From IMG/VR virus record IMGVR_UViG_3300022865_000557, positions 1 to 64,000 of that record: 64,000 bases of DNA, one strand, 5' to 3'. Of the stretch, positions 1-64,000 are shown in pieces. The number at the start of each line of letters is the position of its first letter. Positions within the stretch are counted from its first letter, which is position 1. The notes under the pieces were generated by a model. The model was not told the DNA's origin and ran no database searches. It saw only the letters and a program-made list of their open reading frames with translations. The stretch is from a virus. A program made the position numbers and the translations under genes.

Positions 1-111
1 GGACCCAATCATACTATGGTTTATGACCACGACGGAATGAAATTACACGAAGCTCGTATACAAAATGGATTCCGCCTGTTTGGAGTCTACCTCCAGAACT
101 TGTGGGATTAG
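1..111 (+). CDS. C-terminal end of an unidentified CDS (cut by window edge)
   Basis: Frame 1 is open from the first base to a TAG at 109-111, giving 36 residues that end in ...VYLQNLWD. The next gene starts 3 nt after this stop, the tight packing seen throughout the window, which supports it as the tail of a real gene. Nothing in the fragment identifies a family. Confidence 0.5.
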   Translation, partial: GPNHTMVYDHDGMKLHEARIQNGFRLFGVYLQNLWD

Positions 112-113
112 AG

Positions 114-614
114 ATGAAGAAAATACTGGTCACAGTTCTTGTTGTCATTGGCTTTGTAATTGGAGTTGGCCTGACAGATGAAAATTTGGAAAAGAATCTC
201 CTTGAACAAGCATCACAAGATTTGGGAATAGAAATACCCAGTTTTACGTCAGACAAATATCCTCATGTCATGATAGTCCCACGTGATCAAGTTGAATCGG
301 TGGTGTGCAATAATAAATGTGATGCACTTGCCGCCCAGTGGGGCAACATAGTCTACATCGCAGACGAAGTGGATTTAAACACAGTAGAAGGACAAAGCAT
401 AATGTACCATGAAATGATACATGCACTACAATATGCAAAGTACGGTAAAGCACCTAGTTGCCAGGAATGGTCCAGAAGAGAAATAGAAGCTTATGTACTG
501 CAGGATCAATGGGTACAAAAACAAGGCGAAGATATTCCTTGGTTAAGAGAGATACTACCGTCGCTGGAAGTACGATGTCGACTTATTTCCAACCAACTAA
601 GAAACGCAGAATAA
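114..614 (+). CDS. Exported or membrane-anchored HExxH zinc-metalloprotease-like protein
   Basis: 166 residues from the ATG at 114; an upstream in-frame GTG/TTG start at 102 would add only four residues. Residues 1-20 are a basic start followed by a hydrophobic stretch (KKILVTVLVVIGFVIGV), so the protein is probably exported or anchored. A zinc-protease signature HEMIHA lies in the middle, with conserved-looking acidic residues further on (RREIEAYVLQ), as in small gluzincin-like proteins. Four Cys residues could form disulfides in the periplasm. The 3' end overlaps the convergent gene by 18 bp. The substrate is unknown; a role at the cell envelope is inference. Confidence 0.6.
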   Translation: MKKILVTVLVVIGFVIGVGLTDENLEKNLLEQASQDLGIEIPSFTSDKYPHVMIVPRDQVESVVCNNKCDALAAQWGNIVYIADEVDLNTVEGQSIMYHEMIHALQYAKYGKAPSCQEWSRREIEAYVLQDQWVQKQGEDIPWLREILPSLEVRCRLISNQLRNAE

Positions 615-1046
615 GTTATTCTGCTTGACCCAACGTATTCTTCTATCATACTTGAATGTATCTTGTGTAACTATTTGTGTTGACCCCATTTCTGTGTCAA
701 CAATACTAGGGCAACTGTAAACAGTTTTTCCTGCGTTTGCGAGAGTTGTAAAACTTGGATTTGATGGGTCATGTAAACACATGTCCCATGCGGCACCGCC
801 TACTAGGAATGTTTCCCCTACTAATTCTGTTACCGTTTTAACTACAGTTATGTTATTTTGAAAGTGTTCATAGAAGCACTCATGTGTTCTATAATCTTGG
901 TTTGCGAAAAAGTATACATTATCAAAAGAATATTCAGATATGAACTTGATAATGTTTTGGTAAAACTGACGAGCTTTGTAATTCTTGCTCACATGGATCC
1001 ATTTATCTTCCCAACAGTCCACGAGCAACAGCCCGTCGAATTTCAT
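597..1046 (-). CDS. Possible isochorismatase-like (cysteine hydrolase fold) protein
   Basis: 149 residues. The N-terminal strand ends in Asp (LLLVDCW) as in isochorismatase-like hydrolases, and the second half has a VGGAAWDMCLHD segment followed by an A..GKTVY strand, which resembles the GAATD-x-CV...A..G..V pattern of that fold. The match is by eye only and the catalytic Lys is not obvious, so this could be an inactive relative or an unrelated alpha/beta protein. It overlaps the upstream exported-protein gene by 4 bp (ATGA), so the two are probably translated together. Confidence 0.4.
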   Translation of the reverse strand: MKFDGLLLVDCWEDKWIHVSKNYKARQFYQNIIKFISEYSFDNVYFFANQDYRTHECFYEHFQNNITVVKTVTELVGETFLVGGAAWDMCLHDPSNPSFTTLANAGKTVYSCPSIVDTEMGSTQIVTQDTFKYDRRIRWVKQNNLFCVS

Positions 1047-1474
1047 CTACAAATTTTGCTAATGTGTTCTTGCTGTATAAAACTTACTTCGGACCAATCC
1101 ATCCACTCTTCAGTGCCAGGTGGGATCAAGTAAATCTTAATCATGTTGCCTCTGTCGTCACCTAGTGCAATAGTACTTAGAGCAACATGTACAGGCTTGC
1201 TGTCAGGAAAGTTTTCTGGTGAACAATCCACAAAGAACAACATTCTACGCATATGAACTTCGGGATTGTTGATGTATGGCCCATTTATTTCCCAGTAACC
1301 TTCAAATACACCAGGCTTACCTAAAACTTCATCAATTTCCTCATGCCTGAATGTTAATTCGTCCATTGGTTCGTGAATATGTAGAGCAGGATCATCAATG
1401 TATTCACGTTGTGCTAAACTGCATAAAGGTAATAACAATGCTAGGGCAATTACTAACTGCTTGATTTGATTCAT
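1043..1474 (-). CDS. Exported protein of unknown function
   Basis: 143 residues when started at the ATG at 1474, which has a GAGAGG Shine-Dalgarno site 8-9 nt upstream; a longer frame to 1555 lacks one. Residues 1-22 form a classical signal peptide (Lys start, ALALLLPL core, SLA-Q cleavage-like site). The mature part is acidic with a few aromatic residues and two Cys (VDCSP, ISKICR). No family recognised. It is followed by and overlaps the 597..1046 gene, so the pair looks like an operon divergent from uvsE. Confidence 0.6.
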   Translation of the reverse strand: MNQIKQLVIALALLLPLCSLAQREYIDDPALHIHEPMDELTFRHEEIDEVLGKPGVFEGYWEINGPYINNPEVHMRRMLFFVDCSPENFPDSKPVHVALSTIALGDDRGNMIKIYLIPPGTEEWMDWSEVSFIQQEHISKICR

Positions 1475-1508
1475 AAAATATCCTCTCGATGTATTACTTA
1501 TTTGCGCA

Positions 1509-1537
1509 TTGACAACAGATAAAAAAACCAGTATAAT
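1509..1537 (+). promoter_or_regulatory. Sigma70-type promoter of uvsE, predicted leaderless
   Basis: TTGACA at 1509-1514 and TATAAT at 1532-1537 are both perfect consensus with a 17-bp spacer. Only 6 nt separate the -10 box from the uvsE ATG at 1544, so transcription should start at or next to the A of the ATG. There is no Shine-Dalgarno site. Confidence 0.8.
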
Positions 1538-1543
1538 ACACGC

Positions 1544-2590
1544 ATGTTTACACAAAATCTAAAACGTATTGGCTTTGCATGTAAGTACTTGGATCCTGAT
1601 CAAACGCAGAAGAAAAAAGTACTTGAAGAGATTCAGCGTCCATTCAATACCAAGTCAACTACTGTGTCCTGGCTAGATAGGCAAACACGTGATGTCGCAG
1701 AACAACGACTGTGGGATATTATGGTACACAACATACAGTCGTATTACAACCTAATAGAATATGTAGGAGGATTACCTGATGAGCTACGGATGGTCAGACT
1801 TGGCAGTGATTGTCTTCCAGTATACACTCATGATAAATGGTCTTATTACTGGAGGAATCCTGATGTACGTGAGTACTGCTCAACTGCGTTTGCGAAAGTC
1901 GGTGACTTGGCTCGCCTTTTGGATGTGCGGATTAGTTTTCATCCTGGCCAGTTTACTGTTCTTGCAAGCGATAACCCGGATATTGTACGTCGCAGTATAG
2001 AAGAGTTTGAGTACCACACTGACATGGCCAGATGGATGGGCTTTGGTAAACAGTTCCAGGACTTTAAATGTAATGTGCATATATCAGGTAGGCAAGGTCC
2101 AGATGGTGTAAGACAAGCATACAAAAAACTTAGCCCAGAAGCACGTAACATAATCACCATTGAGAACGAAGAAAACTCGCATGGACTTGATACTTGTCTT
2201 GAACTAGCAGACCTTTTACCTATTGTGTTGGACATACATCATCATTGGTGTAGAGAAGGTGAGTACATTGATCCAAGTGACGAAAGAGTTAAACGTGTAG
2301 TGGACAGTTGGCGTGGTGTCCGCCCAACCATGCACTACAGTTACAGTCGTGATGAACACTTACCTGATAACTTCGAACATGATGTGTTACCCGACATGAA
2401 ATTATTATTAGACACAGGGTACAAAAAACAAAAACTGCGAGCTCATAGCGATTTCTATCCTAATCAGACTGTGAATGCATGGGCACTGAGTTTCCACGAT
2501 AGGTTTGATATCATGGGTGAGTCAAAGATGAAAAACTTGGCAAGTTTTGCCTTACATAATCAACATAAATATACACATGAAAACTTATAG
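1544..2590 (+). CDS. uvsE: UV damage endonuclease (UvdE/UvsE family)
   Basis: 348 residues, full length for the family. These TIM-barrel, metal-dependent enzymes nick DNA 5' of UV photoproducts and some other lesions, starting alternative excision repair. Recognisable segments are RIGFACKYLD at the start, an RLGSDCLP strand, the SFHPGQF metal-site motif near residues 126-132, TIENEE (about 206) and LDIHHHW (about 230). It would protect the phage genome in sunlit water. The start is fixed by a perfect promoter ending 6 nt upstream. The 3' end overlaps the next gene by 14 bp. Confidence 0.93.
   Translation: MFTQNLKRIGFACKYLDPDQTQKKKVLEEIQRPFNTKSTTVSWLDRQTRDVAEQRLWDIMVHNIQSYYNLIEYVGGLPDELRMVRLGSDCLPVYTHDKWSYYWRNPDVREYCSTAFAKVGDLARLLDVRISFHPGQFTVLASDNPDIVRRSIEEFEYHTDMARWMGFGKQFQDFKCNVHISGRQGPDGVRQAYKKLSPEARNIITIENEENSHGLDTCLELADLLPIVLDIHHHWCREGEYIDPSDERVKRVVDSWRGVRPTMHYSYSRDEHLPDNFEHDVLPDMKLLLDTGYKKQKLRAHSDFYPNQTVNAWALSFHDRFDIMGESKMKNLASFALHNQHKYTHENL
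2564..2571 (+). promoter_or_regulatory. T4-type late promoter CATAAATA
   Basis: CATAAATA inside the last codons of uvsE, 5 nt before the ATG at 2577. The T4 late start site lies about 6 nt after this box, which would put +1 on the A of the ATG. Confidence 0.5.
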
Positions 2591-3215
2591 TAACTTATTG
2601 TCGTTAAAAGAGTGCGATGATTTCAAAATGTTCTGGGAACAAAATAAGAGCAATTCTTATGTAAACTGGGAGATAGAAAACGAAGTACTAGATAGAAGGT
2701 TAGACGTTACTCCTGACCATACAGAACAATGGAGTATTATAAAACGCATAACAGACCAAGTTTTCAATGAAACATACGATATTTGGTCCGCCTACCAAGA
2801 ACAATCTTTTTGTCACGATATTCATATAGACGATTGCATGAAAGATCGGTTAGAATATCAGAGATATACTATTATTTTAAGTTTAGATAGTGTACCTCAA
2901 TTTAAAACTATAGTTTGGCAAGACGAGTGTGTTGATAACGAAGAACTATTGAAAAAAATAAGGCTGTGGGAATTAAAAAAGAACAAAAAAATAAGTAGCA
3001 TTAGCGAGCATCAAGACTTAGAACATACAATCGAGCATAATGAAAATTACTTTTGCGACTATCTAAATCTAGATGGTATCTATACTTACGAGCAGGGCGG
3101 TGGCGCGGCATTCAAAGCAACACAAATCCATTGCACTAGTAATTGGAAAAAATACAAACAATTTACTAGTAGACAACTGTTACAGATACACGTACTAGCA
3201 GATCACATACAATAA
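2577..3215 (+). CDS. Unknown protein, possibly 2-oxoglutarate/Fe(II) oxygenase-like
   Basis: 212 residues from the ATG at 2577, chosen because a late-promoter box lies exactly 5 nt upstream; an upstream in-frame start would lie well inside uvsE. An HIDD pair near residue 83, a long beta-rich middle ([18 protein letters not shown]) and a distal IHCTSNW with a following Arg recall the HxD...H...R metal and co-substrate layout of phage 2OG oxygenases. The similarity is weak and seen only by eye. No neighbouring gene clarifies its role. Confidence 0.45.
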
Positions 3216-3246
3216 AAATTTGCCCTATTATCGGGTTTACTGGCGC

Positions 3247-3254
3247 AATAAATA
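3247..3254 (+). promoter_or_regulatory. T4-type late promoter AATAAATA
   Basis: AATAAATA lies 5 nt before the SulP ATG at 3260, again placing the expected late start site on the start codon. Confidence 0.5.
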
Positions 3255-3259
3255 CGTGC

Positions 3260-4822
3260 ATGAATACTATACTTGGCCGCATGGCTTCCCTTAAGAATGA
3301 TACACTATCCGGTTTAACAGTTGCACTAGCATTAGTTCCAGAAGCAGTTGCTTTTGCATTTGTTGCAGGAGTTGGACCACTGGTAGGACTTTACGCCGCT
3401 TTTATTGTAGGATTAATCACAGCAGTTATGGGCGGTAGACCCGGAATGATCAGTGGAGCAACAGGAGCACTAGCAGTGGTTATGGTGGCACTGGTTGCGA
3501 ATCACGGTGTTGAATATTTGTTTGCCACTGTGGTTCTCATGGGCATGATTCAGATACTTGCAGGCGCACTCAAAGCAGGTAAACTGATACGCATAGTACC
3601 TTACCCTGTTATGCTGGGTTTTGTTAATGGACTTGCTATTGTTATCTTCCTAGCACAGTTAAAACAGTTTGGTGTAGATGGTGAACCTGGATGGTTAGCC
3701 AACACATTCCTAGCAGGATCAATTGTTGACGTAGCATGGTTACAAGGATCAACCATGTACTTGCTGTTGGCTCTGATTGGTGTAACCATGTTGATAATTC
3801 AGTACTTGCCACGACTAACAGGAGCAATACCTTCGTCACTGGGAGCAATACTGGTTGTGTCTATTTTGGTTTGGGCATTTGCGCTGGACACAAGAGTAGT
3901 AGGAGACATTGCAAGTATCAGTGGCGGATTACCTAGTTTCCATATACCAGCAGTTCCTTTTAACTTCGAAACACTTATGATTATTTGGCCTTACTCAGTT
4001 GTGTTGGCCGCTATAGGATTGATTGAATCTTTGCTCACACTTCGCCTAATAGATGAAATGACACAAACACGTGGGCGTGGCAACAAAGAGTGTGTAGCGC
4101 AAGGTGTTGCTAACACTGTTACAGGGTTCTTTGGTGGTATGGGTGGTTGTGCAATGATTGGACAGAGCATGATCAACATCACATCAGGCGGACGTGGACG
4201 TTGGTCTGGTATAAGTGCTAGTCTGTTCCTGCTGTTGTTTATACTAGCGGCGGCACCACTTATCGAACAGATACCAATTGCGGCACTGTTGGGTGTTATG
4301 TTTATTGTGGTAATTAAAACATTTGAATGGTCCAGTTTTCGTATAATCAAACGTGTACCACGTAGCGATGCATTTGTGTTGATAACTGTGAGTGCTGTTA
4401 CAGTGTTTACTGACCTGGCATTTGCTGTTATGGTTGGTGTTATTATAAGTGCATTGGTATTCAGTTGGCAACATGCCAAACACATTAGTGTTACAGCACG
4501 TGAGAATCACTACGGTAGTACAGTATACGCAGTGCATGGTCCTTTGTACTTTGGATCAGTAACATCATTCTTAGAAGGCTTTAATCCTAGCAAGGATAAC
4601 AATCATGTTGTGATTGATTTTGCTGACAGCAGAGTTATTGACCACTCAGGACTAGAAGCAATTGATACACTAAGCGAACGTTACATAAGCGCAAACAAAA
4701 AACTATCCCTAGTGCATCTCAGCCCAGACTGCAAGCAGTTGTTAGAACGTGCAGGCAATCTAGTTGAAATAAATGTTATCGAAGATCCTAACTACTTTGT
4801 AGCAGAAGACAAACTGGACTAA
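3260..4822 (+). CDS. SulP-family inorganic anion transporter with STAS domain
   Basis: 520 residues, within the usual size of bacterial SulP carriers. The first 400 or so residues hold about ten or more hydrophobic helices. Family signatures include an early [19 protein letters not shown] segment, a [13 protein letters not shown] segment and a [20 protein letters not shown] segment. A cytoplasmic STAS domain fills about residues 425-515 ([19 protein letters not shown]). Relatives move sulfate, bicarbonate or dicarboxylates; the substrate cannot be read from the sequence. In a phage this would be an auxiliary metabolic gene, acting in the inner membrane to raise sulfur or carbon supply. It appears intact and has its own late promoter. 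Confidence 0.92.
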
Positions 4823-4828
4823 TTTCTT

Positions 4829-4858
4829 TTGACAAGAGCATATCTCATATGCTATAAC
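4829..4858 (+). promoter_or_regulatory. Sigma70-type promoter with a palindrome in the spacer
   Basis: TTGACA at 4829-4834 and TATAAC at 4853-4858 (18-bp spacer). The spacer holds an inverted repeat AGCATAT-CTC-ATATGCT (4837-4853), a plausible operator. It reads toward the two small genes at 4954 and 5067. Confidence 0.55.
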
Positions 4859-4884
4859 TACGTATAATATTTGTTGCGTCACAG

Positions 4885-4892
4885 CATAAATA
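4885..4892 (+). promoter_or_regulatory. Possible T4-type late promoter CATAAATA
   Basis: CATAAATA about 60 nt upstream of the small gene at 4954, whose own start has an AGGAGG site. It would give a late transcript with a normal leader. Confidence 0.35.
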
Positions 4893-4953
4893 CCATTGTA
4901 CATCGATCATGTACAAGTTCTTTTAACAACACAGGAGGTTACAAACAAGAAGA

Positions 4954-5073
4954 ATGATAGAAAGTCTACTAGAAAAACTCAAAAAGTTTTACAATAAATT
5001 ATTACAAGCACAGAAGTACAGAGCAAGAGCAAAATTATCAAGGTCTAAACATTTAGGTGGCTACGTATGGTAA
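4954..5073 (+). CDS. Small basic protein of unknown function
   Basis: 39 residues, rich in Lys, Arg and Leu (LLEKLKKFYNKLLQAQKYRAR), probably one amphipathic helix. An ACAGGAGG Shine-Dalgarno site lies about 15 nt before the ATG. The last 7 bp overlap the next gene, so the two are likely co-translated. No family recognised. Confidence 0.5.
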   Translation: MIESLLEKLKKFYNKLLQAQKYRARAKLSRSKHLGGYVW

Positions 5074-5210
5074 AGATACTTAAAGCAATCAAAAGTTGGT
5101 TTGACGATTCGGACCGTGCCGCACTAGAAAGATACCTAGGCCAAGCACAAAACTACGCAGATCTAGAAGATAGAATGCGCAAGTGGCAAAGCAGAAGCAC
5201 ATTCGTATAA
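5067..5210 (+). CDS. Small DUF3563-like protein
   Basis: 47 residues. The pattern ERYLGQAQNYADLEDRMRKW matches the short DUF3563 family of proteobacteria (YL-x2-A-x3-DLE-x-RMR-x-W). The function of that family is unknown. A rho-independent terminator follows 8 bp after the stop. Confidence 0.6.
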   Translation: MVKILKAIKSWFDDSDRAALERYLGQAQNYADLEDRMRKWQSRSTFV

Positions 5211-5218
5211 AACACTAA

Positions 5219-5244
5219 AAGGCGATTAAAAGATCGCCTTTTTT
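5219..5244. terminator. Rho-independent terminator, probably bidirectional
   Basis: AAGGCGAT, loop TAAAAG, ATCGCCTT, then TTTT. A run of A precedes the stem, so it can also end transcripts of the convergent gene at 5243..6343. Confidence 0.85.
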
Positions 5245-6343
5245 AATCTACATAAGGAAGCAATTCGCTTTCTAGTAGCCTGCTTACCTCATTATACCAG
5301 TCATGCGTAAAAATAAGATTCTTATTATGATCAACAATAGGTTTAACCTGTTCAAGTATAACCTCAGGATCCTGCTGGCACAACCACTCGCATTGTTGCA
5401 TAGCCATGGACCAACGCTTCTCTGGGTTTGGCTCTGTATCGTAGCTCTCATCAATGATACTATCAAACGTTTTAAAACCAAACGTTCTCAGATTCTTTAA
5501 GTAGTATTGTCCTGCAAGTGCAACAAATAATCTACCTGCCATAAGTGGTTTGGTAACTTTCTCTGTGTAGAAACTAAAATCATTCTCTGCATTAGTTTCT
5601 GCAATTAAGCTGTAGTTGGTTTGATTGTATATCTTGGTTGGTATTATTTGACTTATGCCCAACTCATGCCCATGATACTTTACCCTATCCACACTGTGGT
5701 TAAGTGTGCCGTTTTCGATAGTTTCAATACCATCTTCGTTCATATCAAATCCAGACTGGGATAGTGGTTGATCAATCCTGTGATAGTATGTTGTATAGTA
5801 AAGATCCACATTAAGACTTGCACGTATAAAGAAATATGCAAAGTCTCTATGATCTCGTTGGGCTCCTAACAGCACATCAAACATTTTGTCTTTGGATCCT
5901 GATGCTAGTTTTTGTTCCAGGAGTCCAGGTTTTATGTCTTTGTAGAAATGCAATGGCTGACTAAACCAATCCATCCACGGATACACTTTTGCGTGAACAA
6001 ACTTATGCTGAAATATACCATTCACATATATGCTAATTTTTGGTTTGTCTAAGCGTGTAAGTTGTTCTGCTGTAGCACGATGTAATTCACTACAGAACAC
6101 AAACAAATGATCAACCTGTTCATAACATTGCTTTAGTCTAACCATCCATTCGCTTTGATCCGGGAACGGAACATGGAAACTAGCAAGTTTTACTTCGTGT
6201 CTGCTGGCCAGGAAACGGCCAAAAGAAACGGCACCTTGGTAATAGTGCCGTTCTTCATTAAACCTAACATTAGGTAACTGGTTAAAATGATATTGACTTA
6301 CTCCACCACCGTCGTGGAACACTCCAACATCCTCAGTGATCAT
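5243..6343 (-). CDS. Glycosyltransferase-like protein (exostosin/fucosyltransferase-like C-terminus)
   Basis: 366 residues. The C-terminal third has the layout of GT-B glycosyltransferases common in T4-like marine phages: SLIAETNAEND, then FYTEKVTKPLMAGRLFVALA, then LRTFGFKTFDSIIDESYD. The conserved E/K-T-KPL-GR block is the nucleotide-sugar binding region in exostosin and alpha-1,3-fucosyltransferase relatives. The N-terminal half is divergent. Likely roles are glycosylation of phage DNA, virion protein or host surface; none can be chosen here. It overlaps the upstream Lys-rich gene by 4 bp and may be translated with it. Confidence 0.6.
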   Translation of the reverse strand: MITEDVGVFHDGGGVSQYHFNQLPNVRFNEERHYYQGAVSFGRFLASRHEVKLASFHVPFPDQSEWMVRLKQCYEQVDHLFVFCSELHRATAEQLTRLDKPKISIYVNGIFQHKFVHAKVYPWMDWFSQPLHFYKDIKPGLLEQKLASGSKDKMFDVLLGAQRDHRDFAYFFIRASLNVDLYYTTYYHRIDQPLSQSGFDMNEDGIETIENGTLNHSVDRVKYHGHELGISQIIPTKIYNQTNYSLIAETNAENDFSFYTEKVTKPLMAGRLFVALAGQYYLKNLRTFGFKTFDSIIDESYDTEPNPEKRWSMAMQQCEWLCQQDPEVILEQVKPIVDHNKNLIFTHDWYNEVSRLLESELLPYVD

Positions 6344-6633
6344 TTGCTAGGTTTTTTAGTAGTAGTCTTTTTGGTTTTTGTTGTCGTGGCTTTGGCTTTG
6401 GCTTTAGCTGGAGCCTTCTTTTTTGTGGCTGTTGTAGCTTTTTTTGCTTTTGGTTTTCTTGTAACCTTGGGTGCTTCTTTGGTTTTTTCAAAATCGTCTG
6501 CTACAGGAAAGGGCCAGGCTGCAAGCTCACCTGACTTGGATTTCTTTTGTTTGAGCATGACGTGACCTGTGTCTTTATCCATCTCCCATTCGTTCTTATT
6601 ACTAAATAACCAATTAAATAACTTTGAAAGCAT
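6340..6633 (-). CDS. Lys/Ala-rich basic protein with histone H1-like tail
   Basis: 97 residues from the ATG at 6633, which has an AAGGAG site 7 nt upstream; an upstream in-frame ATG at 6657 lacks one. Residues 1-50 are of ordinary composition (MLSKLFNWLFSNKNEW). From about residue 55 the chain becomes a low-complexity tail of Lys, Ala, Thr and Pro (repeats of AKAKA, KKAT and TTKK). Such tails bind DNA or RNA non-specifically. It may be packaged with or coat phage DNA. A second short Lys-rich gene behind a late promoter lies at 34178. Confidence 0.7.
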   Translation of the reverse strand: MLSKLFNWLFSNKNEWEMDKDTGHVMLKQKKSKSGELAAWPFPVADDFEKTKEAPKVTRKPKAKKATTATKKKAPAKAKAKATTTKTKKTTTKKPSK

Positions 6634-6660
6634 TTGTTTCTCCTTGAATATATTCATAAG

Positions 6661-6668
6661 TATTTATT
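6661..6668 (-). promoter_or_regulatory. T4-type late promoter AATAAATA
   Basis: On the minus strand this reads AATAAATA followed by CTTATG. It would give a leader of about 20 nt carrying the AAGGAG site of the Lys-rich gene at 6633. Confidence 0.5.
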
Positions 6669-6786
6669 TTTTACTCAATTGGTTGAATAAAAATATTAAC
6701 AAAAACAACCAGCCTCAACAGATAAGAAATAACATCTCCAAAACTCCATGATTATCGTTTAGTTGTCCAAAAAGGATATGTTTTAA

Positions 6787-6818
6787 TTGACATAGCCTTT
6801 TTTCTATGCTACTATAAC
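6787..6818 (+). promoter_or_regulatory. Sigma70-type promoter of the lipoprotein run
   Basis: TTGACA at 6787-6792, with TACTAT (17-bp spacer) or TATAAC (20-bp spacer) as the -10 box. It lies 25-30 nt before the first small gene at 6843 and is the only promoter visible before 8891. Confidence 0.55.
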
Positions 6819-6842
6819 TCTGTTATTAACAAACCTTAAACA

Positions 6843-7004
6843 ATGACTAACATGACTAAACTAAACAGAGCCGCAGACGAAGCAGTATATATTTTGCAAC
6901 TTAGTTCACAGCAGGCTAAACGGTACATACAGCGCAATGCACGATGTACTGAAAAAGAAGCCAGCCTTGCGTTTTCTCAAACAGTTACATTTCACAAGTC
7001 GTGA
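6843..7004 (+). CDS. Small protein of unknown function
   Basis: 53 residues with a hydrophilic helical look (AADEAVYILQLSSQQAKRYI). The stop overlaps the GTG start of the following lipoprotein gene by 4 bp, which supports it as a real, co-translated gene. No family recognised. Confidence 0.5.
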   Translation: MTNMTKLNRAADEAVYILQLSSQQAKRYIQRNARCTEKEASLAFSQTVTFHKS

Positions 7005-7294
7005 TTGATTGGATTGGTGCAATTGTACTAGTCGCAGTGGTTACTATTTCATTAACTGCATCAGGTTGCGCAACAGAAAAGTCAAGCAAACTGTCCAATA
7101 TGGACAAGTGGCAAGCTAATTGCGCCAATGCTGGCGTCGAACGCCAGCTGTTCCTAAAAAACATTATATTACTTGAGCGATCGGATCTAGAGGCAGATGC
7201 GTTGTCGAGAGAAAAGGTTGCACGTTTAAATGAACTGTTATTAGAATCGGATAGACTATGCGGCGTAAATGGATTTTATTCACAGCAATCCTAG
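7001..7294 (+). CDS. Putative lipoprotein
   Basis: 97 residues starting at a GTG that overlaps the previous stop. The first 20 residues are hydrophobic and end in a lipobox (LTASGC), so after lipidation the Cys would be the N-terminus of the mature protein. The rest is hydrophilic with two further Cys. No family recognised. It is the first of a set of exported proteins packed head to tail up to 8891; the next gene starts inside it. Confidence 0.6.
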   Translation: MIDWIGAIVLVAVVTISLTASGCATEKSSKLSNMDKWQANCANAGVERQLFLKNIILLERSDLEADALSREKVARLNELLLESDRLCGVNGFYSQQS

Positions 7295-7593
7295 TTTCTA
7301 TTACAGGGTGCCAATCAGTAAGCAACATAACAAAAACTGAAGCACGTTTAACAACAGACCAACTTGAATACTATGAAATTGATTGTGATAGTAAAAATCA
7401 ACTAGCTATGTTAGAAACTCAAAGAGTTTCGAGAACAGACTACATGAAAAATCAATTATTGATCAGAAGTCCTATTGGTTGGACCATGAGTTTGTTAGAC
7501 GGAACACTTGATGAGAGATACAAGATAGATAAAGGGCAAAGAACAGCAGTGCAACGTCTAGCGGAATATCAGCATAGGTCTTGGTGTCAATGA
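7258..7593 (+). CDS. Putative lipoprotein
   Basis: 111 residues. The first 18 form a signal peptide with lipobox (ILVSITGC). It overlaps the upstream lipoprotein gene by 37 bp and the next gene by 4 bp. The mature part has no recognised domain; two Cys near the ends of the mature chain (DCDS, SWCQ) could pair. Confidence 0.65.
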   Translation: MRRKWILFTAILVSITGCQSVSNITKTEARLTTDQLEYYEIDCDSKNQLAMLETQRVSRTDYMKNQLLIRSPIGWTMSLLDGTLDERYKIDKGQRTAVQRLAEYQHRSWCQ

Positions 7594-8189
7594 AAAAACT
7601 TTTATTTTTAGTTTGTATTTTTACATTTCAAAGTGTTTATGCTGATTGCTACTTTAGACGAGAAGTACTAAGTGTTGGGGGCTTGCCTGTTGCAGACGAA
7701 CGTGAATCAGCAGTACTACAAGGTAATGATGTATACGAATGCACCTATGCCTTTAAAGTTTTAGTAAATGGTGTGTGGACACAGGCAGAGCGTACTGGGA
7801 TCCACGTTAACAAAACACATGCATGTTTAATAGCACGGGATCAGGCTAGAACGTTCGTACTTACAGCAGTACCAGATGAGTACGAAGTTGATGTATTACA
7901 AAACACAGAAATGGTGTGTGACTCTCGCAAACAAGAACGCCAACTGTACGTGGACATTGGACAAGTGGTTAACTTGAGTGATTTAATAATTGACCCAAGA
8001 TTTATTAAAAATGGGCAAATACAATTGATAACACCATATGATGCACCTCACATGAGTTGTGCTATATTTTTAGAAAACGTAATACGCAAAGATGGTGTAG
8101 CAATACAAAACAAAGGTTATGCCTGTGCAACAGGTAATGCATGGACAGTTTGGAAGAAATGGGAAGCCGCAAGGATTGACAATTCATAA
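7590..8189 (+). CDS. Secreted Cys-rich protein of unknown function
   Basis: 199 residues from the ATG at 7590, which overlaps the previous stop. A signal peptide (KKLLFLVCIFTFQSVYA-DC) is followed by a beta-rich domain with about seven Cys, consistent with disulfides in the periplasm. No family recognised. It sits among lipoproteins, so an envelope role such as blocking other phages is a reasonable guess only. Confidence 0.6.
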   Translation: MKKLLFLVCIFTFQSVYADCYFRREVLSVGGLPVADERESAVLQGNDVYECTYAFKVLVNGVWTQAERTGIHVNKTHACLIARDQARTFVLTAVPDEYEVDVLQNTEMVCDSRKQERQLYVDIGQVVNLSDLIIDPRFIKNGQIQLITPYDAPHMSCAIFLENVIRKDGVAIQNKGYACATGNAWTVWKKWEAARIDNS

Positions 8190-8213
8190 AGTTTAATGTA
8201 TAGTAGGTATATC

Positions 8214-8336
8214 ATGACAGGACAAACAAAATTTTTAATCGCCTTGGGACTACTTTTTATACTTGGTTACTACACAGTATCCAGTGAAGAAGTAAGACAA
8301 GAAGTTTTAACTGAAACTATCTCAATTGAGGAGTAG
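8214..8336 (+). CDS. Small single-span membrane protein
   Basis: 40 residues: a short N-terminus, one hydrophobic helix (FLIALGLLFILGYYTV), then an acidic tail. It starts 24 nt after the previous gene and ends 3 nt before the next, in the same run of exported proteins. No strong ribosome site is seen. Confidence 0.5.
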   Translation: MTGQTKFLIALGLLFILGYYTVSSEEVRQEVLTETISIEE

Positions 8337-8339
8337 AAT

Positions 8340-8891
8340 ATGACTAGAGTAATTGCTTTAGGGCTATCTTTGTTGTTAGGTGCATGTGCTTCAACAAAAG
8401 ACCCTATGATGGTAGAAATTGAAGAAGCAAAAGATCGGCGAGCTGATACCGTTGAAGCGGTACTAGACACACAGCCAGACTGGTACAAGAAAGGTTGTAC
8501 GCAGATTAGCGAAATTGCATGTGCAATGGCTATAGGTGAAAGCACAAGCCTGCAAGCCAGCGAAGATATTGCAATGGAAATTGCCAAAGGCAAGATTTGT
8601 GATACAGCAGGTGGTACCGTGGATAAAGTGTCCAAAACCTATAGAACAATTGATGGTGGAGATGCTACAATAAACAGTAGAACCAGTATCAGGAGTGTGT
8701 GCGACAGTGTAGATGTGTCAGGAATACTTGTTGGTAACAAAGAAGTGTTTGCTCTAAACGACAAATACATGACCTACATTGAGCTTAAGATTCTACTAGA
8801 AGGTAACAGTTTTAGGGATCGTAAGCAACGAGCGCAGGTAGGAGCAAGTGCTGAAGCTAACGCTGATGCAATGTTAGAAGAACTAGAGTAA
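8340..8891 (+). CDS. Lipoprotein, LPP20-like
   Basis: 183 residues. Signal peptide with lipobox (SLLLGAC) after 15 residues. The mature part has a PDWYKKGC start, then an A-x-GES-x-SLQASEDIA pattern and long helices, which resembles LPP20-family surface lipoproteins (PDW...A.G.s.sl..A...A). The family function is poorly known. GAGGAG lies 8-13 nt before the ATG. A strong terminator follows, closing the lipoprotein run. Confidence 0.65.
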   Translation: MTRVIALGLSLLLGACASTKDPMMVEIEEAKDRRADTVEAVLDTQPDWYKKGCTQISEIACAMAIGESTSLQASEDIAMEIAKGKICDTAGGTVDKVSKTYRTIDGGDATINSRTSIRSVCDSVDVSGILVGNKEVFALNDKYMTYIELKILLEGNSFRDRKQRAQVGASAEANADAMLEELE

Positions 8892-8910
8892 CTCAAGTTA
8901 ATAATTTGGA

Positions 8911-8946
8911 CGCTCCTACGATGTTAAATACTTGTAGGAGCGTTTT
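8911..8946 (+). terminator. Rho-independent terminator
   Basis: CGCTCCTAC (8911-8919) pairs perfectly with GTAGGAGCG (8934-8942) around a 14-nt loop, followed by TTTT. It separates the lipoprotein run from the SprT-like gene. Confidence 0.85.
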
Positions 8947-8948
8947 CA

Positions 8949-9434
8949 ATGAATATACTCAGATCAATAATGGAGCGTCCGCTTCCAAAGATTACTTTCC
9001 AAAAAAGGAAAATGTACCGACCTAGTATGGATGAAACAATATATACGTATAGATTGATCAACTACTATATATTTGATAACGCACTAACAATGCCTGACAT
9101 CACACTAGGACAACCACAAAAAACCTGGGCCTACTGTCTTTGGTATCACGAGTTACAGTCCAAAGGCACGTTTTGCACAATACATCTCAATAAGAACTGG
9201 ATTTGCAGGCAGTGGTTTGTGAACGTACTTGCACACGAAATGGTGCATCAGTGGCAATGGGACGTTTACCGTCCAACAAAAAATCCAAACTATAACAAGT
9301 ACACCCACGAAAGTTTAGCACATGGTCCTAGTTTCTTTTCGTGGAGAGATACGTTTGCAGAACACAGCATGTGTCTAAAGCGAACATTTGGTCAAAAACG
9401 TTGGTACAAACATCAGAATTTTAATAAGTGCTAA
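8949..9434 (+). CDS. SprT-like zinc metalloprotease
   Basis: 161 residues. The zinc motif LAHEMVHQWQW sits near residue 97, and a downstream HGPSFFSWR gives the third ligand region typical of SprT/Spartan-like proteins found in T4-like marine phages. Relatives act on DNA-associated proteins; the phage target is unknown. It starts directly after a terminator and has no clear Shine-Dalgarno site, so its promoter is not evident. Confidence 0.8.
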   Translation: MNILRSIMERPLPKITFQKRKMYRPSMDETIYTYRLINYYIFDNALTMPDITLGQPQKTWAYCLWYHELQSKGTFCTIHLNKNWICRQWFVNVLAHEMVHQWQWDVYRPTKNPNYNKYTHESLAHGPSFFSWRDTFAEHSMCLKRTFGQKRWYKHQNFNKC

Positions 9435-9437
9435 AGC

Positions 9438-9445
9438 GATAAATA
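9438..9445 (+). promoter_or_regulatory. T4-type late promoter GATAAATA
   Basis: GATAAATA 5 nt before the ATG at 9451; predicts a leaderless late transcript for the three-gene set 9451-10345. Confidence 0.55.
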
Positions 9446-9450
9446 TCATA

Positions 9451-9837
9451 ATGCACATTAAAGATATCATAAACGAAAGTACACTATCCGATCACGAAGA
9501 TGAACTACGAGACTTTGTAAAATGGACTTGTGATAAACTAAAGATCAAAAAAATGCCACGTCTAGAGTTTCAAGATTCAAAAGAATCAGGTGATCAAAAG
9601 AAAACAGCACACTTTGATATGCAGGACGGTATGATTTGGATATACACAGGTAATCGTAACCTTGCTGATATTATGCGCAGTGTTGCGCACGAACTAACAC
9701 ACTACAAGCAGGACGAAAAAGGACAGGTGTCTCCAGATCAGAGTTATCCAGGATCACCTATAGAACAGCAAGCAGACGCAGTTGCTGGATACTTGATGAA
9801 ACTATACTTAGACAAAGAGCCAGGAGCGTTAGAATGA
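9451..9837 (+). CDS. HExxH protein with putative capsid-targeting N-terminus
   Basis: 128 residues from the ATG at 9451 (late-promoter box 5 nt upstream). Residues 1-11 (MHIKDIINES) resemble the T4 internal-protein targeting sequence MKTYQEFIAEA, with a possible prohead-protease site after the Glu (I-N-E). A zinc motif HELTHYKQ lies near residue 80, followed by EQQADAVAGYLM, which could supply the third ligand. Similar proteins occur in T4-like cyanophages. Inference: a metalloprotease-like protein packaged in the head. Confidence 0.65.
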   Translation: MHIKDIINESTLSDHEDELRDFVKWTCDKLKIKKMPRLEFQDSKESGDQKKTAHFDMQDGMIWIYTGNRNLADIMRSVAHELTHYKQDEKGQVSPDQSYPGSPIEQQADAVAGYLMKLYLDKEPGALE

Positions 9838-10151
9838 GAGCAAGCGAGCTGTACGAATCACAAAAACTAAGTTTAGAAGAACTTAAAGCCGCTATAGACA
9901 GTGGACAAGCACCCAAGGTACAGCCAGCTGGTTGGTCTGCTCGAATGAACAGCTTTGGTGAACTAGCTGAATTAGGCTACATGACTTCAGACGAAACACC
10001 AATGCGTGGTGGCAGGGACCGCAACGCCAATGACTGGGTGGTTACACAACAGTATGTAGGTCCTGGCCCAGTAACACTGGTACGCAGTGACGGCACAGAG
10101 GAAGTTATAAACTCTGGATGGACAAATCAGGTAGAAGTAGATAGATCATGA
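9834..10151 (+). CDS. Unknown protein with putative capsid-targeting N-terminus
   Basis: 105 residues. It begins MRASELYES, the same pattern as its two neighbours (M-basic-x-x-acidic-hydrophobic-x-Glu), with a possible cleavage after L-Y-E. The rest is soluble, rich in Gly and Asp, and of no known family. It overlaps both neighbours by 4 bp, so the three are one translational unit. Confidence 0.6.
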   Translation: MRASELYESQKLSLEELKAAIDSGQAPKVQPAGWSARMNSFGELAELGYMTSDETPMRGGRDRNANDWVVTQQYVGPGPVTLVRSDGTEEVINSGWTNQVEVDRS

Positions 10152-10345
10152 GAGCCCGTGAATTTGTAATAGAAAACTTTGCTGACGGTAAAGTAAAAGG
10201 CAAAAGCAGACCAGGCAGAGTTAAAAAGTCTGGTGCTAGTTGCAAAGGCTCAGTCACTAGTTTACGAGCAAAAGCCAAGAAGTATTCAGGCGAACGTGCC
10301 AAAATGTATCATTGGTGCGCCAATATGAAGTCCGGCCGCAAATAA
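10148..10345 (+). CDS. Small strongly basic protein, putative internal head protein
   Basis: 65 residues, conserved in T4-like marine phages. It starts MRAREFVIEN, the third targeting-like N-terminus in a row. The remainder is very basic (KVKGKSRPGRVKKSG, LRAKAKKYSGERAK) with two Cys and a YHWC segment. It probably binds DNA; packaging with the genome is inferred from the N-terminus and the charge. Confidence 0.65.
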   Translation: MRAREFVIENFADGKVKGKSRPGRVKKSGASCKGSVTSLRAKAKKYSGERAKMYHWCANMKSGRK

Positions 10346-10388
10346 AACTCTTTATAAATCAATAACTTACACTCCAATTAAAAAACGG

Positions 10389-10440
10389 TTGACCTGTTGT
10401 CCAAAATAGTCTATAATACGTAAGTATATTAACTAGTAAC
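10389..10440 (+). promoter_or_regulatory. Early promoter, repeated-family copy 1
   Basis: TTGACC (10389-10394), 17-bp spacer, TATAAT (10412-10417), then the shared leader AAGTATATTAACTAG. It drives the gene at 10453. Confidence 0.85.
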
Positions 10441-10452
10441 AAGGGCTAACAA

Positions 10453-10680
10453 ATGACACAGACACAACAAAAAACATTTATAAATTACTGCTACGAGTTT
10501 TACGGTATCGGTGGTATTTACGATTTGGGTGTTACCATAGAGGACGTCGCAGATGCGGTTGCATTATATAAAGTTAAGTGTAATCGTTACCCAGAAATGT
10601 GGGGCGATGGTGATAGTGTAGACCGTGAAAGAGTTCGTGATATCCTGGTTGTGTTATTTCATAATAAGGAGTTTGCATAA
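10453..10680 (+). CDS. Small early protein of unknown function
   Basis: 75 residues, acidic, with a Tyr-rich N-terminus (INYCYEFYGIGGIYDLG). It lies behind copy 1 of the early promoter family, so it is probably made soon after infection. No family recognised. Confidence 0.6.
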   Translation: MTQTQQKTFINYCYEFYGIGGIYDLGVTIEDVADAVALYKVKCNRYPEMWGDGDSVDRERVRDILVVLFHNKEFA

Positions 10681-10681
10681 T

Positions 10682-10966
10682 ATGACACCATTTGCTAAAG
10701 AAGATTTTAACTGGGACGGTGACTATCTAACTTATTCCGGTGCCTATAACGGTTGCAAAATGATGATGCAAGTAAATCCAAACGCACATCCTAGTTGGGA
10801 AGGTAAGAGATACCCAAAATTTGTTGCTAGGTTCAAAAACAACAAAGGTCAAAGGCGCCGCTTTCAAAAGTTCTTAATTGAAAACTTTAGGTGTGAAGAA
10901 TACTTCAAAGCCGCAGAAGCTACTTCACCTCTTCAAGCGTTAATGGCCAAAGGGTTTACTAGTTAG
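10682..10966 (+). CDS. Small basic early protein
   Basis: 94 residues from the ATG at 10682, chosen over an upstream in-frame start at 10625 because AAGGAG lies 14 nt before it and it begins 2 nt after the previous stop. The second half is basic (RFKNNKGQRRRFQKF). No family recognised; nucleic-acid binding is possible. Confidence 0.6.
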   Translation: MTPFAKEDFNWDGDYLTYSGAYNGCKMMMQVNPNAHPSWEGKRYPKFVARFKNNKGQRRRFQKFLIENFRCEEYFKAAEATSPLQALMAKGFTS

Positions 10967-10999
10967 TTTCTGTAGTTTAATTTTAATAGGAGAGTAAAC

Positions 11000-11161
11000 A
11001 TGGGTTATTTTAGTGAACTTGAAACAGATGTACTTGACATGTATTGTGCTGAAGTTCCAGTTGAGCAAATTGCTGAAGAATTTGGTATCAGTACCGAGTT
11101 GGTAGAAAAGATCGGCCGCAAATGGGAAAAGGACAACGATAACGCTCTAGACTATGCATAA
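11000..11161 (+). CDS. Small helix-turn-helix-like protein
   Basis: 53 residues. The segment VEQIAEEFGISTELVEKI has the spacing of a helix-turn-helix (IA-x2-FGIS-x2-V-x2-I). AGGAGAG stands 7-8 nt before the ATG. It could be a small early regulator. Fold assignment is by pattern only. Confidence 0.55.
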   Translation: MGYFSELETDVLDMYCAEVPVEQIAEEFGISTELVEKIGRKWEKDNDNALDYA

Positions 11162-11169
11162 TATTTTGG

Positions 11170-11222
11170 TTGACCTTTACGTCAAAAGAGTCTATAATAC
11201 GAAGTATATTAACTAGCAAGAG
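11170..11222 (+). promoter_or_regulatory. Early promoter, repeated-family copy 2
   Basis: TTGACC (11170-11175), 17-bp spacer, TATAAT (11193-11198), then AAGTATATTAACTAG in the leader of the gene at 11234. Confidence 0.85.
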
Positions 11223-11233
11223 AGGCATACAAT

Positions 11234-11398
11234 ATGGAATACGACATAAACTTGGTAGAAGTACTTATGAGACCAACCCAAGATTTAGAAGAAGCAGTTT
11301 GTAAAGTAATGAAGTATTTCAAGTGCGATGAGGATCAAGCAGTTAGTATGGTGAATGGAGTAATGGCACATTACGATATGGAGGCACAGAATGATTAA
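11234..11398 (+). CDS. Small acidic early protein
   Basis: 54 residues, acidic and probably helical. It sits behind early promoter copy 2 and overlaps the next gene by 8 bp. No family recognised. Confidence 0.5.
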   Translation: MEYDINLVEVLMRPTQDLEEAVCKVMKYFKCDEDQAVSMVNGVMAHYDMEAQND

Positions 11399-11519
11399 TT
11401 TTGTTGCAGGTATTGTAGTAGGTATCATTATTAGTAGTGTTGGGTTTACAGTTATTGCCGAAAAAGTTGACCAAGGCATTGGTGTGGTCCAAGAGAGTGT
11501 TAAAAAAGCAGTAGAGTAA
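11391..11519 (+). CDS. Small single-span membrane protein, conserved in T4-like marine phages
   Basis: 42 residues: one hydrophobic helix (FVAGIVVGIIISSVGFTVI) and a short amphipathic tail (VQESVKKAVE). The same layout is seen in short proteins of T4-like cyanophages. ATATGGAGG lies 9-17 nt upstream inside the previous gene. Function unknown. Confidence 0.6.
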   Translation: MINFVAGIVVGIIISSVGFTVIAEKVDQGIGVVQESVKKAVE

Positions 11520-11525
11520 AAACGG

Positions 11526-11554
11526 TTGACATAAGAAGTAAATGGTAGTATAAT
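11526..11554 (+). promoter_or_regulatory. Sigma70-type promoter
   Basis: TTGACA (11526-11531), 17-bp spacer, TATAAT (11549-11554). It lacks the leader of the repeated family. It drives the gene at 11606. Confidence 0.8.
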
Positions 11555-11605
11555 CGAAGATGTATTATTTGTTTTTTAATTTTAATTTTTTAGGAGTTAT
11601 TGACT

Positions 11606-11947
11606 ATGACTAATAAAACTTTCGCAGTAGCAGGTGTTTCTACGCTTAAAGGTGTTACTAAGGTACGTTTCGCAAATGATATGACACGTGTTAAAATCCT
11701 TGTTAAGGATAGGCATGAGAATATCGATCTTGTTTCACTTACAGATGCGATGAGCAAAGGTGAAGCAGTAAAAGCTCTAATGGGTATGGACACAATGATG
11801 AGTGATCCGCTCAATGCAGAAGCAATCCGTGCCGCAGATGCCAAGTACAATGGCAGTGTTAAGGTTACTAAACAAGAAGTAAGTTTGGATAGCATTAAGG
11901 CACGTGTACTAGAAGGCAGTGTAGCAGTTGAATCTGAAATGGCTTAA
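11606..11947 (+). CDS. Conserved T4-like marine phage protein of unknown function
   Basis: 113 residues from the ATG at 11606 with AGGAG about 9 nt upstream; a TTG two codons earlier is less likely. The opening KTFAVAGVSTLKGVTKVRFA and the DAMSKGEAVKALM segment match a protein I recognise as widespread in T4-like cyanophages. No activity is known. It has its own promoter and terminator, so it is probably made in quantity early. Confidence 0.75.
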   Translation: MTNKTFAVAGVSTLKGVTKVRFANDMTRVKILVKDRHENIDLVSLTDAMSKGEAVKALMGMDTMMSDPLNAEAIRAADAKYNGSVKVTKQEVSLDSIKARVLEGSVAVESEMA

Positions 11948-11964
11948 TACACTACACACCTAGT

Positions 11965-11990
11965 AAAAGGGCCTCTGGGCCCTTTTCTAG
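11965..11990 (+). terminator. Rho-independent terminator
   Basis: AAAAGGGCC, loop TCTG, GGCCCTTTT, directly after the gene at 11606. Confidence 0.85.
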
Positions 11991-12004
11991 TAAATACAAG
12001 TTAT

Positions 12005-12262
<258 letters not shown>

Positions 12263-12267
12263 AACCA

Positions 12268-12297
12268 GCAGGGCTTTCGGGCCCTGCTTTTTCTTTA
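12268..12297 (+). terminator. Rho-independent terminator of the tmRNA gene
   Basis: GCAGGGC (12268-12274), loop TTTCGG, GCCCTGC (12281-12287), then TTTTTCTTT. Confidence 0.88.
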
Positions 12298-12312
12298 GTT
12301 CTAGGATTTAAA

Positions 12313-12789
12313 ATGGCTATAGCGATGCAATCATTACCATATGTTTATAAACTACCCGATGGTACATATATTCACGTTACTATGCGACAGTATGGCGGTA
12401 TTGCGTTAAGTGGAGAAGCACTTGAGGACTTTAACAGTGACATGGCTAGATTAAACGTAGTAGAAAAGGCCCATTTAGGCAAATACCAAGTACAAAGAGA
12501 AACAATAGAAGGAACCGTTAACATAAACGGACAGTCTTACCCTAAAGTACCACTATTAAAATCTACGTATCCTAATGAATCAGAGTTGCCAGACTTCAGT
12601 GATGATTACTTTAGTATTATGTGGAAATGGGGTACTATAATGACACAAGACCCCAATATTAGGTACCATGCTCCAGGAGCATCAGGTAATAGTTACGTCA
12701 ATGAAAAAGATCCCTGCATCAAAGAAGTTGGCACATATGGCGACAAGCATAAAATGTGTACATGGTCAACTATTACTAATGTACAGTAA
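12313..12789 (+). CDS. Unknown protein, possibly structural
   Basis: 158 residues, beta-rich in look (YVYKLPDGTYIHVTMRQYGG) with many Tyr, Asn and Pro. An AGGA site lies 8 nt before the ATG, just after the tmRNA terminator. No family recognised. Together with 12833 it precedes a radical SAM gene, but its size and composition do not resemble a peptide precursor. Confidence 0.55.
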   Translation: MAIAMQSLPYVYKLPDGTYIHVTMRQYGGIALSGEALEDFNSDMARLNVVEKAHLGKYQVQRETIEGTVNINGQSYPKVPLLKSTYPNESELPDFSDDYFSIMWKWGTIMTQDPNIRYHAPGASGNSYVNEKDPCIKEVGTYGDKHKMCTWSTITNVQ

Positions 12790-12793
12790 AAAT

Positions 12794-12801
12794 AATAAAT
12801 A
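12794..12801 (+). promoter_or_regulatory. T4-type late promoter AATAAATA
   Basis: AATAAATA 31 nt before the ATG at 12833, leaving a normal leader with AGGAGAG. Confidence 0.5.
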
Positions 12802-12832
12802 CGTTATATATATGCTTTAGGAGAGAAAACAA

Positions 12833-13207
12833 ATGGCTTACATATTCATAGCTAATGATTTAATATACACACATGATGATGCTACTACTACACAGTTTGA
12901 ATGTAGAGACTACGGTACGGTTAAAGGATTAACTGGCTCAGACTTATCTACAATGAACGCTAGATTCGGCGCTTATGATACTGCAATGCAACCACTAATT
13001 GATGCAGGAACCTTAGTTGTTGAGGGTAGTCCAGCTGATTCAGCGGTGTTGTACAAAAAGTACACATTTACTACAGACCCAGTACCAAGCGAAGATTGGT
13101 TTGCTGACATAGTAGCAAATGACGCAGATGCTCAGTCCGTTAATGACGAAATGCAGGCTGATGCTAACGTCACCTGGACAACAAGATCTTGGACAGATAG
13201 AACTTAG
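12833..13207 (+). CDS. Unknown acidic late protein
   Basis: 124 residues, acidic and rich in Asp, Ala and Thr, with an N-terminal beta hairpin-like start (AYIFIANDLIYTHDDA). AGGAGAG lies about 8 nt upstream and a late-promoter box further up, so it is probably a late and perhaps virion protein. No family recognised. Confidence 0.55.
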   Translation: MAYIFIANDLIYTHDDATTTQFECRDYGTVKGLTGSDLSTMNARFGAYDTAMQPLIDAGTLVVEGSPADSAVLYKKYTFTTDPVPSEDWFADIVANDADAQSVNDEMQADANVTWTTRSWTDRT

Positions 13208-13236
13208 TATCTTCAATCAATACTTATTGAGAACTG

Positions 13237-13254
13237 GGCTATAGAGATATAGCC
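13237..13254 (+). promoter_or_regulatory. Stem-loop upstream of a radical SAM gene
   Basis: GGCTATA, loop GAGA, TATAGCC: a perfect 7-bp stem with a GNRA tetraloop, 23 nt before the ATG at 13278. There is no T-run, so it is not a terminator. It could protect or control the mRNA. Confidence 0.45.
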
Positions 13255-13277
13255 TAGACTCTATACTCAACCATATT

Positions 13278-14483
13278 ATGAATAAAACTTTCTGTATCCT
13301 TCCTTGGACGCATTTCTTTCACGACGCTACCGGTAAAGTCTCGCCCTGTTGTAATGCTAATTGTAGCAGAACGGACGGCGATCAAACCTCTGATTACGGG
13401 AACATGCGAGATTATGATACTCACATGGACATAATGAATCAGGACAACTTTAATACGTTACGACTTAATATGTTGGAAGGTAAAGAGACTACTGAATGCC
13501 AGCCCTGTTACGACATAGAAAAGCATGGTGGAAAAAGTTTTAGACAAAGCAAGAACACAATGTTGGATCAAATGATCACCATGGACGAGATTGAAGAAAT
13601 GACCAATCCAGATGGTAGTCTCAAAGACTTTAACATGCGATATTGGGACATTAGGTTTAGCAACGTATGTAATCTAAGTTGTCGTATGTGTGGTCCAGAA
13701 TACAGCCATACCTGGGCAAAAGAAGTTGATAAACGATTCAATGGTAAACACATAGTCAAAGCACACGAGTCAGAAGAATGGTCCGACATGATCAGTAAGT
13801 ATGGCCCATTGGATGAGTTATATGACATATACTTTGCTGGTGGTGAAGTTATGTTCCAGAAAGAACACTGGCAGATGCTGGATCACCTAATAGACATTGG
13901 TAAAACAGATGTTATGGTGATGTATGTTACCAATTTAACCAAGTTGGATTACGATGGATACAAGTTACTAGACTACGTACCCAAGTTCCGCGACGTGACA
14001 TTTACTGTTAGTATGGACGGCACAGGCGACCTATTGGAGTATATTAGGTGGGGTAGCAAATGGGACCAGATAGTTAAGAATCTAGATACTGTTAACAATT
14101 TGCCTAACGTACACTTGCGAGTAAATCATGTTACCATGTGGTACAATGTTCTTGCATTACCTAAAACGTTAGACTTTTTGTATGGTAACGGTTATCTCAA
14201 AGAACCGTACCAATTGGATCTATGCATTGCACAAGAACCTGAGAATCATGTGGGTGCTCTACCTGAGGATCTCAAATTAGTAGCAATAGACAAAATAAAG
14301 CATAGCACGTACTATGTCAATGGATTGTTAAAAGACAAACTAGATGCAATATGCAATGCAATGATGACTGTGGAATATCCTTTACCAATCGAACATACCG
14401 AGACCTTAGACACACGTCGCGGTTGTAATATCGTAGACGTTCTGCCAGAGATTGAACCTTATTACTTAATTGGTGAAAATTAA
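13278..14483 (+). CDS. Radical SAM protein 1 with N-terminal SPASM/twitch-like Cys region
   Basis: 401 residues. The core motif NVCNLSCRMC gives the three 4Fe-4S ligands C131, C135 and C138, and a YFAGGEV segment near residue 190 matches the GGE SAM-binding motif. Ahead of the core is a Cys-rich region: FCILPW (C6), VSPCCNANC (C24, C25, C29) and ECQPC (C74, C77), followed by GGKSFRQ. That resembles a SPASM or twitch auxiliary-cluster domain, which normally sits after the core. Such enzymes modify peptides or small molecules by radical chemistry; the substrate is unknown. Three paralogues with the same order lie at 22711, 30002 and 34631. Confidence 0.88.
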   Translation: MNKTFCILPWTHFFHDATGKVSPCCNANCSRTDGDQTSDYGNMRDYDTHMDIMNQDNFNTLRLNMLEGKETTECQPCYDIEKHGGKSFRQSKNTMLDQMITMDEIEEMTNPDGSLKDFNMRYWDIRFSNVCNLSCRMCGPEYSHTWAKEVDKRFNGKHIVKAHESEEWSDMISKYGPLDELYDIYFAGGEVMFQKEHWQMLDHLIDIGKTDVMVMYVTNLTKLDYDGYKLLDYVPKFRDVTFTVSMDGTGDLLEYIRWGSKWDQIVKNLDTVNNLPNVHLRVNHVTMWYNVLALPKTLDFLYGNGYLKEPYQLDLCIAQEPENHVGALPEDLKLVAIDKIKHSTYYVNGLLKDKLDAICNAMMTVEYPLPIEHTETLDTRRGCNIVDVLPEIEPYYLIGEN

Positions 14484-14484
14484 A

Positions 14485-14513
14485 TTGACACAAGGGTAGT
14501 AATACCATATAGT
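14485..14513 (+). promoter_or_regulatory. Sigma70-type promoter
   Basis: TTGACA (14485-14490), 17-bp spacer, TATAGT (14508-14513), right after the radical SAM stop; AAAGGAGG follows before the ATG at 14534. Confidence 0.75.
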
Positions 14514-14533
14514 ATATACTCAAAGGAGGTGTT

Positions 14534-14782
14534 ATGTTATATGAACTTATTCTAGTAACCAACCTAGGTATCAACCCTGTGGCCGTTTACGACAACGAAT
14601 ACGAGTGCATGATGGGAGCAGAAGATTGGAAAGAACAAAACATAGCGGCAGGATGCGTACCTAAAATATCCCCAGAAGATGCATTTGAAAGACTGTTAAA
14701 TATTATGAACGAGTTCGATCAAATAATCAATGATGGCTCTGCGCAGGGTATAATAAACGAATTACCGGAACAAGTCGAATAA
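14534..14782 (+). CDS. Small acidic protein of unknown function
   Basis: 82 residues. It begins with a beta-strand (LYELILVTNLG) and ends in an acidic helix. AAAGGAGG lies about 7 nt before the ATG and a good promoter precedes it, so expression should be strong. No family recognised. Confidence 0.6.
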   Translation: MLYELILVTNLGINPVAVYDNEYECMMGAEDWKEQNIAAGCVPKISPEDAFERLLNIMNEFDQIINDGSAQGIINELPEQVE

Positions 14783-14793
14783 AGGACATTCAA

Positions 14794-15012
14794 ATGGGCA
14801 TGGGTATTACTATACAAACACTAGACAGAATTAAACAGTCAGATCCAGATAAGCATGATCTATTACATAAATTATGGCAAAACAGTTTTGGTGAAGGAGC
14901 CACAATTGGATTTGTAGAAGCACAATGTGACGCCGCTGGTCTCAACAACACAGGCAACGAAGATATTGACTTTGTTATATCTGCTATTAAGCTCAACATC
15001 AGTAACCAGTAA
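14794..15012 (+). CDS. Small protein of unknown function
   Basis: 72 residues, helical and acidic, 11 nt after the previous gene with AAAGGAC upstream. No family recognised; probably co-transcribed with 14534 and 15016. Confidence 0.5.
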   Translation: MGMGITIQTLDRIKQSDPDKHDLLHKLWQNSFGEGATIGFVEAQCDAAGLNNTGNEDIDFVISAIKLNISNQ

Positions 15013-15015
15013 AAT

Positions 15016-15765
15016 GTGAAAAACAATATTGAACTGGTAATAAGCCATTACGAAGGTTCTGGCGGAAACTTTTTAGGCAGACTGTATGCCGGCAAAAATC
15101 TAGACTCACAACCAGACTTTCGTGTTGACACGAATCGTGACCCTTACTCTCTGCCTATTAACGGTAGGGACAATTGGTATGAAGAACTAGAACAGGATCT
15201 AGTAGATCACACAGTGCTGATAACGCACAACTACGATCGTGAACTTATAACGAACACCTTTCCCACTGCTAAACTAATACAACTATACCCTTGTAGACAA
15301 GTTGGCAACTGTCTGTATAATATATCCTATAAAAAACTATCTTTAAGCATGTCTAACGCAGTAGATAACCATTATATACAGATCCAAGATTGGTATGAAC
15401 ACTACACCAAGCATACGCCAGAATACCCTTGTGTTGACCCTGTAGACCTGTCTAATAAGCCGTTTGTTGAGCAGTTATTAGGCGTTCAGTTTACTGTAGA
15501 ACAAGATAGATACTTTAACAAATACTGGAGTAATCAACTCAAGTATCGGTTGTCTATCCCCACTAAACCCTTGTCAATGCTAGATTTGGTTAATCTTTGG
15601 GCTATTCAGAACTGGTGTACAGAATGGTCAGTAGCATTCCTACTGTATGTGTACGAGCTAACACATGATCTGTTTGATCGTAGGAAATGGAGCATAGATC
15701 AACAGGACCTTACTAGTTGGGATAGCGTGTATCTCCTTGAAAAACAATACAATTTTATTGGTTGA
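15016..15765 (+). CDS. Putative P-loop sulfotransferase-like protein
   Basis: 249 residues from a GTG 3 nt after the previous stop. The N-terminal strand and glycine-rich loop (LVISHYEGSGGNFLGRLYAG) resemble the PAPS-binding loop of sulfotransferase-like phage proteins, of which more lie at 58760 and 61996. The rest is rich in Tyr and Trp and does not reveal catalytic residues. The stop overlaps the next early promoter. Confidence 0.45.
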   Translation: MKNNIELVISHYEGSGGNFLGRLYAGKNLDSQPDFRVDTNRDPYSLPINGRDNWYEELEQDLVDHTVLITHNYDRELITNTFPTAKLIQLYPCRQVGNCLYNISYKKLSLSMSNAVDNHYIQIQDWYEHYTKHTPEYPCVDPVDLSNKPFVEQLLGVQFTVEQDRYFNKYWSNQLKYRLSIPTKPLSMLDLVNLWAIQNWCTEWSVAFLLYVYELTHDLFDRRKWSIDQQDLTSWDSVYLLEKQYNFIG

Positions 15766-15818
15766 CCATCTGCCCAAAAGGCTCTATAATACGTAAGTAT
15801 ATTAACTAGTAAGGAGCT
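15762..15818 (+). promoter_or_regulatory. Early promoter, repeated-family copy 3
   Basis: TTGACC (15762-15767), 17-bp spacer, TATAAT (15785-15790), AAGTATATTAACTAG leader and AAGGAGC. Nearly identical to copy 5 at 17790 over about 60 bp. Confidence 0.88.
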
Positions 15819-15825
15819 AAACAAG

Positions 15826-16176
15826 ATGACTGCAACGATCGAAACATACAATGTAGAGCTGGTGCACCAAGAAGCCCTGCAAGCGGCTAACACGGCGGCT
15901 CAGGAGTTTGCTAACAGTCACTTTAACGGTGACGACGGTGGGGCTTGTGGCTTCAGCTGGGTTGATGTCTACGGCGTACGTAGCAACAGCAAGCTGGGCA
16001 AGGCCCTGCAGACAGTGGGCTTCCGTAAGAGCTACTCAGGCTCCTTGCAACTGTGGAACAAGTGGTACATGGGCCAGAGCGTTGATGCTAGCGGAGCAGG
16101 TGCAGACGCATACGCTACCTTATTAAAAGACAAGCTGGGCTTGGACAAGTGCTACGCAGGAAGCAGGTTAGATTAA
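15826..16176 (+). CDS. Conserved early phage protein, atypically GC-rich
   Basis: 116 residues with a central HFNGDDGGACGFSWVDVYG segment that I recognise in small proteins of unrelated phages. Function unknown. Its DNA is visibly richer in G and C than its neighbours and uses different codons (many GCC, CTG and GGC), a sign of transfer. It sits between two copies of the early promoter, so the promoters could have served as recombination sites. Confidence 0.65.
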   Translation: MTATIETYNVELVHQEALQAANTAAQEFANSHFNGDDGGACGFSWVDVYGVRSNSKLGKALQTVGFRKSYSGSLQLWNKWYMGQSVDASGAGADAYATLLKDKLGLDKCYAGSRLD

Positions 16177-16181
16177 ATTGA

Positions 16182-16232
16182 TTGACAGTTTGTCCGAAAA
16201 CCTCTATAATACGTAGTATATTAACTAGTAAG
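16182..16232 (+). promoter_or_regulatory. Early promoter, repeated-family copy 4
   Basis: TTGACA (16182-16187), 17-bp spacer, TATAAT (16205-16210), then the shared leader AGTATATTAACTAG and AAGGAGC. Confidence 0.88.
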
Positions 16233-16240
16233 GAGCTGGT

Positions 16241-17374
16241 ATGGCACAATTTGTTTTAGAATACAAAGATATAACTCGAAAGCCTAACCCTATGCGGATT
16301 CTAAATCCGTTAGCAAAGGCTAGCAACGAAGTGGTAGATCTACTTGATAGGGTTGAAACACTAGAGCGCAGTAATGCTTGGAAAAAATTAATTAAACAGT
16401 GGCAAGAACAAGATAAGATGCTGGATCCAAATCTGCTTCCTAAGGTGGCTAGAATGGGGTTAGGCAAACTGGACATTGCTAACGATATTCAACGACAACT
16501 AGACGCTAAACATTGTGCTAAGACTATTGCTGATCCTGCAAGATTTATGGAGCAGTTGGTGCAGGCACTAAATTGTGTTGTTACTAGCGACGGTAAATGG
16601 TTGAGTATAGATGGACAGCACACTGCTACAGTACTTGCATCTTTAATCAGAGCAGGACTTGTAAAAGGAGTTGATGCAGATAACTGGCGTGACTTTGAAG
16701 TTAATGTACTCTACGTAGAAACAGATGATTTGGCTTTTGCAAGAAAGGCGTTTGGTATTCTTAACGGTAAAGGTAAGAAGCGACAAAGTGCGTACAGTGA
16801 TTTGCGCACAAGCGTTTATGTAGTTCGTATTGACAAGAACACAGACGACGAAGAGGATGTTGCTATAGAACGTAAGGTAGCTATTGCAGAAAAGTATGAT
16901 TGCTATCCTGTTGAAGAAAAGAGTGCCTTAAACAAACATCCAGGCACGTTTACTAACGTGGGTATCTTTAAAGCAAGAAGCGATAAAGTCATCGAAGAAG
17001 CGTGTAAATGGCATAACACATACTTTCATCAAGACAATATACACGTATCATTGTTCTTTATGCTTGATGAACTTGCAAAAAATAAAGCAAAACTTACGGA
17101 TAAGTTTTTGCGTGAGATTGCGGGTTTAATACAAAATATATTTGTTGACTTGGACGGTTATGCAGGAGCAGTTCATAAAGCATTCAAACTGTTCACTGAA
17201 AAGCAGTACGGTGAAGCTATGCCGTGGCGAGACGATGCGTATATCATTGGACTGTTACAGTTATACAAAGAACTAGGTGGCACTGAACGGGTTCCGCAGT
17301 TGTTGTTAGACACATATAGCGATTTACATCTTTACTTTGGTGATGAGATCGTTGAATACGCAAAGGCGGCGTAA
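16241..17374 (+). CDS. ParB/Srx-fold protein with DGQHT motif
   Basis: 377 residues. The segment WLSIDGQHTATVLASLIRAG near residue 120 matches the DGQHR-type motif of ParB/sulfiredoxin-fold proteins, which in phages act as nucleases, nucleotide-using regulators or plasmid-partition relatives. The C-terminal 200 residues are mostly helical. It lies behind early promoter copy 4 and overlaps the next gene by 1 bp. A second DGNTR protein lies at 24920. Target unknown. Confidence 0.65.
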   Translation: MAQFVLEYKDITRKPNPMRILNPLAKASNEVVDLLDRVETLERSNAWKKLIKQWQEQDKMLDPNLLPKVARMGLGKLDIANDIQRQLDAKHCAKTIADPARFMEQLVQALNCVVTSDGKWLSIDGQHTATVLASLIRAGLVKGVDADNWRDFEVNVLYVETDDLAFARKAFGILNGKGKKRQSAYSDLRTSVYVVRIDKNTDDEEDVAIERKVAIAEKYDCYPVEEKSALNKHPGTFTNVGIFKARSDKVIEEACKWHNTYFHQDNIHVSLFFMLDELAKNKAKLTDKFLREIAGLIQNIFVDLDGYAGAVHKAFKLFTEKQYGEAMPWRDDAYIIGLLQLYKELGGTERVPQLLLDTYSDLHLYFGDEIVEYAKAA

Positions 17375-17727
17375 TGACTAACTACTACTTCTACATTGTA
17401 CAGAACTTACGTGGTAGGCTTGGCTTTGGTATTGCTAAGGACTATGTTGAACGCAATAAACAGTATAGTGCGCATAGTGGTGATTTAATAGCGTTCCCTT
17501 TGCTGTATGCTGGTCCCGAGATGAAGTGTAAAGCACTAGAACGTCAGTTTAAGAAATATACTATAGACGATATTTGGCTTGTGGATGAGTGGCGTACAGA
17601 ATGGTGGAACGATTACGTCACATTGGACGATGTTAAGAACATGGTTGCTGATGCTATAGAACGTAAGCGATTACTAGAAGTAAAGTTGTTCACAACAGAT
17701 TATAACTTTGAACAAGGATATTTGTAA
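17374..17727 (+). CDS. Possible GIY-YIG-fold protein
   Basis: 117 residues. It opens YYFYIVQNLRGRLGFGIAKD followed by YVERNKQYSAHSGD and a KALERQFKKY helix, an order like that of GIY-YIG/T5orf172-type domains (Y-x-IV...G..K.G...R...Y), although the usual YIG is replaced by FGIA. It may be a small nuclease-like protein, active or not. It is translationally coupled to the ParB-like gene. Confidence 0.45.
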   Translation: MTNYYFYIVQNLRGRLGFGIAKDYVERNKQYSAHSGDLIAFPLLYAGPEMKCKALERQFKKYTIDDIWLVDEWRTEWWNDYVTLDDVKNMVADAIERKRLLEVKLFTTDYNFEQGYL

Positions 17728-17789
17728 GTCGTTGATTATAAAGAGAAAAATTTGTTAGTAAGTCTTTGTCTTTACAGGATTTTCTTTGG

Positions 17790-17846
17790 TTGACTTGTTG
17801 TCCAAAAGGCTCTATAATACGTAAGTATATTAACTAGTAAGGAGCT
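17790..17846 (+). promoter_or_regulatory. Early promoter, repeated-family copy 5
   Basis: TTGACT (17790-17795), 17-bp spacer, TATAAT (17813-17818), shared leader and AAGGAGC before the ATG at 17854. Confidence 0.88.
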
Positions 17847-17853
17847 AAACAAG

Positions 17854-18249
17854 ATGGCATACATTTCAAAAGAAGACGTTAAAGCAATCAGAGACGAACT
17901 TAAAGCAACCTTTCCTAAGTTCAAGTTTGGTGTTCGTAAAGCAACTGGTAGCATGAGTGTTACAGTTACTGTCAAGCAAGGGCCTACCGACTTTTCAGCT
18001 TTACTACGTGAATATAGAAATGACTATGTGCAGATTAATCCTTACCACACTAACAGATACGGTGAGCACTCTAAGTTCTTTGAGAAGATTGTTGAGATCA
18101 TCAAGACTGCTCCTATTAAAGGTGAAGGTTACCATAAAGGAACTGGTCACTATGATAGATCCGACGCCCAGGTTGACTATTTTGATACTGCCTACTACAT
18201 GTCTATTAATGTAGGTGACTGGGACAAACCATATGCATGTTCTAAATAA
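17854..18249 (+). CDS. LPD29-domain protein
   Basis: 131 residues. The C-terminal part, HYDRSDAQVDYFDTAYYMS followed by VGDWDKPY, matches the large polyvalent protein-associated domain 29, found in mobile elements and phages beside anti-restriction and DNA-handling functions. The N-terminus begins MAYISKEDVKAIRDELK, also typical of the family. Expressed from early promoter copy 5, it may counter host defence; this is inference from the family context only. Confidence 0.7.
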   Translation: MAYISKEDVKAIRDELKATFPKFKFGVRKATGSMSVTVTVKQGPTDFSALLREYRNDYVQINPYHTNRYGEHSKFFEKIVEIIKTAPIKGEGYHKGTGHYDRSDAQVDYFDTAYYMSINVGDWDKPYACSK

Positions 18250-18259
18250 GGAGAATCAT

Positions 18260-18439
18260 ATGTTACTGAATACAGTTGATTTGATGCACATTAGGTTTGA
18301 TGACGATACCAGTTACTATTTTAAGCCAGGCACTTTCTGTTTACTTGAAGCAGGTTGGGACACAGTTAGAGACTACGAAAGAGTTACTGTTCCCAACAAT
18401 GAGTACGAAGCAAAGAAAGCAGGGGTCGCAGTTGTGTAG
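18260..18439 (+). CDS. Small early protein
   Basis: 59 residues from the ATG at 18260 with AAGGAG 7 nt upstream; the in-frame extension upstream would overlap the LPD29 gene. Beta-rich in look (MHIRFDDDTSYYFKPG). No family recognised. Confidence 0.55.
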   Translation: MLLNTVDLMHIRFDDDTSYYFKPGTFCLLEAGWDTVRDYERVTVPNNEYEAKKAGVAVV

Positions 18440-18498
18440 TTTGTTATTAGGTGTTTTGATTTTGATTCTTTTTGTTATTATTGTTAGGATGGGGTAAG

Positions 18499-18741
18499 AT
18501 GAAGGCACTCAGAGAAAAAACAGTGTACAAGGACTTTACTACACCTGATCATGTATACTATGTTGAAGGCAACAAACTGTATGCCTACAAGGTTAAGGAT
18601 AAGCCCGTGCATGTTTACTCAACTCCACTACAGTTTAACCAAAATGGACGCAAGTTTGACGAGCTTGTGAATGACTTTATGCTAGAAGACCCAGGTGCAG
18701 TGGTATGCAGTATGTCGGTGAATGGAGAGGTGACCAAATGA
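18499..18741 (+). CDS. Small early protein
   Basis: 80 residues from the ATG at 18499, with GGATGGGGTAAG upstream as a possible ribosome site. Beta-rich with many Tyr and Val (VYYVEGNKLYAYKVKDK). No family recognised; part of the early block after promoter copy 5. Confidence 0.5.
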   Translation: MKALREKTVYKDFTTPDHVYYVEGNKLYAYKVKDKPVHVYSTPLQFNQNGRKFDELVNDFMLEDPGAVVCSMSVNGEVTK

Positions 18742-18760
18742 TTTCAAAGGGAGAAAGATA

Positions 18761-18808
18761 ATGAGCAATGAACTCGGTGAATGGAAAGATTGTGAGAAAA
18801 TAAAATGA
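18761..18808 (+). CDS. 15-codon mini-ORF, possible leader or deletion scar
   Basis: ATG at 18761 behind AAGGGAGAAAG, reading MSNELGEWKDCEKIK and overlapping the next start by 4 bp. Its 3' junction (GAGAAAATAAAATGA) is repeated at the end of the next gene (19297-19311), which also ends in ...EKIK. It may be what is left of a deleted gene or a translational coupler. Confidence 0.3.
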   Translation: MSNELGEWKDCEKIK

Positions 18809-19311
18809 GTAATTATAAATTACACGCAGAGCGAGAGTTTCGAGCCGCCGGTTGGCTAGACGCTGACGGTAAATATTGCGACGAGATGCAAGAAGCGATT
18901 TGCAATAACGTGTTGAAACTATTAGAGGTGTTTTCTGACGAAGGACATTCGGGGTCATCGGCACCTTACGCCATAGGATTGTTCTCGGAACTTGCAAAAT
19001 TTAAGCCACTCAAGCCACTCACAGGTGAAGATTGGGAGTGGCTTGCGGTTGGTGAGGGTATGTATCAGAACATACGTTGCGGAACTGTGTTCAAACAACC
19101 AGATCGGTTCAGCGGACAACCTTATGATATAAACGGAAAAGTTTTCTGGGAATGGTATGCGGATGATGGCGGCGAAGTGTCTAAGGATTCCTACACGAAC
19201 GGGGAATCAGCTGTTCCGATTGAATTCCCTTACAAACAAAAAACGGAATATGTGTTTGTGCCCACTCCAGAATATCCAAACGAATCGTTTACCTTGGAGA
19301 AAATAAAATGA
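18805..19311 (+). CDS. Conserved accessory phage protein of unknown function
   Basis: 168 residues. I recognise the pattern HAEREFRAAGW, GHSGSSAPYAI, LTGEDWEW and GEGMYQNIRC as a protein shared by many unrelated phages, also those of enterobacteria; its function is unknown. The DNA is richer in G and C than the T4-like genes nearby, pointing to import as a cassette with the next two genes. It is coupled to its neighbours by 4-bp overlaps. Confidence 0.7.
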   Translation: MSNYKLHAEREFRAAGWLDADGKYCDEMQEAICNNVLKLLEVFSDEGHSGSSAPYAIGLFSELAKFKPLKPLTGEDWEWLAVGEGMYQNIRCGTVFKQPDRFSGQPYDINGKVFWEWYADDGGEVSKDSYTNGESAVPIEFPYKQKTEYVFVPTPEYPNESFTLEKIK

Positions 19312-19568
19312 ATAAAGAATTAATTATGGAAATTGCTAACAAGTCCGGCATGCTTGAAATACTCAAAGACCACGCCGCAGAATATGGAAACGGTACGCTT
19401 GAGAATACCCCATATTTAGAATTAGAAAAGTTCGCCGAGTTGATTGTTCGGGAATGTGTCATGTTTATTGATGTAGGTGCGTCAAAATTCAGTGACGGCG
19501 AATGGCTGAGATCCAGTATTAGAGATATCGGTGACATGATTAAAGAACATCTTGGGGTTGAAGAATGA
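19308..19568 (+). CDS. Small accessory phage protein
   Basis: 86 residues. A FAELIVRECVMFIDVGASKF helix and a terminal IKEHLGVEE are typical of short proteins found in many phage accessory regions, usually next to the type at 18805. Function unknown. Confidence 0.6.
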   Translation: MNKELIMEIANKSGMLEILKDHAAEYGNGTLENTPYLELEKFAELIVRECVMFIDVGASKFSDGEWLRSSIRDIGDMIKEHLGVEE

Positions 19569-19753
19569 GAACACCTAGATTCTATGTCGCTGATGAAATC
19601 AACAACTGGAGTGTCCGCAGTCCTGATAGTCTTGGTTTTTGGAAATGTGTGAGACCTATGAGTTGGCCCGGGATCAATATCAGAAAACGATTAAAAATGG
19701 CCTGGTGGGTATTTACAGGTAAGGGTGATGTTCTTATGTGGGAGATTGAATAA
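19565..19753 (+). CDS. Small accessory phage protein
   Basis: 62 residues, rich in Trp and Arg, ending AWWVFTGKGDVLMWEIE, a C-terminal pattern common to small phage accessory proteins. It overlaps the previous gene by 4 bp and the ligase by 1 bp. Function unknown. Confidence 0.55.
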   Translation: MRTPRFYVADEINNWSVRSPDSLGFWKCVRPMSWPGINIRKRLKMAWWVFTGKGDVLMWEIE

Positions 19754-21126
19754 TGAGCGGTGACCATAATCAATATCAAAAAGCAACTGGATGTGAAATG
19801 ATGAGAACACAACCACAGGACATTATTGCCAGGCTAGAAGCAGACAATAGCAGACTTGCCAAAGAGGCTGTGCTGGCAGACGCAATGAACCAAGGCTTGG
19901 ACGAGTTCTTTGCGGGTCTTAAAATGTGTTTGGACAAGTTATACACATTTGGTGTTAAACAGGTTCCTGAAAAAAGCCAGAATGAAGGACAAGGGTTAAC
20001 TTGGGACGTTTTCTTAGACCTAGCACATGAGCTCAATGCCAGAGTTCTTACGGGCCATGCGGCACGTGATGCTATTCAGTTGTGCATGGATGTTGCTACA
20101 CAAGAACAATGGAACAAGTTCTATAGACGTATCCTTATTAAGGATCTTCGTTGTGGTGTGTCAGAAAAGACAGTAAACACCGTGGCTAAAAAACAAAAGC
20201 GTCCTGAGTATGCTGTACCGGTATTCACTTGCCAACTAGCACACGACAGTGCCAACCACGAAAAGAAGATGGCTGGTGAAAAACAAATTGAAGTTAAACT
20301 AGATGGTGTTAGGGTTATTACTTTTGTAAAGCCCAATGGCGTTGTTGAAATGTTTAGTCGTAATGGTAAACAGTTTCATAACTTCGGACATATCTGCGAA
20401 CAGATCAGTGCAGTAGTCAGACAAGTGTCATTTGATATTCCTATGGTGTTAGATGGAGAAGTAATGAGTGCTAACTTCCAAGACTTAATGAAACAGGTAC
20501 ACCGCAAAGATAACGTTGCGGCAAATGATGCTGTACTACACTTATTTGATATGATCCCTGCAGGGTTCTTTAGTAAAGGTTTGTGGGACAAGCCACAGCA
20601 CGAGCGAAGTGCTATGGTTAAAGCATGGGTCAAGTCAAACAGTCAACAGTTACCTAATGTAGAAGTTTTAGATTGGGAAACTTTAGATTTAAATACACAA
20701 CAAGGACAAAGCCGTTTTGTGGAACTTAATAAAGCGGCTGTGGATGGTGGCTACGAAGGCGTAATGATTAAGGACATAGATGCACCTTATGAATGTAAAC
20801 GCAGTCATGCTTGGTTGAAAGCCAAACCGTTTATTGAAGTTACCTTAGAAGTAACTGAGATAGAGCAAGGCACGGGGAGAAACGAAGGCAGACTAGGTGC
20901 ATTTGTCTGTCAGGGGGAAGATGATGGGAAGGAAATCCAAGTTAATGTGGGAAGTGGATTCACAGATGCTGACCGCGATGAATTTTGGCAAGGACGAGAT
21001 TCTATTATTAATCATTTGGTGGAAGTACGTGCTGACGCAGTAACACAAAATCAGGATGGTACTTTCAGTTTACGATTCCCACGGTTCTTAAGATTCCGTG
21101 GATTTAACATTAAGGAAAAAGTATGA
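19753..21126 (+). CDS. ATP-dependent DNA ligase
   Basis: 457 residues. The nucleotidyl-transfer motif VKLDGVR puts the adenylated Lys at about residue 182; later motifs include LDGEV (III), GYEGVMIKD (IV) and WLKAKPF (V), and an OB-fold region follows to the end. The enzyme seals nicks during phage replication and repair, like T4 gp30. The first 40 residues (QDIIARLEADNSRLAKEAV) look like the coiled-coil start of an unrelated accessory protein and follow the imported cassette, so the N-terminus may be a fusion. An internal start could give the normal enzyme. Confidence 0.9.
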   Translation: MSGDHNQYQKATGCEMMRTQPQDIIARLEADNSRLAKEAVLADAMNQGLDEFFAGLKMCLDKLYTFGVKQVPEKSQNEGQGLTWDVFLDLAHELNARVLTGHAARDAIQLCMDVATQEQWNKFYRRILIKDLRCGVSEKTVNTVAKKQKRPEYAVPVFTCQLAHDSANHEKKMAGEKQIEVKLDGVRVITFVKPNGVVEMFSRNGKQFHNFGHICEQISAVVRQVSFDIPMVLDGEVMSANFQDLMKQVHRKDNVAANDAVLHLFDMIPAGFFSKGLWDKPQHERSAMVKAWVKSNSQQLPNVEVLDWETLDLNTQQGQSRFVELNKAAVDGGYEGVMIKDIDAPYECKRSHAWLKAKPFIEVTLEVTEIEQGTGRNEGRLGAFVCQGEDDGKEIQVNVGSGFTDADRDEFWQGRDSIINHLVEVRADAVTQNQDGTFSLRFPRFLRFRGFNIKEKV

Positions 21127-21371
21127 GTAAGTATATTGAGTTTATTAAATGGTGTATCGGTGGTATCAGTCTCAGAGATGAAGTAACCAGGATGTCGTTG
21201 TTTATTGGTATTGCATTCTTTGGATCATTGGCATTTGGAAATCCTGCGTATTGGTTCTTTGGATTTGCAGTTGCTATCATAGTGGACCTTAGTATTGGCA
21301 TGGTGCAATGGAAGTACCGAGACTTCTTACGTGAAACGCAAGACGGAGATCCAATGGATTTAGATGGCTAA
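21123..21371 (+). CDS. Small membrane protein, two predicted helices
   Basis: 82 residues with two hydrophobic stretches (SLFIGIAFFGSLAFG and YWFFGFAVAIIVDLSIGMV) and a charged tail. It overlaps the ligase stop by 4 bp. No family recognised. Confidence 0.6.
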   Translation: MSKYIEFIKWCIGGISLRDEVTRMSLFIGIAFFGSLAFGNPAYWFFGFAVAIIVDLSIGMVQWKYRDFLRETQDGDPMDLDG

Positions 21372-21385
21372 GTAAGCAATGGGCC

Positions 21386-21931
21386 TTGTCAGAAACGGCA
21401 AGTGCCCGACCTATCACAATGATACCCGAAAGACATAATAACCCAGATCTGGATACTTGGCGAGATCGCCAAGTACTGAGTCTCAATGAATACAAACAAG
21501 ATACTGTACTAGAGCAGGAAAAAATAATGTTAGACTTTGTTAGCCAATTCCCTGGTGTACATTGGACTTGGCGAGCAGAAAAAGGACTTTTCTATAATAT
21601 TTGTAGGAAACACGTAAACATTGATAAACAAGTTAATTACAACGGCATAATTGTTTTTGGAAATGGCATTGCTGTAACGACTACTAGGACGTTGGTACAC
21701 AGGATTAGAAACTTAGTGCAAAATGCCAGTACGGCTTATGTTGGTATTAATAGGTTTACTATTAGAGAGCATAATATAGACTTCGAGTTACCTGACAGCA
21801 TAGAACAATCGTTGGACCTAATTATGAAACATTGTGATCCTAGGTTTAAAAGACTACACACCTTTAATAGGGTCGACGGTAACCATATGGTATTTGCACA
21901 TCCAATGGATTGTTACGGCCTATGCAAATAA
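21386..21931 (+). CDS. Unknown protein
   Basis: 181 residues if started at the TTG at 21386, 170 from the ATG at 21419; neither has a good ribosome site, so the start is uncertain. It has a hydrophobic strand (NGIIVFGNGIAVTTT) and a basic middle. It overlaps the next gene by 10 bp, and both may belong to one operon with 22469. No family recognised. Confidence 0.5.
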   Translation: MSETASARPITMIPERHNNPDLDTWRDRQVLSLNEYKQDTVLEQEKIMLDFVSQFPGVHWTWRAEKGLFYNICRKHVNIDKQVNYNGIIVFGNGIAVTTTRTLVHRIRNLVQNASTAYVGINRFTIREHNIDFELPDSIEQSLDLIMKHCDPRFKRLHTFNRVDGNHMVFAHPMDCYGLCK

Positions 21932-22476
21932 TAAAATCCTACTCTACTGCTGGTGGTCTTTCCCGAACACAACAGTTCAGACTGTTTCACATTGCAAGAC
22001 CTAGCGTGTTGCTATGGAGAAAGACCAGATTTGGTTCCGCTTTTCCGTTGGATAATATTGACATCTGGATTACAAATAATATTCTAGACAAAAATATCAC
22101 TGTGGTTGACTTTGCGGGATGGTATTTACAAGACTTTGGCTTCAACACAACTTGTATAGAGTCTGATACTATTGCTAAACAGTATTACCATGATTGCCTA
22201 ATAGAAAATAATATAGCAAAGCATAGACCTGCTTATATTAGTGATTCTGATCCGATAATTCTTAGACATCCAGTAAGTTTGAAATACAAAAGCGTAAATG
22301 ATTTTGTGCATTTCCTGAACACGTGGACTAAAAGTTTATTAGTACTGAACTTCGATCCGAAATTAATATTGCATAATCATTTAAAATTTAAACTAATTGA
22401 CTTGGTTAAACAAAAAACCAATTTACATATGCAAGAAATTCTACCGAATTTATGGAAGGTATCAATTAATGGATAA
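21922..22476 (+). CDS. Unknown protein
   Basis: 184 residues from the ATG at 21922, inside the end of the previous gene; a TTG at 21910 is the alternative. AT-rich codon use with many Ile, Leu and Asn. It overlaps the next gene by 8 bp. No family recognised. Confidence 0.5.
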   Translation: MQIIKSYSTAGGLSRTQQFRLFHIARPSVLLWRKTRFGSAFPLDNIDIWITNNILDKNITVVDFAGWYLQDFGFNTTCIESDTIAKQYYHDCLIENNIAKHRPAYISDSDPIILRHPVSLKYKSVNDFVHFLNTWTKSLLVLNFDPKLILHNHLKFKLIDLVKQKTNLHMQEILPNLWKVSING

Positions 22477-22714
22477 ACCTTTGCTTAGATTAACTGTGTA
22501 CGCGGCCTTACTAGACTTAGTAAGTGACCCCGATTACTATTACCACAGCTCAGTTGGTAAAGAATATAGTCACTTTTCGGACAAAGGCAAGCAAGCAATT
22601 GTGGACTTTGTTGAAATCTTTGCTCATACTATGTTAGAAGTTAAGCATGAAGAAGACATAGAACGAAGCAAGGGTATTTTGTTAAGCGAACTAAAAGGTA
22701 AACATGACTATTAA
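22469..22714 (+). CDS. Small protein of unknown function
   Basis: 81 residues from the ATG at 22469, which overlaps the previous stop. Acidic and helical (KQAIVDFVEIFAHTMLEVKHEEDI). Its stop overlaps the convergent radical SAM gene by 4 bp. No family recognised. Confidence 0.5.
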   Translation: MDKPLLRLTVYAALLDLVSDPDYYYHSSVGKEYSHFSDKGKQAIVDFVEIFAHTMLEVKHEEDIERSKGILLSELKGKHDY

Positions 22715-23865
22715 ACTTGATATCTTTTAGCTATATTATAGAATTCAGGCATATAGTCCTTTAGACTTATATTTTTCAATCGATCTTGTTCCTGCAGTTC
22801 CTTAATAGCCAAACGGAAGTTAGCCAAGTCTTTTCCCCCTTGGACCTTGGGTATAGAAGAAAGATCTATACTATTTTTTACCTCTATAGGTAGTGCATAT
22901 GGAGAGAAGTAAGGAGGATCGAAAACCATATTATGATTGAAAGGTAACTTCTGACTGTTGAACCATTCAACAGTTTCTTTATAGTACATAACGTTTACAT
23001 TACTAACTAGGTAACTTACACTCAACATATAGTTTAGTTCTCTAAAGAATTTAATATTATCAAGCAGTACTGACCACTTCAACGGATGCCGCATATATTC
23101 AAAGCGTTTTTCTATACCGTCTATGCTGAGGCATATATTAACATTTCTAAACTGTGACAATATATTTTTTTGATCATCAGTCAGCACAACACTACCGTTA
23201 CTAACCAAACTTATAAAACAGTTGGTATTATTGTGCTTTAATAGTTGTTCCAATGCCTGAAAGTTTTTCTTCTCTAATAGAGGTTCGCCTCCAACAAATG
23301 ACAACATTACTAGATCTTTGTAATTGATATCATCAAACACATTTTTTGGTACAAAGTTAATGTAGGTTTCTTTTTGTTGTGCTTTACCTTTTAACCATTC
23401 TAAATGTTCCGACCAAACTTTAGCACCTGCATTATCATCTGGGTCCAGACTACGCAATCTTTCCTGGGTTTCGTTTAACAAATATGATCCATCGTCACTT
23501 CTGAGGTTGGCCCAAAGACTACTGGCAAGACCATTACAAGTTACACAAGTGCTATTACAAAGATTGGATGTGTGCAGTTTAACGATTCTGGTGCTGTAAT
23601 TGTCGTCTCTGCATTCAGCTTCAACGGCATTGATATCTTTGTCTGCATAGAAGTCAAAGATCTCATTTTTAATTTGTCTATCACTCTTAGCACCTCGATC
23701 TTCTAAGTGCCAACATTTACTACAGGCGGAGCTACGCTGGCCACCCAGCATGTCACGTTTTACTTGTTCGACATTGGTTCCTGTAGGTAATAGACAACAA
23801 GGAGTAGTCTCGGGCTTCTTGAATTCTTTGGCATAAAATGGTAAAACACAAAAGTAGTTATTCAT
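22711..23865 (-). CDS. Radical SAM protein 2 with N-terminal Cys region
   Basis: 384 residues. The cluster motif NLCNSTCVTC supplies C103, C107 and C110; LSFVGGEPLLEKKNF is the GGE motif. The N-terminal auxiliary region has FCVLPF (C6), TPCCLLP (C23, C24) and ACSKCWHLEDRGAKSDRQ (C48, C51), the same layout as radical SAM protein 1. No C-terminal Cys cluster is seen. It lies alone on the minus strand with a perfect TATAAATA box 8 nt before its ATG, so it is probably expressed late. Substrate unknown. Confidence 0.87.
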   Translation of the reverse strand: MNNYFCVLPFYAKEFKKPETTPCCLLPTGTNVEQVKRDMLGGQRSSACSKCWHLEDRGAKSDRQIKNEIFDFYADKDINAVEAECRDDNYSTRIVKLHTSNLCNSTCVTCNGLASSLWANLRSDDGSYLLNETQERLRSLDPDDNAGAKVWSEHLEWLKGKAQQKETYINFVPKNVFDDINYKDLVMLSFVGGEPLLEKKNFQALEQLLKHNNTNCFISLVSNGSVVLTDDQKNILSQFRNVNICLSIDGIEKRFEYMRHPLKWSVLLDNIKFFRELNYMLSVSYLVSNVNVMYYKETVEWFNSQKLPFNHNMVFDPPYFSPYALPIEVKNSIDLSSIPKVQGGKDLANFRLAIKELQEQDRLKNISLKDYMPEFYNIAKRYQV

Positions 23866-23873
23866 TGCATTTC

Positions 23874-23881
23874 TATTTATA
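23874..23881 (-). promoter_or_regulatory. T4-type late promoter TATAAATA
   Basis: Exact T4 late consensus on the minus strand, 8 nt before the ATG of radical SAM protein 2. Confidence 0.6.
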
Positions 23882-23917
23882 TTGTGCTATACTTGTCGAA
23901 ACTATTAAGAGGCATAT

Positions 23918-24211
23918 ATGAACACAGTTAAGTTTAATGAAGAAACAGTAGATCAAAGAAGAGACATTATCAAATCCATGTTGAGTGAAGGTGTATACCG
24001 TGTTACCTTTACTAAGATTAATGGTGAAACAAGAGAGATGCCTTGTACACTTAACACAGACATGCTACCACCACAAAAGGTAGTAGAAGACGAAGAAAAA
24101 ACAGAACGTAAAACAAACACAGAGAATTTGTCAGTGTGGTGTACTGATAAAAATGGCTGGCGTAGTTTTAAACTAGCCAATGTAGTAGAAGTAGCACCAA
24201 TTCAACCTTAA
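23918..24211 (+). CDS. DUF2693-like protein
   Basis: 97 residues. VYRVTFTKINGETREMPCTL, then a linker, then LSVWCTDKNGWRSFKLANVVEV matches the short DUF2693 proteins of T4-like phages (V-x-F-x-K-x-G-x3-MxCTL ... VW...GWRSF). Function unknown; the SH3-like beta fold suggests nucleic-acid or protein binding. Confidence 0.7.
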   Translation: MNTVKFNEETVDQRRDIIKSMLSEGVYRVTFTKINGETREMPCTLNTDMLPPQKVVEDEEKTERKTNTENLSVWCTDKNGWRSFKLANVVEVAPIQP

Positions 24212-24221
24212 GGAGAAAACT

Positions 24222-24383
24222 ATGTTAGATTGGATCCAAGATCGTTTTGCAGAACGCACTAGTTTAGACGGCGTAGCACTTATTGCCGTTGGTGTAGTTG
24301 TTTTGATCTTTAGCCCACTTGCCACAATTGTGTCTTATGCCGCAATCCTGTATGGTATTTGGACTTTGGTTAAATCAGAGTAG
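24222..24383 (+). CDS. Small membrane protein conserved in marine T4-like phages
   Basis: 53 residues: amphipathic start (MLDWIQDRFAERTSLDG) and one long hydrophobic region. The pattern ending in Y-G-x-WT-x-x-KSE is one I recognise in cyanophage proteins. AAGGAG is 7 nt upstream. Function unknown. Confidence 0.6.
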   Translation: MLDWIQDRFAERTSLDGVALIAVGVVVLIFSPLATIVSYAAILYGIWTLVKSE

Positions 24384-24391
24384 GAATACTC

Positions 24392-24420
24392 TTGACAATG
24401 TGTTAAGAGTTGCCTATACT
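24392..24420 (+). promoter_or_regulatory. Sigma70-type promoter
   Basis: TTGACA (24392-24397), 17-bp spacer, TATACT (24415-24420), upstream of the TTG-started gene at 24466. Confidence 0.75.
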
Positions 24421-24465
24421 ATAGGCATGCTACAGTGTAGCATTTAAATTAACAGGAGAAATATA

Positions 24466-24735
24466 TTGTTTAATCTAAAAACAAAGCAAGGCAAATTATT
24501 CAAAGCTCTCGTCCTTGACGGTGAGTCACTTTCCGCTAGTCAGATTACAAAGCGGTTCGCAATTAAGAACCCGACGGCTACCGTGAGTGATATTCGTTAC
24601 GCAGGATTTCCAATCTATGCGAACACACGAAAAGCTGGAAATGGCGTTCGGGTCACCGAATATGCACATGGTCGAGCAAGCCGCAAGTTGGTGGCTGCTG
24701 GATACCGTGCCATGCAAATGGGTCTCGTTGATTAA
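24466..24735 (+). CDS. Helix-turn-helix-like DNA-binding protein
   Basis: 89 residues from a TTG with AGGAG 8 nt upstream. GESLSASQITKRFAIKNPTA followed by VSDIRYAGFPIYA is a winged helix-turn-helix pattern common to small phage proteins (S-x-x-Q-I-x-x-RF-x-x-NP-x-A-x-VS-x-LR-x-x-G). The gene is more GC-rich than its neighbours. It has its own promoter and terminator. Likely an early regulator or DNA-binding factor. Confidence 0.65.
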   Translation: MFNLKTKQGKLFKALVLDGESLSASQITKRFAIKNPTATVSDIRYAGFPIYANTRKAGNGVRVTEYAHGRASRKLVAAGYRAMQMGLVD

Positions 24736-24759
24736 TTCTAATCCAACTTGAGGCAAGTA

Positions 24760-24793
24760 AAGGGCGGCGCAATGTCGCCCTTTTTTATTGACT
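24760..24793 (+). terminator. Rho-independent terminator, copy 1 of a 34-bp direct repeat
   Basis: AAGGGCG ... CGCCCTT stem followed by TTTTTT and ATTGACT. The same 34 bp recur at 25998-26031. Confidence 0.85.
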
Positions 24794-24808
24794 TTTTTAC
24801 CAAAAAGA

Positions 24809-24837
24809 TTGACTTCTCTTCGCAAAAACTTTAATAT
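24809..24837 (+). promoter_or_regulatory. Sigma70-type promoter
   Basis: TTGACT (24809-24814), 17-bp spacer, TAATAT (24832-24837). The start site would fall at the base of the tandem stem-loops that follow. Confidence 0.7.
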
Positions 24838-24842
24838 ACTAA

Positions 24843-24892
24843 GGTAGGTATAAGACCTACCAAATGTAAAATGACTGAGGTCATTGTTACAT
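24843..24892 (+). promoter_or_regulatory. Two tandem stem-loops at the start of an mRNA leader
   Basis: First: GGTAGGT, loop ATAAG, ACCTACC (24843-24861). Second: ATGTAA and ATGAC, loop TGAG, GTCAT and TTACAT (24864-24892), an 11-bp stem with a small bulge. They precede AAGGAG and the ATG at 24920. Such 5' stems can stabilise phage mRNA or control translation. Confidence 0.55.
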
Positions 24893-24919
24893 GTTTGAAG
24901 ATAACTTAAGGAGATAATT

Positions 24920-25990
24920 ATGTCAAACACAAACCTATCAGTGGTCTCTAATGACCTATTTGAATTCCAAGAAGAACCAACATTTGAACTAACAGACTTC
25001 CCAATGCCGTCAGAAAGCACAACGATAGATCTAATAGAGTTCTTAAAAGTTCCAACATTTCCAATTAACCGTGATGTAGAGCATCGTGCTAAGAAAGCAG
25101 TAACACGCTTGACTAAAGCAATGCACAAACACGCAGAAGTTGACCTGTTACATTATACAGGACCAACTACTTCGAAACCTGCATTTTTTAAGAATGGTTC
25201 GACATATGTTTTAGACGGAAACACTCGTCAGCACATTTGGAAGAAGCATTACTCAGACGAACAAGTAGTCAACACAAATGTAAAGTTAATTCCAGTGCCA
25301 AAAGAAGTTGCAGTACGTACATACGAAATTAGTGATCCATATGAAGCGTGTTCGTTGTACTATATTATTGACAGCGTAGATGCTGTTGAAACAAAAGCAG
25401 ACAAAATTACTGGCGCATTCCGTGCTAAGAATTTGCTGGATCGTTTTAAGAATTCAAAACTAAAAAGAGGTTCAATTGGTACAGCCCTTAATATAGGTTG
25501 TCCATATGGAGGCAAGAGCATGTTCCAGACTCCAGGTGTAAAAGATCTACACGATCAAGTAGACAAACTTGCTGATGCATTAGTGCTTATGGATAAACTA
25601 GATGCTCCAGGTAATGGACACTTTCACGTACAACCTGCAACAGGTGTTGCTATTCTAGCAGGACTTGCAATGGATTGTAGTGATGAATGGATAGAAACTG
25701 TTGATGAACTTGCTAGTACAGATATTAAACTGTATGGATACGAAGACAGTAACTTTAGTTCTAGTGCAGTCGATGCATTAGTAAAAGGCAATGTACAAAA
25801 TCCAGTAGGCGCACACAATGCTCTACCATATGACATTGGTTATGGACAAAACCGTGCGGTAGTACTTAACTATCTAGCATATTGCTGGAACTGCATTATC
25901 AAAGGCGAAGAAGTTGTCGAAGATATTACAGAAGAAATTATTGCAAATGAGTATTCTGAGCTTTTGAGAAGCGTCTATATGGCAGACTAA
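24920..25990 (+). CDS. ParB/Srx-fold protein with DGNTR motif
   Basis: 356 residues. YVLDGNTRQHIWKKH near residue 95 is the conserved motif of ParB-like proteins (DGNTR). The central and C-terminal parts are mostly helical and not recognised. The gene is flanked by two identical terminators and has its own promoter with tandem 5' stem-loops, so it is an isolated, strongly controlled unit. It may be a nuclease-like or DNA-binding early protein; related in motif to 16241. Confidence 0.65.
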   Translation: MSNTNLSVVSNDLFEFQEEPTFELTDFPMPSESTTIDLIEFLKVPTFPINRDVEHRAKKAVTRLTKAMHKHAEVDLLHYTGPTTSKPAFFKNGSTYVLDGNTRQHIWKKHYSDEQVVNTNVKLIPVPKEVAVRTYEISDPYEACSLYYIIDSVDAVETKADKITGAFRAKNLLDRFKNSKLKRGSIGTALNIGCPYGGKSMFQTPGVKDLHDQVDKLADALVLMDKLDAPGNGHFHVQPATGVAILAGLAMDCSDEWIETVDELASTDIKLYGYEDSNFSSSAVDALVKGNVQNPVGAHNALPYDIGYGQNRAVVLNYLAYCWNCIIKGEEVVEDITEEIIANEYSELLRSVYMAD

Positions 25991-25997
25991 TACAATT

Positions 25998-26031
25998 AAG
26001 GGCGGCGCAATGTCGCCCTTTTTTATTGACT
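25998..26031 (+). terminator. Rho-independent terminator, copy 2 of a 34-bp direct repeat
   Basis: Identical to 24760-24793. The final TTGACT doubles as the -35 box of the next promoter. Confidence 0.85.
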
Positions 26032-26054
26032 AACCATTTTAATACAAGTATAAT
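26026..26054 (+). promoter_or_regulatory. Sigma70-type promoter, predicted leaderless
   Basis: TTGACT (26026-26031), 17-bp spacer, TATAAT (26049-26054), then only 6 nt to the ATG at 26061. No Shine-Dalgarno site. Confidence 0.78.
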
Positions 26055-26060
26055 CATATT

Positions 26061-26753
26061 ATGAATTATGTATTTGATGTGGACGGCACACTTACCCCTA
26101 GCCGTAGTACAATGTATGGCCCATTTAAGGGTTGGTTCCTGGATTGGATCAAACACAAGAACGTGTACTTGATCACCGGAAGTGATTACGCTAAAACAGT
26201 AGAGCAGATTGGTGAAGATGTGGCCCACAGTGTGAACGCAGTTTACAATTGTGCTGGTAATAGCATATATGTACGTGGACAACTGGTTCACAAAAGTGAC
26301 TGGCGCATAGGCGGAGATCTTGAACTATTTTTAAACGAATGGCTCGAATATAGCGCATATCCGACCCGTACAGGCACACATATTGAACACAGGATAGGTC
26401 TGTGTAACTTTAGTGTAGTAGGGCGCGGAGCAGACAAAACACAACGTACAGACTATGTAAAATGGGATACAGACAACGGCGAGCGGTATGAAATAGCAGA
26501 AGCCATAACCAAGATGTTCCCGGACATAGATGCCACAGTAGCAGGTGAAACAGGCATAGACATTTACCAAAAAGGCAAAGACAAAGCTCAGGTTGCTGAT
26601 GTGCTGTCGCCGTTTGTGTTCTTTGGTGACAAGACCGACCCAGGTGGCAATGACCATACCATTAGTTTACGTGCAGAAAAAGTTCACAGTGTGACCAGCT
26701 TTAGTGACACGTGGGAGATATTGCGTCTCAACTACTCTACAGAAAATACGTAG
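26061..26753 (+). CDS. HAD-superfamily hydrolase, phosphomannomutase-like
   Basis: 230 residues. The HAD motif FDVDGTLTPSR gives the catalytic Asp pair (D6, D8); YLITGSD is motif II, KGKDKAQVADV carries the motif III Lys and FFGDKTDPGGND is motif IV. The middle EHRIGLCNFSVVGRGA resembles the substrate cap of eukaryotic-type phosphomannomutases (NVSPIGR). It may interconvert or dephosphorylate hexose phosphates for surface sugar synthesis. Known to occur in large phages. Start set by a promoter 6 nt upstream. Confidence 0.78.
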   Translation: MNYVFDVDGTLTPSRSTMYGPFKGWFLDWIKHKNVYLITGSDYAKTVEQIGEDVAHSVNAVYNCAGNSIYVRGQLVHKSDWRIGGDLELFLNEWLEYSAYPTRTGTHIEHRIGLCNFSVVGRGADKTQRTDYVKWDTDNGERYEIAEAITKMFPDIDATVAGETGIDIYQKGKDKAQVADVLSPFVFFGDKTDPGGNDHTISLRAEKVHSVTSFSDTWEILRLNYSTENT

Positions 26754-26819
26754 TAGTAAAACACGATTTTCAGTATGTACTTTTACCATTTTTACCAGTA
26801 CAATATGCATAAGTAAAAA

Positions 26820-26840
26820 GTGTTAGAGACGTTCTAACAC
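26820..26840 (+). promoter_or_regulatory. Stem-loop in the pqqA leader
   Basis: GTGTTAGA, loop GACGT, TCTAACAC: a perfect 8-bp stem 31 nt before the pqqA ATG. It is followed by GATTATG, not a T-run, so it is not a terminator. A TACAAT box at 26799-26804 may be the -10 of a weak promoter that would start the RNA just before the stem. Confidence 0.5.
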
Positions 26841-26871
26841 GATTATGAAACAACCTCAGAGGAGAATTACT

Positions 26872-26943
26872 ATGTGGACAAAACCAGAATATACAGAAAT
26901 GCGTTATGGCTTCGAAGTGACAATGTATTTTGCTAACCGCTAA
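26872..26943 (+). CDS. pqqA: PqqA, precursor peptide of pyrroloquinoline quinone
   Basis: 23 codons with an AGAGGAGA ribosome site about 8 nt upstream. It starts [11 protein letters not shown] and ends [11 protein letters not shown]; both halves match proteobacterial PqqA almost residue for residue (WTKP-x-Y/F-T-D/E-x-R-x-GFEVTMY). The Glu and Tyr that PqqE cross-links to build PQQ are present with the required spacing (E15-V-T-M-Y19). No pqqB, C or D is visible nearby, so the host would have to supply the pathway unless genes lie outside the window. Five radical SAM proteins, FNR and cytochrome c are in the same genome. The call rests on a short but highly specific peptide. Confidence 0.93.
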
Positions 26944-26966
26944 TATACATTAATTTTTGAAGAAAC

Positions 26967-26995
26967 AAAAAGTGCTCACTTCGGTGGGCATTTTT
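26967..26995 (+). terminator. Rho-independent terminator after pqqA
   Basis: AAAAGTGCTCAC, loop TTCG, GTGGGCATTTTT, with two G-U pairs; 24 nt after the pqqA stop. Confidence 0.75.
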
Positions 26996-27025
26996 ATTGA
27001 CATTGGGTTTTGAAATAACGATTGG

Positions 27026-27033
27026 GATAAATA
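27026..27033 (+). promoter_or_regulatory. T4-type late promoter GATAAATA
   Basis: GATAAATA exactly 5 nt before the ATG of the HNH gene at 27039. Confidence 0.45.
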
Positions 27034-27038
27034 AATGT

Positions 27039-27509
27039 ATGAAACATATACATCACATTATTCCAAAATATCTAGGCGGCACTGACGATCCCGGAAACCT
27101 AGTAGAACTCACTGTAAACGACCACGCAGAAGCACACCGTAAGTTATATGAAGAACACAATAATTGGCAAGACTATTGCGCATGGCAAGCATTATCGGGT
27201 CGAATAGGCAAAGAGGAAATACTACGTATGAAACAAGGAATGGCAAACAAAGGACGCAAACGGACACCTGAACAACTGAAACGTATGTCAGAAGCACAAT
27301 TGAAACGTGTCGCAAGAAACCGTGCCGACGGAACACTAGAACGTACTAGAAAGAAGCAAAGTGAAGCCCACAAAGGTAAAAAGAAATCCCCAGAGCATAT
27401 GAAGAATTGGTCCGAGTCACGTAAGGGACACAAAGTCAGTGAAGACACCCGTGAAAAAATTAGGAAAACTTTGGCAGAAACTAGAGCCAAATTGGCTTTA
27501 CAAAAATAG
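27039..27509 (+). CDS. HNH homing endonuclease with NUMOD3-type repeats
   Basis: 156 residues. An N-terminal HNH domain (IHHIIPKYLGGTDDPGNLV, then NDHAEAHRKLY) is followed by basic DNA-binding repeats of the NUMOD3 kind (KGRKRTPEQLKRMSEAQ and KKKSPEHMKNWSES and GHKVSEDTREKIRK). Such free-standing enzymes cut cognate DNA lacking the gene and so spread themselves, often carrying flanking DNA along. It sits directly after pqqA. The ATG at 27039 is preferred over an upstream TTG. It appears intact. Confidence 0.85.
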   Translation: MKHIHHIIPKYLGGTDDPGNLVELTVNDHAEAHRKLYEEHNNWQDYCAWQALSGRIGKEEILRMKQGMANKGRKRTPEQLKRMSEAQLKRVARNRADGTLERTRKKQSEAHKGKKKSPEHMKNWSESRKGHKVSEDTREKIRKTLAETRAKLALQK

Positions 27510-27576
27510 TTTTTTATTGACTTGCTAATAACTCTTGTAGCATATCCAGAATTTAGAATGTCAAACAAGCTATAAG

Positions 27577-27600
27577 AAAAGCGGCTTCGGCCGCTTTTTT
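27577..27600 (+). terminator. Rho-independent terminator
   Basis: AAAAGCGGC, loop TTCG, GCCGCTTTTTT. Confidence 0.9.
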
Positions 27601-27611
27601 ATTAAATAGTA

Positions 27612-27640
27612 TTGTATTTCAATTATCTCTAGCGTATAAT
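27612..27640 (+). promoter_or_regulatory. Sigma70-type promoter, predicted leaderless
   Basis: TTGTAT (27612-27617), 17-bp spacer, TATAAT (27635-27640), 7 nt before the ATG at 27648; no Shine-Dalgarno site. Confidence 0.65.
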
Positions 27641-27647
27641 ATCCTAT

Positions 27648-28349
27648 ATGAAACCAATTGTATTTGTTGGACACAGACAAAATCTACATGATGTTCAGAT
27701 GGTTGCAAAAGCCTGCAACAGACAAGTTGTGGGCCTATTAGACAAATACTTTTATGGCAACACAGACTCTGTATGTGGTGTTCCTGTGATAGGTGCAGAC
27801 AGCATGCTAGAGGATACAGCATTCGTTGAAGATCATGATTTTTTCTTAACGTCTTGGTGGACCGGAAACGAAAACCTAAACAACCCAGAGCATTCAGGTG
27901 ATAATTTACGCAAGACCAGAATAGATCTATTAGATCAACATGGGATTAAGTGTACTAATTTAATACATCCTAGCTGTATAAGGATTGAGAGCAGTAAACT
28001 TGGTAATGGTATTATAGCAATGCCGCATACCGCAATAACAGATAATTGTGTTATTGGTGACTATACTGTAGTTGATTGGTATGCTCTAGTAGGGCATGAT
28101 TGCAGTATTGGGCGTAATGTTATCATAGGTGCAAGAGCAACACTAGCAGGTGGTATTACTGTAGAAGATAACGTTAGGATAGGATTAAGTGCTACTGTGG
28201 TAGAAGGGCATGAACGAGACATAACACTGCACAAAAACAGTAAAATCTGGGCAGGAGCAGTTGTGTTTGACAGTGTTCCCGAGGACGCTAATTATACACA
28301 CAATCATCGCATACTAAAAAGAATCAACAAGGAAAATCAAGATGTTTAA
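27648..28349 (+). CDS. NeuD/PglD-like sugar O/N-acyltransferase
   Basis: 233 residues. The N-terminal half is a PglD-type Rossmann-like domain (KPIVFVGHRQNLHDV, then VCGVPVIGADSML). The C-terminal half is a left-handed beta helix of hexapeptide repeats (GNGIIAMPHTAITDNCVIGD, then IGRNVIIGARATLAGGITV), with a catalytic-type His in VGHDC. Relatives acetylate sialic acids or UDP-amino sugars. It probably modifies a surface glycan. It overlaps the FNR gene by 8 bp. Confidence 0.8.
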   Translation: MKPIVFVGHRQNLHDVQMVAKACNRQVVGLLDKYFYGNTDSVCGVPVIGADSMLEDTAFVEDHDFFLTSWWTGNENLNNPEHSGDNLRKTRIDLLDQHGIKCTNLIHPSCIRIESSKLGNGIIAMPHTAITDNCVIGDYTVVDWYALVGHDCSIGRNVIIGARATLAGGITVEDNVRIGLSATVVEGHERDITLHKNSKIWAGAVVFDSVPEDANYTHNHRILKRINKENQDV

Positions 28350-29073
28350 AGAACGTGTAACTTGGACCCATCACTGGGGCGACAAAACATTTAGTTTTCG
28401 CACAACCAGGAATCAATCATTTAGGTTCAATGCTGGCGAGTTTGCCATGATTGGATTGGAAGCAGATGGAAAGAAAATACTACGTGCGTACAGTATTGCC
28501 AGCGCACCATGGGAAGAAGAACTAGAATGGCTGAGTGTTAAGGTCCAAGACGGTGAACTGACTGGCAAACTGCAACATCTTAAAGAAGGTGACGAGGTTA
28601 TCATCATGCCCAAGTGTGTGGGCACACTACGTAACGAAGCACTCACACCAGGTGGTACACTGTGGATGTTAGCCACGGGTACTGGACTCGCTCCTTTTAT
28701 GAGCCTAATACGTGATGTGGATACACTGGAACAATGGGACCAGATTAATATTGTACACAGTGTTAGACACAGATCAGAACTTGCGTACTATAAACAGTTA
28801 AACACCAACTTCATTGACACAGACATACACGAAATGGTAGCACCAGTATTGAAGTATCGTCCAATTGTTACAGGCGAGGGCGATGAAAGAATCACAGTGA
28901 AACTGTGGAGAGAAACACTACCTGTGCGCAATGATGATAAGGTTATGATCTGTGGCAACATGCGTTTCAACGAAGACATGATTAAATGGTGTAAGCACAT
29001 GGGCATGTCAGAAGGCACACTTAAGAACCCAGGCGGGTATGTGCTAGAACGAGCCTTTATTGACCCGTCGTAA
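28342..29073 (+). CDS. Ferredoxin/flavodoxin-NADP+ reductase (bacterial FNR)
   Basis: 243 residues, close to the 250-260 of bacterial Fpr enzymes. The FAD motif RAYSIAS is at about residue 49, NADP-binding GTGLAPFMS at about 113, and CGNMRFNEDM near 196; the C-terminus YVLERAFID matches Fpr-type enzymes of proteobacteria (aromatic-xx-E-xAF). It passes electrons between NADPH and ferredoxin or flavodoxin. Reduced flavodoxin or ferredoxin is the usual reductant of radical SAM enzymes, five of which are encoded in this window. All key motifs are intact. It is co-translated with the NeuD-like gene. Confidence 0.9.
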   Translation: MFKERVTWTHHWGDKTFSFRTTRNQSFRFNAGEFAMIGLEADGKKILRAYSIASAPWEEELEWLSVKVQDGELTGKLQHLKEGDEVIIMPKCVGTLRNEALTPGGTLWMLATGTGLAPFMSLIRDVDTLEQWDQINIVHSVRHRSELAYYKQLNTNFIDTDIHEMVAPVLKYRPIVTGEGDERITVKLWRETLPVRNDDKVMICGNMRFNEDMIKWCKHMGMSEGTLKNPGGYVLERAFIDPS

Positions 29074-29953
29074 CATTCACAAATGTGAACTTGCTTATCA
29101 AACTAAAGTTGTTTGGTTGAACCATTATATCACCTAAGGGGTAACTACCTTGATAATCGGTTGGGCTTTTACCCAACCATGACTTAAATTTATCATGTTG
29201 GAAAAATCTACTCCTGGAATCATCTATGTCTATTTCTAATCCACCAGAGATTATAGGTGGAGGTCTCACATCTGATTGTGCAGGGTCATCGTGATCTGCA
29301 AATGCAGTAATAAAATCCTTACCTAGTATATCCTTTTTAATCCAAACATTGTGCCCGTGCAATCTTAGGTCTTTCATCATACTGTCGGGTATCTCTTGGT
29401 CTACATCATCTTGATAAACTGTGCAGTCGTCGTATTGTGATGCCACTGGTGTAACTTCTACGCTACCTAAGAAAATGTTGAAATCACTTCTATTAGGAGT
29501 TACAACATATTCTTCGAGCTTGTGAATAGTTTGATTTAGTAAATTAAACAGATAATTGATTTCTTGATTTTCCCATGGGATGTAATCGAATTGGGCATCA
29601 CCTGTACTCTCCCATCTATCCCGAGACTCAGTTGCTGTTACTAGGTATCTATGCAGTCTATTGAGAAACTTCTGTGTTTCGATATCAAGTTTCTGTAAAA
29701 GTTGTTTGTCAACAGATTCAGGCAACGGTATAATAGAATTAACTTTGTCGAAGACTGCTGTCAATTGATTTATTGTAGTTTCTGTGGAATCATCTTTTGG
29801 TATTACATACGGCCAGTATCTTTTATTTGGGGTAAACTGATACTTTTTACTAACCTTTAAGAAATGTTCTAACCAAAAATTTGCGAAGTCGGTGTCTAAT
29901 AGTTTAAATACAAATGGCCCTAAGTCAGTAGAAAAATTTATATACTTCGACAT
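29057..29953 (-). CDS. Unknown protein
   Basis: 298 residues from the ATG at 29953, chosen because a late box AATAAATA lies 5 nt upstream; an in-frame ATG at 29971 would lie before that box. Mixed alpha/beta, acidic, with many aromatic residues and no Cys motif. No family recognised. The segment HGHNVWIKKDILGKDFITAF could belong to a 2OG-oxygenase or other beta barrel, but this is not supported further. Its 3' end overlaps FNR by 17 bp in convergent orientation. Confidence 0.55.
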   Translation of the reverse strand: MSKYINFSTDLGPFVFKLLDTDFANFWLEHFLKVSKKYQFTPNKRYWPYVIPKDDSTETTINQLTAVFDKVNSIIPLPESVDKQLLQKLDIETQKFLNRLHRYLVTATESRDRWESTGDAQFDYIPWENQEINYLFNLLNQTIHKLEEYVVTPNRSDFNIFLGSVEVTPVASQYDDCTVYQDDVDQEIPDSMMKDLRLHGHNVWIKKDILGKDFITAFADHDDPAQSDVRPPPIISGGLEIDIDDSRSRFFQHDKFKSWLGKSPTDYQGSYPLGDIMVQPNNFSLISKFTFVNVTTGQ

Positions 29954-29958
29954 CCTAA

Positions 29959-29966
29959 TATTTATT
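29959..29966 (-). promoter_or_regulatory. T4-type late promoter AATAAATA
   Basis: Minus-strand AATAAATA, then TTAGG, then ATG at 29953: 5 nt between box and start codon. Confidence 0.5.
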
Positions 29967-29993
29967 GACAACTAGTTTGCCAGGCACTAAAAT
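29965..29993 (+). promoter_or_regulatory. Sigma70-type promoter of radical SAM gene 3
   Basis: TTGACA (29965-29970), 17-bp spacer, TAAAAT (29988-29993), 8 nt before the ATG at 30002; it overlaps the divergent late promoter. Confidence 0.65.
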
Positions 29994-30001
29994 AAAATTA
30001 T

Positions 30002-31186
30002 ATGAAAAAAACAAATTTGCATTGCGCCCTGTCTCATATGAACATGGCCATCCAAAATGAGACCGACTACTGTAGTTGTAACGTCAACACAGAGAGTTGG
30101 AAAGACAATCAACATGATGTTATGAGAGTACCCACGTCTCCACCAAAAACAGCGTGGAACAGTTACACAAGGAAAATGATTAAAATTGCATTAGACAAGG
30201 GAGTTAAGCACCCTGGATGCAGTCCCTGTTGGCAAGCTGAAGATGCTGGTCGTGTATCGGTCCGACAACAGTTTAATTTGGCACTAGACGGAATACAACC
30301 TTTAGAGAATCAACCCAGATCCATTATATTAAAACCAGGAAACGTGTGTAACATGGCTTGCCGTATGTGCAACCCTGCTACTAGCACCAGGTGGTATCAA
30401 GATGCATACAAGTTAGAAGAACCTGATGTTGACTACAACGAGTACACAAAGAAATTTGAAATAATTAGAAACAGTTTCGGAAAACAAAACACTGAATTTT
30501 GGGATACTCTTAAAGAATGGATACCTGAGTTACGTGTGATTTACATTTATGGCGGGGAACCATTCATGAATCCGCAAACCTGGGATTGGTTAGAGCATGG
30601 TATTAAAGTAGGCGCCGCTAAAGATATATACATTGGTTTAACGACCAACCTAATGATATGGAATGAAAAATACTTAGATATTTTAAAACAATATAAAGCA
30701 GTTGATTTAAACGTAAGCCTAGACTCATCGGATGCAACAGAAATGGAATATGTTAGGCACTTAGCAGATGCAGATACCTTGTTCAGAAATGGCAAAAAGG
30801 TAAATGATTATTTTGCAAGTTACGATAATGTGTCTCCATGTATAACGTATACACTAACATCATTGAACATGCACAATATAGATTATCATGCGCAACGACT
30901 AAAAGAATTGACTGGAATAGACAAGTTGATATTCAATAATGTGTATACTCCCGAGATCTACGACTTTAGACACTTACCAAACCCAATCAAAGAAGAACTA
31001 AAAAGTGAAATTAAAGACCCAGAAGTAAACAGCATAATAAATCAAATTATCCCAGGGTGTGATAAACTGTGGCCTGAATTTTGTGCGCATACAGACAAGT
31101 TAGATGCAATACGAGGGCAAAGTTTTCGGGAGGCTTTTCCGGAGTGGTGGGCTAAGTTAGAACCATATTGGTATAACTATGAGTAA
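30002..31186 (+). CDS. Radical SAM protein 3 with N-terminal Cys region
   Basis: 394 residues. NVCNMACRMC supplies C116, C120 and C123; IYIYGGEPFMNPQTW is the GGE motif, and LNVSLDSSD a later SAM-binding strand. The N-terminal auxiliary region has C8, DYCSC (C24, C26) and PGCSPCWQAEDAGRVSVRQ (C73, C76), like radical SAM proteins 1, 2 and 4. The next gene, glycosyltransferase-like, overlaps it by 8 bp, so the two may act on the same product. It has a leaderless-type promoter. Confidence 0.87.
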   Translation: MKKTNLHCALSHMNMAIQNETDYCSCNVNTESWKDNQHDVMRVPTSPPKTAWNSYTRKMIKIALDKGVKHPGCSPCWQAEDAGRVSVRQQFNLALDGIQPLENQPRSIILKPGNVCNMACRMCNPATSTRWYQDAYKLEEPDVDYNEYTKKFEIIRNSFGKQNTEFWDTLKEWIPELRVIYIYGGEPFMNPQTWDWLEHGIKVGAAKDIYIGLTTNLMIWNEKYLDILKQYKAVDLNVSLDSSDATEMEYVRHLADADTLFRNGKKVNDYFASYDNVSPCITYTLTSLNMHNIDYHAQRLKELTGIDKLIFNNVYTPEIYDFRHLPNPIKEELKSEIKDPEVNSIINQIIPGCDKLWPEFCAHTDKLDAIRGQSFREAFPEWWAKLEPYWYNYE

Positions 31187-31733
31187 AACACTACTATACT
31201 GCACAGGATACAGTACGTCAGATCTTGATTGGGAAAAACGTTGGCGTAGATGGTACAACTATCACAAACAACAAGGCCTACAGTTTGATCAACTTTTAAT
31301 AGTGGACAATGGTAGTCCAGAGCTTCCAGGCTGGGGCGATAACAGAATAATTTACAATCTTGATCGACCTTGGTTTGCAAACAAGGATATCATAATATAT
31401 CGTTACGAAGATACGATAGATACTGATGACCACCTAATCAGATCTGCACAAGTTGCTAAAGAATATACCACACTGTATGGTTTTGACAAATTGCTACACA
31501 TGGAATCTGATGTGTACATTTTAAGCAAACGATTGGCTAAATTTATTAATGAACAAGACTTGGTAACTTTCCCTGGTGAACTATGTGCAGATTACATAGG
31601 AGACAACTACGGCCAGACTCATGACGTACTACCAAACAATATAGATTATGCTACTGGAATTGGTGAAGATTGGGACGATGTACACCAAAAACATCTTGAC
31701 AAGAAGCGTAATTACACATATAATAGAACTTAA
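31179..31733 (+). CDS. Glycosyltransferase-like protein (GT-A-like), possibly short
   Basis: 184 residues. LLYCTGYS..., then FDQLLIVDNGSPELPGW is the N-terminal strand and DNGS nucleotide-binding turn of glycosyltransferases, and KLLHMESDVYIL contains a DxD-like acidic site. Relatives are often longer, so the C-terminus (KKRNYTYNRT) may be a truncation. It is translationally coupled to radical SAM protein 3 and lies just before the tRNA genes. Confidence 0.6.
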   Translation: MSKTLLYCTGYSTSDLDWEKRWRRWYNYHKQQGLQFDQLLIVDNGSPELPGWGDNRIIYNLDRPWFANKDIIIYRYEDTIDTDDHLIRSAQVAKEYTTLYGFDKLLHMESDVYILSKRLAKFINEQDLVTFPGELCADYIGDNYGQTHDVLPNNIDYATGIGEDWDDVHQKHLDKKRNYTYNRT

Positions 31734-31759
31734 GAAATTAGGAAAGTTGTAGTAGTAAC

Positions 31760-31849
31760 GGAAGTGTGGCCGAGTGGCTTAAGGCGGGAGATTACTAATC
31801 TCTTGTACGTGCAAACGTACCGTGGGTTCGAATCCTACCACTTCCGCCA
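31760..31849 (+). tRNA. tRNA-Ser with anticodon ACT
   Basis: 90 nt with encoded CCA. Acceptor GGAAGTG/CACTTCC, D-arm GCC/GGC, anticodon stem GGAGA/TCTCT with loop TTACTAA, long variable stem GTACGT-GCAA-ACGTAC and T-arm GTGGG/CCTAC. The long variable arm and G73 mark it as tRNA-Ser. The anticodon reads ACT, not the usual GCT. Confidence 0.9.
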
Positions 31850-31879
31850 AATGTTTTAACAAGATACAATGGAGATAGT

Positions 31880-32035
31880 ATGACAGTTAATAAGAAGAAC
31901 AGCCCATTAACATATGAATCAGGCAAGCTAAGACTCGGTCCATTAAGCACAGGAAAACTAGAAGAAATGTTGAAAACTTGTAGACCAAGACACAAGAACA
32001 AAATTATTAACGAGATAGCAAAGAGAAGTAAATAA
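31880..32035 (+). CDS. Small basic protein of unknown function
   Basis: 51 residues, basic (MTVNKKNSPLTYESGKLRLG ... KNKIINEIAKRSK), between two tRNA genes, with GGAGA about 6 nt before the ATG. No family recognised; similar short basic proteins occur in T4-like marine phages. Confidence 0.55.
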   Translation: MTVNKKNSPLTYESGKLRLGPLSTGKLEEMLKTCRPRHKNKIINEIAKRSK

Positions 32036-32041
32036 ACGCAT

Positions 32042-32118
32042 GCTGGTGTAGCTCAGTTGGTAGTAGCGCCTGCTTTGTAAGCAGGATGTCGGGAGTTCGA
32101 GTCTCTCCTCCAGCACCA
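32042..32118 (+). tRNA. tRNA-Thr (TGT)
   Basis: 77 nt with encoded CCA. Acceptor GCTGGTG/CTCCAGC has one T-T mismatch at position 6-67. Anticodon stem CCTGC/GCAGG with loop TTTGTAA gives anticodon TGT; T-arm GGGAG-TTCGAGT-CTCTC. Confidence 0.88.
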
Positions 32119-32123
32119 ACCTT

Positions 32124-32198
32124 GTCCGGTTCGTCTATCGGTTAGGACTCGGGATTTTCATTCCCGCAAGAGGGGTTCGACTCCCCTACCGGATGCCA
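32124..32198 (+). tRNA. tRNA-Glu (TTC)
   Basis: 75 nt with encoded CCA, 5 nt after tRNA-Thr. Acceptor GTCCGGT/ACCGGAT, anticodon stem CGGGA/TCCCG with loop TTTTCAT, anticodon TTC, T-arm GGGG-TTCGACT-CCCC. Confidence 0.9.
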
Positions 32199-32215
32199 AG
32201 TATAAGGAAACACTA

Positions 32216-32440
32216 ATGAAAAATGGATTGCGTTGGTTCGGCTTCATACTAGCAATGGTTAGTGCTTTCCTTTTAAGCGGAGGTAATCCTGATGTGCAAT
32301 GGATGGGCTGGGCAGTTGGTACAGTTAGTTCTGCAATGTGGGTTTACTTTGGTTTTAAGGATAGTGATACTCCTAGAGCATTAATGGAAGTAATGTATTT
32401 GTTACTTGCGATGAGAGGAATATATAATTGGGTAATCTAA
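32216..32440 (+). CDS. Small membrane protein, two to three helices
   Basis: 74 residues with hydrophobic stretches at about 8-22, 29-45 and 56-72, and a WMGWAVGTVSSAMWVYFGF segment. The general layout resembles the 77-residue membrane protein at 61089 and short membrane proteins of other marine phages. Function unknown. Confidence 0.6.
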   Translation: MKNGLRWFGFILAMVSAFLLSGGNPDVQWMGWAVGTVSSAMWVYFGFKDSDTPRALMEVMYLLLAMRGIYNWVI

Positions 32441-32456
32441 ATAATAAAGGAACAGT

Positions 32457-33047
32457 ATGTCACTAGTACCAATGGTAATTGAAACAACGTCAAAAGGCGA
32501 ACGTGCTTATGATATCTACAGTAGATTACTCAAAGAGCGTATTATTATGCTGAATGGTCCTGTGGAAGATAACATGAGTAATTTAATTGTTAGCCAACTG
32601 CTGTTCCTAGAATCAGAAGACCCAGACAAGGATATTAATTTATTTGTTAACAGTCCAGGTGGTGTTATTACAGCAGGCATGGCTATATACGATACCATGC
32701 AGTTTATCAAATGTGATGTAGCAACCTATGTGATTGGACAAGCATGTTCAATGGGGTCATTCCTAGCACAAGCAGGAGCGCCAGGCAAGCGTCACATGTT
32801 GCCCTATGCTAGACACATGATTCATCAGCCCAGTGGCGGCACACGCGGTATGCAGAGTGATATAGAAATACAGTACAAAGAAATTACCAAGATGAAAGAA
32901 ATACTCACAGAGTTGTATGTTAAACACAACACAGCAGGCAAGACATATGACGACTTTGAGATTGACATGGACCGTGATACATTCATGAGTTCAGAAGAAT
33001 CATTGGAATACGGATTAATAGACAAAATTATTGACAAAAGGCCATAA
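32457..33047 (+). CDS. clpP: ClpP, ATP-dependent Clp protease proteolytic subunit
   Basis: 196 residues, full length. The catalytic triad is complete: Ser98 in GQACSMGSF, His123 in [10 protein letters not shown] and Asp174 in DRDTFMS. The oxyanion strand NSPGGV is present. ClpP forms a 14-subunit barrel fed by ClpX or ClpA; no ClpX is seen here, so it would work with the host unfoldase. It could degrade products tagged by the phage tmRNA, or host proteins. AAGGA lies about 7 nt before the ATG. Confidence 0.95.
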
Positions 33048-33068
33048 TAAACCCGGATTATTAGCTGA

Positions 33069-33767
33069 ATGGCAACTCAAGAGCAAAAAGAAAAACTGGT
33101 AGAAATACTCAAATTCACTTCATGTACATATACGATCAGTATCTCAGGATACGGCAGGGAGCATGTGGTTGGATGTATTCCCAATCAGTCTAGTATCAAG
33201 TACCTAAAGGACAACAACATTCAGTGGGAGCATGCACTGTTTATGGATCTTGATGAGTGGGTAGACGATGGGCATAAACTACCAGACCATCCGTTAATCG
33301 ACGATGATGGTGTGTATGCACGTGACTGGAGTGAGCTGGATGACATTTGCCGTTGCTGGGGTGCTGAGCGAGGTGTTTACACCTATATATCAATTGACGA
33401 TGAGAATGGCGATCCTGTAATTGAGTTCAGCACAGACTACGAAACATTAACCAATTTGGGTGTGAGTTACGAGTCGGAATCTGAGGTAGATATAGATAAT
33501 GTAGAGAAGGCACAACAGTATAGAAAAAAAGGACGCTGGATTGCAGAAGTCTGCAATTTCGAAGAAGGAACGTTTTTTGTGGGTGATATAGAACTAACAC
33601 AACCGTTTGACATCACAAAACTATTAGTGTATGCTTCAACTATAAACGAATCACCAGACATTATTAATGGTGTTAGTTACGATAATAATCCAATTGACTA
33701 CCTTGACAATAACATTATTAACAATAGTATCGAAAGCAATCTTATTGATTTAGATGAATGGACATGA
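33069..33767 (+). CDS. Unknown acidic protein
   Basis: 232 residues, strongly acidic, with Cys residues in CTYTIS, VVGC, DDICRCW and EVCNFEE that might bind metal. The C-terminal 30 residues are low-complexity (Asn, Ile, Asp). No family recognised. It ends 1 nt before the cytidylyltransferase-like gene. Confidence 0.55.
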   Translation: MATQEQKEKLVEILKFTSCTYTISISGYGREHVVGCIPNQSSIKYLKDNNIQWEHALFMDLDEWVDDGHKLPDHPLIDDDGVYARDWSELDDICRCWGAERGVYTYISIDDENGDPVIEFSTDYETLTNLGVSYESESEVDIDNVEKAQQYRKKGRWIAEVCNFEEGTFFVGDIELTQPFDITKLLVYASTINESPDIINGVSYDNNPIDYLDNNIINNSIESNLIDLDEWT

Positions 33768-33768
33768 A

Positions 33769-34203
33769 ATGCAAACACTTAAAGTAGGATTCACCTGCAG
33801 TACGTTTGATTTACTTCATGCCGGGCATGTGACCATGTTAGAAGATGCGAGAAGTCAATGTGACTATTTGATATGTGGATTACAGGTTGACCCTACCCTG
33901 GATCGTCCAGAAAAGAACTCACCTATACAGTCTGTGGTGGAACGATATACACAGCTCAAAGCATTATCTTGTGTAGATGAAATAGTTCCGTATGCTTACG
34001 AACGTGACTTAGAAGATATACTCAGCATGTACAATATTGATGTGCGTATACTAGGTGATGAGTATGCTACCAAAGACTTCACAGGTAAAGACATCTGTAA
34101 ACAGCGTGGCATACAGCTATACTTTAACAAGCGTGAACACAGATTCAGTTCAAGCGAACTGCGTCAACGAGTAGCGGCTAAAGAGAAGTCTTCTTCTTCT
34201 TAG
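33769..34203 (+). CDS. Cytidylyltransferase-like protein (TagD/GCT family)
   Basis: 144 residues from the ATG at 33769; an ATG at 33754 inside the previous gene is possible. FDLLHAGHVTMLEDA holds the HxGH nucleotide-binding motif, and EHRFSSSELRQRV is the C-terminal RxSSSxLR-like motif of glycerol-3-phosphate and related cytidylyltransferases. It would make a CDP-activated alcohol or related donor for envelope or capsule modification. The last residues (KEKSSSS) are low-complexity and overlap the convergent Lys-rich gene by 26 bp. Confidence 0.85.
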   Translation: MQTLKVGFTCSTFDLLHAGHVTMLEDARSQCDYLICGLQVDPTLDRPEKNSPIQSVVERYTQLKALSCVDEIVPYAYERDLEDILSMYNIDVRILGDEYATKDFTGKDICKQRGIQLYFNKREHRFSSSELRQRVAAKEKSSSS

Positions 34204-34351
34204 TGGTTGACTTGGCTTTAGTTGGTTTGTACACATCAGTTATTTCAGTTGATTCCATTGGTATTGCTTTTGCCTTTTGTTTTTCTTTCGCTTCTCTTTT
34301 GGCTTGCATTTCTGCTGGAGTTATTGTGTTGCCTTTAACTTTAAAAACCAT
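34178..34351 (-). CDS. Small Lys-rich protein
   Basis: 57 residues from the ATG at 34351 with AAAGGAAA about 11 nt upstream; an ATG three codons earlier (34360) is the alternative. Highly charged, ending in TKAKSTTKKKKTSL, similar in composition to the Lys-rich tail at 6340. A perfect TATAAATA box lies about 30 nt upstream, so it is a late gene and possibly a virion DNA-binding protein. The opposite-strand frame here is a shadow. Confidence 0.65.
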   Translation of the reverse strand: MVFKVKGNTITPAEMQAKREAKEKQKAKAIPMESTEITDVYKPTKAKSTTKKKKTSL

Positions 34352-34379
34352 GATCGACATTTCCTTTAATTGTTATAAG

Positions 34380-34387
34380 TATTTATA
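34380..34387 (-). promoter_or_regulatory. T4-type late promoter TATAAATA
   Basis: Exact T4 late consensus on the minus strand upstream of the Lys-rich gene at 34351. Confidence 0.7.
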
Positions 34388-34626
34388 TGCTGGTCGATCA
34401 TTATCATCCCTTCAGGTTCCATGCAACAGTGCCATGGCCTGGACAACCAGACAATCCACAAGTGGATTGGGTATGGGGTATTGGGCAAATTGAAGACTGG
34501 TTGCAACAGTGCATTGGTTCTAGGCATCAACTATGGGCATACGATGATTGCCCTGCAACGTATCAATTAGGAGTAGCATTCAAGTGGGACAAGGATCGAA
34601 CACTTTTTGTATTAACTTGGTCATAA
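34387..34626 (+). CDS. Conserved marine phage protein of unknown function
   Basis: 79 residues, rich in Trp and His. YHPFRFHATVPWPGQPDN, IEDWLQQ and a final TLFVLTWS match short proteins I recognise from T4-like cyanophages. Function unknown. It starts at the late-promoter box of the divergent gene and ends 4 nt before radical SAM gene 4. Confidence 0.6.
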   Translation: MLVDHYHPFRFHATVPWPGQPDNPQVDWVWGIGQIEDWLQQCIGSRHQLWAYDDCPATYQLGVAFKWDKDRTLFVLTWS

Positions 34627-34630
34627 ACTA

Positions 34631-35788
34631 ATGGCAGAGCTCAACAAAGAGTTCTTCTGCCCAGCTCCCTTTGCAGGAGGTTACGTTGACGTAAAGAAGA
34701 TAGCATATCCTTGCTGTAAAATACGTGTAACAGAATTTGAAAATGATCCAGGTTGCGACTTAACTAAAAACAACCTATCAACAGCATATCATAGTAAATC
34801 TTTTAAAGATCTGAGGGAACAGTTCGAAAACAATGAGAAACCTGATCAATGTCAGGAATGTTGGCGTGCCGAAGACGCAGGTTGTGAGAGTGAAAGAAAT
34901 CACCTAACTAAGTTAATCACTACTGATACAAACAGTTTGAATTCGGCTAACGTAGGACTTAAAAAGTTACAAATAGTGCCGAGTATCACCTGCAATTTCA
35001 AATGTAGAATTTGCGACAGTAATTTTAGTTCAGCTATTGCTATGGAAGAAATAAAATTTGCAGAGGCCGCAAATAAAGAAAAACTTTTATTAAATTTGCA
35101 AAATCGCAGTCTAATAGACATAGAATACACTAAAAGAATATTGCAAGACAGTTTATCTGGTTTGACAATGTTACAAGTATTGGGTGGCGAGCCGACACTG
35201 ATGAAAAACTTGCCAGAGCTACTAGAGTATATAATTGCACAAGGAGATCACAAACACATAGACCTTGCAATTAACACCAATGGCAGTATTTGGTCTGACC
35301 GTTTAACGGAAATACTACAAAAATTTAAAAGTTGTAAAATGCTAATTAGCATAGATGCTTTTGGTAAAAGATTTGAAGATCAACGTGGGGGTTGTTGGCA
35401 AGATATTGAAGATAATTTCGACAGATGGTTGACTGTTCCAAACGTTTCTGTAATAATAACAGCAACAGTCAGCATACAAAATGTATTATATGTAGATGAA
35501 ATTGTAGACTTTGTAAAAAGTAAAGGAGTTTTTGTAGGTTGGAATTATGTAGATGACCCTAGTGAATTATCCATAGATAACTTAACACAGACGGCAAAAG
35601 ACTTGGTATACTTGAAGTACATAAATCACGAATCTAACGAGTTGCATGGTATTGCTACTCGGGTAATGCAAACTCCAGCAGTGTCTGGACAGAAATTTAT
35701 TAGCCTAATGGACCTTTACGATTTACGTAGAGGTACTAACTTTAAACAATCACATGGAGAGATATATGATGCAATGTCAGCTAAGTAG
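34631..35788 (+). CDS. Radical SAM protein 4 with N-terminal Cys region
   Basis: 385 residues. SITCNFKCRIC supplies C121, C125 and C128; LQVLGGEPTLMKNL is the GGE motif. The auxiliary region has FFCPAPF (C10), YPCCK (C28, C29), C42 and DQCQECWRAEDAGCESERN (C74, C77, C85). It is followed 19 nt later by a cytochrome c gene, so the pair is probably one transcript. Same order of domains as radical SAM proteins 1-3, with low sequence identity, so they are old paralogues rather than recent copies. Confidence 0.87.
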   Translation: MAELNKEFFCPAPFAGGYVDVKKIAYPCCKIRVTEFENDPGCDLTKNNLSTAYHSKSFKDLREQFENNEKPDQCQECWRAEDAGCESERNHLTKLITTDTNSLNSANVGLKKLQIVPSITCNFKCRICDSNFSSAIAMEEIKFAEAANKEKLLLNLQNRSLIDIEYTKRILQDSLSGLTMLQVLGGEPTLMKNLPELLEYIIAQGDHKHIDLAINTNGSIWSDRLTEILQKFKSCKMLISIDAFGKRFEDQRGGCWQDIEDNFDRWLTVPNVSVIITATVSIQNVLYVDEIVDFVKSKGVFVGWNYVDDPSELSIDNLTQTAKDLVYLKYINHESNELHGIATRVMQTPAVSGQKFISLMDLYDLRRGTNFKQSHGEIYDAMSAK

Positions 35789-35807
35789 TTTTATAGGAGA
35801 CGCAATA

Positions 35808-36194
35808 GTGAACTGGAAAGAACGACTTGTAGGAGCAGTGGGTAGTTTAATAGCAATATGTTTATTGATGTGGTTGATCATTGCAACCATTCCTGCACAT
35901 GCAGGAGTAACAGGAACAGCCGCACCAGGATCAGGTGCTAACGTAAAGCCAGCAGGTGAACTGGTAATTAAGAACAACTACTGTGTAGCATGCCACAATG
36001 TAAATGTTAAAATGGTAGGTCCGGCATTTAAAGACATAGCCGCAAAGTACACAGAAGCTGACAGAGAGTATTTGGTTGAAAAGATACTCAAAGGCAGTAT
36101 GGGTGTATGGGGTCAGATTCCTATGCCACCAAATGCTGTAGACCAACAGCAAGCAAATCAAGCAATTACTTGGATCCTAAGCCTTGAAAAATAG
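35808..36194 (+). CDS. Exported class I cytochrome c
   Basis: 128 residues from a GTG at 35808 with AGGAG about 10 nt upstream; the in-frame ATG at 35754 lies inside the previous gene. Residues 8-32 are a signal peptide or anchor (LIAICLLMWLIIATIPAHAG). The mature domain has the haem motif CVACH (C59, C62, H63) and the axial Met in QIPMPPN (M106), as in small c551/c5-type cytochromes. It would carry electrons in the periplasm, for example from a dehydrogenase to a terminal oxidase. Haem attachment needs the host Ccm system. All ligands are intact. Confidence 0.88.
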   Translation: MNWKERLVGAVGSLIAICLLMWLIIATIPAHAGVTGTAAPGSGANVKPAGELVIKNNYCVACHNVNVKMVGPAFKDIAAKYTEADREYLVEKILKGSMGVWGQIPMPPNAVDQQQANQAITWILSLEK

Positions 36195-36195
36195 G

Positions 36196-36224
36196 TTGAC
36201 TTTGCTACCAAAAGAGTCTATAAT
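36196..36224 (+). promoter_or_regulatory. Early promoter, repeated-family relative (copy 6)
   Basis: TTGACT (36196-36201), 17-bp spacer with CCAAAAGAGTC as in the early family, TATAAT (36219-36224). The leader diverges after the -10 box. Confidence 0.8.
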
Positions 36225-36256
36225 ATACGTATATTATAAACACAAACAATAAAACT

Positions 36257-36598
36257 ATGACATTCTTAGACCTTATATTTTTTATCATGCTTGGTTATCT
36301 AATCTGGAATCTATTTGCCAGTTATGTGCTAAAGCAAAAGCTATCAGCGTATGTTGCTGGCATGGAGCAAGCACGGGTTGGTGTTAAGGCACTGGAAGAA
36401 AAAGTAATGATAGTTAAAACAGAAATAATACAGTTCGAACAAGATAAAGAACTTGTGTTATTATATGATCGCAACAACAGTTTCCTAGGACAAGGACCAA
36501 CTGAAGATGAAGCCATTGATAGCATTCGCAAGGAGTACCCTACTGAAACTTTTGTTTTAGTAGATGCTGATACTAAACTAAGCGAGCCTGCAGTATGA
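36257..36598 (+). CDS. Membrane-anchored protein of unknown function
   Basis: 113 residues: an N-terminal membrane helix (DLIFFIMLGYLIWNLFASYV), a coiled-coil stretch (about 33-65), then a small beta domain (LVLLYDRNNSFLGQG). No family recognised. It overlaps the next gene by 4 bp. Confidence 0.55.
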   Translation: MTFLDLIFFIMLGYLIWNLFASYVLKQKLSAYVAGMEQARVGVKALEEKVMIVKTEIIQFEQDKELVLLYDRNNSFLGQGPTEDEAIDSIRKEYPTETFVLVDADTKLSEPAV

Positions 36599-36978
36599 CC
36601 ATGCACTTAGAAGGCCCGTGGCTCAGTACCACAGGCAAAAGCAAGCGTAAACACAAGTACCGTACAGCAGAGGCCGCACAACAAGCAAGAAAAAATTCAG
36701 AAAATTGGAAGCAGTTGCTGGACAAGCATAACGTGCCGGAACCTGCTAAACGTGTACCCAAGCGTTTGGAAAAAAGTGTTTACGTTGAGACAAAGGGGTA
36801 TCGCAGGGAGACACCGCACATACCGAGTCTGAGTACGGGTGTTGGCACAGCAGTGAAAGCGCCTGACAAGGTATACACAGGCAACAAAATTATAGGCATA
36901 GGCACACTGCACAAATCAAATGCAGTTCCTGTGTTTAGTAATGAAGATGCAATAGCCATCAGCAAAATGAGGAGATAG
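36595..36978 (+). CDS. Basic protein of unknown function
   Basis: 127 residues, basic. It opens [22 protein letters not shown] and has a repeated Lys/Arg/Pro middle. Proteins starting this way occur in T4-like marine phages. Function unknown. It ends 1 nt before the IF-1 gene. Confidence 0.6.
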
Positions 36979-36979
36979 A

Positions 36980-37198
36980 TTGGCAAAGGAAGAACTACTA
37001 ACATTCGAAGGTGAAATAACAGACCTTCTACCAAACGCAAGTTTTCGTGTTAAGTTAGAAAACGATCACGAAATTATAGCCACACTTGCTGGCAAACTAA
37101 GACGATTTAACATTAGAGTAGCACTTGGTGACAAGGTTGATATTGAAATGAGTCCATATGATTTAAACCGCGGACGCATAGTATATCGCACTAAATAG
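36980..37198 (+). CDS. infA: Translation initiation factor IF-1
   Basis: 72 residues, exactly the usual length, from a TTG with AGGAG 6 nt upstream. The OB-fold pattern [20 protein letters not shown], then [33 protein letters not shown], matches bacterial IF-1 throughout. IF-1 binds the 30S A site and helps IF-2 and IF-3 select start sites. A phage copy could replace or bias host initiation; several genes here appear to have leaderless mRNAs. It differs from host proteins in an acidic start ([10 protein letters not shown]). Confidence 0.93.
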
Positions 37199-37202
37199 TA
37201 GT

Positions 37203-37784
37203 ATGCTTACTACAGAACTTATACCCAATCAGACGTACACTTCAGAGGATACTACTTGTCCTCGAACTAAAGCGGCGGCTTGCCAATGTGAGTCTGTTAA
37301 TGCAATCTCAGAGGATCAAGATTTTACACAAGCAGTATGTGAACTAGACCACAGTGACAAAGTCAAAGGTACTATTCTTTTAGTTAGCAAACCTGGAAAA
37401 GGCACACTGATCCGAGGACAAATAACGGGCCTTGAACCCGGAGAGCACGGGTTTCACATACACGAGTATGGTGATCTAAGCAACGGATGCGAAAGTGCTG
37501 GGGCTCATTACAATCCAGACGGTGTAGACCACGGTGACATCAGCAAAGGACATGTAGGCGATCTAGGTAATGTTGTTGCCAATGACAAAGGTGTTGCTGA
37601 CTTTATAATAAAAGCACCTCGGGTGGATCTAACAGGAGATCGGAGTGTTGTAGGTAGAGCAATAGTAATACATAGCAAAAAAGATGATCTTGGAAAAGGC
37701 GGAGACGAAGAATCATTGAAGACCGGAAATGCTGGTGATCGACTGGCATGTGGAGTTATAGTCTTACGTGGTTCTGATGATTAG
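37203..37784 (+). CDS. sodC: Cu/Zn superoxide dismutase
   Basis: 193 residues. All metal ligands are visible: H85 and H87 (GFHIHEYGD), H102 (GAHYNP), H110, H117 and D120, and H157 (IVIHSKKDD); the disulfide Cys pair C96/C183 and active-site Arg180 (AGDRLACG) are intact. The enzyme converts superoxide to oxygen and hydrogen peroxide. It has no signal peptide; instead about 50 extra residues with Cys at 19, 27, 29 and 46 precede the domain, which might bind metal. It may act in the cytoplasm or travel in the virion. Confidence 0.93.
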   Translation: MLTTELIPNQTYTSEDTTCPRTKAAACQCESVNAISEDQDFTQAVCELDHSDKVKGTILLVSKPGKGTLIRGQITGLEPGEHGFHIHEYGDLSNGCESAGAHYNPDGVDHGDISKGHVGDLGNVVANDKGVADFIIKAPRVDLTGDRSVVGRAIVIHSKKDDLGKGGDEESLKTGNAGDRLACGVIVLRGSDD

Positions 37785-37829
37785 TGATGTCTATCTAATG
37801 GTCAATGGTATTTTTGTATTGGAGAATTT

Positions 37830-37979
37830 ATGAATACTAAAGGAATATGCAGAGCATGCTTGCATGCCGCACACTGTGGACACAGTTGTGTAGATGAAGA
37901 CTGCGACTACTGCACAGAATGTTATTGTGAAAAATGCAACCCTATAAAGGAAGAACATTATGGAAATATTAACAGTTGA
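37830..37979 (+). CDS. Cys-rich miniprotein overlapping the Fe-S carrier gene
   Basis: 49 residues with nine Cys, several as CxxC or CxC ([17 protein letters not shown]), plus His residues. GGAG lies 6-9 nt before the ATG. This is a zinc-ribbon or metallothionein-like composition. Its last 20 bp overlap erpA, so the two are translationally coupled. It may deliver or store a metal, but no family is recognised. Confidence 0.6.
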
Positions 37980-38292
37980 ACAAAGCGCAACAAGTAAACT
38001 AAAAGAACTTATCGCAGAAGAAGACAACCCAAACCTTAAACTGCGTATATTTGTGCAAGGTGGCGGCTGTAGTGGCTTCCAATATGGGTTTACATTCGAC
38101 GAAGACACTGCTGATGATGATTACAGCATAGATGCCGGTGACGGAGTTGGTATTCTAATAGATCATATGAGTGCAGAATACCTTAAAGGTTCCACAATCA
38201 AGTTCACAAAGGATTTGATGAGCCAAAGTTTTGCTATTGTCAACCCTAATGCTACAGCAACTTGCGGATGTGGAAGCAGTTTTAACGCATAA
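37960..38292 (+). CDS. ErpA/IscA-type Fe-S cluster carrier
   Basis: 110 residues, full length for A-type carriers. The three cluster-binding Cys are in [11 protein letters not shown] (C37) and the terminal CGCGSSF (two Cys about 60 residues later). These proteins pass 4Fe-4S clusters to apo-enzymes. In this genome, five radical SAM proteins would need such clusters. A T4-type late promoter lies after it, so it belongs to the preceding block with SOD and IF-1. Confidence 0.93.
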
Positions 38293-38321
38293 CCCCCCAA
38301 AACCTTAAACTTTATAACTGC

Positions 38322-38329
38322 CATAAATA
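38322..38329 (+). promoter_or_regulatory. T4-type late promoter CATAAATA
   Basis: CATAAATA 19 nt before the ATG at 38349, the head of the fibre gene block; GAGGATGATTT provides a ribosome site. Confidence 0.65.
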
Positions 38330-38348
38330 CTCTGTATGAGGATGATTT

Positions 38349-41300
38349 ATGGCACAACAAATAATTGATATCGGAACGTCCGCAGGTGACGGGACCGGTG
38401 ACGAACTTCGAATAGCGTTTGATAAAGCAAATGATAACTTTACTGAACTATACTCTACCGCCGAAAACAGTGGACTAACTTATTCGAATGTATCTACCAT
38501 CACAAGTGGATCAGGTACAGACGCTAGATTTACAGTCAATCGTTACGCTAACACCTATACTGTTGATATTATTAACAGTGCTGGTAACAACTATGCTGTA
38601 TCAGATACACTAACGATATTTGGTAACGCACTAGGTGGCACGTCGGGCGTAAATGATGTAACTCTTACAGTCCTCACACTAGGAAACGCAACAGTAGGAA
38701 ACATTGCTACCATAAGCAATGTTGGTGCTCCTGCTAATCCAGTTCTCACTGTCAACGGGCAGACTGGAGATGTAACACTAGACGTAAACGATATTGCAAA
38801 TGCCGCAAGCAAAGGTTATGTAACCAATGCTATAAACGGTAACATTGCAACCTTAAGCTCAAGCTTCAACAGTGTTAACGCCAACGTTACCGCGGCAAAC
38901 AGTGCCATATCAACTCATACAAGTCAGATACAAACACTAGACGCCAACGTTGGTACACTATGGGGCAACGTAGGAGGATTGGCCGCTACTAGAGCAACCA
39001 TAAGTTATGTCGACACCAGCATCAACAACGCACTAAGCTCAAATGCTATTCTTGCCAACGTTACTAGTATCAATGCTAATGTTACTGCCGCAAATGTAAA
39101 CATTGAAAACAACAGAGCCAATTTGGTAATATTCCGTGCTAACTTAGGTGTGCAGGATCTGCTGTTGGATGCGCTTGATGCTAATGTAGGCACAATTGTT
39201 GGCAATACCAGTACTACATTCTACACACTGGTGGCCAATGCCGCTACACAAAGTGTTGCAATTACCAACAATCTTAATCAGATAAACAACTTATTCAGCA
39301 ATGCTGGGGTACAAGCAGACTCAATTAACAATCTAACTGCTAATGCCGCTACACAAGGTGCCAAGCTCGATTCGATCGATGCAAACTTGGGTGTGGCAAC
39401 AACCAATATCTCAGCATTACAAAGCAACACTGGTGTTACAACAAACGAAGTTAACCTACTTCGTGCAAACATCACAGCCGCCAATGCAACTATTGGAAGC
39501 AACGATGCAGACATACTAGCAATTAATGCTAACTTGGGTTTGAGATCAACTGAGATTATTTCGTTAGATGCCAACCTTGGCACAGCAACAACCAATATCA
39601 CAAGCCTTACCAGTAATGCCGCTACGCAGGCCACTAGCATTAACACACTTACTAGTAATGCCGCTACACAAGCAACTAGTATTGACACCTTAACTGCTAA
39701 CGCAGGCACACAGGCTACTAGTATTGTTACACTCACATCAAACGCCTCGGCACAAAGTGTTGCACTTGTTGACCTGCAAAACAATGCAGGCGTACAAGGC
39801 GATAGTATTCGCACAATTGATGCCAATCTTGGCACGGTTGTTGGTACAACTATCCCTGCTATTGATGCTAACTTAGGAGCGTATCAAACAACTATTAACG
39901 CTAACCTGGGCACAAGAACAACTGAAATACAAACACTAGATGCTAACGTAGGTTACATCAGAACAAACTATGCAAACACTGCAACCAGCGCAACATTCAC
40001 AGGCAATGTGGGTGCTTCCTATCTACTAGCAACTGCCAATGTTAAAATTGACGGTGTACTTGAAGTTGGATTAGCACCAAGTTTATCTTGGCCCAACGAA
40101 GGTGCTGTGTTTACAGGTAACATAAATGCTGGTTACGAAATAGTTACACAGAACAAGAGTACTGGTACGAGCGCAACATCAAATTATGTTGCATACGCTA
40201 ATGATGCTATACTTGGTAGTGGAGCTACCAAATACGTAGCTGTTGGCATAAACAACAGCACATTTACAGGAAACTTTATACCTGCAGGGGTTGACAGCAA
40301 GATAGTACAATATGCACACGACGGATATTTCCAAACCGTTGGAGGCAATGCCCAGGTACAATCAGACACAGGCGTAGTTTTACAAGCAAACACAGCTTTG
40401 GCAAAACTAAACAAAGACGGCAACTTCCAACTTGTTACTGGTAACTTAACGTTTGCTGACAGTACTATACAGTCAAGTGCATTTACTGGAGGAACCTGGG
40501 CAGCCGTAGATGCTAATATCGGTGGCATAAGTGACGGAGTTACCGTTAACAGCAACGCTATATTTGCAATTAGAGCAAACACTGGATCATTCCAGACTTA
40601 TGCTAACTTAAATATCAGCCAAATTAATGCAAACATGGCGGCTGCTAATGCTGTTATTGCAACCGTTGATACTGCGGCAATAGCGGCAATTAATGCAAAT
40701 GTAACCGCGGCAAATGTAAACATTGCAACACTTGATGCCAATATTGGTGTAGTAGTTGGTACAACTATACCAGGCATAAATGCCAACTTAGGTACTGTAG
40801 TTGGTACAACTATCCCAGCTATTGATGCTAATTTAGGAACAGCAACTACAAATATTACAACTGTGAATGCTAACGTAACTGCCGCAAACTTAGCAATTAC
40901 CACTGTGAATAATAATGTAACTGCCGCAAACTTAGCAATTACAACAATTGATGCTAATGTAGGTACAATTGTAGGCACAACTATTCCTGCTATTGATGCA
41001 AACATTGGTACTACTGTTGGTACAACTATCCCAGCAATTGATGCTAATGTAGGTACAATTGTAGGCACAACTATTCCTGCTATTGATGCTAATGTAGGTA
41101 CAATTGTAGGCACAACCATACCGTCACTTGCAACTTTGTCAAGTTTCAATACACTTGATGCCAATGTTGGTGTGGTAGTTGGTACAACTATACCAGGTAT
41201 AAATGCTAACTTGGGAATTGTAGTTGGCACCACTATACCAGCTATTGATGCTAACTTGGGCACAACTGTTGGCACAACTATCCCAGCAATTGATGCTAAC

Positions 41301-43586
41301 TTAGGCACAGCAACAACTAATATAACAACACTTGATGCTAACGTAGGCACAACTGTTGGCACAACCCTACCAACACTAAATGCAAATATTGGAGCATACC
41401 AAACTTACGCTAATGCTAATTTTAGTGGTAGCACCTATGGTGATGCTAATGTAGCCGCTTATAACGGTAACATGAACAACCTGGGCACAGTTACTACAGG
41501 AACAATAAACGCAACTACTGGTAATATTACAAACCTTGGTGCCACACTGACTACAGTCGCGCAACCAAATATCACAAGTGTAGGGCAGTTGACCTCACTG
41601 AATGTGTTTGGCAACGCCATTGTTAACGGTAACTTAACGGTTGCAAACCTAAACAGTATTGCAAGTCACACAATTAACGTACAAGACCCATTGTTGTACT
41701 TGACTGCAAATACAGTATATCCATACAACTACGACATTGGTACGTTTAGTCAATTCGTTGGTGGGTCCGCTAATGTTTATCAACACACAGGTGTTGTGCG
41801 TGATTACACCGACAGCACTTGGAAAGTATTCAGTAATGTTGATGCAGAACCTGGTGCAACAATAAACTGGGCAGACACAGACATAATATGGGATAGATTA
41901 AGAGTTGGTAACTTAACAATTGCCAACACCACAGCATCAACAACCTCCACAACTGGAGCATTGATACTTGCAGGTGGTGCTGGCGTAGCAGGAGCAATTA
42001 ATTCCGCAGGAAACGTTGGAGCTCCGCATGTAAATGCTACAACCTCAATACAAGCACCCACTATCAATGCCGCTACAAGTTTAACAGCAGTAGCCGCAAC
42101 AATCAGTGCTAATGCAAGTGTAAATCATCTTAATGCTACAACATCAATACAAGCACCCACTATCAATGCCGCTACTGCACTTACAGCAGTAGCCGCAACA
42201 ATCAGTGCAAATGCAAGTGTAAACCATCTTAATGCTACAACCTCAATACAAGCACCCACTATCAATGCCGCTACTGCACTTACAGCAGTAGCCGCTACAA
42301 TTAGTGCTAACGTAGGTGCAAGTCATGTAAACGTAACAAACTCATTGCAAGCTACTACTGTTAACGGTGATACAGTAAATGCTGGCACATTACAAATTGG
42401 TGCCGGTAGTATTACTGCTACAGCGGCAGAGCTTAACGTTCTTGATAATGCTGTAGCAGATACCGTAGTAAGTAGTAAGGGTGTAATTTACAGTTCAGCA
42501 GGTAATATCAGAGCAAATGCATTTAACACAACTGGAAGTTTACAAGCAGTTACAGTAAACGCTACTGGAAACGTAGGCGGAGTACACTTGAATGCAACCA
42601 CAAGTGTACAAGCACCAACTATTAATGCCGCTACAAGTTTAACAGCCGTGGCTGCAACGATTAGTGCTAACGCCGCTGTAAATCACTTGAATGCAACTAC
42701 AAGCGTACAAGCACCAACTATCAACGCCGCTACAAGTTTAACAGCAGTGGCTGCAACAATCAGTGCAAATGCAAGTGTAAATCACTTGAATGCAACCACA
42801 AGTGTACAAGCACCAACTATTAATGCCGCTACAGCACTTACAGCAGTGGCCGCAACAATCAGTGCTAACTTAGCCGCAAGTCATGTAAATGTAACCAACA
42901 CAGTACAAGCTGCCACAGTAAACGGAACCACAGCAGTAACGGGAGCCGCAGGTACGTTCAGTGCTAATGTAGGTGCCAATCATGTCATTGCCTCAACAAG
43001 CATGCAGGCACCAACTATTAATGCCGCTACAGCACTTACAGCAGTGGCCGCAACAATCAGTGCAAATGCAAGTGTAAATCACTTGAATGCAACCACAAGT
43101 GTACAAGCACCAACTATTAATGCCGCTGGAAACGTAAGCGCGATACACGGAAACTTCAGTGGCAACGTTTCAGCGACATACTTTGCAGGTACTGCTACTG
43201 GAGCTCTATATGCTGACTTGGCAGAGAATTATCAGGCAGATACTACATACGATCCAGGTACTGTATTGGTATTTGGCGGTGAACAGGAAGTTACAGTTAC
43301 AACTGTATCACATGATGAAAGAGTAGCAGGTATTGTTAGTACAAATCCAGCCTACTTGATGAACACAGGCGGCGGAAGTGTTGCAGTTGGACTTACAGGA
43401 CGTTTACCGTGTATGGTTCAAGGACCAGTTAACAAAGGTACACTGCTAGTAACAAGCGCGACGCCAGGTGTTGCTGTAGCATTGGACAGGACACAGTATC
43501 AGCCGGGATGTGTTATTGGTAAGAGCTTAGAAATAATTGAAGACAACTCTGTTGCACTAATTGAAGTAGCAGTAGGTAGATACTAA
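38349..43586 (+). CDS. Giant repetitive tail-fibre-like protein
   Basis: 1745 residues. The N-terminus (IIDIGTSAGDGTGDELRIAF, then KANDNFTELY) is the attachment-type segment shared by baseplate and fibre proteins of T4-like marine phages. A shaft of Asn/Ala/Thr repeats follows: 14-residue units VGTTIPAIDANLGT and, later, 33-residue units NATTSIQAPTINAATSLT... The last 130 residues (LYADLAENYQADTTYDPGT...) form a C-terminal domain shared with the next gene; similar domains occur in phage adhesins with self-cleaving or chaperone ends. Probably a trimeric host-binding fibre. Confidence 0.8.
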   Translation: MAQQIIDIGTSAGDGTGDELRIAFDKANDNFTELYSTAENSGLTYSNVSTITSGSGTDARFTVNRYANTYTVDIINSAGNNYAVSDTLTIFGNALGGTSGVNDVTLTVLTLGNATVGNIATISNVGAPANPVLTVNGQTGDVTLDVNDIANAASKGYVTNAINGNIATLSSSFNSVNANVTAANSAISTHTSQIQTLDANVGTLWGNVGGLAATRATISYVDTSINNALSSNAILANVTSINANVTAANVNIENNRANLVIFRANLGVQDLLLDALDANVGTIVGNTSTTFYTLVANAATQSVAITNNLNQINNLFSNAGVQADSINNLTANAATQGAKLDSIDANLGVATTNISALQSNTGVTTNEVNLLRANITAANATIGSNDADILAINANLGLRSTEIISLDANLGTATTNITSLTSNAATQATSINTLTSNAATQATSIDTLTANAGTQATSIVTLTSNASAQSVALVDLQNNAGVQGDSIRTIDANLGTVVGTTIPAIDANLGAYQTTINANLGTRTTEIQTLDANVGYIRTNYANTATSATFTGNVGASYLLATANVKIDGVLEVGLAPSLSWPNEGAVFTGNINAGYEIVTQNKSTGTSATSNYVAYANDAILGSGATKYVAVGINNSTFTGNFIPAGVDSKIVQYAHDGYFQTVGGNAQVQSDTGVVLQANTALAKLNKDGNFQLVTGNLTFADSTIQSSAFTGGTWAAVDANIGGISDGVTVNSNAIFAIRANTGSFQTYANLNISQINANMAAANAVIATVDTAAIAAINANVTAANVNIATLDANIGVVVGTTIPGINANLGTVVGTTIPAIDANLGTATTNITTVNANVTAANLAITTVNNNVTAANLAITTIDANVGTIVGTTIPAIDANIGTTVGTTIPAIDANVGTIVGTTIPAIDANVGTIVGTTIPSLATLSSFNTLDANVGVVVGTTIPGINANLGIVVGTTIPAIDANLGTTVGTTIPAIDANLGTATTNITTLDANVGTTVGTTLPTLNANIGAYQTYANANFSGSTYGDANVAAYNGNMNNLGTVTTGTINATTGNITNLGATLTTVAQPNITSVGQLTSLNVFGNAIVNGNLTVANLNSIASHTINVQDPLLYLTANTVYPYNYDIGTFSQFVGGSANVYQHTGVVRDYTDSTWKVFSNVDAEPGATINWADTDIIWDRLRVGNLTIANTTASTTSTTGALILAGGAGVAGAINSAGNVGAPHVNATTSIQAPTINAATSLTAVAATISANASVNHLNATTSIQAPTINAATALTAVAATISANASVNHLNATTSIQAPTINAATALTAVAATISANVGASHVNVTNSLQATTVNGDTVNAGTLQIGAGSITATAAELNVLDNAVADTVVSSKGVIYSSAGNIRANAFNTTGSLQAVTVNATGNVGGVHLNATTSVQAPTINAATSLTAVAATISANAAVNHLNATTSVQAPTINAATSLTAVAATISANASVNHLNATTSVQAPTINAATALTAVAATISANLAASHVNVTNTVQAATVNGTTAVTGAAGTFSANVGANHVIASTSMQAPTINAATALTAVAATISANASVNHLNATTSVQAPTINAAGNVSAIHGNFSGNVSATYFAGTATGALYADLAENYQADTTYDPGTVLVFGGEQEVTVTTVSHDERVAGIVSTNPAYLMNTGGGSVAVGLTGRLPCMVQGPVNKGTLLVTSATPGVAVALDRTQYQPGCVIGKSLEIIEDNSVALIEVAVGRY
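39836..41400 (+). repeat. 14-residue (42-bp) repeat array inside the fibre gene
   Basis: About ten copies of V-G-T-T-I-P-A-I-D-A-N-x-G-T between 40740 and 41400, plus one at about 39836, with DNA sometimes identical between copies. Confidence 0.8.
42033..43140 (+). repeat. 33-residue (99-bp) repeat array inside the fibre gene
   Basis: Seven full and one partial copies of a unit that starts NATTS(I/V)QAPTINAAT and continues LTAVAATISANASVNH, in two groups separated by a unique stretch (about 42330-42590). Confidence 0.85.
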
Positions 43587-43614
43587 ACAAGTAAATATTA
43601 AAAACGGATAAAAA

Positions 43615-45579
43615 ATGGCGTACATTAACATTAACACAGGAGCAGTAGCAAACGACGGAACCGGTGATACTATACGGTCTGCGTTTGGAACTGTTAATGA
43701 CAATTTTCAAACATTTAACGAAGGGCTATTTGCAGGCACAAGACAAAGCATAATCAGTGCCGCAAGTGTAACTGGTGGGTACATTGTATCCAACACCTAT
43801 GTCCTTGCTTCATCTTATGTTAATGCAGACAGTATTGTGGGCAACACAGTTACCAGTTATGGTAATTTGTTTGTTAGCCAGGACGGTGCAACCATTGTAG
43901 GTAATGTTACTATTGTGGGTAACTTGAGTGTTAGTGGCTCACAATCCAGCAGTGCAAGTCAAAACACAAGTGCTCCTATTTTGGACCTACACTTTGATGG
44001 TGGTGGACTCAGCAGTGACGACGGCAAAGATATTGGTATTGCCGCACAATACTATGATGTTGCTGAAAAGAAATTCTTCCTTGGATGGCAGAACACTTCA
44101 GAAAGTTTAGTCTACTTAGACAACACAACTGTTGCGTCAAATGTTGTTACAGCAGGCACACCAGGTAATGTACAGTTTGGTCAATTGATGTTGAGCAACA
44201 CACTGTCATCAACTTCGAGCACAACAGGTGCATTAATAGTTAAAGGTGGCACAGGTGTTGCTGGTAATGTACACATTGCTGGAAACTTAGTAACTGCCAA
44301 CACAGGTACAGTCAGTACAGGCAATATTACCGTTAGAGGCTTCCATGTTGGAAACATGAACTTTAGTGGTGCAGACACGATTTATATTAACGGTAGTCCA
44401 GTTGTAACTTCAGCTGGTGCGTTCAATGGTGGTACTGTTGGACTAGCGACTACATTCCAATCAGCAACAGCTTCAACCAGTAAAACAACTGGTGCTGTGA
44501 TTATTACAGGTGGATTGGGTGTGTCGGGTAATACCTTTGTAAGTGACATACACGCTGTTGGCACCAATGCGGCATTCCGTGGAAACCTATTAGGTACACT
44601 GAAAACAAATGCACAACCAAGTGTTACCAGTTTAGGTACACTAACAAGTTTAGTAACTTCAGGAATCTTTACTTCTGGTGGTAACGTAATGCCAAGTGTT
44701 ACTAATACACATTGGTTGGGCGACAAGAACACAGCCAGATGGGCACAAGTACATGCAGGTACATTAGATGTAACCACTATTGCAAGTGCTCCGCAATTTA
44801 GTGGTATTCCTAATTTTACAGCAAATGCTGTATATACTAGTGGAACAGCATCTAGTAGTAAAACTAGCGGTGCTATCGTAGTCACTGGATCAGGTGGTGT
44901 TGGCGTTGGCGGAGATGTGCGATCAGCCAAGTTATACGTTGATGCTGGCGTTTTTTGGTCAGGCAACAGTGCTCCATTTGCTAGTGTAGGCGGAGCAGAT
45001 ACACAGGTACAGTTTAACGATAACGGTACTCTTGGTGGTGACGCAGGATTAATTTTTAATAAAACAACAAACGATTTAACTAGCACAGGAAACATAGCCG
45101 CAAATCATGTAAATGTAACTAACACAGTGCAAGGTAATATAGTTAATGCAGTGACTGCTATAACAAGTAATACAGGTGTGTTTACTGGTAATGTATCTGC
45201 AAGCTACTTAATAGGTACATCAACACAAGCTCTATATGCTGACTTGGCTGAGAAATATACCACGGACCAAGTCTATGCACCAGGTACAGTTGTTGTAGTT
45301 GGTGGCACAGCAGAAGTAACAGCAAGTTCAGAAGGTCAACGAGCAATTGGTGTTATATCTACAGCACCAGCGTTCTTAATGAACAAAGATGGAGATGGAC
45401 AAGCAGTTGCACTAAAAGGGCGTGTACCATGTCGTGTAGTAGGTGCAGTTGCCAAAGGTGACGAGCTAGTACCGGCAGACAACGGATGTGCAAAAGTAGG
45501 CGACAGTAGAGTATTTGGTGTTGCACTAGACACCAGCGCAGAAACTGTAGAAAGAGTTATTGAAATAGTGGTGTTATAA
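43615..45579 (+). CDS. Fibre or adhesin-like structural protein
   Basis: 654 residues. It has the same N-terminal pattern (ININTGAVANDGTGDTIRSAF, split here as ININTGAVAND and GTGDTIRSAF) and the same C-terminal LYADLAEKY domain as the giant fibre, with a shorter middle of Ser/Thr/Gly-rich repeats (TTGALIVKGGTGVAG, KTTGAVIITGGLGVSG, KTSGAIVVTGSGGVGVG). The repeated T-G-A-x-x-V-x-G-G-x-G-V-x-G is common in phage fibres. Probably part of the same fibre or a shorter paralogue. Confidence 0.78.
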   Translation: MAYININTGAVANDGTGDTIRSAFGTVNDNFQTFNEGLFAGTRQSIISAASVTGGYIVSNTYVLASSYVNADSIVGNTVTSYGNLFVSQDGATIVGNVTIVGNLSVSGSQSSSASQNTSAPILDLHFDGGGLSSDDGKDIGIAAQYYDVAEKKFFLGWQNTSESLVYLDNTTVASNVVTAGTPGNVQFGQLMLSNTLSSTSSTTGALIVKGGTGVAGNVHIAGNLVTANTGTVSTGNITVRGFHVGNMNFSGADTIYINGSPVVTSAGAFNGGTVGLATTFQSATASTSKTTGAVIITGGLGVSGNTFVSDIHAVGTNAAFRGNLLGTLKTNAQPSVTSLGTLTSLVTSGIFTSGGNVMPSVTNTHWLGDKNTARWAQVHAGTLDVTTIASAPQFSGIPNFTANAVYTSGTASSSKTSGAIVVTGSGGVGVGGDVRSAKLYVDAGVFWSGNSAPFASVGGADTQVQFNDNGTLGGDAGLIFNKTTNDLTSTGNIAANHVNVTNTVQGNIVNAVTAITSNTGVFTGNVSASYLIGTSTQALYADLAEKYTTDQVYAPGTVVVVGGTAEVTASSEGQRAIGVISTAPAFLMNKDGDGQAVALKGRVPCRVVGAVAKGDELVPADNGCAKVGDSRVFGVALDTSAETVERVIEIVVL

Positions 45580-48500
45580 ATGAGCACAATTACATGGGTA
45601 ACCGCTAAAGGTGATTTGGGAACAATACCTGAATCCCAGTACTTTAAGTTACAATTATCAGCAACAGACAGCGACAGTCAACCATTAACTTATAGTTTAA
45701 TTGCAGGTGAGCTTCCAGGTGGAATGTACATAACACGTGCAGGTGAATTCCGCGGTGCTCCGACGATTCTTAGTGCAGTTAACCAAAGCAAAGCATATAG
45801 TTTTACTGCCAGAGCCTCCAATGACGACGGTGACGTCGCAGATAGATCCTTTACACTAACAGTCAGCAATGCAGTTGGCCCACAAATTTTCCCACGTCCG
45901 GACTTGATTGGTGCATTCTTTGATGGCGAATTTTTAAGTTATCAATTTGTAACTATAAATGACAACCCTAGTGCCACAGCAACTTACAAAGTGGTCCAAG
46001 GTGACCTACCTCCAGGCACAACACTAAGTTCAACAGGATTACTATCTGGCTATGTTGATATCATTGCCGCTAATATTGATGATCTAGGATACGAAGCGGC
46101 TGCATACGAAACAATTATTTTTGATGCATTACCTGAAAGCACAGACAAATACTTTAATTTTAGAGTAGAAGTTACTGATGGTGGAAAATTTGATACAGTA
46201 GATGTTAGAACATTAATTGTAAGCAAGTCAAACTTTACTGCTGATAACGATATCACCGTTGTCAATAATACATTTATTACAATTGATCATGATAACCGTT
46301 ATCGTCCAATCATACTTAACGCTCCGGATAGCCTTCCTGCACGTGTAGCCGGGGACACACTTGCTTACAAATTCCTTGCATACGACCCAGAGGCAAAAGA
46401 CGTACAATGGGAAGTTGCAGAACTTGCTTTTAGTGGATTAGATCAACTTGATACCCCTGTAATACAAACACTTAATGGTGACGGTAGTACTGGACCTTAC
46501 ACACTAGACACCGCGGCTGCCGCAGTTGACATCAGTGTAAGAATAAACGATACGATATATCTTCCCACTATAGACTATACCACGTCAGGGACAAACTTAA
46601 CGTTTACAAGTCTAACACCTAGTGCCAGTGATGTAATCACTGTTCTATATATTGCGCCAGGTACTGGTTTTGATTCATTGCTGTTTGATCAAGGTGCTGA
46701 AGGACTACCGATCGGGTTAACAATTAACCGAGACACAGGTTGGCTGTTTGGTACCTTGCCTACCCAGACTGAAGAAACTAAAACATACAATGTATCTGTC
46801 AGAGCATTCAGAGAACTAGATCCAGGGGTAAAGAGTGACCCTGTTGTATTCAGCATAACAGTACAACGTACTCTGAACGAACAAATTATATGGAACACTA
46901 ATGAAAATTTAGGCATAATGGATAACGGTGCTGTAAGTAAACTATCTATTAGCGCATACAATACATTAGGTAAAGAATTAGAATACAGTACAGTTTACCA
47001 GCCTTATCGTAGAATCCCACAAGGTTTAAAAGTACTGAGTACCGGAAACTTAGTAGGGCGTGTTTCTTTTAGATACTTTAGTTTAGATGCGGCAGTAGGA
47101 TATCTGCCAGTGACCAGCACAACAGATTTAGAAGTAGGAATGAGTGTGCAAGGCATAGGCGTAGCGGCAGGGTGTAAGATAACTGCAATAGTAGATAGTA
47201 AAACTGTAGAGGTGCAACCAGCAATTTATGTTGTGCAAGGAACGCTGTTAACATTCAGTAACGACACTACAACCAAAGTAAGATCTACAACAAGTAATGC
47301 AATTACCACAGCTATAGACAGTGGTACAACGACGTTTGATCAGAATTGTAGGTTTACTGTAAAAGCAACAACACGAGATGGTACAAGCAGTGCTACTAAG
47401 AGCTTTAGGGTGTTTATCAAGTCTAGAAACTTAGCACCTTACGAAAATCTATATCTAAAAGCATTGCCAGATAATACAGAAAGAAGATCATATGTTAATA
47501 CTGTGACAAATCCTTCTTTTGTTCCGCCTGCAAATGTGTATAGACCAGATGATGCTTACTTTGGAATACAAAAAAATATTAAATTCTTATTCTCAGCTGG
47601 TTTAAGTGTTGCACAAGCATCTGAAATGGTGTCGACTATAGCACTTAATCATTATACAAAAAGTATTAACTTCGGTGCAATTAAAACAGCTAGAGCATTG
47701 GACTCAAGCGGAAATGTAGAATACGAAGTGGTATATGCAGACATTATTGACAATCAAATGTTTGCAGGAAATAGTCCACCGCTTAGTACTACACTCACAA
47801 ACACTAACCCATACATTCAAAACGGTGTTGAGTATGGTAATACCATTTATACCAATAGCTTTACTAACATGCAAAAGCGATTAGAAACAGGTTTAGGTTA
47901 TACCAACAGCGGTGCTTTGCCCCGTTGGATGACCAGTGTACAAACCAATGGTAAGGTATTGGGGCTTATTAGAGCAGTGCCATTGGTTTACACAAACCCA
48001 GGTGCATCCGAACTAATAGCGTATAGACTAAGGAATAGTGGGTTTACTTTAAATACTATCCCATTCACGGTGGACAGATATCAATGGGATAACTCACTAA
48101 GTAAGTTCTTTGACACTACGACTAATAAGTTCTTACCTAGCAGAGACACAACGTTTGATAAGTTAGTAGATCTTAATGCAGGAACGGATGTAATCACAAC
48201 ATCAGTTGTAGGCTCAGTTACTAATGCAAATGCTATTGTTGTTTCGGATAACCTAAAAATTGGTTATGGCTGGACGTTATCAAGTGTAGATACGTTATCG
48301 TCTGGTATAGACGATAATGTGTTTATAACCAACGTACAAGAAAACGTGGGCTCACAAAACTTAACATTAAGTGCAAATATTACTGCATCAGCAGGCGCAG
48401 GGATCAAATTCAATGGTACCGCTTCAGTTGACTATGCAGTTAGCAAATCGTTTAATAGCATAGACAGTGAGTTACTAAGTAGAGTAAAATTGCTAGGACT

Positions 48501-49101
48501 TATAGACGGTGTTACTAACATTCAACCATTTGAAAAAATAATCTTTGCTAAACAATTTGGGTTTGACACTGAAGCAGTCAACGACGGTTGGGTCCGCGGT
48601 GATGGTACAACATTCATATATGGATATTTAGAAAAACAGTCAGGATTAAGTTCTGTAAACCAGCGGGGCGGAGTGTGGCAAATAACATACGAAACAATAC
48701 CAGATGAAGGTTTTGACGAATCGATAGGGTTTGATGAAACTATACCTGGTTTTGAACATTCAAGACTGGATGCAGGTAGTGACCAAGAAATAAGATTAGA
48801 GTTTATAAGCGAAATATTTGTAAATCAAACAGTAAAAGTTCGCGGCGGTCGAACATACCCATCGTCTACATTACAATATACATTTGATGGAGGAGAGGCT
48901 ACACCAACTTTCTTAGTGTTTTCAGAGGCGCAAGGAACTGAAACAACATTTGATGGTGGCAGTATGACTAGCAAAGAAGGAGATCCTACTGTAGGAGGTG
49001 TTCGTGGGGGCACAGCTTTCAGTAATAATAGAGACAAATATATGGAACCTGAAACAGAGGATAAATATATCAAGTTCCCACAGAATGGAGTATTTGTATA
49101 A
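45580..49101 (+). CDS. Large structural protein with Ig-like (He_PIG) repeats
   Basis: 1173 residues. At least four Ig-like segments of the He_PIG kind are visible, such as LTYSLIAGELPGGMYITRAG, YKVVQGDLPPGTTLSSTG, GAEGLPIGLTINRDTG and RRIPQGLKVLSTGNLVG. These sit in surface and baseplate-associated phage proteins. The C-terminal part is beta-rich and unique. It directly follows the previous stop (1-nt spacing), so the four fibre genes form one late unit. Confidence 0.75.
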   Translation: MSTITWVTAKGDLGTIPESQYFKLQLSATDSDSQPLTYSLIAGELPGGMYITRAGEFRGAPTILSAVNQSKAYSFTARASNDDGDVADRSFTLTVSNAVGPQIFPRPDLIGAFFDGEFLSYQFVTINDNPSATATYKVVQGDLPPGTTLSSTGLLSGYVDIIAANIDDLGYEAAAYETIIFDALPESTDKYFNFRVEVTDGGKFDTVDVRTLIVSKSNFTADNDITVVNNTFITIDHDNRYRPIILNAPDSLPARVAGDTLAYKFLAYDPEAKDVQWEVAELAFSGLDQLDTPVIQTLNGDGSTGPYTLDTAAAAVDISVRINDTIYLPTIDYTTSGTNLTFTSLTPSASDVITVLYIAPGTGFDSLLFDQGAEGLPIGLTINRDTGWLFGTLPTQTEETKTYNVSVRAFRELDPGVKSDPVVFSITVQRTLNEQIIWNTNENLGIMDNGAVSKLSISAYNTLGKELEYSTVYQPYRRIPQGLKVLSTGNLVGRVSFRYFSLDAAVGYLPVTSTTDLEVGMSVQGIGVAAGCKITAIVDSKTVEVQPAIYVVQGTLLTFSNDTTTKVRSTTSNAITTAIDSGTTTFDQNCRFTVKATTRDGTSSATKSFRVFIKSRNLAPYENLYLKALPDNTERRSYVNTVTNPSFVPPANVYRPDDAYFGIQKNIKFLFSAGLSVAQASEMVSTIALNHYTKSINFGAIKTARALDSSGNVEYEVVYADIIDNQMFAGNSPPLSTTLTNTNPYIQNGVEYGNTIYTNSFTNMQKRLETGLGYTNSGALPRWMTSVQTNGKVLGLIRAVPLVYTNPGASELIAYRLRNSGFTLNTIPFTVDRYQWDNSLSKFFDTTTNKFLPSRDTTFDKLVDLNAGTDVITTSVVGSVTNANAIVVSDNLKIGYGWTLSSVDTLSSGIDDNVFITNVQENVGSQNLTLSANITASAGAGIKFNGTASVDYAVSKSFNSIDSELLSRVKLLGLIDGVTNIQPFEKIIFAKQFGFDTEAVNDGWVRGDGTTFIYGYLEKQSGLSSVNQRGGVWQITYETIPDEGFDESIGFDETIPGFEHSRLDAGSDQEIRLEFISEIFVNQTVKVRGGRTYPSSTLQYTFDGGEATPTFLVFSEAQGTETTFDGGSMTSKEGDPTVGGVRGGTAFSNNRDKYMEPETEDKYIKFPQNGVFV

Positions 49102-50070
49102 ATGACAAGCCAAGTAAACCCAAATAATGTCGACGGTACATATCCGGTCGCTGGTCAAGATAATGACAGCCAAGGTTTCCGCGATAATTTCACAAACATA
49201 CGTAACAATCTTACTTTTGCTAAAGCTGAGTTAGAAGACTTACAAAACAAAGCAGTACTAAAGTCTGCTTTAACCAATACCACGCTCAGTAATGATCTGG
49301 CTGGTAATGTTATAACCAACGCCTCATTGACTAGTTGGAGAGAAACATACAATAATGTTGGTTCAGTAAGTGGTGCTACTACTATTGATTTTGCTAACGG
49401 CAACTATCAAAAGATTACCTTAGGTGGTGCTACAACACTAGCATTTACTTTCCCGTCAAACAGTTCCGGGCAAAAAGCCAAAATTGCAGTTTGGGTCAAT
49501 GTAAGCAATATCGCTCATACACTTACACTGCCAGCGGCAGTTTCGTTAGGTGACAAAGATACCGTTGCCGGTATTAGTGGTAGTGTTATAACATTTAATG
49601 CTGACGAGATAGCAAATTCAAATGATTACTTGTTTGAGTTTAGCACAGTTGATGCCGGTACTACAATTGAAATACAAGATCTAACCAGAAACAGAAACGC
49701 AGTAAACAGTGGACTAACCGTAAAAGGTAACCTAACTACCCAAGATGGTACAATTAGTCCAAACTATGCTTACCATACAGTTGCAAATGGTGCAAACTTA
49801 TTTGTTAACAACGAAGTAAGAACCTATCATATTGATACAGCAAATTCCGCAACTATTGCCAATCTTTATGTTACTGTTCCAACCGTTGCGTTAGACGGTC
49901 AAGAACTTACATTGTCTTTCCACTCGAACATTACTACATTAACTGTTCAAAACTTTGCTGGCAACACTGCTGGCGCTGTTAAGTGGGTAGGAACTGGTAC
50001 AGCCTTAACTGGCAATGTTGCTGTTAACTTACAATACAGCACTGGTGTAACAGCTTGGTTAAGAACATAA
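49102..50070 (+). CDS. Tail-fibre-like structural protein
   Basis: 322 residues. The N-terminus (YPVAGQDNDSQGFRDNFTNI) is the short attachment pattern seen in fibre and neck-associated proteins of T4-like marine phages, followed by beta-rich Asn/Thr-rich sequence. It begins right after the previous TAA and ends the late structural block. Confidence 0.72.
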   Translation: MTSQVNPNNVDGTYPVAGQDNDSQGFRDNFTNIRNNLTFAKAELEDLQNKAVLKSALTNTTLSNDLAGNVITNASLTSWRETYNNVGSVSGATTIDFANGNYQKITLGGATTLAFTFPSNSSGQKAKIAVWVNVSNIAHTLTLPAAVSLGDKDTVAGISGSVITFNADEIANSNDYLFEFSTVDAGTTIEIQDLTRNRNAVNSGLTVKGNLTTQDGTISPNYAYHTVANGANLFVNNEVRTYHIDTANSATIANLYVTVPTVALDGQELTLSFHSNITTLTVQNFAGNTAGAVKWVGTGTALTGNVAVNLQYSTGVTAWLRT

Positions 50071-50089
50071 GTTAATTTACACAAATCAG

Positions 50090-50119
50090 TTGACTCCTAG
50101 TGGTGTTTTAGTATATACT
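50090..50119 (+). promoter_or_regulatory. Sigma70-type promoter
   Basis: TTGACT (50090-50095) and TATACT (50114-50119, 18-bp spacer; TATATA with 16 bp is the alternative), followed by AGGAG before the MazG-like gene. Confidence 0.7.
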
Positions 50120-50144
50120 ATTGCATAACTAGGAGTTTTCTTTT

Positions 50145-50552
50145 ATGCAAATTGATTTGAACAAGTATCAAGACTTTGTTCGTGAAGTAACTTCAGCAGA
50201 GTCAAACTATCCAGACAAGTTAGTAGAACGGCTGACTGACATTAATACCAATACAACAGTTAATCCAAGTTTGTTGTTAACAGCCGCAATGGGGTTGGCC
50301 GCAGAGTGTGGCGAATTTACAGAAATACCCAAAAAGATTGTGTTCCAGGGCAAACCAGTAAACGAAGAAAACATCTTTCACATGAAACGTGAACTAGGTG
50401 ATATCATGTGGTATTGGATTAATGCTTGCAGAGCGTTGAACTTAGATCCAAATGATGTGATTGCAGAAAATGTAAATAAATTAAAAGCACGTTACCCCGG
50501 TGGTGAGTTTGATGCATTTCATTCTGAAAACCGTAAACAAGGTGACTTGTAA
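50145..50552 (+). CDS. MazG-like nucleoside triphosphate pyrophosphohydrolase
   Basis: 135 residues. The helix AAMGLAAECGEFTEIPKK gives the E-x-x-E metal motif, and KRELGDIMWYWINACRAL the second E-x-x-D motif, as in all-alpha NTP pyrophosphatases. Marine phage MazG proteins cleave (d)NTPs and may adjust nucleotide pools. AGGAG is 9 nt upstream, after a good promoter. Confidence 0.9.
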   Translation: MQIDLNKYQDFVREVTSAESNYPDKLVERLTDINTNTTVNPSLLLTAAMGLAAECGEFTEIPKKIVFQGKPVNEENIFHMKRELGDIMWYWINACRALNLDPNDVIAENVNKLKARYPGGEFDAFHSENRKQGDL

Positions 50553-50566
50553 ACTGGAGATGTATA

Positions 50567-50812
50567 ATGCATCCGCTGATAGATAAATTAGACGGCCTAA
50601 GCGACGAAGAAGTACAGAAAAAACACAGTGATATTATGCAGAGGTTAAACCAAGCATACAGCATGGGCAATCAACAGATGATTAACCAATTGAACATGAT
50701 TATGGAATCATACCAAGATGAGCTGAATAAGCGCAACAAAAAAATGTTGGATGACTTGGCTGGTAAAGACGACAAGTTCAAAGACTTAATTGATATTGGT
50801 AAGAAAAGATGA
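50567..50812 (+). CDS. Small helical protein conserved in marine phages
   Basis: 81 residues, highly charged and helical (LSDEEVQKKHSDIMQRLNQA; KRNKKMLDDL). CTGGAGA lies before the ATG. Similar short proteins occur in T4-like cyanophages. Function unknown; it overlaps the next gene by 4 bp. Confidence 0.6.
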   Translation: MHPLIDKLDGLSDEEVQKKHSDIMQRLNQAYSMGNQQMINQLNMIMESYQDELNKRNKKMLDDLAGKDDKFKDLIDIGKKR

Positions 50813-51435
50813 ACATATGGCCGAATATTACTTCAGCCAACGACATTCCTGGTTGGACTACGGATGTCCAACATGAACTTTATAAAGATGTAGCTAATCT
50901 TTTGCCCCAAGTTCCTAATGTATTAGAAATAGGATGTGGGTGGGGCAGAAGTACTTGGGCCTGGCTAAATGTTTTGCCATCCGACACTAAGTTCTTCATT
51001 CTTGACACTTTTGGGTTGACCAACGAGTACTTATTTTTTGCATCGAAATTAATTGATAACAAAGAAGAATTTTATCAATATGCTCGATATGTAGAAAAAG
51101 AAAATATCCAACATCGTGACATATTTGATAAAATTATTCAACAACACCCAAAGTTTTATTTGATTGAAAAAATCTGGCAAGAAAATACCATAGACTGGTT
51201 TGGCGGCAAAGATGTTATAACAGATTGGGATTTAGTTTATTACGATGGAGACCATGATTATCAGGCAGTCAAGGATATGCTTAGATTATTTGAACATGTT
51301 CCAGTAGTGTGTGGAGATGATTATGCTCCTGATTTTCAAGGCACTATAGACGCCATAACGGAATATGCTAATGAAAAAACTTGTTCTGTGGAAATATTAC
51401 CAGGACGTTTTTGGATGATAAAAAATGAAGTATGA
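50809..51435 (+). CDS. Class I SAM-dependent methyltransferase-like protein
   Basis: 208 residues. Motif I is VLEIGCGWGRSTWAWL, and DLVYYDGDHDYQAVKDM is the acidic motif of the Methyltransf_24-like group, ending VVCGDDY. Substrate unknown; such proteins in phages often modify sugars. It overlaps the next gene by 11 bp. Confidence 0.75.
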   Translation: MNIWPNITSANDIPGWTTDVQHELYKDVANLLPQVPNVLEIGCGWGRSTWAWLNVLPSDTKFFILDTFGLTNEYLFFASKLIDNKEEFYQYARYVEKENIQHRDIFDKIIQQHPKFYLIEKIWQENTIDWFGGKDVITDWDLVYYDGDHDYQAVKDMLRLFEHVPVVCGDDYAPDFQGTIDAITEYANEKTCSVEILPGRFWMIKNEV

Positions 51436-51937
51436 TAAGTTTGGTGTAGCAGTTGCAGAAGTAGACGAACTATGTGACTTGCTATACAAAAATCCACAAG
51501 CAAGTATAGAACAAATATTTGTAAATGATCCTGCGCAGTTTAACAGTGCAGTTGATAACTTGTTTGCTGGATTTAATAAACTAAAAGAGTACACCAGTAC
51601 AGATTTAGATGTAGAAGAGTTTGATCGAAAGATGCAAGACAGTTGGGATATGCCTGCAGAGTATCTGAACTTGGATATTGCCAAATGGTTAATTGAACAA
51701 TGTAATACAGATCAAGAAGTAGAACGTGTAGGAAAGGAATTGTTGATGTATCAGGAACGTGGTATGTTTGATTTGTTAAAACAAATAAAGTATATCATAG
51801 ACACCTGGAGGAAAAACGATGTTGTTTGGGGAGTGGGCAGAGGTTCAAGTGTAGCCAGTTACGTACTGTATTTGTTAGGCGCCCACAAGATAAACAGTAT
51901 AAAGTATAATCTCGACATCCACGAATTCTTACGGTAA
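51425..51937 (+). CDS. Fragment-like homologue of DNA polymerase III alpha
   Basis: 170 residues. The end, VVWGVGRGSSVASYVLYLLG and then KINSIKYNLDIHEFLR, matches the GRGSAAGSLVAY...IDPI-Y-LLFERFL block of bacterial PolC/DnaE polymerases, stopping where the polymerase would continue to its catalytic Asp motif. The same short gene occurs in T4-like cyanophages, so it is a fixed, reused piece and not a recent pseudogene. It cannot polymerise DNA alone; its role is unknown. Confidence 0.7.
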   Translation: MKYDKFGVAVAEVDELCDLLYKNPQASIEQIFVNDPAQFNSAVDNLFAGFNKLKEYTSTDLDVEEFDRKMQDSWDMPAEYLNLDIAKWLIEQCNTDQEVERVGKELLMYQERGMFDLLKQIKYIIDTWRKNDVVWGVGRGSSVASYVLYLLGAHKINSIKYNLDIHEFLR

Positions 51938-51961
51938 ATATCAGCGCATAAGGAGATAAAA

Positions 51962-52372
51962 ATGCCAAAAGTATACAGAACAGCAAACGGAAAACAAGTT
52001 AACATGGATTCACTGTTGGCTGCAAACGAAAGCGAAATAGCGATAGGCAATATGGGTATCAATGCCAGAGGAGACCAACTGGGCCCAGGTGGTGTAATAG
52101 AAAAAACCAAAGACAAGGTAATGCAGGACTATTACAAATTAAATACGCCTGTAGCAACGGATAATCCTCCACAACCAAAAGAACCTGTAAACAATAAAAA
52201 AGAACTAGTAGATGATTGGGTAGAACCTGCACCAGACGTAACGCCAGAGGAACCCAAAACCAGACCAATGATTAGAGGTAGTCTTGCATCAGCAGTTACA
52301 GAAACTAAAGCAGATCAAGATCTGGTACCAAAGAAACCAGAGCCACCAAAGAAAAAAGTTAGTCGATTTTAA
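51962..52372 (+). CDS. Conserved T4-like marine phage protein
   Basis: 136 residues. MPKVYRTANGKQVNMDSL, then AIGNMGINARGD, is an N-terminus I recognise from cyanophage proteins. The second half is disordered, rich in Pro, Lys and Glu. AAGGAG is 6-7 nt before the ATG and GTAAATA lies further up. Probably a late structural or scaffold-related protein; unproven. Confidence 0.65.
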   Translation: MPKVYRTANGKQVNMDSLLAANESEIAIGNMGINARGDQLGPGGVIEKTKDKVMQDYYKLNTPVATDNPPQPKEPVNNKKELVDDWVEPAPDVTPEEPKTRPMIRGSLASAVTETKADQDLVPKKPEPPKKKVSRF

Positions 52373-52436
52373 GTGAATCTATTACAAACTTACATTAGTT
52401 AAATTTATTACAACATAACTCAATAAGGAAATACAC

Positions 52437-52856
52437 ATGGCAGTAGAGAATCCATTCGATCAAAACATTGGATATCAATTTCGTCTCGACTTCGAAGGCA
52501 AGACAATTAAACCGCTACACAACAATATAATTGTTCGTGATATGAGCTTCGAAGGACGTACACTAGACAGTGGTATTGTGCTATTAGGTGATGACGGCAA
52601 AACAGATGGTATACGTCCACGTTGGGCAAAGGTATATGCTGTGGGCCCAACACAAACAGAGATCACCGTGGGACAGTGGGTACTATTAGAACACGGACGA
52701 TGGAGTCGTGGTATTAAGATTGCAAAAGACGGTGAAGAATTTACTATACGTAGAGCTGATCCAGATGCAATCATGATGGTCAGTGACGAAGAGCCTAATT
52801 CAGAATCAATTGCAAACTCTGTACATGCAGAACGCAAAACTAGAGACTACGCATAG
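52437..52856 (+). CDS. GroES/gp31-like co-chaperonin
   Basis: 139 residues. KPLHNNIIVRDMSFEGRTLDSG (read as KPLHNNIIVRDM, then SFEGR), VLLGDDGK, WAKVYAVGP and VGQWVLLEHGRWSRG follow the GroES order: strand, mobile loop with Ser/Gly-Ile-Val-Leu, then the KVVAVG- and GD-type strands. T4 gp31 replaces GroES so that GroEL can fold the major capsid protein. The mobile-loop residues GIVLL are present. Likely the gp31 counterpart here. Confidence 0.75.
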   Translation: MAVENPFDQNIGYQFRLDFEGKTIKPLHNNIIVRDMSFEGRTLDSGIVLLGDDGKTDGIRPRWAKVYAVGPTQTEITVGQWVLLEHGRWSRGIKIAKDGEEFTIRRADPDAIMMVSDEEPNSESIANSVHAERKTRDYA

Positions 52857-52869
52857 CGTGAGTGGAGCG

Positions 52870-53118
52870 ATGATTATAGATTGGAGTGTAGAAAAGATTA
52901 CACACGAACTTAGGAAATGCAACCGTGCAATGCACGACAAGTATGCAACAGGATTTGAAACTTGGGGTTGCAAACAAGACCTATATCGTGTAAAATTTAT
53001 ACTAGATGAAATGCTAGAAGAAGCGTCCACTTATACTGGAGAACAGGAGTGGCTCGACGAAATGGAAAAGGAAAAAGTATGGCGAACGCTAAAAAAACAA
53101 AACACCCAGACCCGGTAA
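52870..53118 (+). CDS. Small protein of unknown function
   Basis: 82 residues from the ATG at 52870, 13 nt after the co-chaperonin; a longer in-frame start would lie inside that gene. Helical, with Cys in RKCNRAM and WGCKQD. No family recognised. It overlaps the next gene by 40 bp. Confidence 0.5.
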   Translation: MIIDWSVEKITHELRKCNRAMHDKYATGFETWGCKQDLYRVKFILDEMLEEASTYTGEQEWLDEMEKEKVWRTLKKQNTQTR

Positions 53119-53255
53119 AACACAAAAACATCAGTTTTGCTAAAAGCGCAATTAGAATTGTTGCTGGTCTATTCTTGATGAGTGGACAAGTTTGGTGGGC
53201 AGGTGCAGGATTTGTAGTAGCAGAATTATTGGGCGTATATGAGGAAATGGTATAA
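53079..53255 (+). CDS. Small membrane protein
   Basis: 58 residues from the ATG at 53079 with AAGGA upstream; basic N-terminus, then two short hydrophobic stretches (AIRIVAGLFLMSG, WWAGAGFVVAELLGVY). It overlaps both neighbours. No family recognised. Confidence 0.5.
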   Translation: MANAKKTKHPDPVKHKNISFAKSAIRIVAGLFLMSGQVWWAGAGFVVAELLGVYEEMV

Positions 53256-54055
53256 TGCAGTTGGACTTTGGTCTAAAGAAGTGTTATCGCCTCAGTCTTG
53301 AAGACTATGGCTACCCAGGAGACGTTTGCTACTGGCTACGTATGGATCACTTTAAAGACGGCAGTCCAGAATGGCAAGTGCTGTTTGAATACTACATGCG
53401 ACAGCAACATTGGGACAAGTGGATTACTCCTGGCATGACCTGTATTGACATCGGTGGACATAGTGGCGACACTGCTGTACCAATGGCAGTTCTCAGTCGC
53501 GGCACAGTGTTGAGCAGTGAGCCGAATCCAACCATTTATCCATACCTGGAAATGAACTGTAGAATGAATGATCACTTGGCAACTATGATACCAGTTATGG
53601 ATGCAGTGTCTAGTAGTAATGAGGCCATGGTTACTTTTGGTGACCATCAAAACATGATGTGCAATGGAGGAATTGTCAAGCAGGCTGATCTAGGAACACA
53701 GCAGAACATAGATAAGAAAACAGGTGACACAATTCAGGTCAGTACCATGACACTGGAAACAATGCTTAATCAGCATCTAACCAAAGAACAACAAGACGCA
53801 ATTGGATTTATCAAAACAGATACAGAGGGACATGATATCGAAATCATTGCAAGCAGTAGAGATATTCTGTTAAAGTATAAACCTGTGCTGTTCACTGAAT
53901 GGTTTTCGTCATACAGTCCGTGGGCCAGCAAAAAACTGTTTGAAACCATTGAAGATTGTGGATACGTAGCATTCAACCCTGAAACCATGGCAGAAGTAGA
54001 TCCTAGCACACGCACTTGCGAAGACTTGCTCTGCTTACATAAAGATAACTTATGA
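53255..54055 (+). CDS. FkbM-family methyltransferase
   Basis: 266 residues. CIDIGGHSGDTAVPMA is the SAM-binding motif I, SSEPNPTIYPYLEMN the acidic motif II region and FIKTDTEGHDIEII the FkbM-specific KxDxEGxE-like block. FkbM enzymes O-methylate sugars and other hydroxyl groups. Probably modifies a glycan. Coupled to the clamp-loader gene by a 4-bp overlap. Confidence 0.85.
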   Translation: MQLDFGLKKCYRLSLEDYGYPGDVCYWLRMDHFKDGSPEWQVLFEYYMRQQHWDKWITPGMTCIDIGGHSGDTAVPMAVLSRGTVLSSEPNPTIYPYLEMNCRMNDHLATMIPVMDAVSSSNEAMVTFGDHQNMMCNGGIVKQADLGTQQNIDKKTGDTIQVSTMTLETMLNQHLTKEQQDAIGFIKTDTEGHDIEIIASSRDILLKYKPVLFTEWFSSYSPWASKKLFETIEDCGYVAFNPETMAEVDPSTRTCEDLLCLHKDNL

Positions 54056-54972
54056 AAGAACTTTGGACTGAAAAATATAGACCCAACACACTAGATGGTT
54101 ATGTGTTTACTGATCCTAACACCAGGGAACAGATTGAATACATGGTTAAAGAAAAATCAATCCCACACTTGTTGTTGACTGGTCCTGCTGGTACTGGCAA
54201 AACAACACTAGCAAAAATTCTAGTTAACGTGTTGGACATTGATGATTATGACTTCTTACAGGTCAACGCAAGTAGAGACAATGGTGTAGACTTTTTGAAG
54301 AGCAAGATTGAGGGCTTTGTTAGCACACTGCCGTTTGGCGAATTGAAGATTGTGCTGTTAGATGAGGCAGACTATTTGTCGCACAATGCACAAGCAATCT
54401 TGCGTGGACTTATGGAAACATATCAAAGTCAGGCAAGATTTATACTTACTGCCAACTTGGCACACAAGATCATTACGCCACTGAAAAGCAGAAGCACACA
54501 GATTGTTATAGACAAAACAGACACAACAGAGTTTACAACAAGAGCCGCACAGGTACTGTTAGGCGAAGGCGTTGAGTTTGACATCGATACGCTGGACAGC
54601 TATGTAAAAGCAACATATCCAGACTTGCGAAACTGTTTGAAGATGTTACAAATGAACAGTGTAACTGGTAAACTGATTATTAACAACAGCAAGGACAGTG
54701 GCACCGGTGATTACAAACTGGAAGTTGTTGAACTGTTCAAAGCAGGTAAGATTAGAGAAGGCAGGCAGAAACTGTGTGCTAGTGCCAGTGCAGATGAAAT
54801 GGAAGAACTGTTTACTTGGATGTATCAGAACTTGGAACTGTGGAGTGCTACTCCAGAAGGACAAGATGAAGCTATACTGGCAATACGCAAGGGTGCAGTG
54901 AATCACAGTCTGGTTGCAGACTTTGAAATCAATTTAAGTGCAACACTAACGGAATTAGGTCAAATATCATGA
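54052..54972 (+). CDS. Clamp-loader large subunit (T4 gp44/RFC-small-like)
   Basis: 306 residues. LWTEKYRP at the start, Walker A LLTGPAGTGKTTLAK (about 42-56), Walker B IVLLDEADYLS and sensor RFILTANLAHKI are the RFC-type AAA+ signatures. It loads the sliding clamp for the phage polymerase. In T4 it works with gp62, which is usually the next gene; the next gene here does not resemble gp62, so the small subunit is either very divergent or elsewhere. Confidence 0.92.
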   Translation: MKELWTEKYRPNTLDGYVFTDPNTREQIEYMVKEKSIPHLLLTGPAGTGKTTLAKILVNVLDIDDYDFLQVNASRDNGVDFLKSKIEGFVSTLPFGELKIVLLDEADYLSHNAQAILRGLMETYQSQARFILTANLAHKIITPLKSRSTQIVIDKTDTTEFTTRAAQVLLGEGVEFDIDTLDSYVKATYPDLRNCLKMLQMNSVTGKLIINNSKDSGTGDYKLEVVELFKAGKIREGRQKLCASASADEMEELFTWMYQNLELWSATPEGQDEAILAIRKGAVNHSLVADFEINLSATLTELGQIS

Positions 54973-55316
54973 AAGGCATATTTTTAATAGCAAAGTACAC
55001 ACAAAGACCAAAGAATCCTAATATGACACACCTCAAAGGTTATATGCAGGACCCAGGCAACTGGCAATGGGACGAGCAAGTGCAGGTTGCTAACAAGGTT
55101 AGAACCAAAGACCTAATAGGGTCGCAGGTTGTTCTTAATCTAATAGACGGAGAAGTTGTGCGCAACAGTTTAAGCACTACCAAAGACTTTCCGTCCTTGT
55201 TCCAACATTACTATAAAGACTACACGCAGTACATACACGATGCAGTCAAGTCGATCAATCCTAACTTAGAACTAGTAGTACCGGAAGCCCAAGATGAAAA
55301 AGTTGCAACTGAGTGA
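54969..55316 (+). CDS. Conserved marine phage protein of unknown function
   Basis: 115 residues. MTHLKGYMQDPGNWQWDEQV, then FPSLFQHYYKDY, is a pattern I associate with hypothetical proteins of T4-like marine phages. It takes the place that gp62 has in T4 but lacks visible likeness to it. Overlaps gp44 by 4 bp and the cupin gene by 23 bp. Confidence 0.6.
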   Translation: MKGIFLIAKYTQRPKNPNMTHLKGYMQDPGNWQWDEQVQVANKVRTKDLIGSQVVLNLIDGEVVRNSLSTTKDFPSLFQHYYKDYTQYIHDAVKSINPNLELVVPEAQDEKVATE

Positions 55317-55617
55317 TGCTGGTGACAGAGGATGGTTTATTGGGGACTTCGAAAAAGCACTAGTTCGTACAAAGGACTTTGAAGCATGCTGGCAAGAGAA
55401 TCCTGCAGGCAAAGTGGACACTCCGCACAAGCACAAAATAATAACAGAACTACAATTGGTCACTGAAGGACTAATGATAATTAACGATGTAGCGTTCGGT
55501 CCTGGCGATGTTTATCTAAGCGAACCTGGAGAAGAATACAGAGCTTACTACATTAAAGATACCAAAGTAGTAGCAATTAAGTTCCCTAGTATACCCGACG
55601 ATAAATATCTTATATGA
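55294..55617 (+). CDS. Small cupin-like protein
   Basis: 107 residues. DTPHKHKIITELQLVTEG is the cupin motif 1 (His-x-His...Glu) and DVAFGPGDVYLSEPGEEY the second strand pair with the GD turn. Single-domain cupins include isomerases, dioxygenases and binding proteins; the type cannot be told. A GATAAATA box lies in its last codons, 6 nt before the next start. Confidence 0.6.
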   Translation: MKKLQLSDAGDRGWFIGDFEKALVRTKDFEACWQENPAGKVDTPHKHKIITELQLVTEGLMIINDVAFGPGDVYLSEPGEEYRAYYIKDTKVVAIKFPSIPDDKYLI

Positions 55618-55850
55618 GCGACATGTTTAAAGTTATGCGAGCAAAGAAAAAGCGTCCCGTGGACCCTAATGCTCCGCCTCGTCCTAATCTACTAAGTCAA
55701 GATAAAAAACTTAGAGAGCAGGAACAAACAGTGCAACATCTACATTCAGAAGTTTCGTATCTAAAAGATAAACTCAGTAGTTTGGAAATAAAACTACGAA
55801 CTCAAGACAATCTAGTTTCACAAATGCTTTCAAGATTAATGAAGAAATGA
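55614..55850 (+). CDS. Small coiled-coil protein
   Basis: 78 residues. A basic, Pro-rich start (RAKKKRPVDPNAPPRPN) and a C-terminal coiled coil of about 45 residues (EQTVQHLHSEVSYLKDKLSSL...). 4-bp overlaps on both sides. Function unknown. Confidence 0.6.
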   Translation: MSDMFKVMRAKKKRPVDPNAPPRPNLLSQDKKLREQEQTVQHLHSEVSYLKDKLSSLEIKLRTQDNLVSQMLSRLMKK

Positions 55851-56368
55851 ATTCACTTTATATCGATATGGACGGTGTGGTCGCAGACTTTGACCGTTAT
55901 GCACATCAAAAACTAGGAATTGGACCTAGTGAAGGGAAATACCCACAAAACGTGTGGAAAGTACTGATAGAGAACCCTAGACTATATAGGGATTTAAAAC
56001 CCACTCCTTATGCTACAGAATTATACGATTTGTGCCACAAAACAGCAAAAAAACTAGACTATAGGGTCGCTTTTTTAACTGCTATACCCAGGAAGAATGA
56101 TGTACAGTACGCTATGTATGATAAGGTAAACTGGGTCCAAAAGAATTTTCCAGACACTCCTGTGTTCTTTGGACCTTATAGTAGAGACAAACAGAATCAT
56201 TGTCGTACTGGTGACATCTTAATTGACGATAGATCAGATAACATTCAAGAATGGAAAGACGCGGGTGGTGTTGGGATACTGCACAAGGACTACGACGTCA
56301 CTGTTAAAAAACTAAAAGGTTTTGTGGACTTTCATGCACATTTGCCACAAGTCTCGTTGCAACTGTAG
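55847..56368 (+). CDS. 5'(3')-deoxyribonucleotidase (HAD superfamily)
   Basis: 173 residues. YIDMDGVVADFD carries the catalytic Asp pair (D7, D9), LTAIPRKND is motif II and ILIDDRSDNIQEW motif IV, the order of NT5C-type enzymes often found in T4-like phages. It dephosphorylates dNMPs and may tune precursor pools. The 3' end overlaps the convergent radical SAM gene by 37 bp. Confidence 0.82.
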   Translation: MNSLYIDMDGVVADFDRYAHQKLGIGPSEGKYPQNVWKVLIENPRLYRDLKPTPYATELYDLCHKTAKKLDYRVAFLTAIPRKNDVQYAMYDKVNWVQKNFPDTPVFFGPYSRDKQNHCRTGDILIDDRSDNIQEWKDAGGVGILHKDYDVTVKKLKGFVDFHAHLPQVSLQL

Positions 56369-57327
56369 ATCCTACCTTCTTTAATAGAGTCTATCTTCCA
56401 GGACTCTTCAATTTTTATAAACCAGTTAATTGCATTTTCTATGCCAATCTCATTAGCATTATTATTTTCTAATATTTTTCTTAACTGAACGTTACTAGGA
56501 TTGCCTGTGTTGTTACGTGGATAAAACCCTAACCAACAACATGGGTATACTTCCCCGGTTGCTGTTATGTATATTTCGTTATTATTTTTTGCATGACAGT
56601 CAATTATAGGTTTTGTAACTGTTTCGGTTAGTGTAATCTCTGGCAGATCGGTATAGTAAACATGTTGTGCATACAATTCGTCGAAGTCTGTCGAATCACG
56701 ATAATCACCAAGCACATGACTTAATTTACCTTCTCTGTTGAATACTGGTCCTACATTGCGGCCAGCATCAGCCACCCAAAAATGTGCAAAGCCCATATCG
56801 TTTGCTAAGGTTTCAGCTAACTCACGTTGATGGACATTATGATCAAATGGGATCCACGCCCACACAGCACGGCCACCTGCTGATATAAACTTTTTGGCGT
56901 TTTCTAATATCAAGTTAAAGTCTGTATATTGTCTGTACAAGTGATGTGTGTCAGCCAACCCATCAATTCTAAAATCAACAGTAACACCCAGTTCACCCAA
57001 TCGAGTCCACCAATTTGGACGACCACTGGCATTGGTACTGATTTCTATTCTCAGTTTTGGATTTGTTTCTTTAAAGTATTCAACAATAGCAAGTCCATCA
57101 CGTGCGGTTATGAAGTCACCATAGTTGCCGTTGATTAACACATTATCTATTTGTTGTAGAAATTGCGGGGTGAAGATTGTTTTGGCTTGTACCAAAGTCA
57201 TATCTGTCACAGGGTAGGTATCTATTATGTCAACCCCGTGAAAGTTACGGGGGCATTCTGGGCAAGCGGCGTTGCACCTGGTTGATATTTCCAGGTGCAA
57301 ACTCCGTATATCTTTATATTCAATCAT
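56332..57327 (-). CDS. Radical SAM protein 5 with C-terminal SPASM domain
   Basis: 331 residues. The core motif STRCNAACPECPR supplies C18, C22 and C25 right at the N-terminus. The C-terminal third is a SPASM-type region: DCHAKNNNEIYITATGEVYPCCW and then CNETCGKC (given in two parts: YITATGEVYPCCW and CNETCGKC), which should bind one or two auxiliary clusters. This is the usual domain order of peptide-modifying SPASM enzymes, PqqE included, unlike the other four in this window. Overall likeness to PqqE is not strong enough to name it so. A CATAAATA box lies 6 nt before its ATG. Confidence 0.85.
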   Translation of the reverse strand: MIEYKDIRSLHLEISTRCNAACPECPRNFHGVDIIDTYPVTDMTLVQAKTIFTPQFLQQIDNVLINGNYGDFITARDGLAIVEYFKETNPKLRIEISTNASGRPNWWTRLGELGVTVDFRIDGLADTHHLYRQYTDFNLILENAKKFISAGGRAVWAWIPFDHNVHQRELAETLANDMGFAHFWVADAGRNVGPVFNREGKLSHVLGDYRDSTDFDELYAQHVYYTDLPEITLTETVTKPIIDCHAKNNNEIYITATGEVYPCCWLGFYPRNNTGNPSNVQLRKILENNNANEIGIENAINWFIKIEESWKIDSIKEGRIYSCNETCGKCA

Positions 57328-57333
57328 TCATGA

Positions 57334-57341
57334 TATTTATG
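57334..57341 (-). promoter_or_regulatory. T4-type late promoter CATAAATA
   Basis: Minus-strand CATAAATA 6 nt before the ATG of radical SAM protein 5. Confidence 0.5.
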
Positions 57342-57347
57342 ATGTAG

Positions 57348-58079
57348 TTACTCCTCTCCGTATAATCTAAGAACTTCAGCCACAGCAGGATGTCTACGTA
57401 CATCCGTTACTGCAAACTCTACACCAGCAATATATCGACTTTTAAAGTTTGTCATTAAACTTTGAAAATCCAATAATCCGTTGTCCTTGGCCCTACGGTC
57501 GGCCTGCTGTGTGTCACCTGTTACAACCATCTTAGAGTTCTCACCTAAACGAGTCAACAGCATCTTCATCTGACTTGGTGTCGCGTTTTGCATTTCGTCT
57601 GCAATAATCCACGAGTTTTTAAATGTCCGTCCTCGCATGTATGCTAGTGGAGCAATCTCTATATACTTTTCTTCTAGCAAACGGGCTACCTCTTGTGGTC
57701 TGTAATACTCTTCTATAATATCAAAAATTGGCCTTGTCCACGGCTCCATTTTTTGGTCCAGTGTGCCTGGTAAGAATCCATGTTGCTCATCATCAACACC
57801 AACTGCTGGTCTTGTTATAAGAATTTTGGAACACTCACCTGCTCTGAATGCTTTTAGTGCGGCCAATACTGCTAACATGGTTTTGCCTGTACCAGCAGGG
57901 CCTGACGCAAATACTATTAGACGTTGGTCGTTTTCTAATAGATCTACATATTTTTCTTGGTTAAGTGATTTGGGGACTAACTGTATAGGACTTTTTCTTT
58001 TTTGATATGACTTGTAATCATTACTTTTGGTATTTGTTACTACCTCTAATTGTACTGCCTTGCGACGTTGTTTACTCAA
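57348..58079 (-). CDS. phoH: PhoH-like ATPase
   Basis: 243 residues from a TTG at 58079 with AAGGAGG 6 nt upstream. Walker A FASGPAGTGKTMLA, RPAVGVDDEQHGFLPG, and WIIADEMQNATPSQMKMLLTR are PhoH family signatures. PhoH is a P-loop RNA/NTP-binding protein that is very common in marine phages and linked to phosphate stress in bacteria; its job in infection is unsettled. It stands upstream of radical SAM protein 5 on the minus strand, with 20 bp between them. Confidence 0.93.
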   Translation of the reverse strand: MSKQRRKAVQLEVVTNTKSNDYKSYQKRKSPIQLVPKSLNQEKYVDLLENDQRLIVFASGPAGTGKTMLAVLAALKAFRAGECSKILITRPAVGVDDEQHGFLPGTLDQKMEPWTRPIFDIIEEYYRPQEVARLLEEKYIEIAPLAYMRGRTFKNSWIIADEMQNATPSQMKMLLTRLGENSKMVVTGDTQQADRRAKDNGLLDFQSLMTNFKSRYIAGVEFAVTDVRRHPAVAEVLRLYGEE

Positions 58080-58200
58080 TCTAACCTCCTTGTTGCTTGA
58101 AATGTATGGGTTACGGTGTCCGGCCCATAAAAATATTTAACAGTTAGATTTTTTTATTTAATACTACTACATAATAATTTAATTCCTGTATAAGTAACGA

Positions 58201-58725
58201 TCACTCACTTGTCCAGACTGCATAGATTCTATTCTTATATCCACTGTCTCGTTTACACACTTCTACACGATAGCCCCATTGCGGCGCCATTAGATAGTGA
58301 TCTACTTCACGCCAAGGATAAAACTGTATCTGGTATTGCATTTGGTTATTGTGGTCGTAGTTGCCAGGATTACACCGCCAGTATATTCTGGACTTGGGTT
58401 TCATTAGCCGCATGATTCTGCCAATCTGATATTCTACCACAGTTTTATCGCCAAAGTTTAAACTGCCCAAACAGAATGCAACATCAAAGCGTTGATCTGT
58501 ATCAAAGAATTCTATTTGTTCTTTGTGGTCTGCGGCATCATTTGCAGGGTCAATACCCACTATGTTTTTAATTAGGTCTTTGTATGGATGATATCCGCAA
58601 CCTACGTCAAGTACCCATTCATCGGCTTGTATTTCATTTGCCAAGTTAAAACCTGTTTCACCAAAGCCTGATGTGCTGGGTTTCCAAACTGACGCAAAAT
58701 ATTCGTTAAGTAATTTTTGATTCAT
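58201..58725 (-). CDS. Class I SAM-dependent methyltransferase
   Basis: 174 residues from the ATG at 58725; a TTG two codons up is possible. WVLDVGCGYHPYKDLI is motif I, VGIDPAND motif II, and FDVAFCLGSLNFGD the later acidic strand. Such short methyltransferases are frequent in cyanophages. Substrate unknown. The 120-bp gap to PhoH is AT-rich with no clear signal. Confidence 0.8.
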   Translation of the reverse strand: MNQKLLNEYFASVWKPSTSGFGETGFNLANEIQADEWVLDVGCGYHPYKDLIKNIVGIDPANDAADHKEQIEFFDTDQRFDVAFCLGSLNFGDKTVVEYQIGRIMRLMKPKSRIYWRCNPGNYDHNNQMQYQIQFYPWREVDHYLMAPQWGYRVEVCKRDSGYKNRIYAVWTSE

Positions 58726-58753
58726 TGACAATCCTTGATAATTACAGTATACT
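58725..58753 (+). promoter_or_regulatory. Sigma70-type promoter, predicted leaderless
   Basis: TTGACA (58725-58730), 17-bp spacer, TATACT (58748-58753), 6 nt before the ATG at 58760. It heads the gene cluster that runs to the window end. Confidence 0.72.
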
Positions 58754-58759
58754 TATATT

Positions 58760-59344
58760 ATGATAATACCTGAACACATATTCTTTACTGGTGTACCCGG
58801 ATCCCGTTGGAGTGGTATAGCACAAACTATTGAAACCATACCTGGATTTAATACCAGTGACCGTACCCCAGAACGATCATACGACCATCATGCTTACAGT
58901 GGGCACAAAGGTGCATACTTTGGCAAGGGCATGGAGTTTGACGCTAATCTTAATAGAGGTATAGACTACATAAACCAAGCGTGGCCAGAACCCGGAGGCC
59001 ACAAGTTAGTTAAGAGTCATAACTGGGCGTATTTTGCAAGATGGCTTAAAATTAACCATCCGCACAGTTGGGTAATGCTGGTATATAGATCAGACTTAGC
59101 CAGTTACACTTGGTGGCACGAAGCAGGTGGCTTCCAGATAAAGTACCCTTGCTACGATTGGTACGAAAACAGTGCTAAGATGATGATGGAAATACAGAAA
59201 CAAAATACAGGTATCTTAGAATATGCATACGAAGCAGGTGCAACATGGGAATACTTTACTCCAGACTGGATTGAACGTGAGTTTGGACATGCTGTTGACG
59301 TTCCTACTATACACAAAGACATATTGGTAACTATAATAAAATGA
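58760..59344 (+). CDS. Sulfotransferase-like P-loop protein
   Basis: 194 residues. IFFTGVPGSRWSGIAQTI is the PAPS-binding P-loop (G-x-P/R-x-S/G-x-x-S) and SWVMLVYRSDLASYTWW the 3'-phosphate-binding region with Arg-Ser. Related proteins are common in T4-like marine phages. It may sulfate a surface sugar, although the exact donor is unproven. Coupled to the next gene by a 4-bp overlap. Confidence 0.7.
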   Translation: MIIPEHIFFTGVPGSRWSGIAQTIETIPGFNTSDRTPERSYDHHAYSGHKGAYFGKGMEFDANLNRGIDYINQAWPEPGGHKLVKSHNWAYFARWLKINHPHSWVMLVYRSDLASYTWWHEAGGFQIKYPCYDWYENSAKMMMEIQKQNTGILEYAYEAGATWEYFTPDWIEREFGHAVDVPTIHKDILVTIIK

Positions 59345-59877
59345 TTTTTAAAACAAGTAAGGAACTTATTGTTAATCCAACACAAGGGTTGTATAAATGG
59401 GCAAAGATCTTCAACAGGTTACAAAGAAGATTCTTTGAAGGGCAATACGATCAATTGCGTAGAGAAAGGCAAATACACGACTTTCTGTACCTAAACGAAT
59501 ACACGAAACCTCATTACATAACGGATACTGATGTATTTGTAAATGACCCCAAGTACGACATAGATGAAGCAGACATTATTGTAATTACAGATCAGAAGTT
59601 CAGCAGATCTCCATGTCCTGCTATTGTGGACAATGTTAAAAATCTATTAGATCGGTGTCCGCTGTACTTGTGTCTTAATAGATGCTATGTGAACATTGAC
59701 GACAGTTACCACGACACTACACTAGACTCTAACTTTACGTTGGCAATAACACAGTGGTTAAAGAAATCGCTTGATGCAGACATCACGGATTTAAGTTTAA
59801 ACTATGTGGATTACGGAAATGCCTTTACTTGGGCTGTTCCTGACAGACACTATTTTATAAGAAAGCGCAATGCCTAA
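59341..59877 (+). CDS. Unknown protein
   Basis: 178 residues, alpha/beta, with a DEADIIVITDQKFSRSPCPA segment in the middle. No family recognised. It overlaps both neighbours (4 and 8 bp) and therefore belongs to the 58760-64000 cluster. Confidence 0.5.
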   Translation: MIFKTSKELIVNPTQGLYKWAKIFNRLQRRFFEGQYDQLRRERQIHDFLYLNEYTKPHYITDTDVFVNDPKYDIDEADIIVITDQKFSRSPCPAIVDNVKNLLDRCPLYLCLNRCYVNIDDSYHDTTLDSNFTLAITQWLKKSLDADITDLSLNYVDYGNAFTWAVPDRHYFIRKRNA

Positions 59878-60559
59878 ATTACTAGAGTTCTTTGAAGAAC
59901 AACCAATAAAGTCAGATTGGCGTACACAGTATATTAGATATAGACTGGGGCGTCTGAAACATCAGTATTGGCTATGGAATCGAAAGAATCCAAGCAAGGC
60001 ATTGATCGACGAGTATGATTATGCTATACTAGAAAACTGTCAGCCGGGCACTACAGTGTTTTTTGCGAGTTCTGGATACTACTTGAAAGACATATACCCA
60101 GAGATCGAAGTTGTAGAAATGCACCCAGTAGTAAAAACATTTTATCCGTCTGTGCATATCTGCAGTGATAGAGACAATTTAGAAAATTTATCTATACGTG
60201 CAGATAACTTTGCTGTAGTGAACAACCGAGGCGATATATGGACAGAAGCGCACAACATAGCAAAGTATTGTAAGCAGTACACAAAGATAATGAATCCTGG
60301 CTGTAGATTTTTTTACAGTTTTAGAGACACACAAGTATCGGATATCAACAGGTTAACAATTAACTTAGAAGATTACTTTCTTGATTGGGCACAGAATGTC
60401 GCAAAAGATAACGATATGCAATTAGTTTGGCACAATATTGATTTTAGAAAGAAACAAGCTCAACCTGACGGCAGTTATGATGCTTTAGAAAATCCAGATA
60501 CCACAAACGGAAATTTAAAGTTTTGGTTTGTGTATAAAGGGGAACCATGGAAAATGTAA
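59870..60559 (+). CDS. Possible methyltransferase-like protein
   Basis: 229 residues. TTVFFASSGYYLKDIYPEIEVVEMHP has the strand-loop-strand look of a SAM-binding Rossmann fold with an acidic end of strand 2, but the glycine-rich loop is poor (given in part: FFASSGYYLKD, EVVEMHP). C-terminal WHNIDFRKKQ. No firm family. It overlaps the next gene by 13 bp. Confidence 0.45.
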   Translation: MPKLLEFFEEQPIKSDWRTQYIRYRLGRLKHQYWLWNRKNPSKALIDEYDYAILENCQPGTTVFFASSGYYLKDIYPEIEVVEMHPVVKTFYPSVHICSDRDNLENLSIRADNFAVVNNRGDIWTEAHNIAKYCKQYTKIMNPGCRFFYSFRDTQVSDINRLTINLEDYFLDWAQNVAKDNDMQLVWHNIDFRKKQAQPDGSYDALENPDTTNGNLKFWFVYKGEPWKM

Positions 60560-61092
60560 CAACCTATTTTATTGTAGCATACGCTGGCGGCACTGCTGGC
60601 GATTTGATCACAGCATTACTGAATCCTACGGATGTGCAGTTAGATGGTGCCAGGGTGATAGTCCCAGATCATAGAATAAAATTAAAAAAGCCAGGTAGAT
60701 TTCAAGATGACGTAGCCAAAGATAAGTATATACAAGAGTTTAAGAACACAGTTAGTTTATCAAGTCACGATCTAGAATACCATATCAGAAATCATCACCC
60801 ATTCATTGGCATAACTGTCAGGTATAAATTAGCATACTGGGCTGCCAACCGATTTAAAGAATTGCATAGCGATCGTATATGGGAACAGTTAGGAAACGGT
60901 ACAGTAGAAGACTATGCCGAAGATTTGCTTGATATCAGTAAATCGTTGATTACAAAAAATGCAAGTCATGTTTTACAGTTGGAAGATATCGCGAATGGCT
61001 TAGCCATCGAAAAACTAAGAGAGTTTTCTACAATACCAAAACAGTCAGAAGAATTTTATGATTCCTGGTTGCAAGCGAACGGATTCAAATGA
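60547..61092 (+). CDS. P-loop-like protein of unknown function
   Basis: 181 residues. The N-terminus YFIVAYAGGTAGDLITALLN has the shape of the glycine-rich loop of sulfotransferase-like phage proteins (compare 15016 and 63948). No catalytic motif is clear. Coupled to its neighbours by overlaps. Confidence 0.45.
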   Translation: MENVTTYFIVAYAGGTAGDLITALLNPTDVQLDGARVIVPDHRIKLKKPGRFQDDVAKDKYIQEFKNTVSLSSHDLEYHIRNHHPFIGITVRYKLAYWAANRFKELHSDRIWEQLGNGTVEDYAEDLLDISKSLITKNASHVLQLEDIANGLAIEKLREFSTIPKQSEEFYDSWLQANGFK

Positions 61093-61322
61093 AAAGAGAT
61101 CACATTTGGTACATTAAATACGCTAGTGCAATTGTAATACTAATTGCAATGGTTTTCCATGTTAACGGTTGGACACCCTGGAACAGTTTTTTACAACTGG
61201 TGGGTGCGTGTGGGTGGATGTACGTTGGGTACCGTTGGCGGGAGTGGTCAATGTTATTGAACTTTATACCACAAATTTTTATAATAATTCCAATATTAAC
61301 ATACACGTACTACTTTAAGTAA
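61089..61322 (+). CDS. Small membrane protein, two to three helices
   Basis: 77 residues with hydrophobic segments (ASAIVILIAMVFHV, QLVGACGWMYVGYRW and LLNFIPQIFIIIPIL). The W-x-GWxWVGxxW-like centre matches short membrane proteins of other marine phages and resembles the gene at 32216. Function unknown. Confidence 0.6.
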   Translation: MKRDHIWYIKYASAIVILIAMVFHVNGWTPWNSFLQLVGACGWMYVGYRWREWSMLLNFIPQIFIIIPILTYTYYFK

Positions 61323-61331
61323 GGATTTGCA

Positions 61332-62006
61332 ATGGCTGCAATGCTACACGTTAAAAATGAATTTGTTACACAAGACCGTTGGCCGTTAAAGCTAACTAAA
61401 TTAGAACCCAATGAACAGCGTAGTTTTCCTGCAACCGACGGAACATACTATGTGCTACTACGTAATGCCACGTACCTAAGTAACGATGCAGTCTTTTATC
61501 ACGTTATGGGAGCGTTTGGAGTTAACAACGAATTTACCATCGAGTGCAATCAAGATAGTCACGCCGTGGTAATAGAGTACAAAGGCATACACTTATTAGA
61601 AAATCGTTACTACCTGCAAAATGATCTCGGTGTTGGAAATTTAAGTTACATGGATGGTGGTACAAATACTACAGCAGTTAACCCTAGTAGGCTAGGAGAT
61701 CCTGTAGTTAACTACGTGCATTTCCCAAACAAAATGTATCAAACACTGCATACACATCCTAGTCATCGTATCGGACTGATACTGCGTGGCAGTGGTCATA
61801 TTGAGTTAGATAATGACGAAATATTTGATATCGAAACAGGAGATGTTTTTTGGATGCCACGCAATACACTGCACAACTTCTGCTGTCAAAAAGGTGAGCA
61901 TGTTGAGTTATTTGTATTTGCACCCGATTCAGGCACAGGCCCAACAGACGAAGTTAATCCATTAAAAATTAGGACCTACGTTGGACAGCAACGCTATGCA
62001 AAATAA
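61332..62006 (+). CDS. Cupin-domain protein
   Basis: 224 residues. The C-terminal half has a good cupin: TLHTHPSHRIGLILRGSGHI (motif 1) and ETGDVFWMPRNTLHNF (motif 2, with the third His). The N-terminal half looks like a degenerate second cupin. It may bind a metal and act on a sugar or small acid. AAGGA lies upstream; overlaps the next gene by 11 bp. Confidence 0.7.
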   Translation: MAAMLHVKNEFVTQDRWPLKLTKLEPNEQRSFPATDGTYYVLLRNATYLSNDAVFYHVMGAFGVNNEFTIECNQDSHAVVIEYKGIHLLENRYYLQNDLGVGNLSYMDGGTNTTAVNPSRLGDPVVNYVHFPNKMYQTLHTHPSHRIGLILRGSGHIELDNDEIFDIETGDVFWMPRNTLHNFCCQKGEHVELFVFAPDSGTGPTDEVNPLKIRTYVGQQRYAK

Positions 62007-62700
62007 AAAATTATTAATAACCACGGGCCCGCAAGGGTCAGGCAACCACTTGTTTGGCAGACTGTTGAGTCTACATCCTGATGTCGAAGGGTGGGAAGAA
62101 CTGGTAGACAAGTACTGGGTACCAAGTGACTTAGAGCCGTTTGCTGAATACTGGGTCTACCCAGAAAGACTTACAGCAGAAAAGTTTACAGGCAAGAACT
62201 ATTTCCTTGCTAATGTTAGTTGCCCGTTTATGTATGATGGTGTACGCTATGTGCCTAAAATATTAGAAGTTGCTGACCGTAGCCGTGAACTAGGTGTAGA
62301 TGTTGAAATTGCTATTATTGTGCGTGATCAAAACATAAATGCTGAACAGCAAAAACGTGTGCGTGGAGAAGTAACAACACCTATAGCACAGGACTACTAC
62401 TACAACACGCTACTTGCAAGTGACCACAGTGTGCATTTTTTAGACCACGAAGCATTTTTCCTGCACAAACAGCATTACTTGAAGTGGATCAGTAAAATTT
62501 TAAACTTCCCTGTCGAAGTTAATCAAAATAAGATAAATAAATTTATAGATACAGATGCAAACCACAAGTACGTGAAGTATGTACAAGAATATTGGTTAGA
62601 TCAAGAAGTATGGTCAGGCATCCAATCTAAATCTTCCCGTGGCTTAAACCAAAAAAACATAAATAATATTGTATCGATACAGAGGAGTATACAAAAATGA
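61996..62700 (+). CDS. Sulfotransferase-like P-loop protein
   Basis: 234 residues from the ATG at 61996, inside the end of the cupin gene. LLITTGPQGSGNHLFGRLLS is the P-loop and HPDVEGWEELVDKYW follows as in sulfotransferase-like proteins; IAIIVRDQNINAEQQ is the later strand with Arg. Likely uses PAPS or another nucleotide donor. It overlaps the diiron gene by 4 bp. Confidence 0.65.
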   Translation: MQNKKLLITTGPQGSGNHLFGRLLSLHPDVEGWEELVDKYWVPSDLEPFAEYWVYPERLTAEKFTGKNYFLANVSCPFMYDGVRYVPKILEVADRSRELGVDVEIAIIVRDQNINAEQQKRVRGEVTTPIAQDYYYNTLLASDHSVHFLDHEAFFLHKQHYLKWISKILNFPVEVNQNKINKFIDTDANHKYVKYVQEYWLDQEVWSGIQSKSSRGLNQKNINNIVSIQRSIQK

Positions 62701-63392
62701 ACGCAAAGAAATTCGTAGAAGACATTGTTGCTGACAACCAAGCACTTTTCCGTGCTAGTCAACTCAACGTTAAGTCCTACTTTGACAGCAAGCCAGATCA
62801 GTCTGAATTAGTAGAACATTTCATCGGTCGTATGGTTAACGAGCGTATGAACATGGTAGAAATTGCTCAACAGGTTGCTAACATGCCTGCTGATGCAGAT
62901 GCAGAAGAACTACAACTTTTAACAAAACAAGCTCACGATGAAGCTGTACACTTTAAACTAGTTAAAGATGTTATTGAGCACATCACAGGCGAAGAGTTAG
63001 ACGTTAACGCCGCTATTGCCGCTGAACAAGCAAAGCCAACTGCTAAAGGTGCAAGCCTTTTAGCTAAGTATGGTGCTGACACAGATCCAGCCGCTCTTGC
63101 TGCCTATCAGTTAGTAGCTGAAGGTCGTGCAGAAGCAGTTTGGGACCAAATGGCAGATTCAATTGAAGACGAATTCATCTCAAGTGCATACGCAAAAATT
63201 GCACGTGACGAAGGATTCCACGCAACAATTGGAGCACGTAAGTTGGCGTCATTGGCTGGTAGCGATGACGAGCAAGCACGTATTTTAGGCTTAGTTGCTG
63301 AAATGCGTAAAGACCTTTATCAAGTAAGTTGCTTAAACACAACTCCTACAGAAGAAGGTCGTCAACTTGTAGCAGACGCTTACGGTTGGTAA
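62697..63392 (+). CDS. Ferritin-like diiron protein
   Basis: 231 residues, all helical. Two E...E-x-x-H units are visible: VNERMNMVEIA with AHDEAVHFKLV, and EGRAEAVWDQM with ARDEGFHATIG. That is the carboxylate-bridged diiron site of ferritin-like oxygenases and storage proteins. A length of 231 and loose four-helix pattern fit an oxidase or oxygenase more than a ferritin. AT-poor codons and a clean start suggest strong expression. Substrate unknown; the neighbours suggest a biosynthetic step. Confidence 0.7.
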   Translation: MNAKKFVEDIVADNQALFRASQLNVKSYFDSKPDQSELVEHFIGRMVNERMNMVEIAQQVANMPADADAEELQLLTKQAHDEAVHFKLVKDVIEHITGEELDVNAAIAAEQAKPTAKGASLLAKYGADTDPAALAAYQLVAEGRAEAVWDQMADSIEDEFISSAYAKIARDEGFHATIGARKLASLAGSDDEQARILGLVAEMRKDLYQVSCLNTTPTEEGRQLVADAYGW

Positions 63393-63393
63393 T

Positions 63394-63951
63394 ATGCGTA
63401 TAGGACTTAGTCAAAGAGTCCTGTTGCACAAAAATAGAGCGTATGATTCACTAGATCAAGGTTGGTACCGATATCTAAAGGATCATACGCTCTTTGCTGT
63501 CCCAAATAATCCAGATCAATTAGACTTTGGGAAACTTTCAAAAGAACTAGATGCTTTTATTATCACAGGCGGTGATGATAGCACAGTTCGTAGAGTGACA
63601 GAGACCAGATTAGCCACACACATGTTAGCCAAACATAAACCTATAATAGGTATATGCCATGGAGCCTTCTTGCTAACAGAATTAATGGGCGGAAAGTTAA
63701 TGGAAGTAGAGCAACATACAGACACAGAGCATGTTGTTAACTACTTTGGTGACTTAAAAACAGTAAACAGTTTCCACTCTTGGGGAATAGTAGAACCGCA
63801 CAACACAGCGACCACATTAGTAACAGACTTGAATGGCAATTGCGAAGCATGGATAGACAACAGAGCACCATTAGCTGGAATAGTATGGCACCCAGAGCGT
63901 ATGCAAGATCCTTGGATTCCAGACGAGATATCTACATTTTTTAATATATGA
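63394..63951 (+). CDS. Class I glutamine amidotransferase-like hydrolase
   Basis: 185 residues, 1 nt after the diiron gene. IGLSQRVLL at the start, ITGGDDS, the nucleophile elbow IIGICHGAFLL (catalytic Cys) and the His-x-Glu site VWHPER are intact. The start resembles PuuD-like gamma-glutamyl hydrolases and Cj1417-type enzymes of phosphoramidate capsule synthesis. It probably releases or transfers an amide group for a surface modification; the cytidylyltransferase-like gene at 33769 would fit such a route. Confidence 0.82.
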   Translation: MRIGLSQRVLLHKNRAYDSLDQGWYRYLKDHTLFAVPNNPDQLDFGKLSKELDAFIITGGDDSTVRRVTETRLATHMLAKHKPIIGICHGAFLLTELMGGKLMEVEQHTDTEHVVNYFGDLKTVNSFHSWGIVEPHNTATTLVTDLNGNCEAWIDNRAPLAGIVWHPERMQDPWIPDEISTFFNI

Positions 63952-64000
63952 ATATAGAAATAGATTTTATTGGGGGGACCCATGGCCATTATCTATCATT
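63948..64000 (+). CDS. N-terminal start of a further P-loop-like protein (cut by window edge)
   Basis: ATG at 63948 overlaps the previous stop by 4 bp and reads MNIEIDFIGGTHGHYLS to the edge. The IDFIGGTHGH loop resembles that of the sulfotransferase-like proteins upstream. Only 17 residues are visible. Confidence 0.55.
   Translation, partial: MNIEIDFIGGTHGHYLS

Follow-up and report, generated by a model that had tools for sequence, protein, structure and literature searches.

A stand-alone pqqA gene of 23 codons was found in the window (the whole stretch of 64,000 nucleotides analyzed here), and it probably acts as an auxiliary gene of the phage that supplies a consumable substrate for the PQQ enzymes of the host. 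The IMG/VR record from which the window comes spans 92,840 bases (92.8 kb), and no other gene of PQQ synthesis was detected in it. Relatives of the gene occurred widely in viral sequences, including phages recorded with methylotrophic hosts, which is in line with the methanol dehydrogenases that an earlier note on this DNA had named among the possible beneficiaries.

The pqqA gene and its signals

The features of the window are listed in Table 1. The peptide scored far above the cut-offs of both PqqA profiles, namely Pfam PF08042 (37.8 bits, E 1.8e-9, cut-off 21.1; profile positions 1-19 of 19) and the NCBIfam equivalog model TIGR02107 (45.9 bits, E 3.4e-12, cut-off 20). Translation and alignment placed G13, E15, and Y19 in the peptide, giving the Glu-x3-Tyr pair preceded by Gly-x; we take E15 and Y19 to be the residues that become PQQ. 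The earlier note had described a nearly canonical PqqA with E15-x3-Y19 and had suggested a profile search for PqqA likeness; both profiles agree with that description. The length of 23 codons compares with approximately 22-30 residues for the PqqA family, and the 92,840-base record had no further match to the PqqA family. Counted from the first Met in all six frames, the window contained 197 small ORFs of 20-30 codons. The motif GxExxxY was found six times over the six frames, and only the instance in pqqA sits in a short ORF. Together with the profile scores, this makes a chance origin of the ORF very unlikely.

Table 1. Positions of pqqA, its signals and neighbors, and other features of the window.
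Feature	Position	Strand	Remarks
pqqA	26872-26943	+	23 codons, ATG start, TAA stop; translation and PqqA profiles
Shine-Dalgarno AGAGGAG	26858-26864	+	7 nt 5' of the pqqA ATG; from sequence
Intrinsic-terminator-like hairpin	26968-26995	+	UUCG loop and T run; 24 nt 3' of the pqqA stop
Leader stem-loop GTGTTAGA-GACGT-TCTAACAC	26820-26840	+	Perfect 8-bp stem
Phosphomannomutase-like (Pfam PMM) protein	26061-26753	+	Upstream neighbor; not part of PQQ function
HNH/homing-endonuclease-like ORF	26997-27509	+	Downstream neighbor beyond the hairpin; not part of PQQ function
NF033640 N-twitch radical SAM ORF	13278-14483	+	Profile families
NF033640 N-twitch radical SAM ORF	22711-23865	-	Profile families
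NF033640 N-twitch radical SAM ORF	30002-31186	+	Profile families
NF033640 N-twitch radical SAM ORF	34631-35788	+	Profile families
Permuted Betaproteobacteria-type tmRNA	11952-12319	+	Tag ANENSYFEEFALAA; 140.9 bits (beta_tmRNA model)
UvdE UV endonuclease	1544-2590	+	
SulP sulfate-permease/STAS protein	3260-4822	+	
tRNA cluster (Ser, Thr, Glu)	31760-32198	+	Three genes
ORF of 1173 aa	45580-49101	+	

The ribosome site that had been claimed for the gene was confirmed immediately ahead of its ATG. The claim of a terminator of its own also held, since the hairpin behind the gene folded at -14.9 kcal/mol (z -4.4; 0/200 shuffles as good); it was absent from the list of a consensus terminator scan. As for the leader stem-loop, the perfect stem was present, but the leader containing it folded no better than chance (z -1.5; 16/200 shuffles as good). 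A role of this element as a riboswitch or repeated element was rejected, because no match was obtained there in an Rfam search at the gathering threshold and the motif occurred only once in the window. On the minus strand, a T run follows the stem-loop, which could therefore be a terminator for that strand. The promoter scan listed no promoter-like site in the pqqA leader, and the T4-type late promoter TATAAATA had two matches in the window, versus 5.6 expected, with none near pqqA. The gene may share one transcript with the upstream phosphomannomutase-like gene. Judged from its sequence, the ORF is a genuine pqqA gene equipped with signals for translation and termination.

The phage record and its other genes

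The DNA polymerase encoded by the record had 50% identity with its counterpart in Sinorhizobium phage Phosso (469 kb) and 43% with the enzyme of Agrobacterium phage Atu_ph07 (490 kb); the record also encoded a clamp loader, a DNA ligase, and members of further phage families. In view of this kinship and gene content, the 92.8 kb record most likely represents part of the genome of a jumbo, T4-related phage. Other phage-borne genes in the window encoded a SulP sulfate-permease/STAS protein, a UvdE UV endonuclease, and a cluster of three tRNAs, and the 1173-aa ORF matched nothing in the phage collection except, at 27% identity, part of a Phosso S8 family peptidase.

Neither the window nor the rest of the record had a tblastn match to pqqB, pqqC, or pqqD, and the PqqE profile had no match in the 92,840 bases; the gene thus appears to be a lone precursor gene and not part of an operon. 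A weak pqqE tblastn match (64 residues, 23343-23152, E 0.001) fell inside one of the radical SAM ORFs. The four radical SAM ORFs in Table 1 were considered as PqqE candidates and rejected; they belong to NF033640, and PqqE was not among the families listed for them, a listing that covered 25 of 30 families for one of the four. A fifth radical SAM-like ORF lies further along the record (L007, 9747-11312). Repeats of PQQ dehydrogenases were not found in the 92,840-base record, and the record contained no viral methanol dehydrogenase beside pqqA of the kind known from Lake Baikal viruses.

Relatives in metagenomic viruses

The earlier note had proposed searching viral contigs for short PqqA-like ORFs. 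In IMG/VR, at least 599 stretches matched and at least 580 contigs encoded a PqqA relative. The best 80 of these, ranked by peptide similarity, were kept; adding the genes of the window and of seven phage records gave a set of 88 genes, of which 77 were distinct at the DNA level and 52 at the protein level. W2, P5, R11, G13, F14, E15, M18, and Y19 were invariant in all 77 distinct genes, and pooled pS and pN were 0.66 and 0.15 (pN/pS approximately 0.23) for loci chosen by peptide similarity. The IMG/VR loci had been picked by patterns over residues 2-9 and 12-18, with Y19 outside the patterns, and low pN and the invariant residues are therefore partly built in. The excess of start and stop signals is independent of this peptide-based selection. 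A Shine-Dalgarno-like 5-mer preceded 86 of the 88 testable viral pqqA genes (89 loci, the 88-gene set and locus L302, minus one too near a contig end), compared with 57/890 random ATGs in the same loci. In addition, the 60 nt behind the gene folded below -12 kcal/mol in 58/88 viral pqqA genes, compared with 92/440 random stretches.

When the 89 viral loci were grouped by common immediate neighbor, approximately 33 contexts were obtained; grouping by any common ORF placed 79/89 loci in one cluster and was rejected as too permissive. A major head (capsid) protein gene adjoined pqqA in 22/89 loci, directly upstream on the same strand in 19 and convergent in three, and one further locus had a head protein gene 1.4 kb from pqqA. 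These counts came from three head-protein queries in a set that includes near-duplicate loci, and the neighboring head proteins belonged to two families, phrog_267 and phrog_138. Other neighbors in representative loci were RegA, Hsp20, single-strand binding protein, tail fiber, and several proteins of unassigned function. The many contexts and the position beside capsid genes suggest repeated, likely independent acquisition of pqqA by phages and, in part, high late expression. Of 80 records related to the window phage by their DNA polymerase, 50 were searched, most of them short fragments, and pqqA was detected in one, a 157 kb record with a different peptide (MWTTPTAADMRFGFEITMYIANR) and other neighbors; a fixed trait of the jumbo group is thus not supported.

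Within flanks of up to 3 kb per side, often shorter, pqqB-E were found in none of 88 viral loci (including the 80 from IMG/VR and excluding L302). A PQQ dehydrogenase was found in none of the 50 pqqA-bearing virus records searched out of 80. PqqE above the cut-off was found in none of 51 virus records, one of which had two matches far below the cut-off; since these 51 records may be fragments, many of them short, the absence of PqqE and dehydrogenase is not proof.

Relatives in named phage records

A tblastn search with the window peptide against 50,697 phage records returned 12 matching records, and the P19250A peptide as a second query returned the same 12. Eight were Methylophilales phages (MEP301, MEP401, MEP402, Venkman, and four Melnitz records) and a ninth was Methylophilaceae phage P19250A; a podovirus from Manatee Spring and two records named Acinetobacter phage MD-2021a (H7 and H8) made up the remainder. 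H7 (L004, CAKLQF020000010.1) shows bacterial sequence containing ppk and pqqBCDE and is apparently mislabeled. MEP401 and MEP402 are filed under Zobellviridae and Melnitz under Kyanoviridae, and Venkman and P19250A are reported to share a genus-level cluster (PMC8163748), so that the nine Methylophilales/Methylophilaceae records represent at least three groups. They give no rate of occurrence, as MEP431-434, Venkman EXVC038S, and others listed in the taxonomy had no match here. None of the 12 was named a Pseudomonas phage; PqqAs of Pseudomonas reach 83% identity with the query and should be detectable at these tblastn settings.

The PqqA label was present at the match in 0/9 Methylophilales/Methylophilaceae records; five had no annotation there and the four Melnitz records had "hypothetical protein." In Melnitz EXVC044M (L003, 5961-6056) and in the Manatee Spring record (L005, 2067-2195; MW202481), the annotated ORF lies on the strand opposite pqqA and is apparently a wrong call.

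Bacterial relatives and host clues

In a bacterial scan of one genome per species, at least 579 stretches were confirmed, and the best 80 were kept. Among these 80, the PqqA nearest to that of the window was from UBA2675 (one residue different), followed at two residues by SAT189 and SRR3933379 as well as by several betaproteobacterial PqqAs, TMED22 among them. UBA2675, SAT189, and SRR3933379 are Gammaproteobacteria MAGs of 3.5-3.8 Mb. In all three, pqqBCDE lies directly behind pqqA, and each genome encodes two PQQ alcohol dehydrogenases above the family cut-off (24-27 whole or partial matches per genome when E values up to 0.001 are counted), which accords with the earlier suggestion of a host that has pqqBCDE. 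Their pqqA genes differed from that of the window at 9-13 of 69 bases, and no recent transfer is therefore visible.

Identity between viral and bacterial peptides was seen in 4/89 viral loci, among the bacterial peptides compared. The P19250A peptide was identical to the product of seven pqqA copies in three 1.3 Mb genomes, the DNA showing 3-8 silent changes in 69 nt, and the Manatee Spring peptide was identical to that of one copy in a 1.35 Mb genome. Their size and peptides suggest that these small genomes belong to Methylophilaceae of the LD28/OM43 type. Three genomes (G162, G228, and G257) had three pqqA matches each. Bacterial loci L116 and L152 carried three and two pqqA copies, respectively, in a row directly before pqqBCDE; in these loci, the precursor dose is raised in bacteria too.

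The tmRNA of the window is of the permuted Betaproteobacteria type. Its nearest counterparts among 399 genomes of the order of TMED22 were in G301, G183, and G062 (73-75% over approximately 170 bases), none of which was among the 62 pqqA-positive genomes of the 300 searched in this order. Weaker tmRNA matches (69%) were found in the pqqA-positive genomes G119 and G224. Among the nine genomes with the nearest PqqA (G001-G009), for which part of the first-look candidates was scored, none had a beta-type tmRNA above the cut-off. The nearest tmRNA matches were thus in genomes without a detected pqqA, and the tmRNA is not decisive as a host marker. An OM43 phage is reported, in the Melnitz paper (PMC9004378), to carry a tmRNA of the alphaproteobacterial type. 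The host clues for the window phage disagree, PqqA pointing to the Gammaproteobacteria MAGs and tmRNA to betaproteobacterial genomes.

Proposed role and alternative explanations

With regard to the criteria for an auxiliary metabolic gene, pqqA lies in a genuine phage genome and is a homologue of a host metabolic gene, a bacterial PqqA one residue away being encoded before pqqBCDE. PqqA is consumed at one molecule per PQQ, and the PQQ enzymes are reused. In the proposed mechanism, the phage gene would provide PqqA as the peptide from which PQQ is built. Binding by PqqD and PqqE of the host would lead to cross-linking of E15 with Y19, and a host protease, PqqB, and PqqC would complete PQQ. The PQQ would load periplasmic quinoprotein alcohol dehydrogenases that pass electrons to respiration; in the methylotroph hosts of known isolates, the beneficiary may be the methanol dehydrogenase XoxF. 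If the phage shuts down host expression, PqqA would run out first, because it is used one for one while the PQQ enzymes persist, and a 72-base pqqA would be a cheap means of keeping PQQ coming. We infer that the gene is expressed, that the host processes its product, that PQQ rises, and that the phage benefits; the host and the beneficiary enzyme named here are likewise putative.

The earlier note had stated that PqqA supply is limiting in some bacteria, and reports on bacteria favor this in part. Methylophilaceae are reported to carry 3-12 pqqA copies, the other pqq genes being single-copy with one exception (PMC4109929), which fits precursor supply as the scaled part. In OM43, the most abundant transcript is reported to be that of the quinoprotein gene xoxF (PMC5120137). 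Against the assumption, pqqAB raised PQQ by only 29% in Acetobacter, compared with approximately eightfold for pqqABCDE (PMC7936290), and single-gene overexpression in Gluconobacter ranked pqqB > pqqA > pqqD > pqqC > pqqE for PQQ (cited in PMC7936290), so that the precursor alone may give little.

A variant of the supply explanation, whose odds do not exclude those of the general one, is that the host is a heterotroph and that PQQ serves quinoprotein dehydrogenases for alcohols, aldehydes, or sugars instead of methanol. The nearness of the window peptide to those of UBA2675, SAT189, and SRR3933379 and the two PQQ alcohol dehydrogenases in each of these genomes speak for it. However, nearness over 23 residues is weak, several betaproteobacterial PqqAs are equally two residues away, these MAGs had no beta-type tmRNA above the cut-off, and the phages with recorded hosts infect methylotrophs; we consider this variant possible but doubtful. 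The peptide might also act as a decoy or brake, its excess tying up PqqD/PqqE or serving as a signal, and thereby lower PQQ or block a defense or a rival phage. Such an action is compatible with the finding that no enzyme accompanies pqqA, through which the peptide could act only via host enzymes. Yet E15 and Y19 are both kept in 77/77 viral genes, which a decoy would not need, and the viral peptides identical to bacterial ones are presumably normal substrates, making a decoy very improbable.

Capture of pqqA from a host as a passive passenger without selection would account for its sporadic occurrence in the jumbo group (one of 50 relatives' records), but the frame, the ribosome site, and often a 3' hairpin are maintained in divergent phages, and pN/pS is low, albeit for loci selected by similarity; we regard this as highly unlikely. 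Mislabeled records do exist, the bacterial stretch under the name Acinetobacter phage MD-2021a being an example, so that misassembled bacterial DNA, or else a chance ORF, had to be considered. The window gene lies in a phage record without pqqB-E, and pqqA is also present in phages whose hosts are named and whose records are described as complete genomes, which contradicts an artefact for the family; an artefact can practically be discounted. Supply of PqqA to the PQQ enzymes of the host thus remains the preferred explanation.

Methanol oxidation of the OM43/LD28 type needs PQQ and matters for aquatic carbon turnover. The presence of the same pqqA in viruses of methanol-eating bacteria suggests that viruses keep the fuel-burning enzymes of the infected cell supplied. 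If phages routinely supply PqqA, methanol flux would be under viral control via a 72-base gene skipped by gene callers, and other peptide substrates, such as mycofactocin-like precursors, may hide in phages likewise. A broader proposition, for and against which we see the balance as even, is that stand-alone pqqA is a common and systematically overlooked signature gene of phages of PQQ-dependent, mainly methylotrophic, bacteria. Phages would have gained it on many occasions as a "consumable-substrate" auxiliary gene, often positioning it after the major capsid gene to secure high late output, and would use it to control the supply of the methanol-oxidation cofactor in seas and lakes; its short length alone would have hidden it from annotation, and it could help to assign hosts to unassigned viruses. 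Since phages and hosts have been isolated, cultures could show whether PqqA supply limits PQQ during infection.

Comparison with known systems

Extra pqqA copies are known from methylotrophs, including a methanol-grown PQQ production strain with five copies (PMC9851590). These stand-alone copies raise the precursor dose, as the phage gene would, and typically accompany a single set of the remaining pqq genes, as far as reported; unlike the phage gene, they are chromosomal and not viral. Virus-encoded pqqA, pqqD, and pqqE are listed for reservoir sediment viromes in a catalogue framed by phosphorus cycling (PMC13188868), which, like the present analysis, names pqqA as a viral gene.

The Methylophilales phages and P19250A resemble the window phage in having a stand-alone pqqA of 23-24 codons with a ribosome site and peptides 65-74% identical to that of the window; they differ in phage group and gene neighbors. 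PQQ appears once in the main text of the Melnitz paper, as a medium ingredient, with no phage pqqA (PMC9004378). Searches for PQQ found no phage pqqA in the main texts of the MEP301 (PMC8024684) and Venkman (PMC8163748) papers, nor in that of PMC10580990, which deals with phages infecting FZCC0133, the host on record for MEP401 and MEP402. In the open-access literature searched, no report of pqqA in OM43/LD28 phage isolates was found.

The closest precedent is that of the T4-like methylotroph virus populations VP_266 and VP_139 of Lake Baikal, which are reported to encode PqqA (Coutinho et al., 2020; PMC7678222). As proposed here for the window phage, PqqA was read there as an auxiliary metabolic gene, one aiding PQQ-dependent methanol oxidation. 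In the Baikal viruses, PqqA is described as accompanying a methanol dehydrogenase of viral origin, and the companion population has radical SAM proteins, whereas no PQQ dehydrogenase was found in the window record or in the 50 pqqA-bearing records searched, and the window phage belongs to the jumbo group. The idea of phage-borne PqqA has thus been in print since 2020 (PMC7678222); the new part is apparently how common, unannotated, and precursor-only viral pqqA is.
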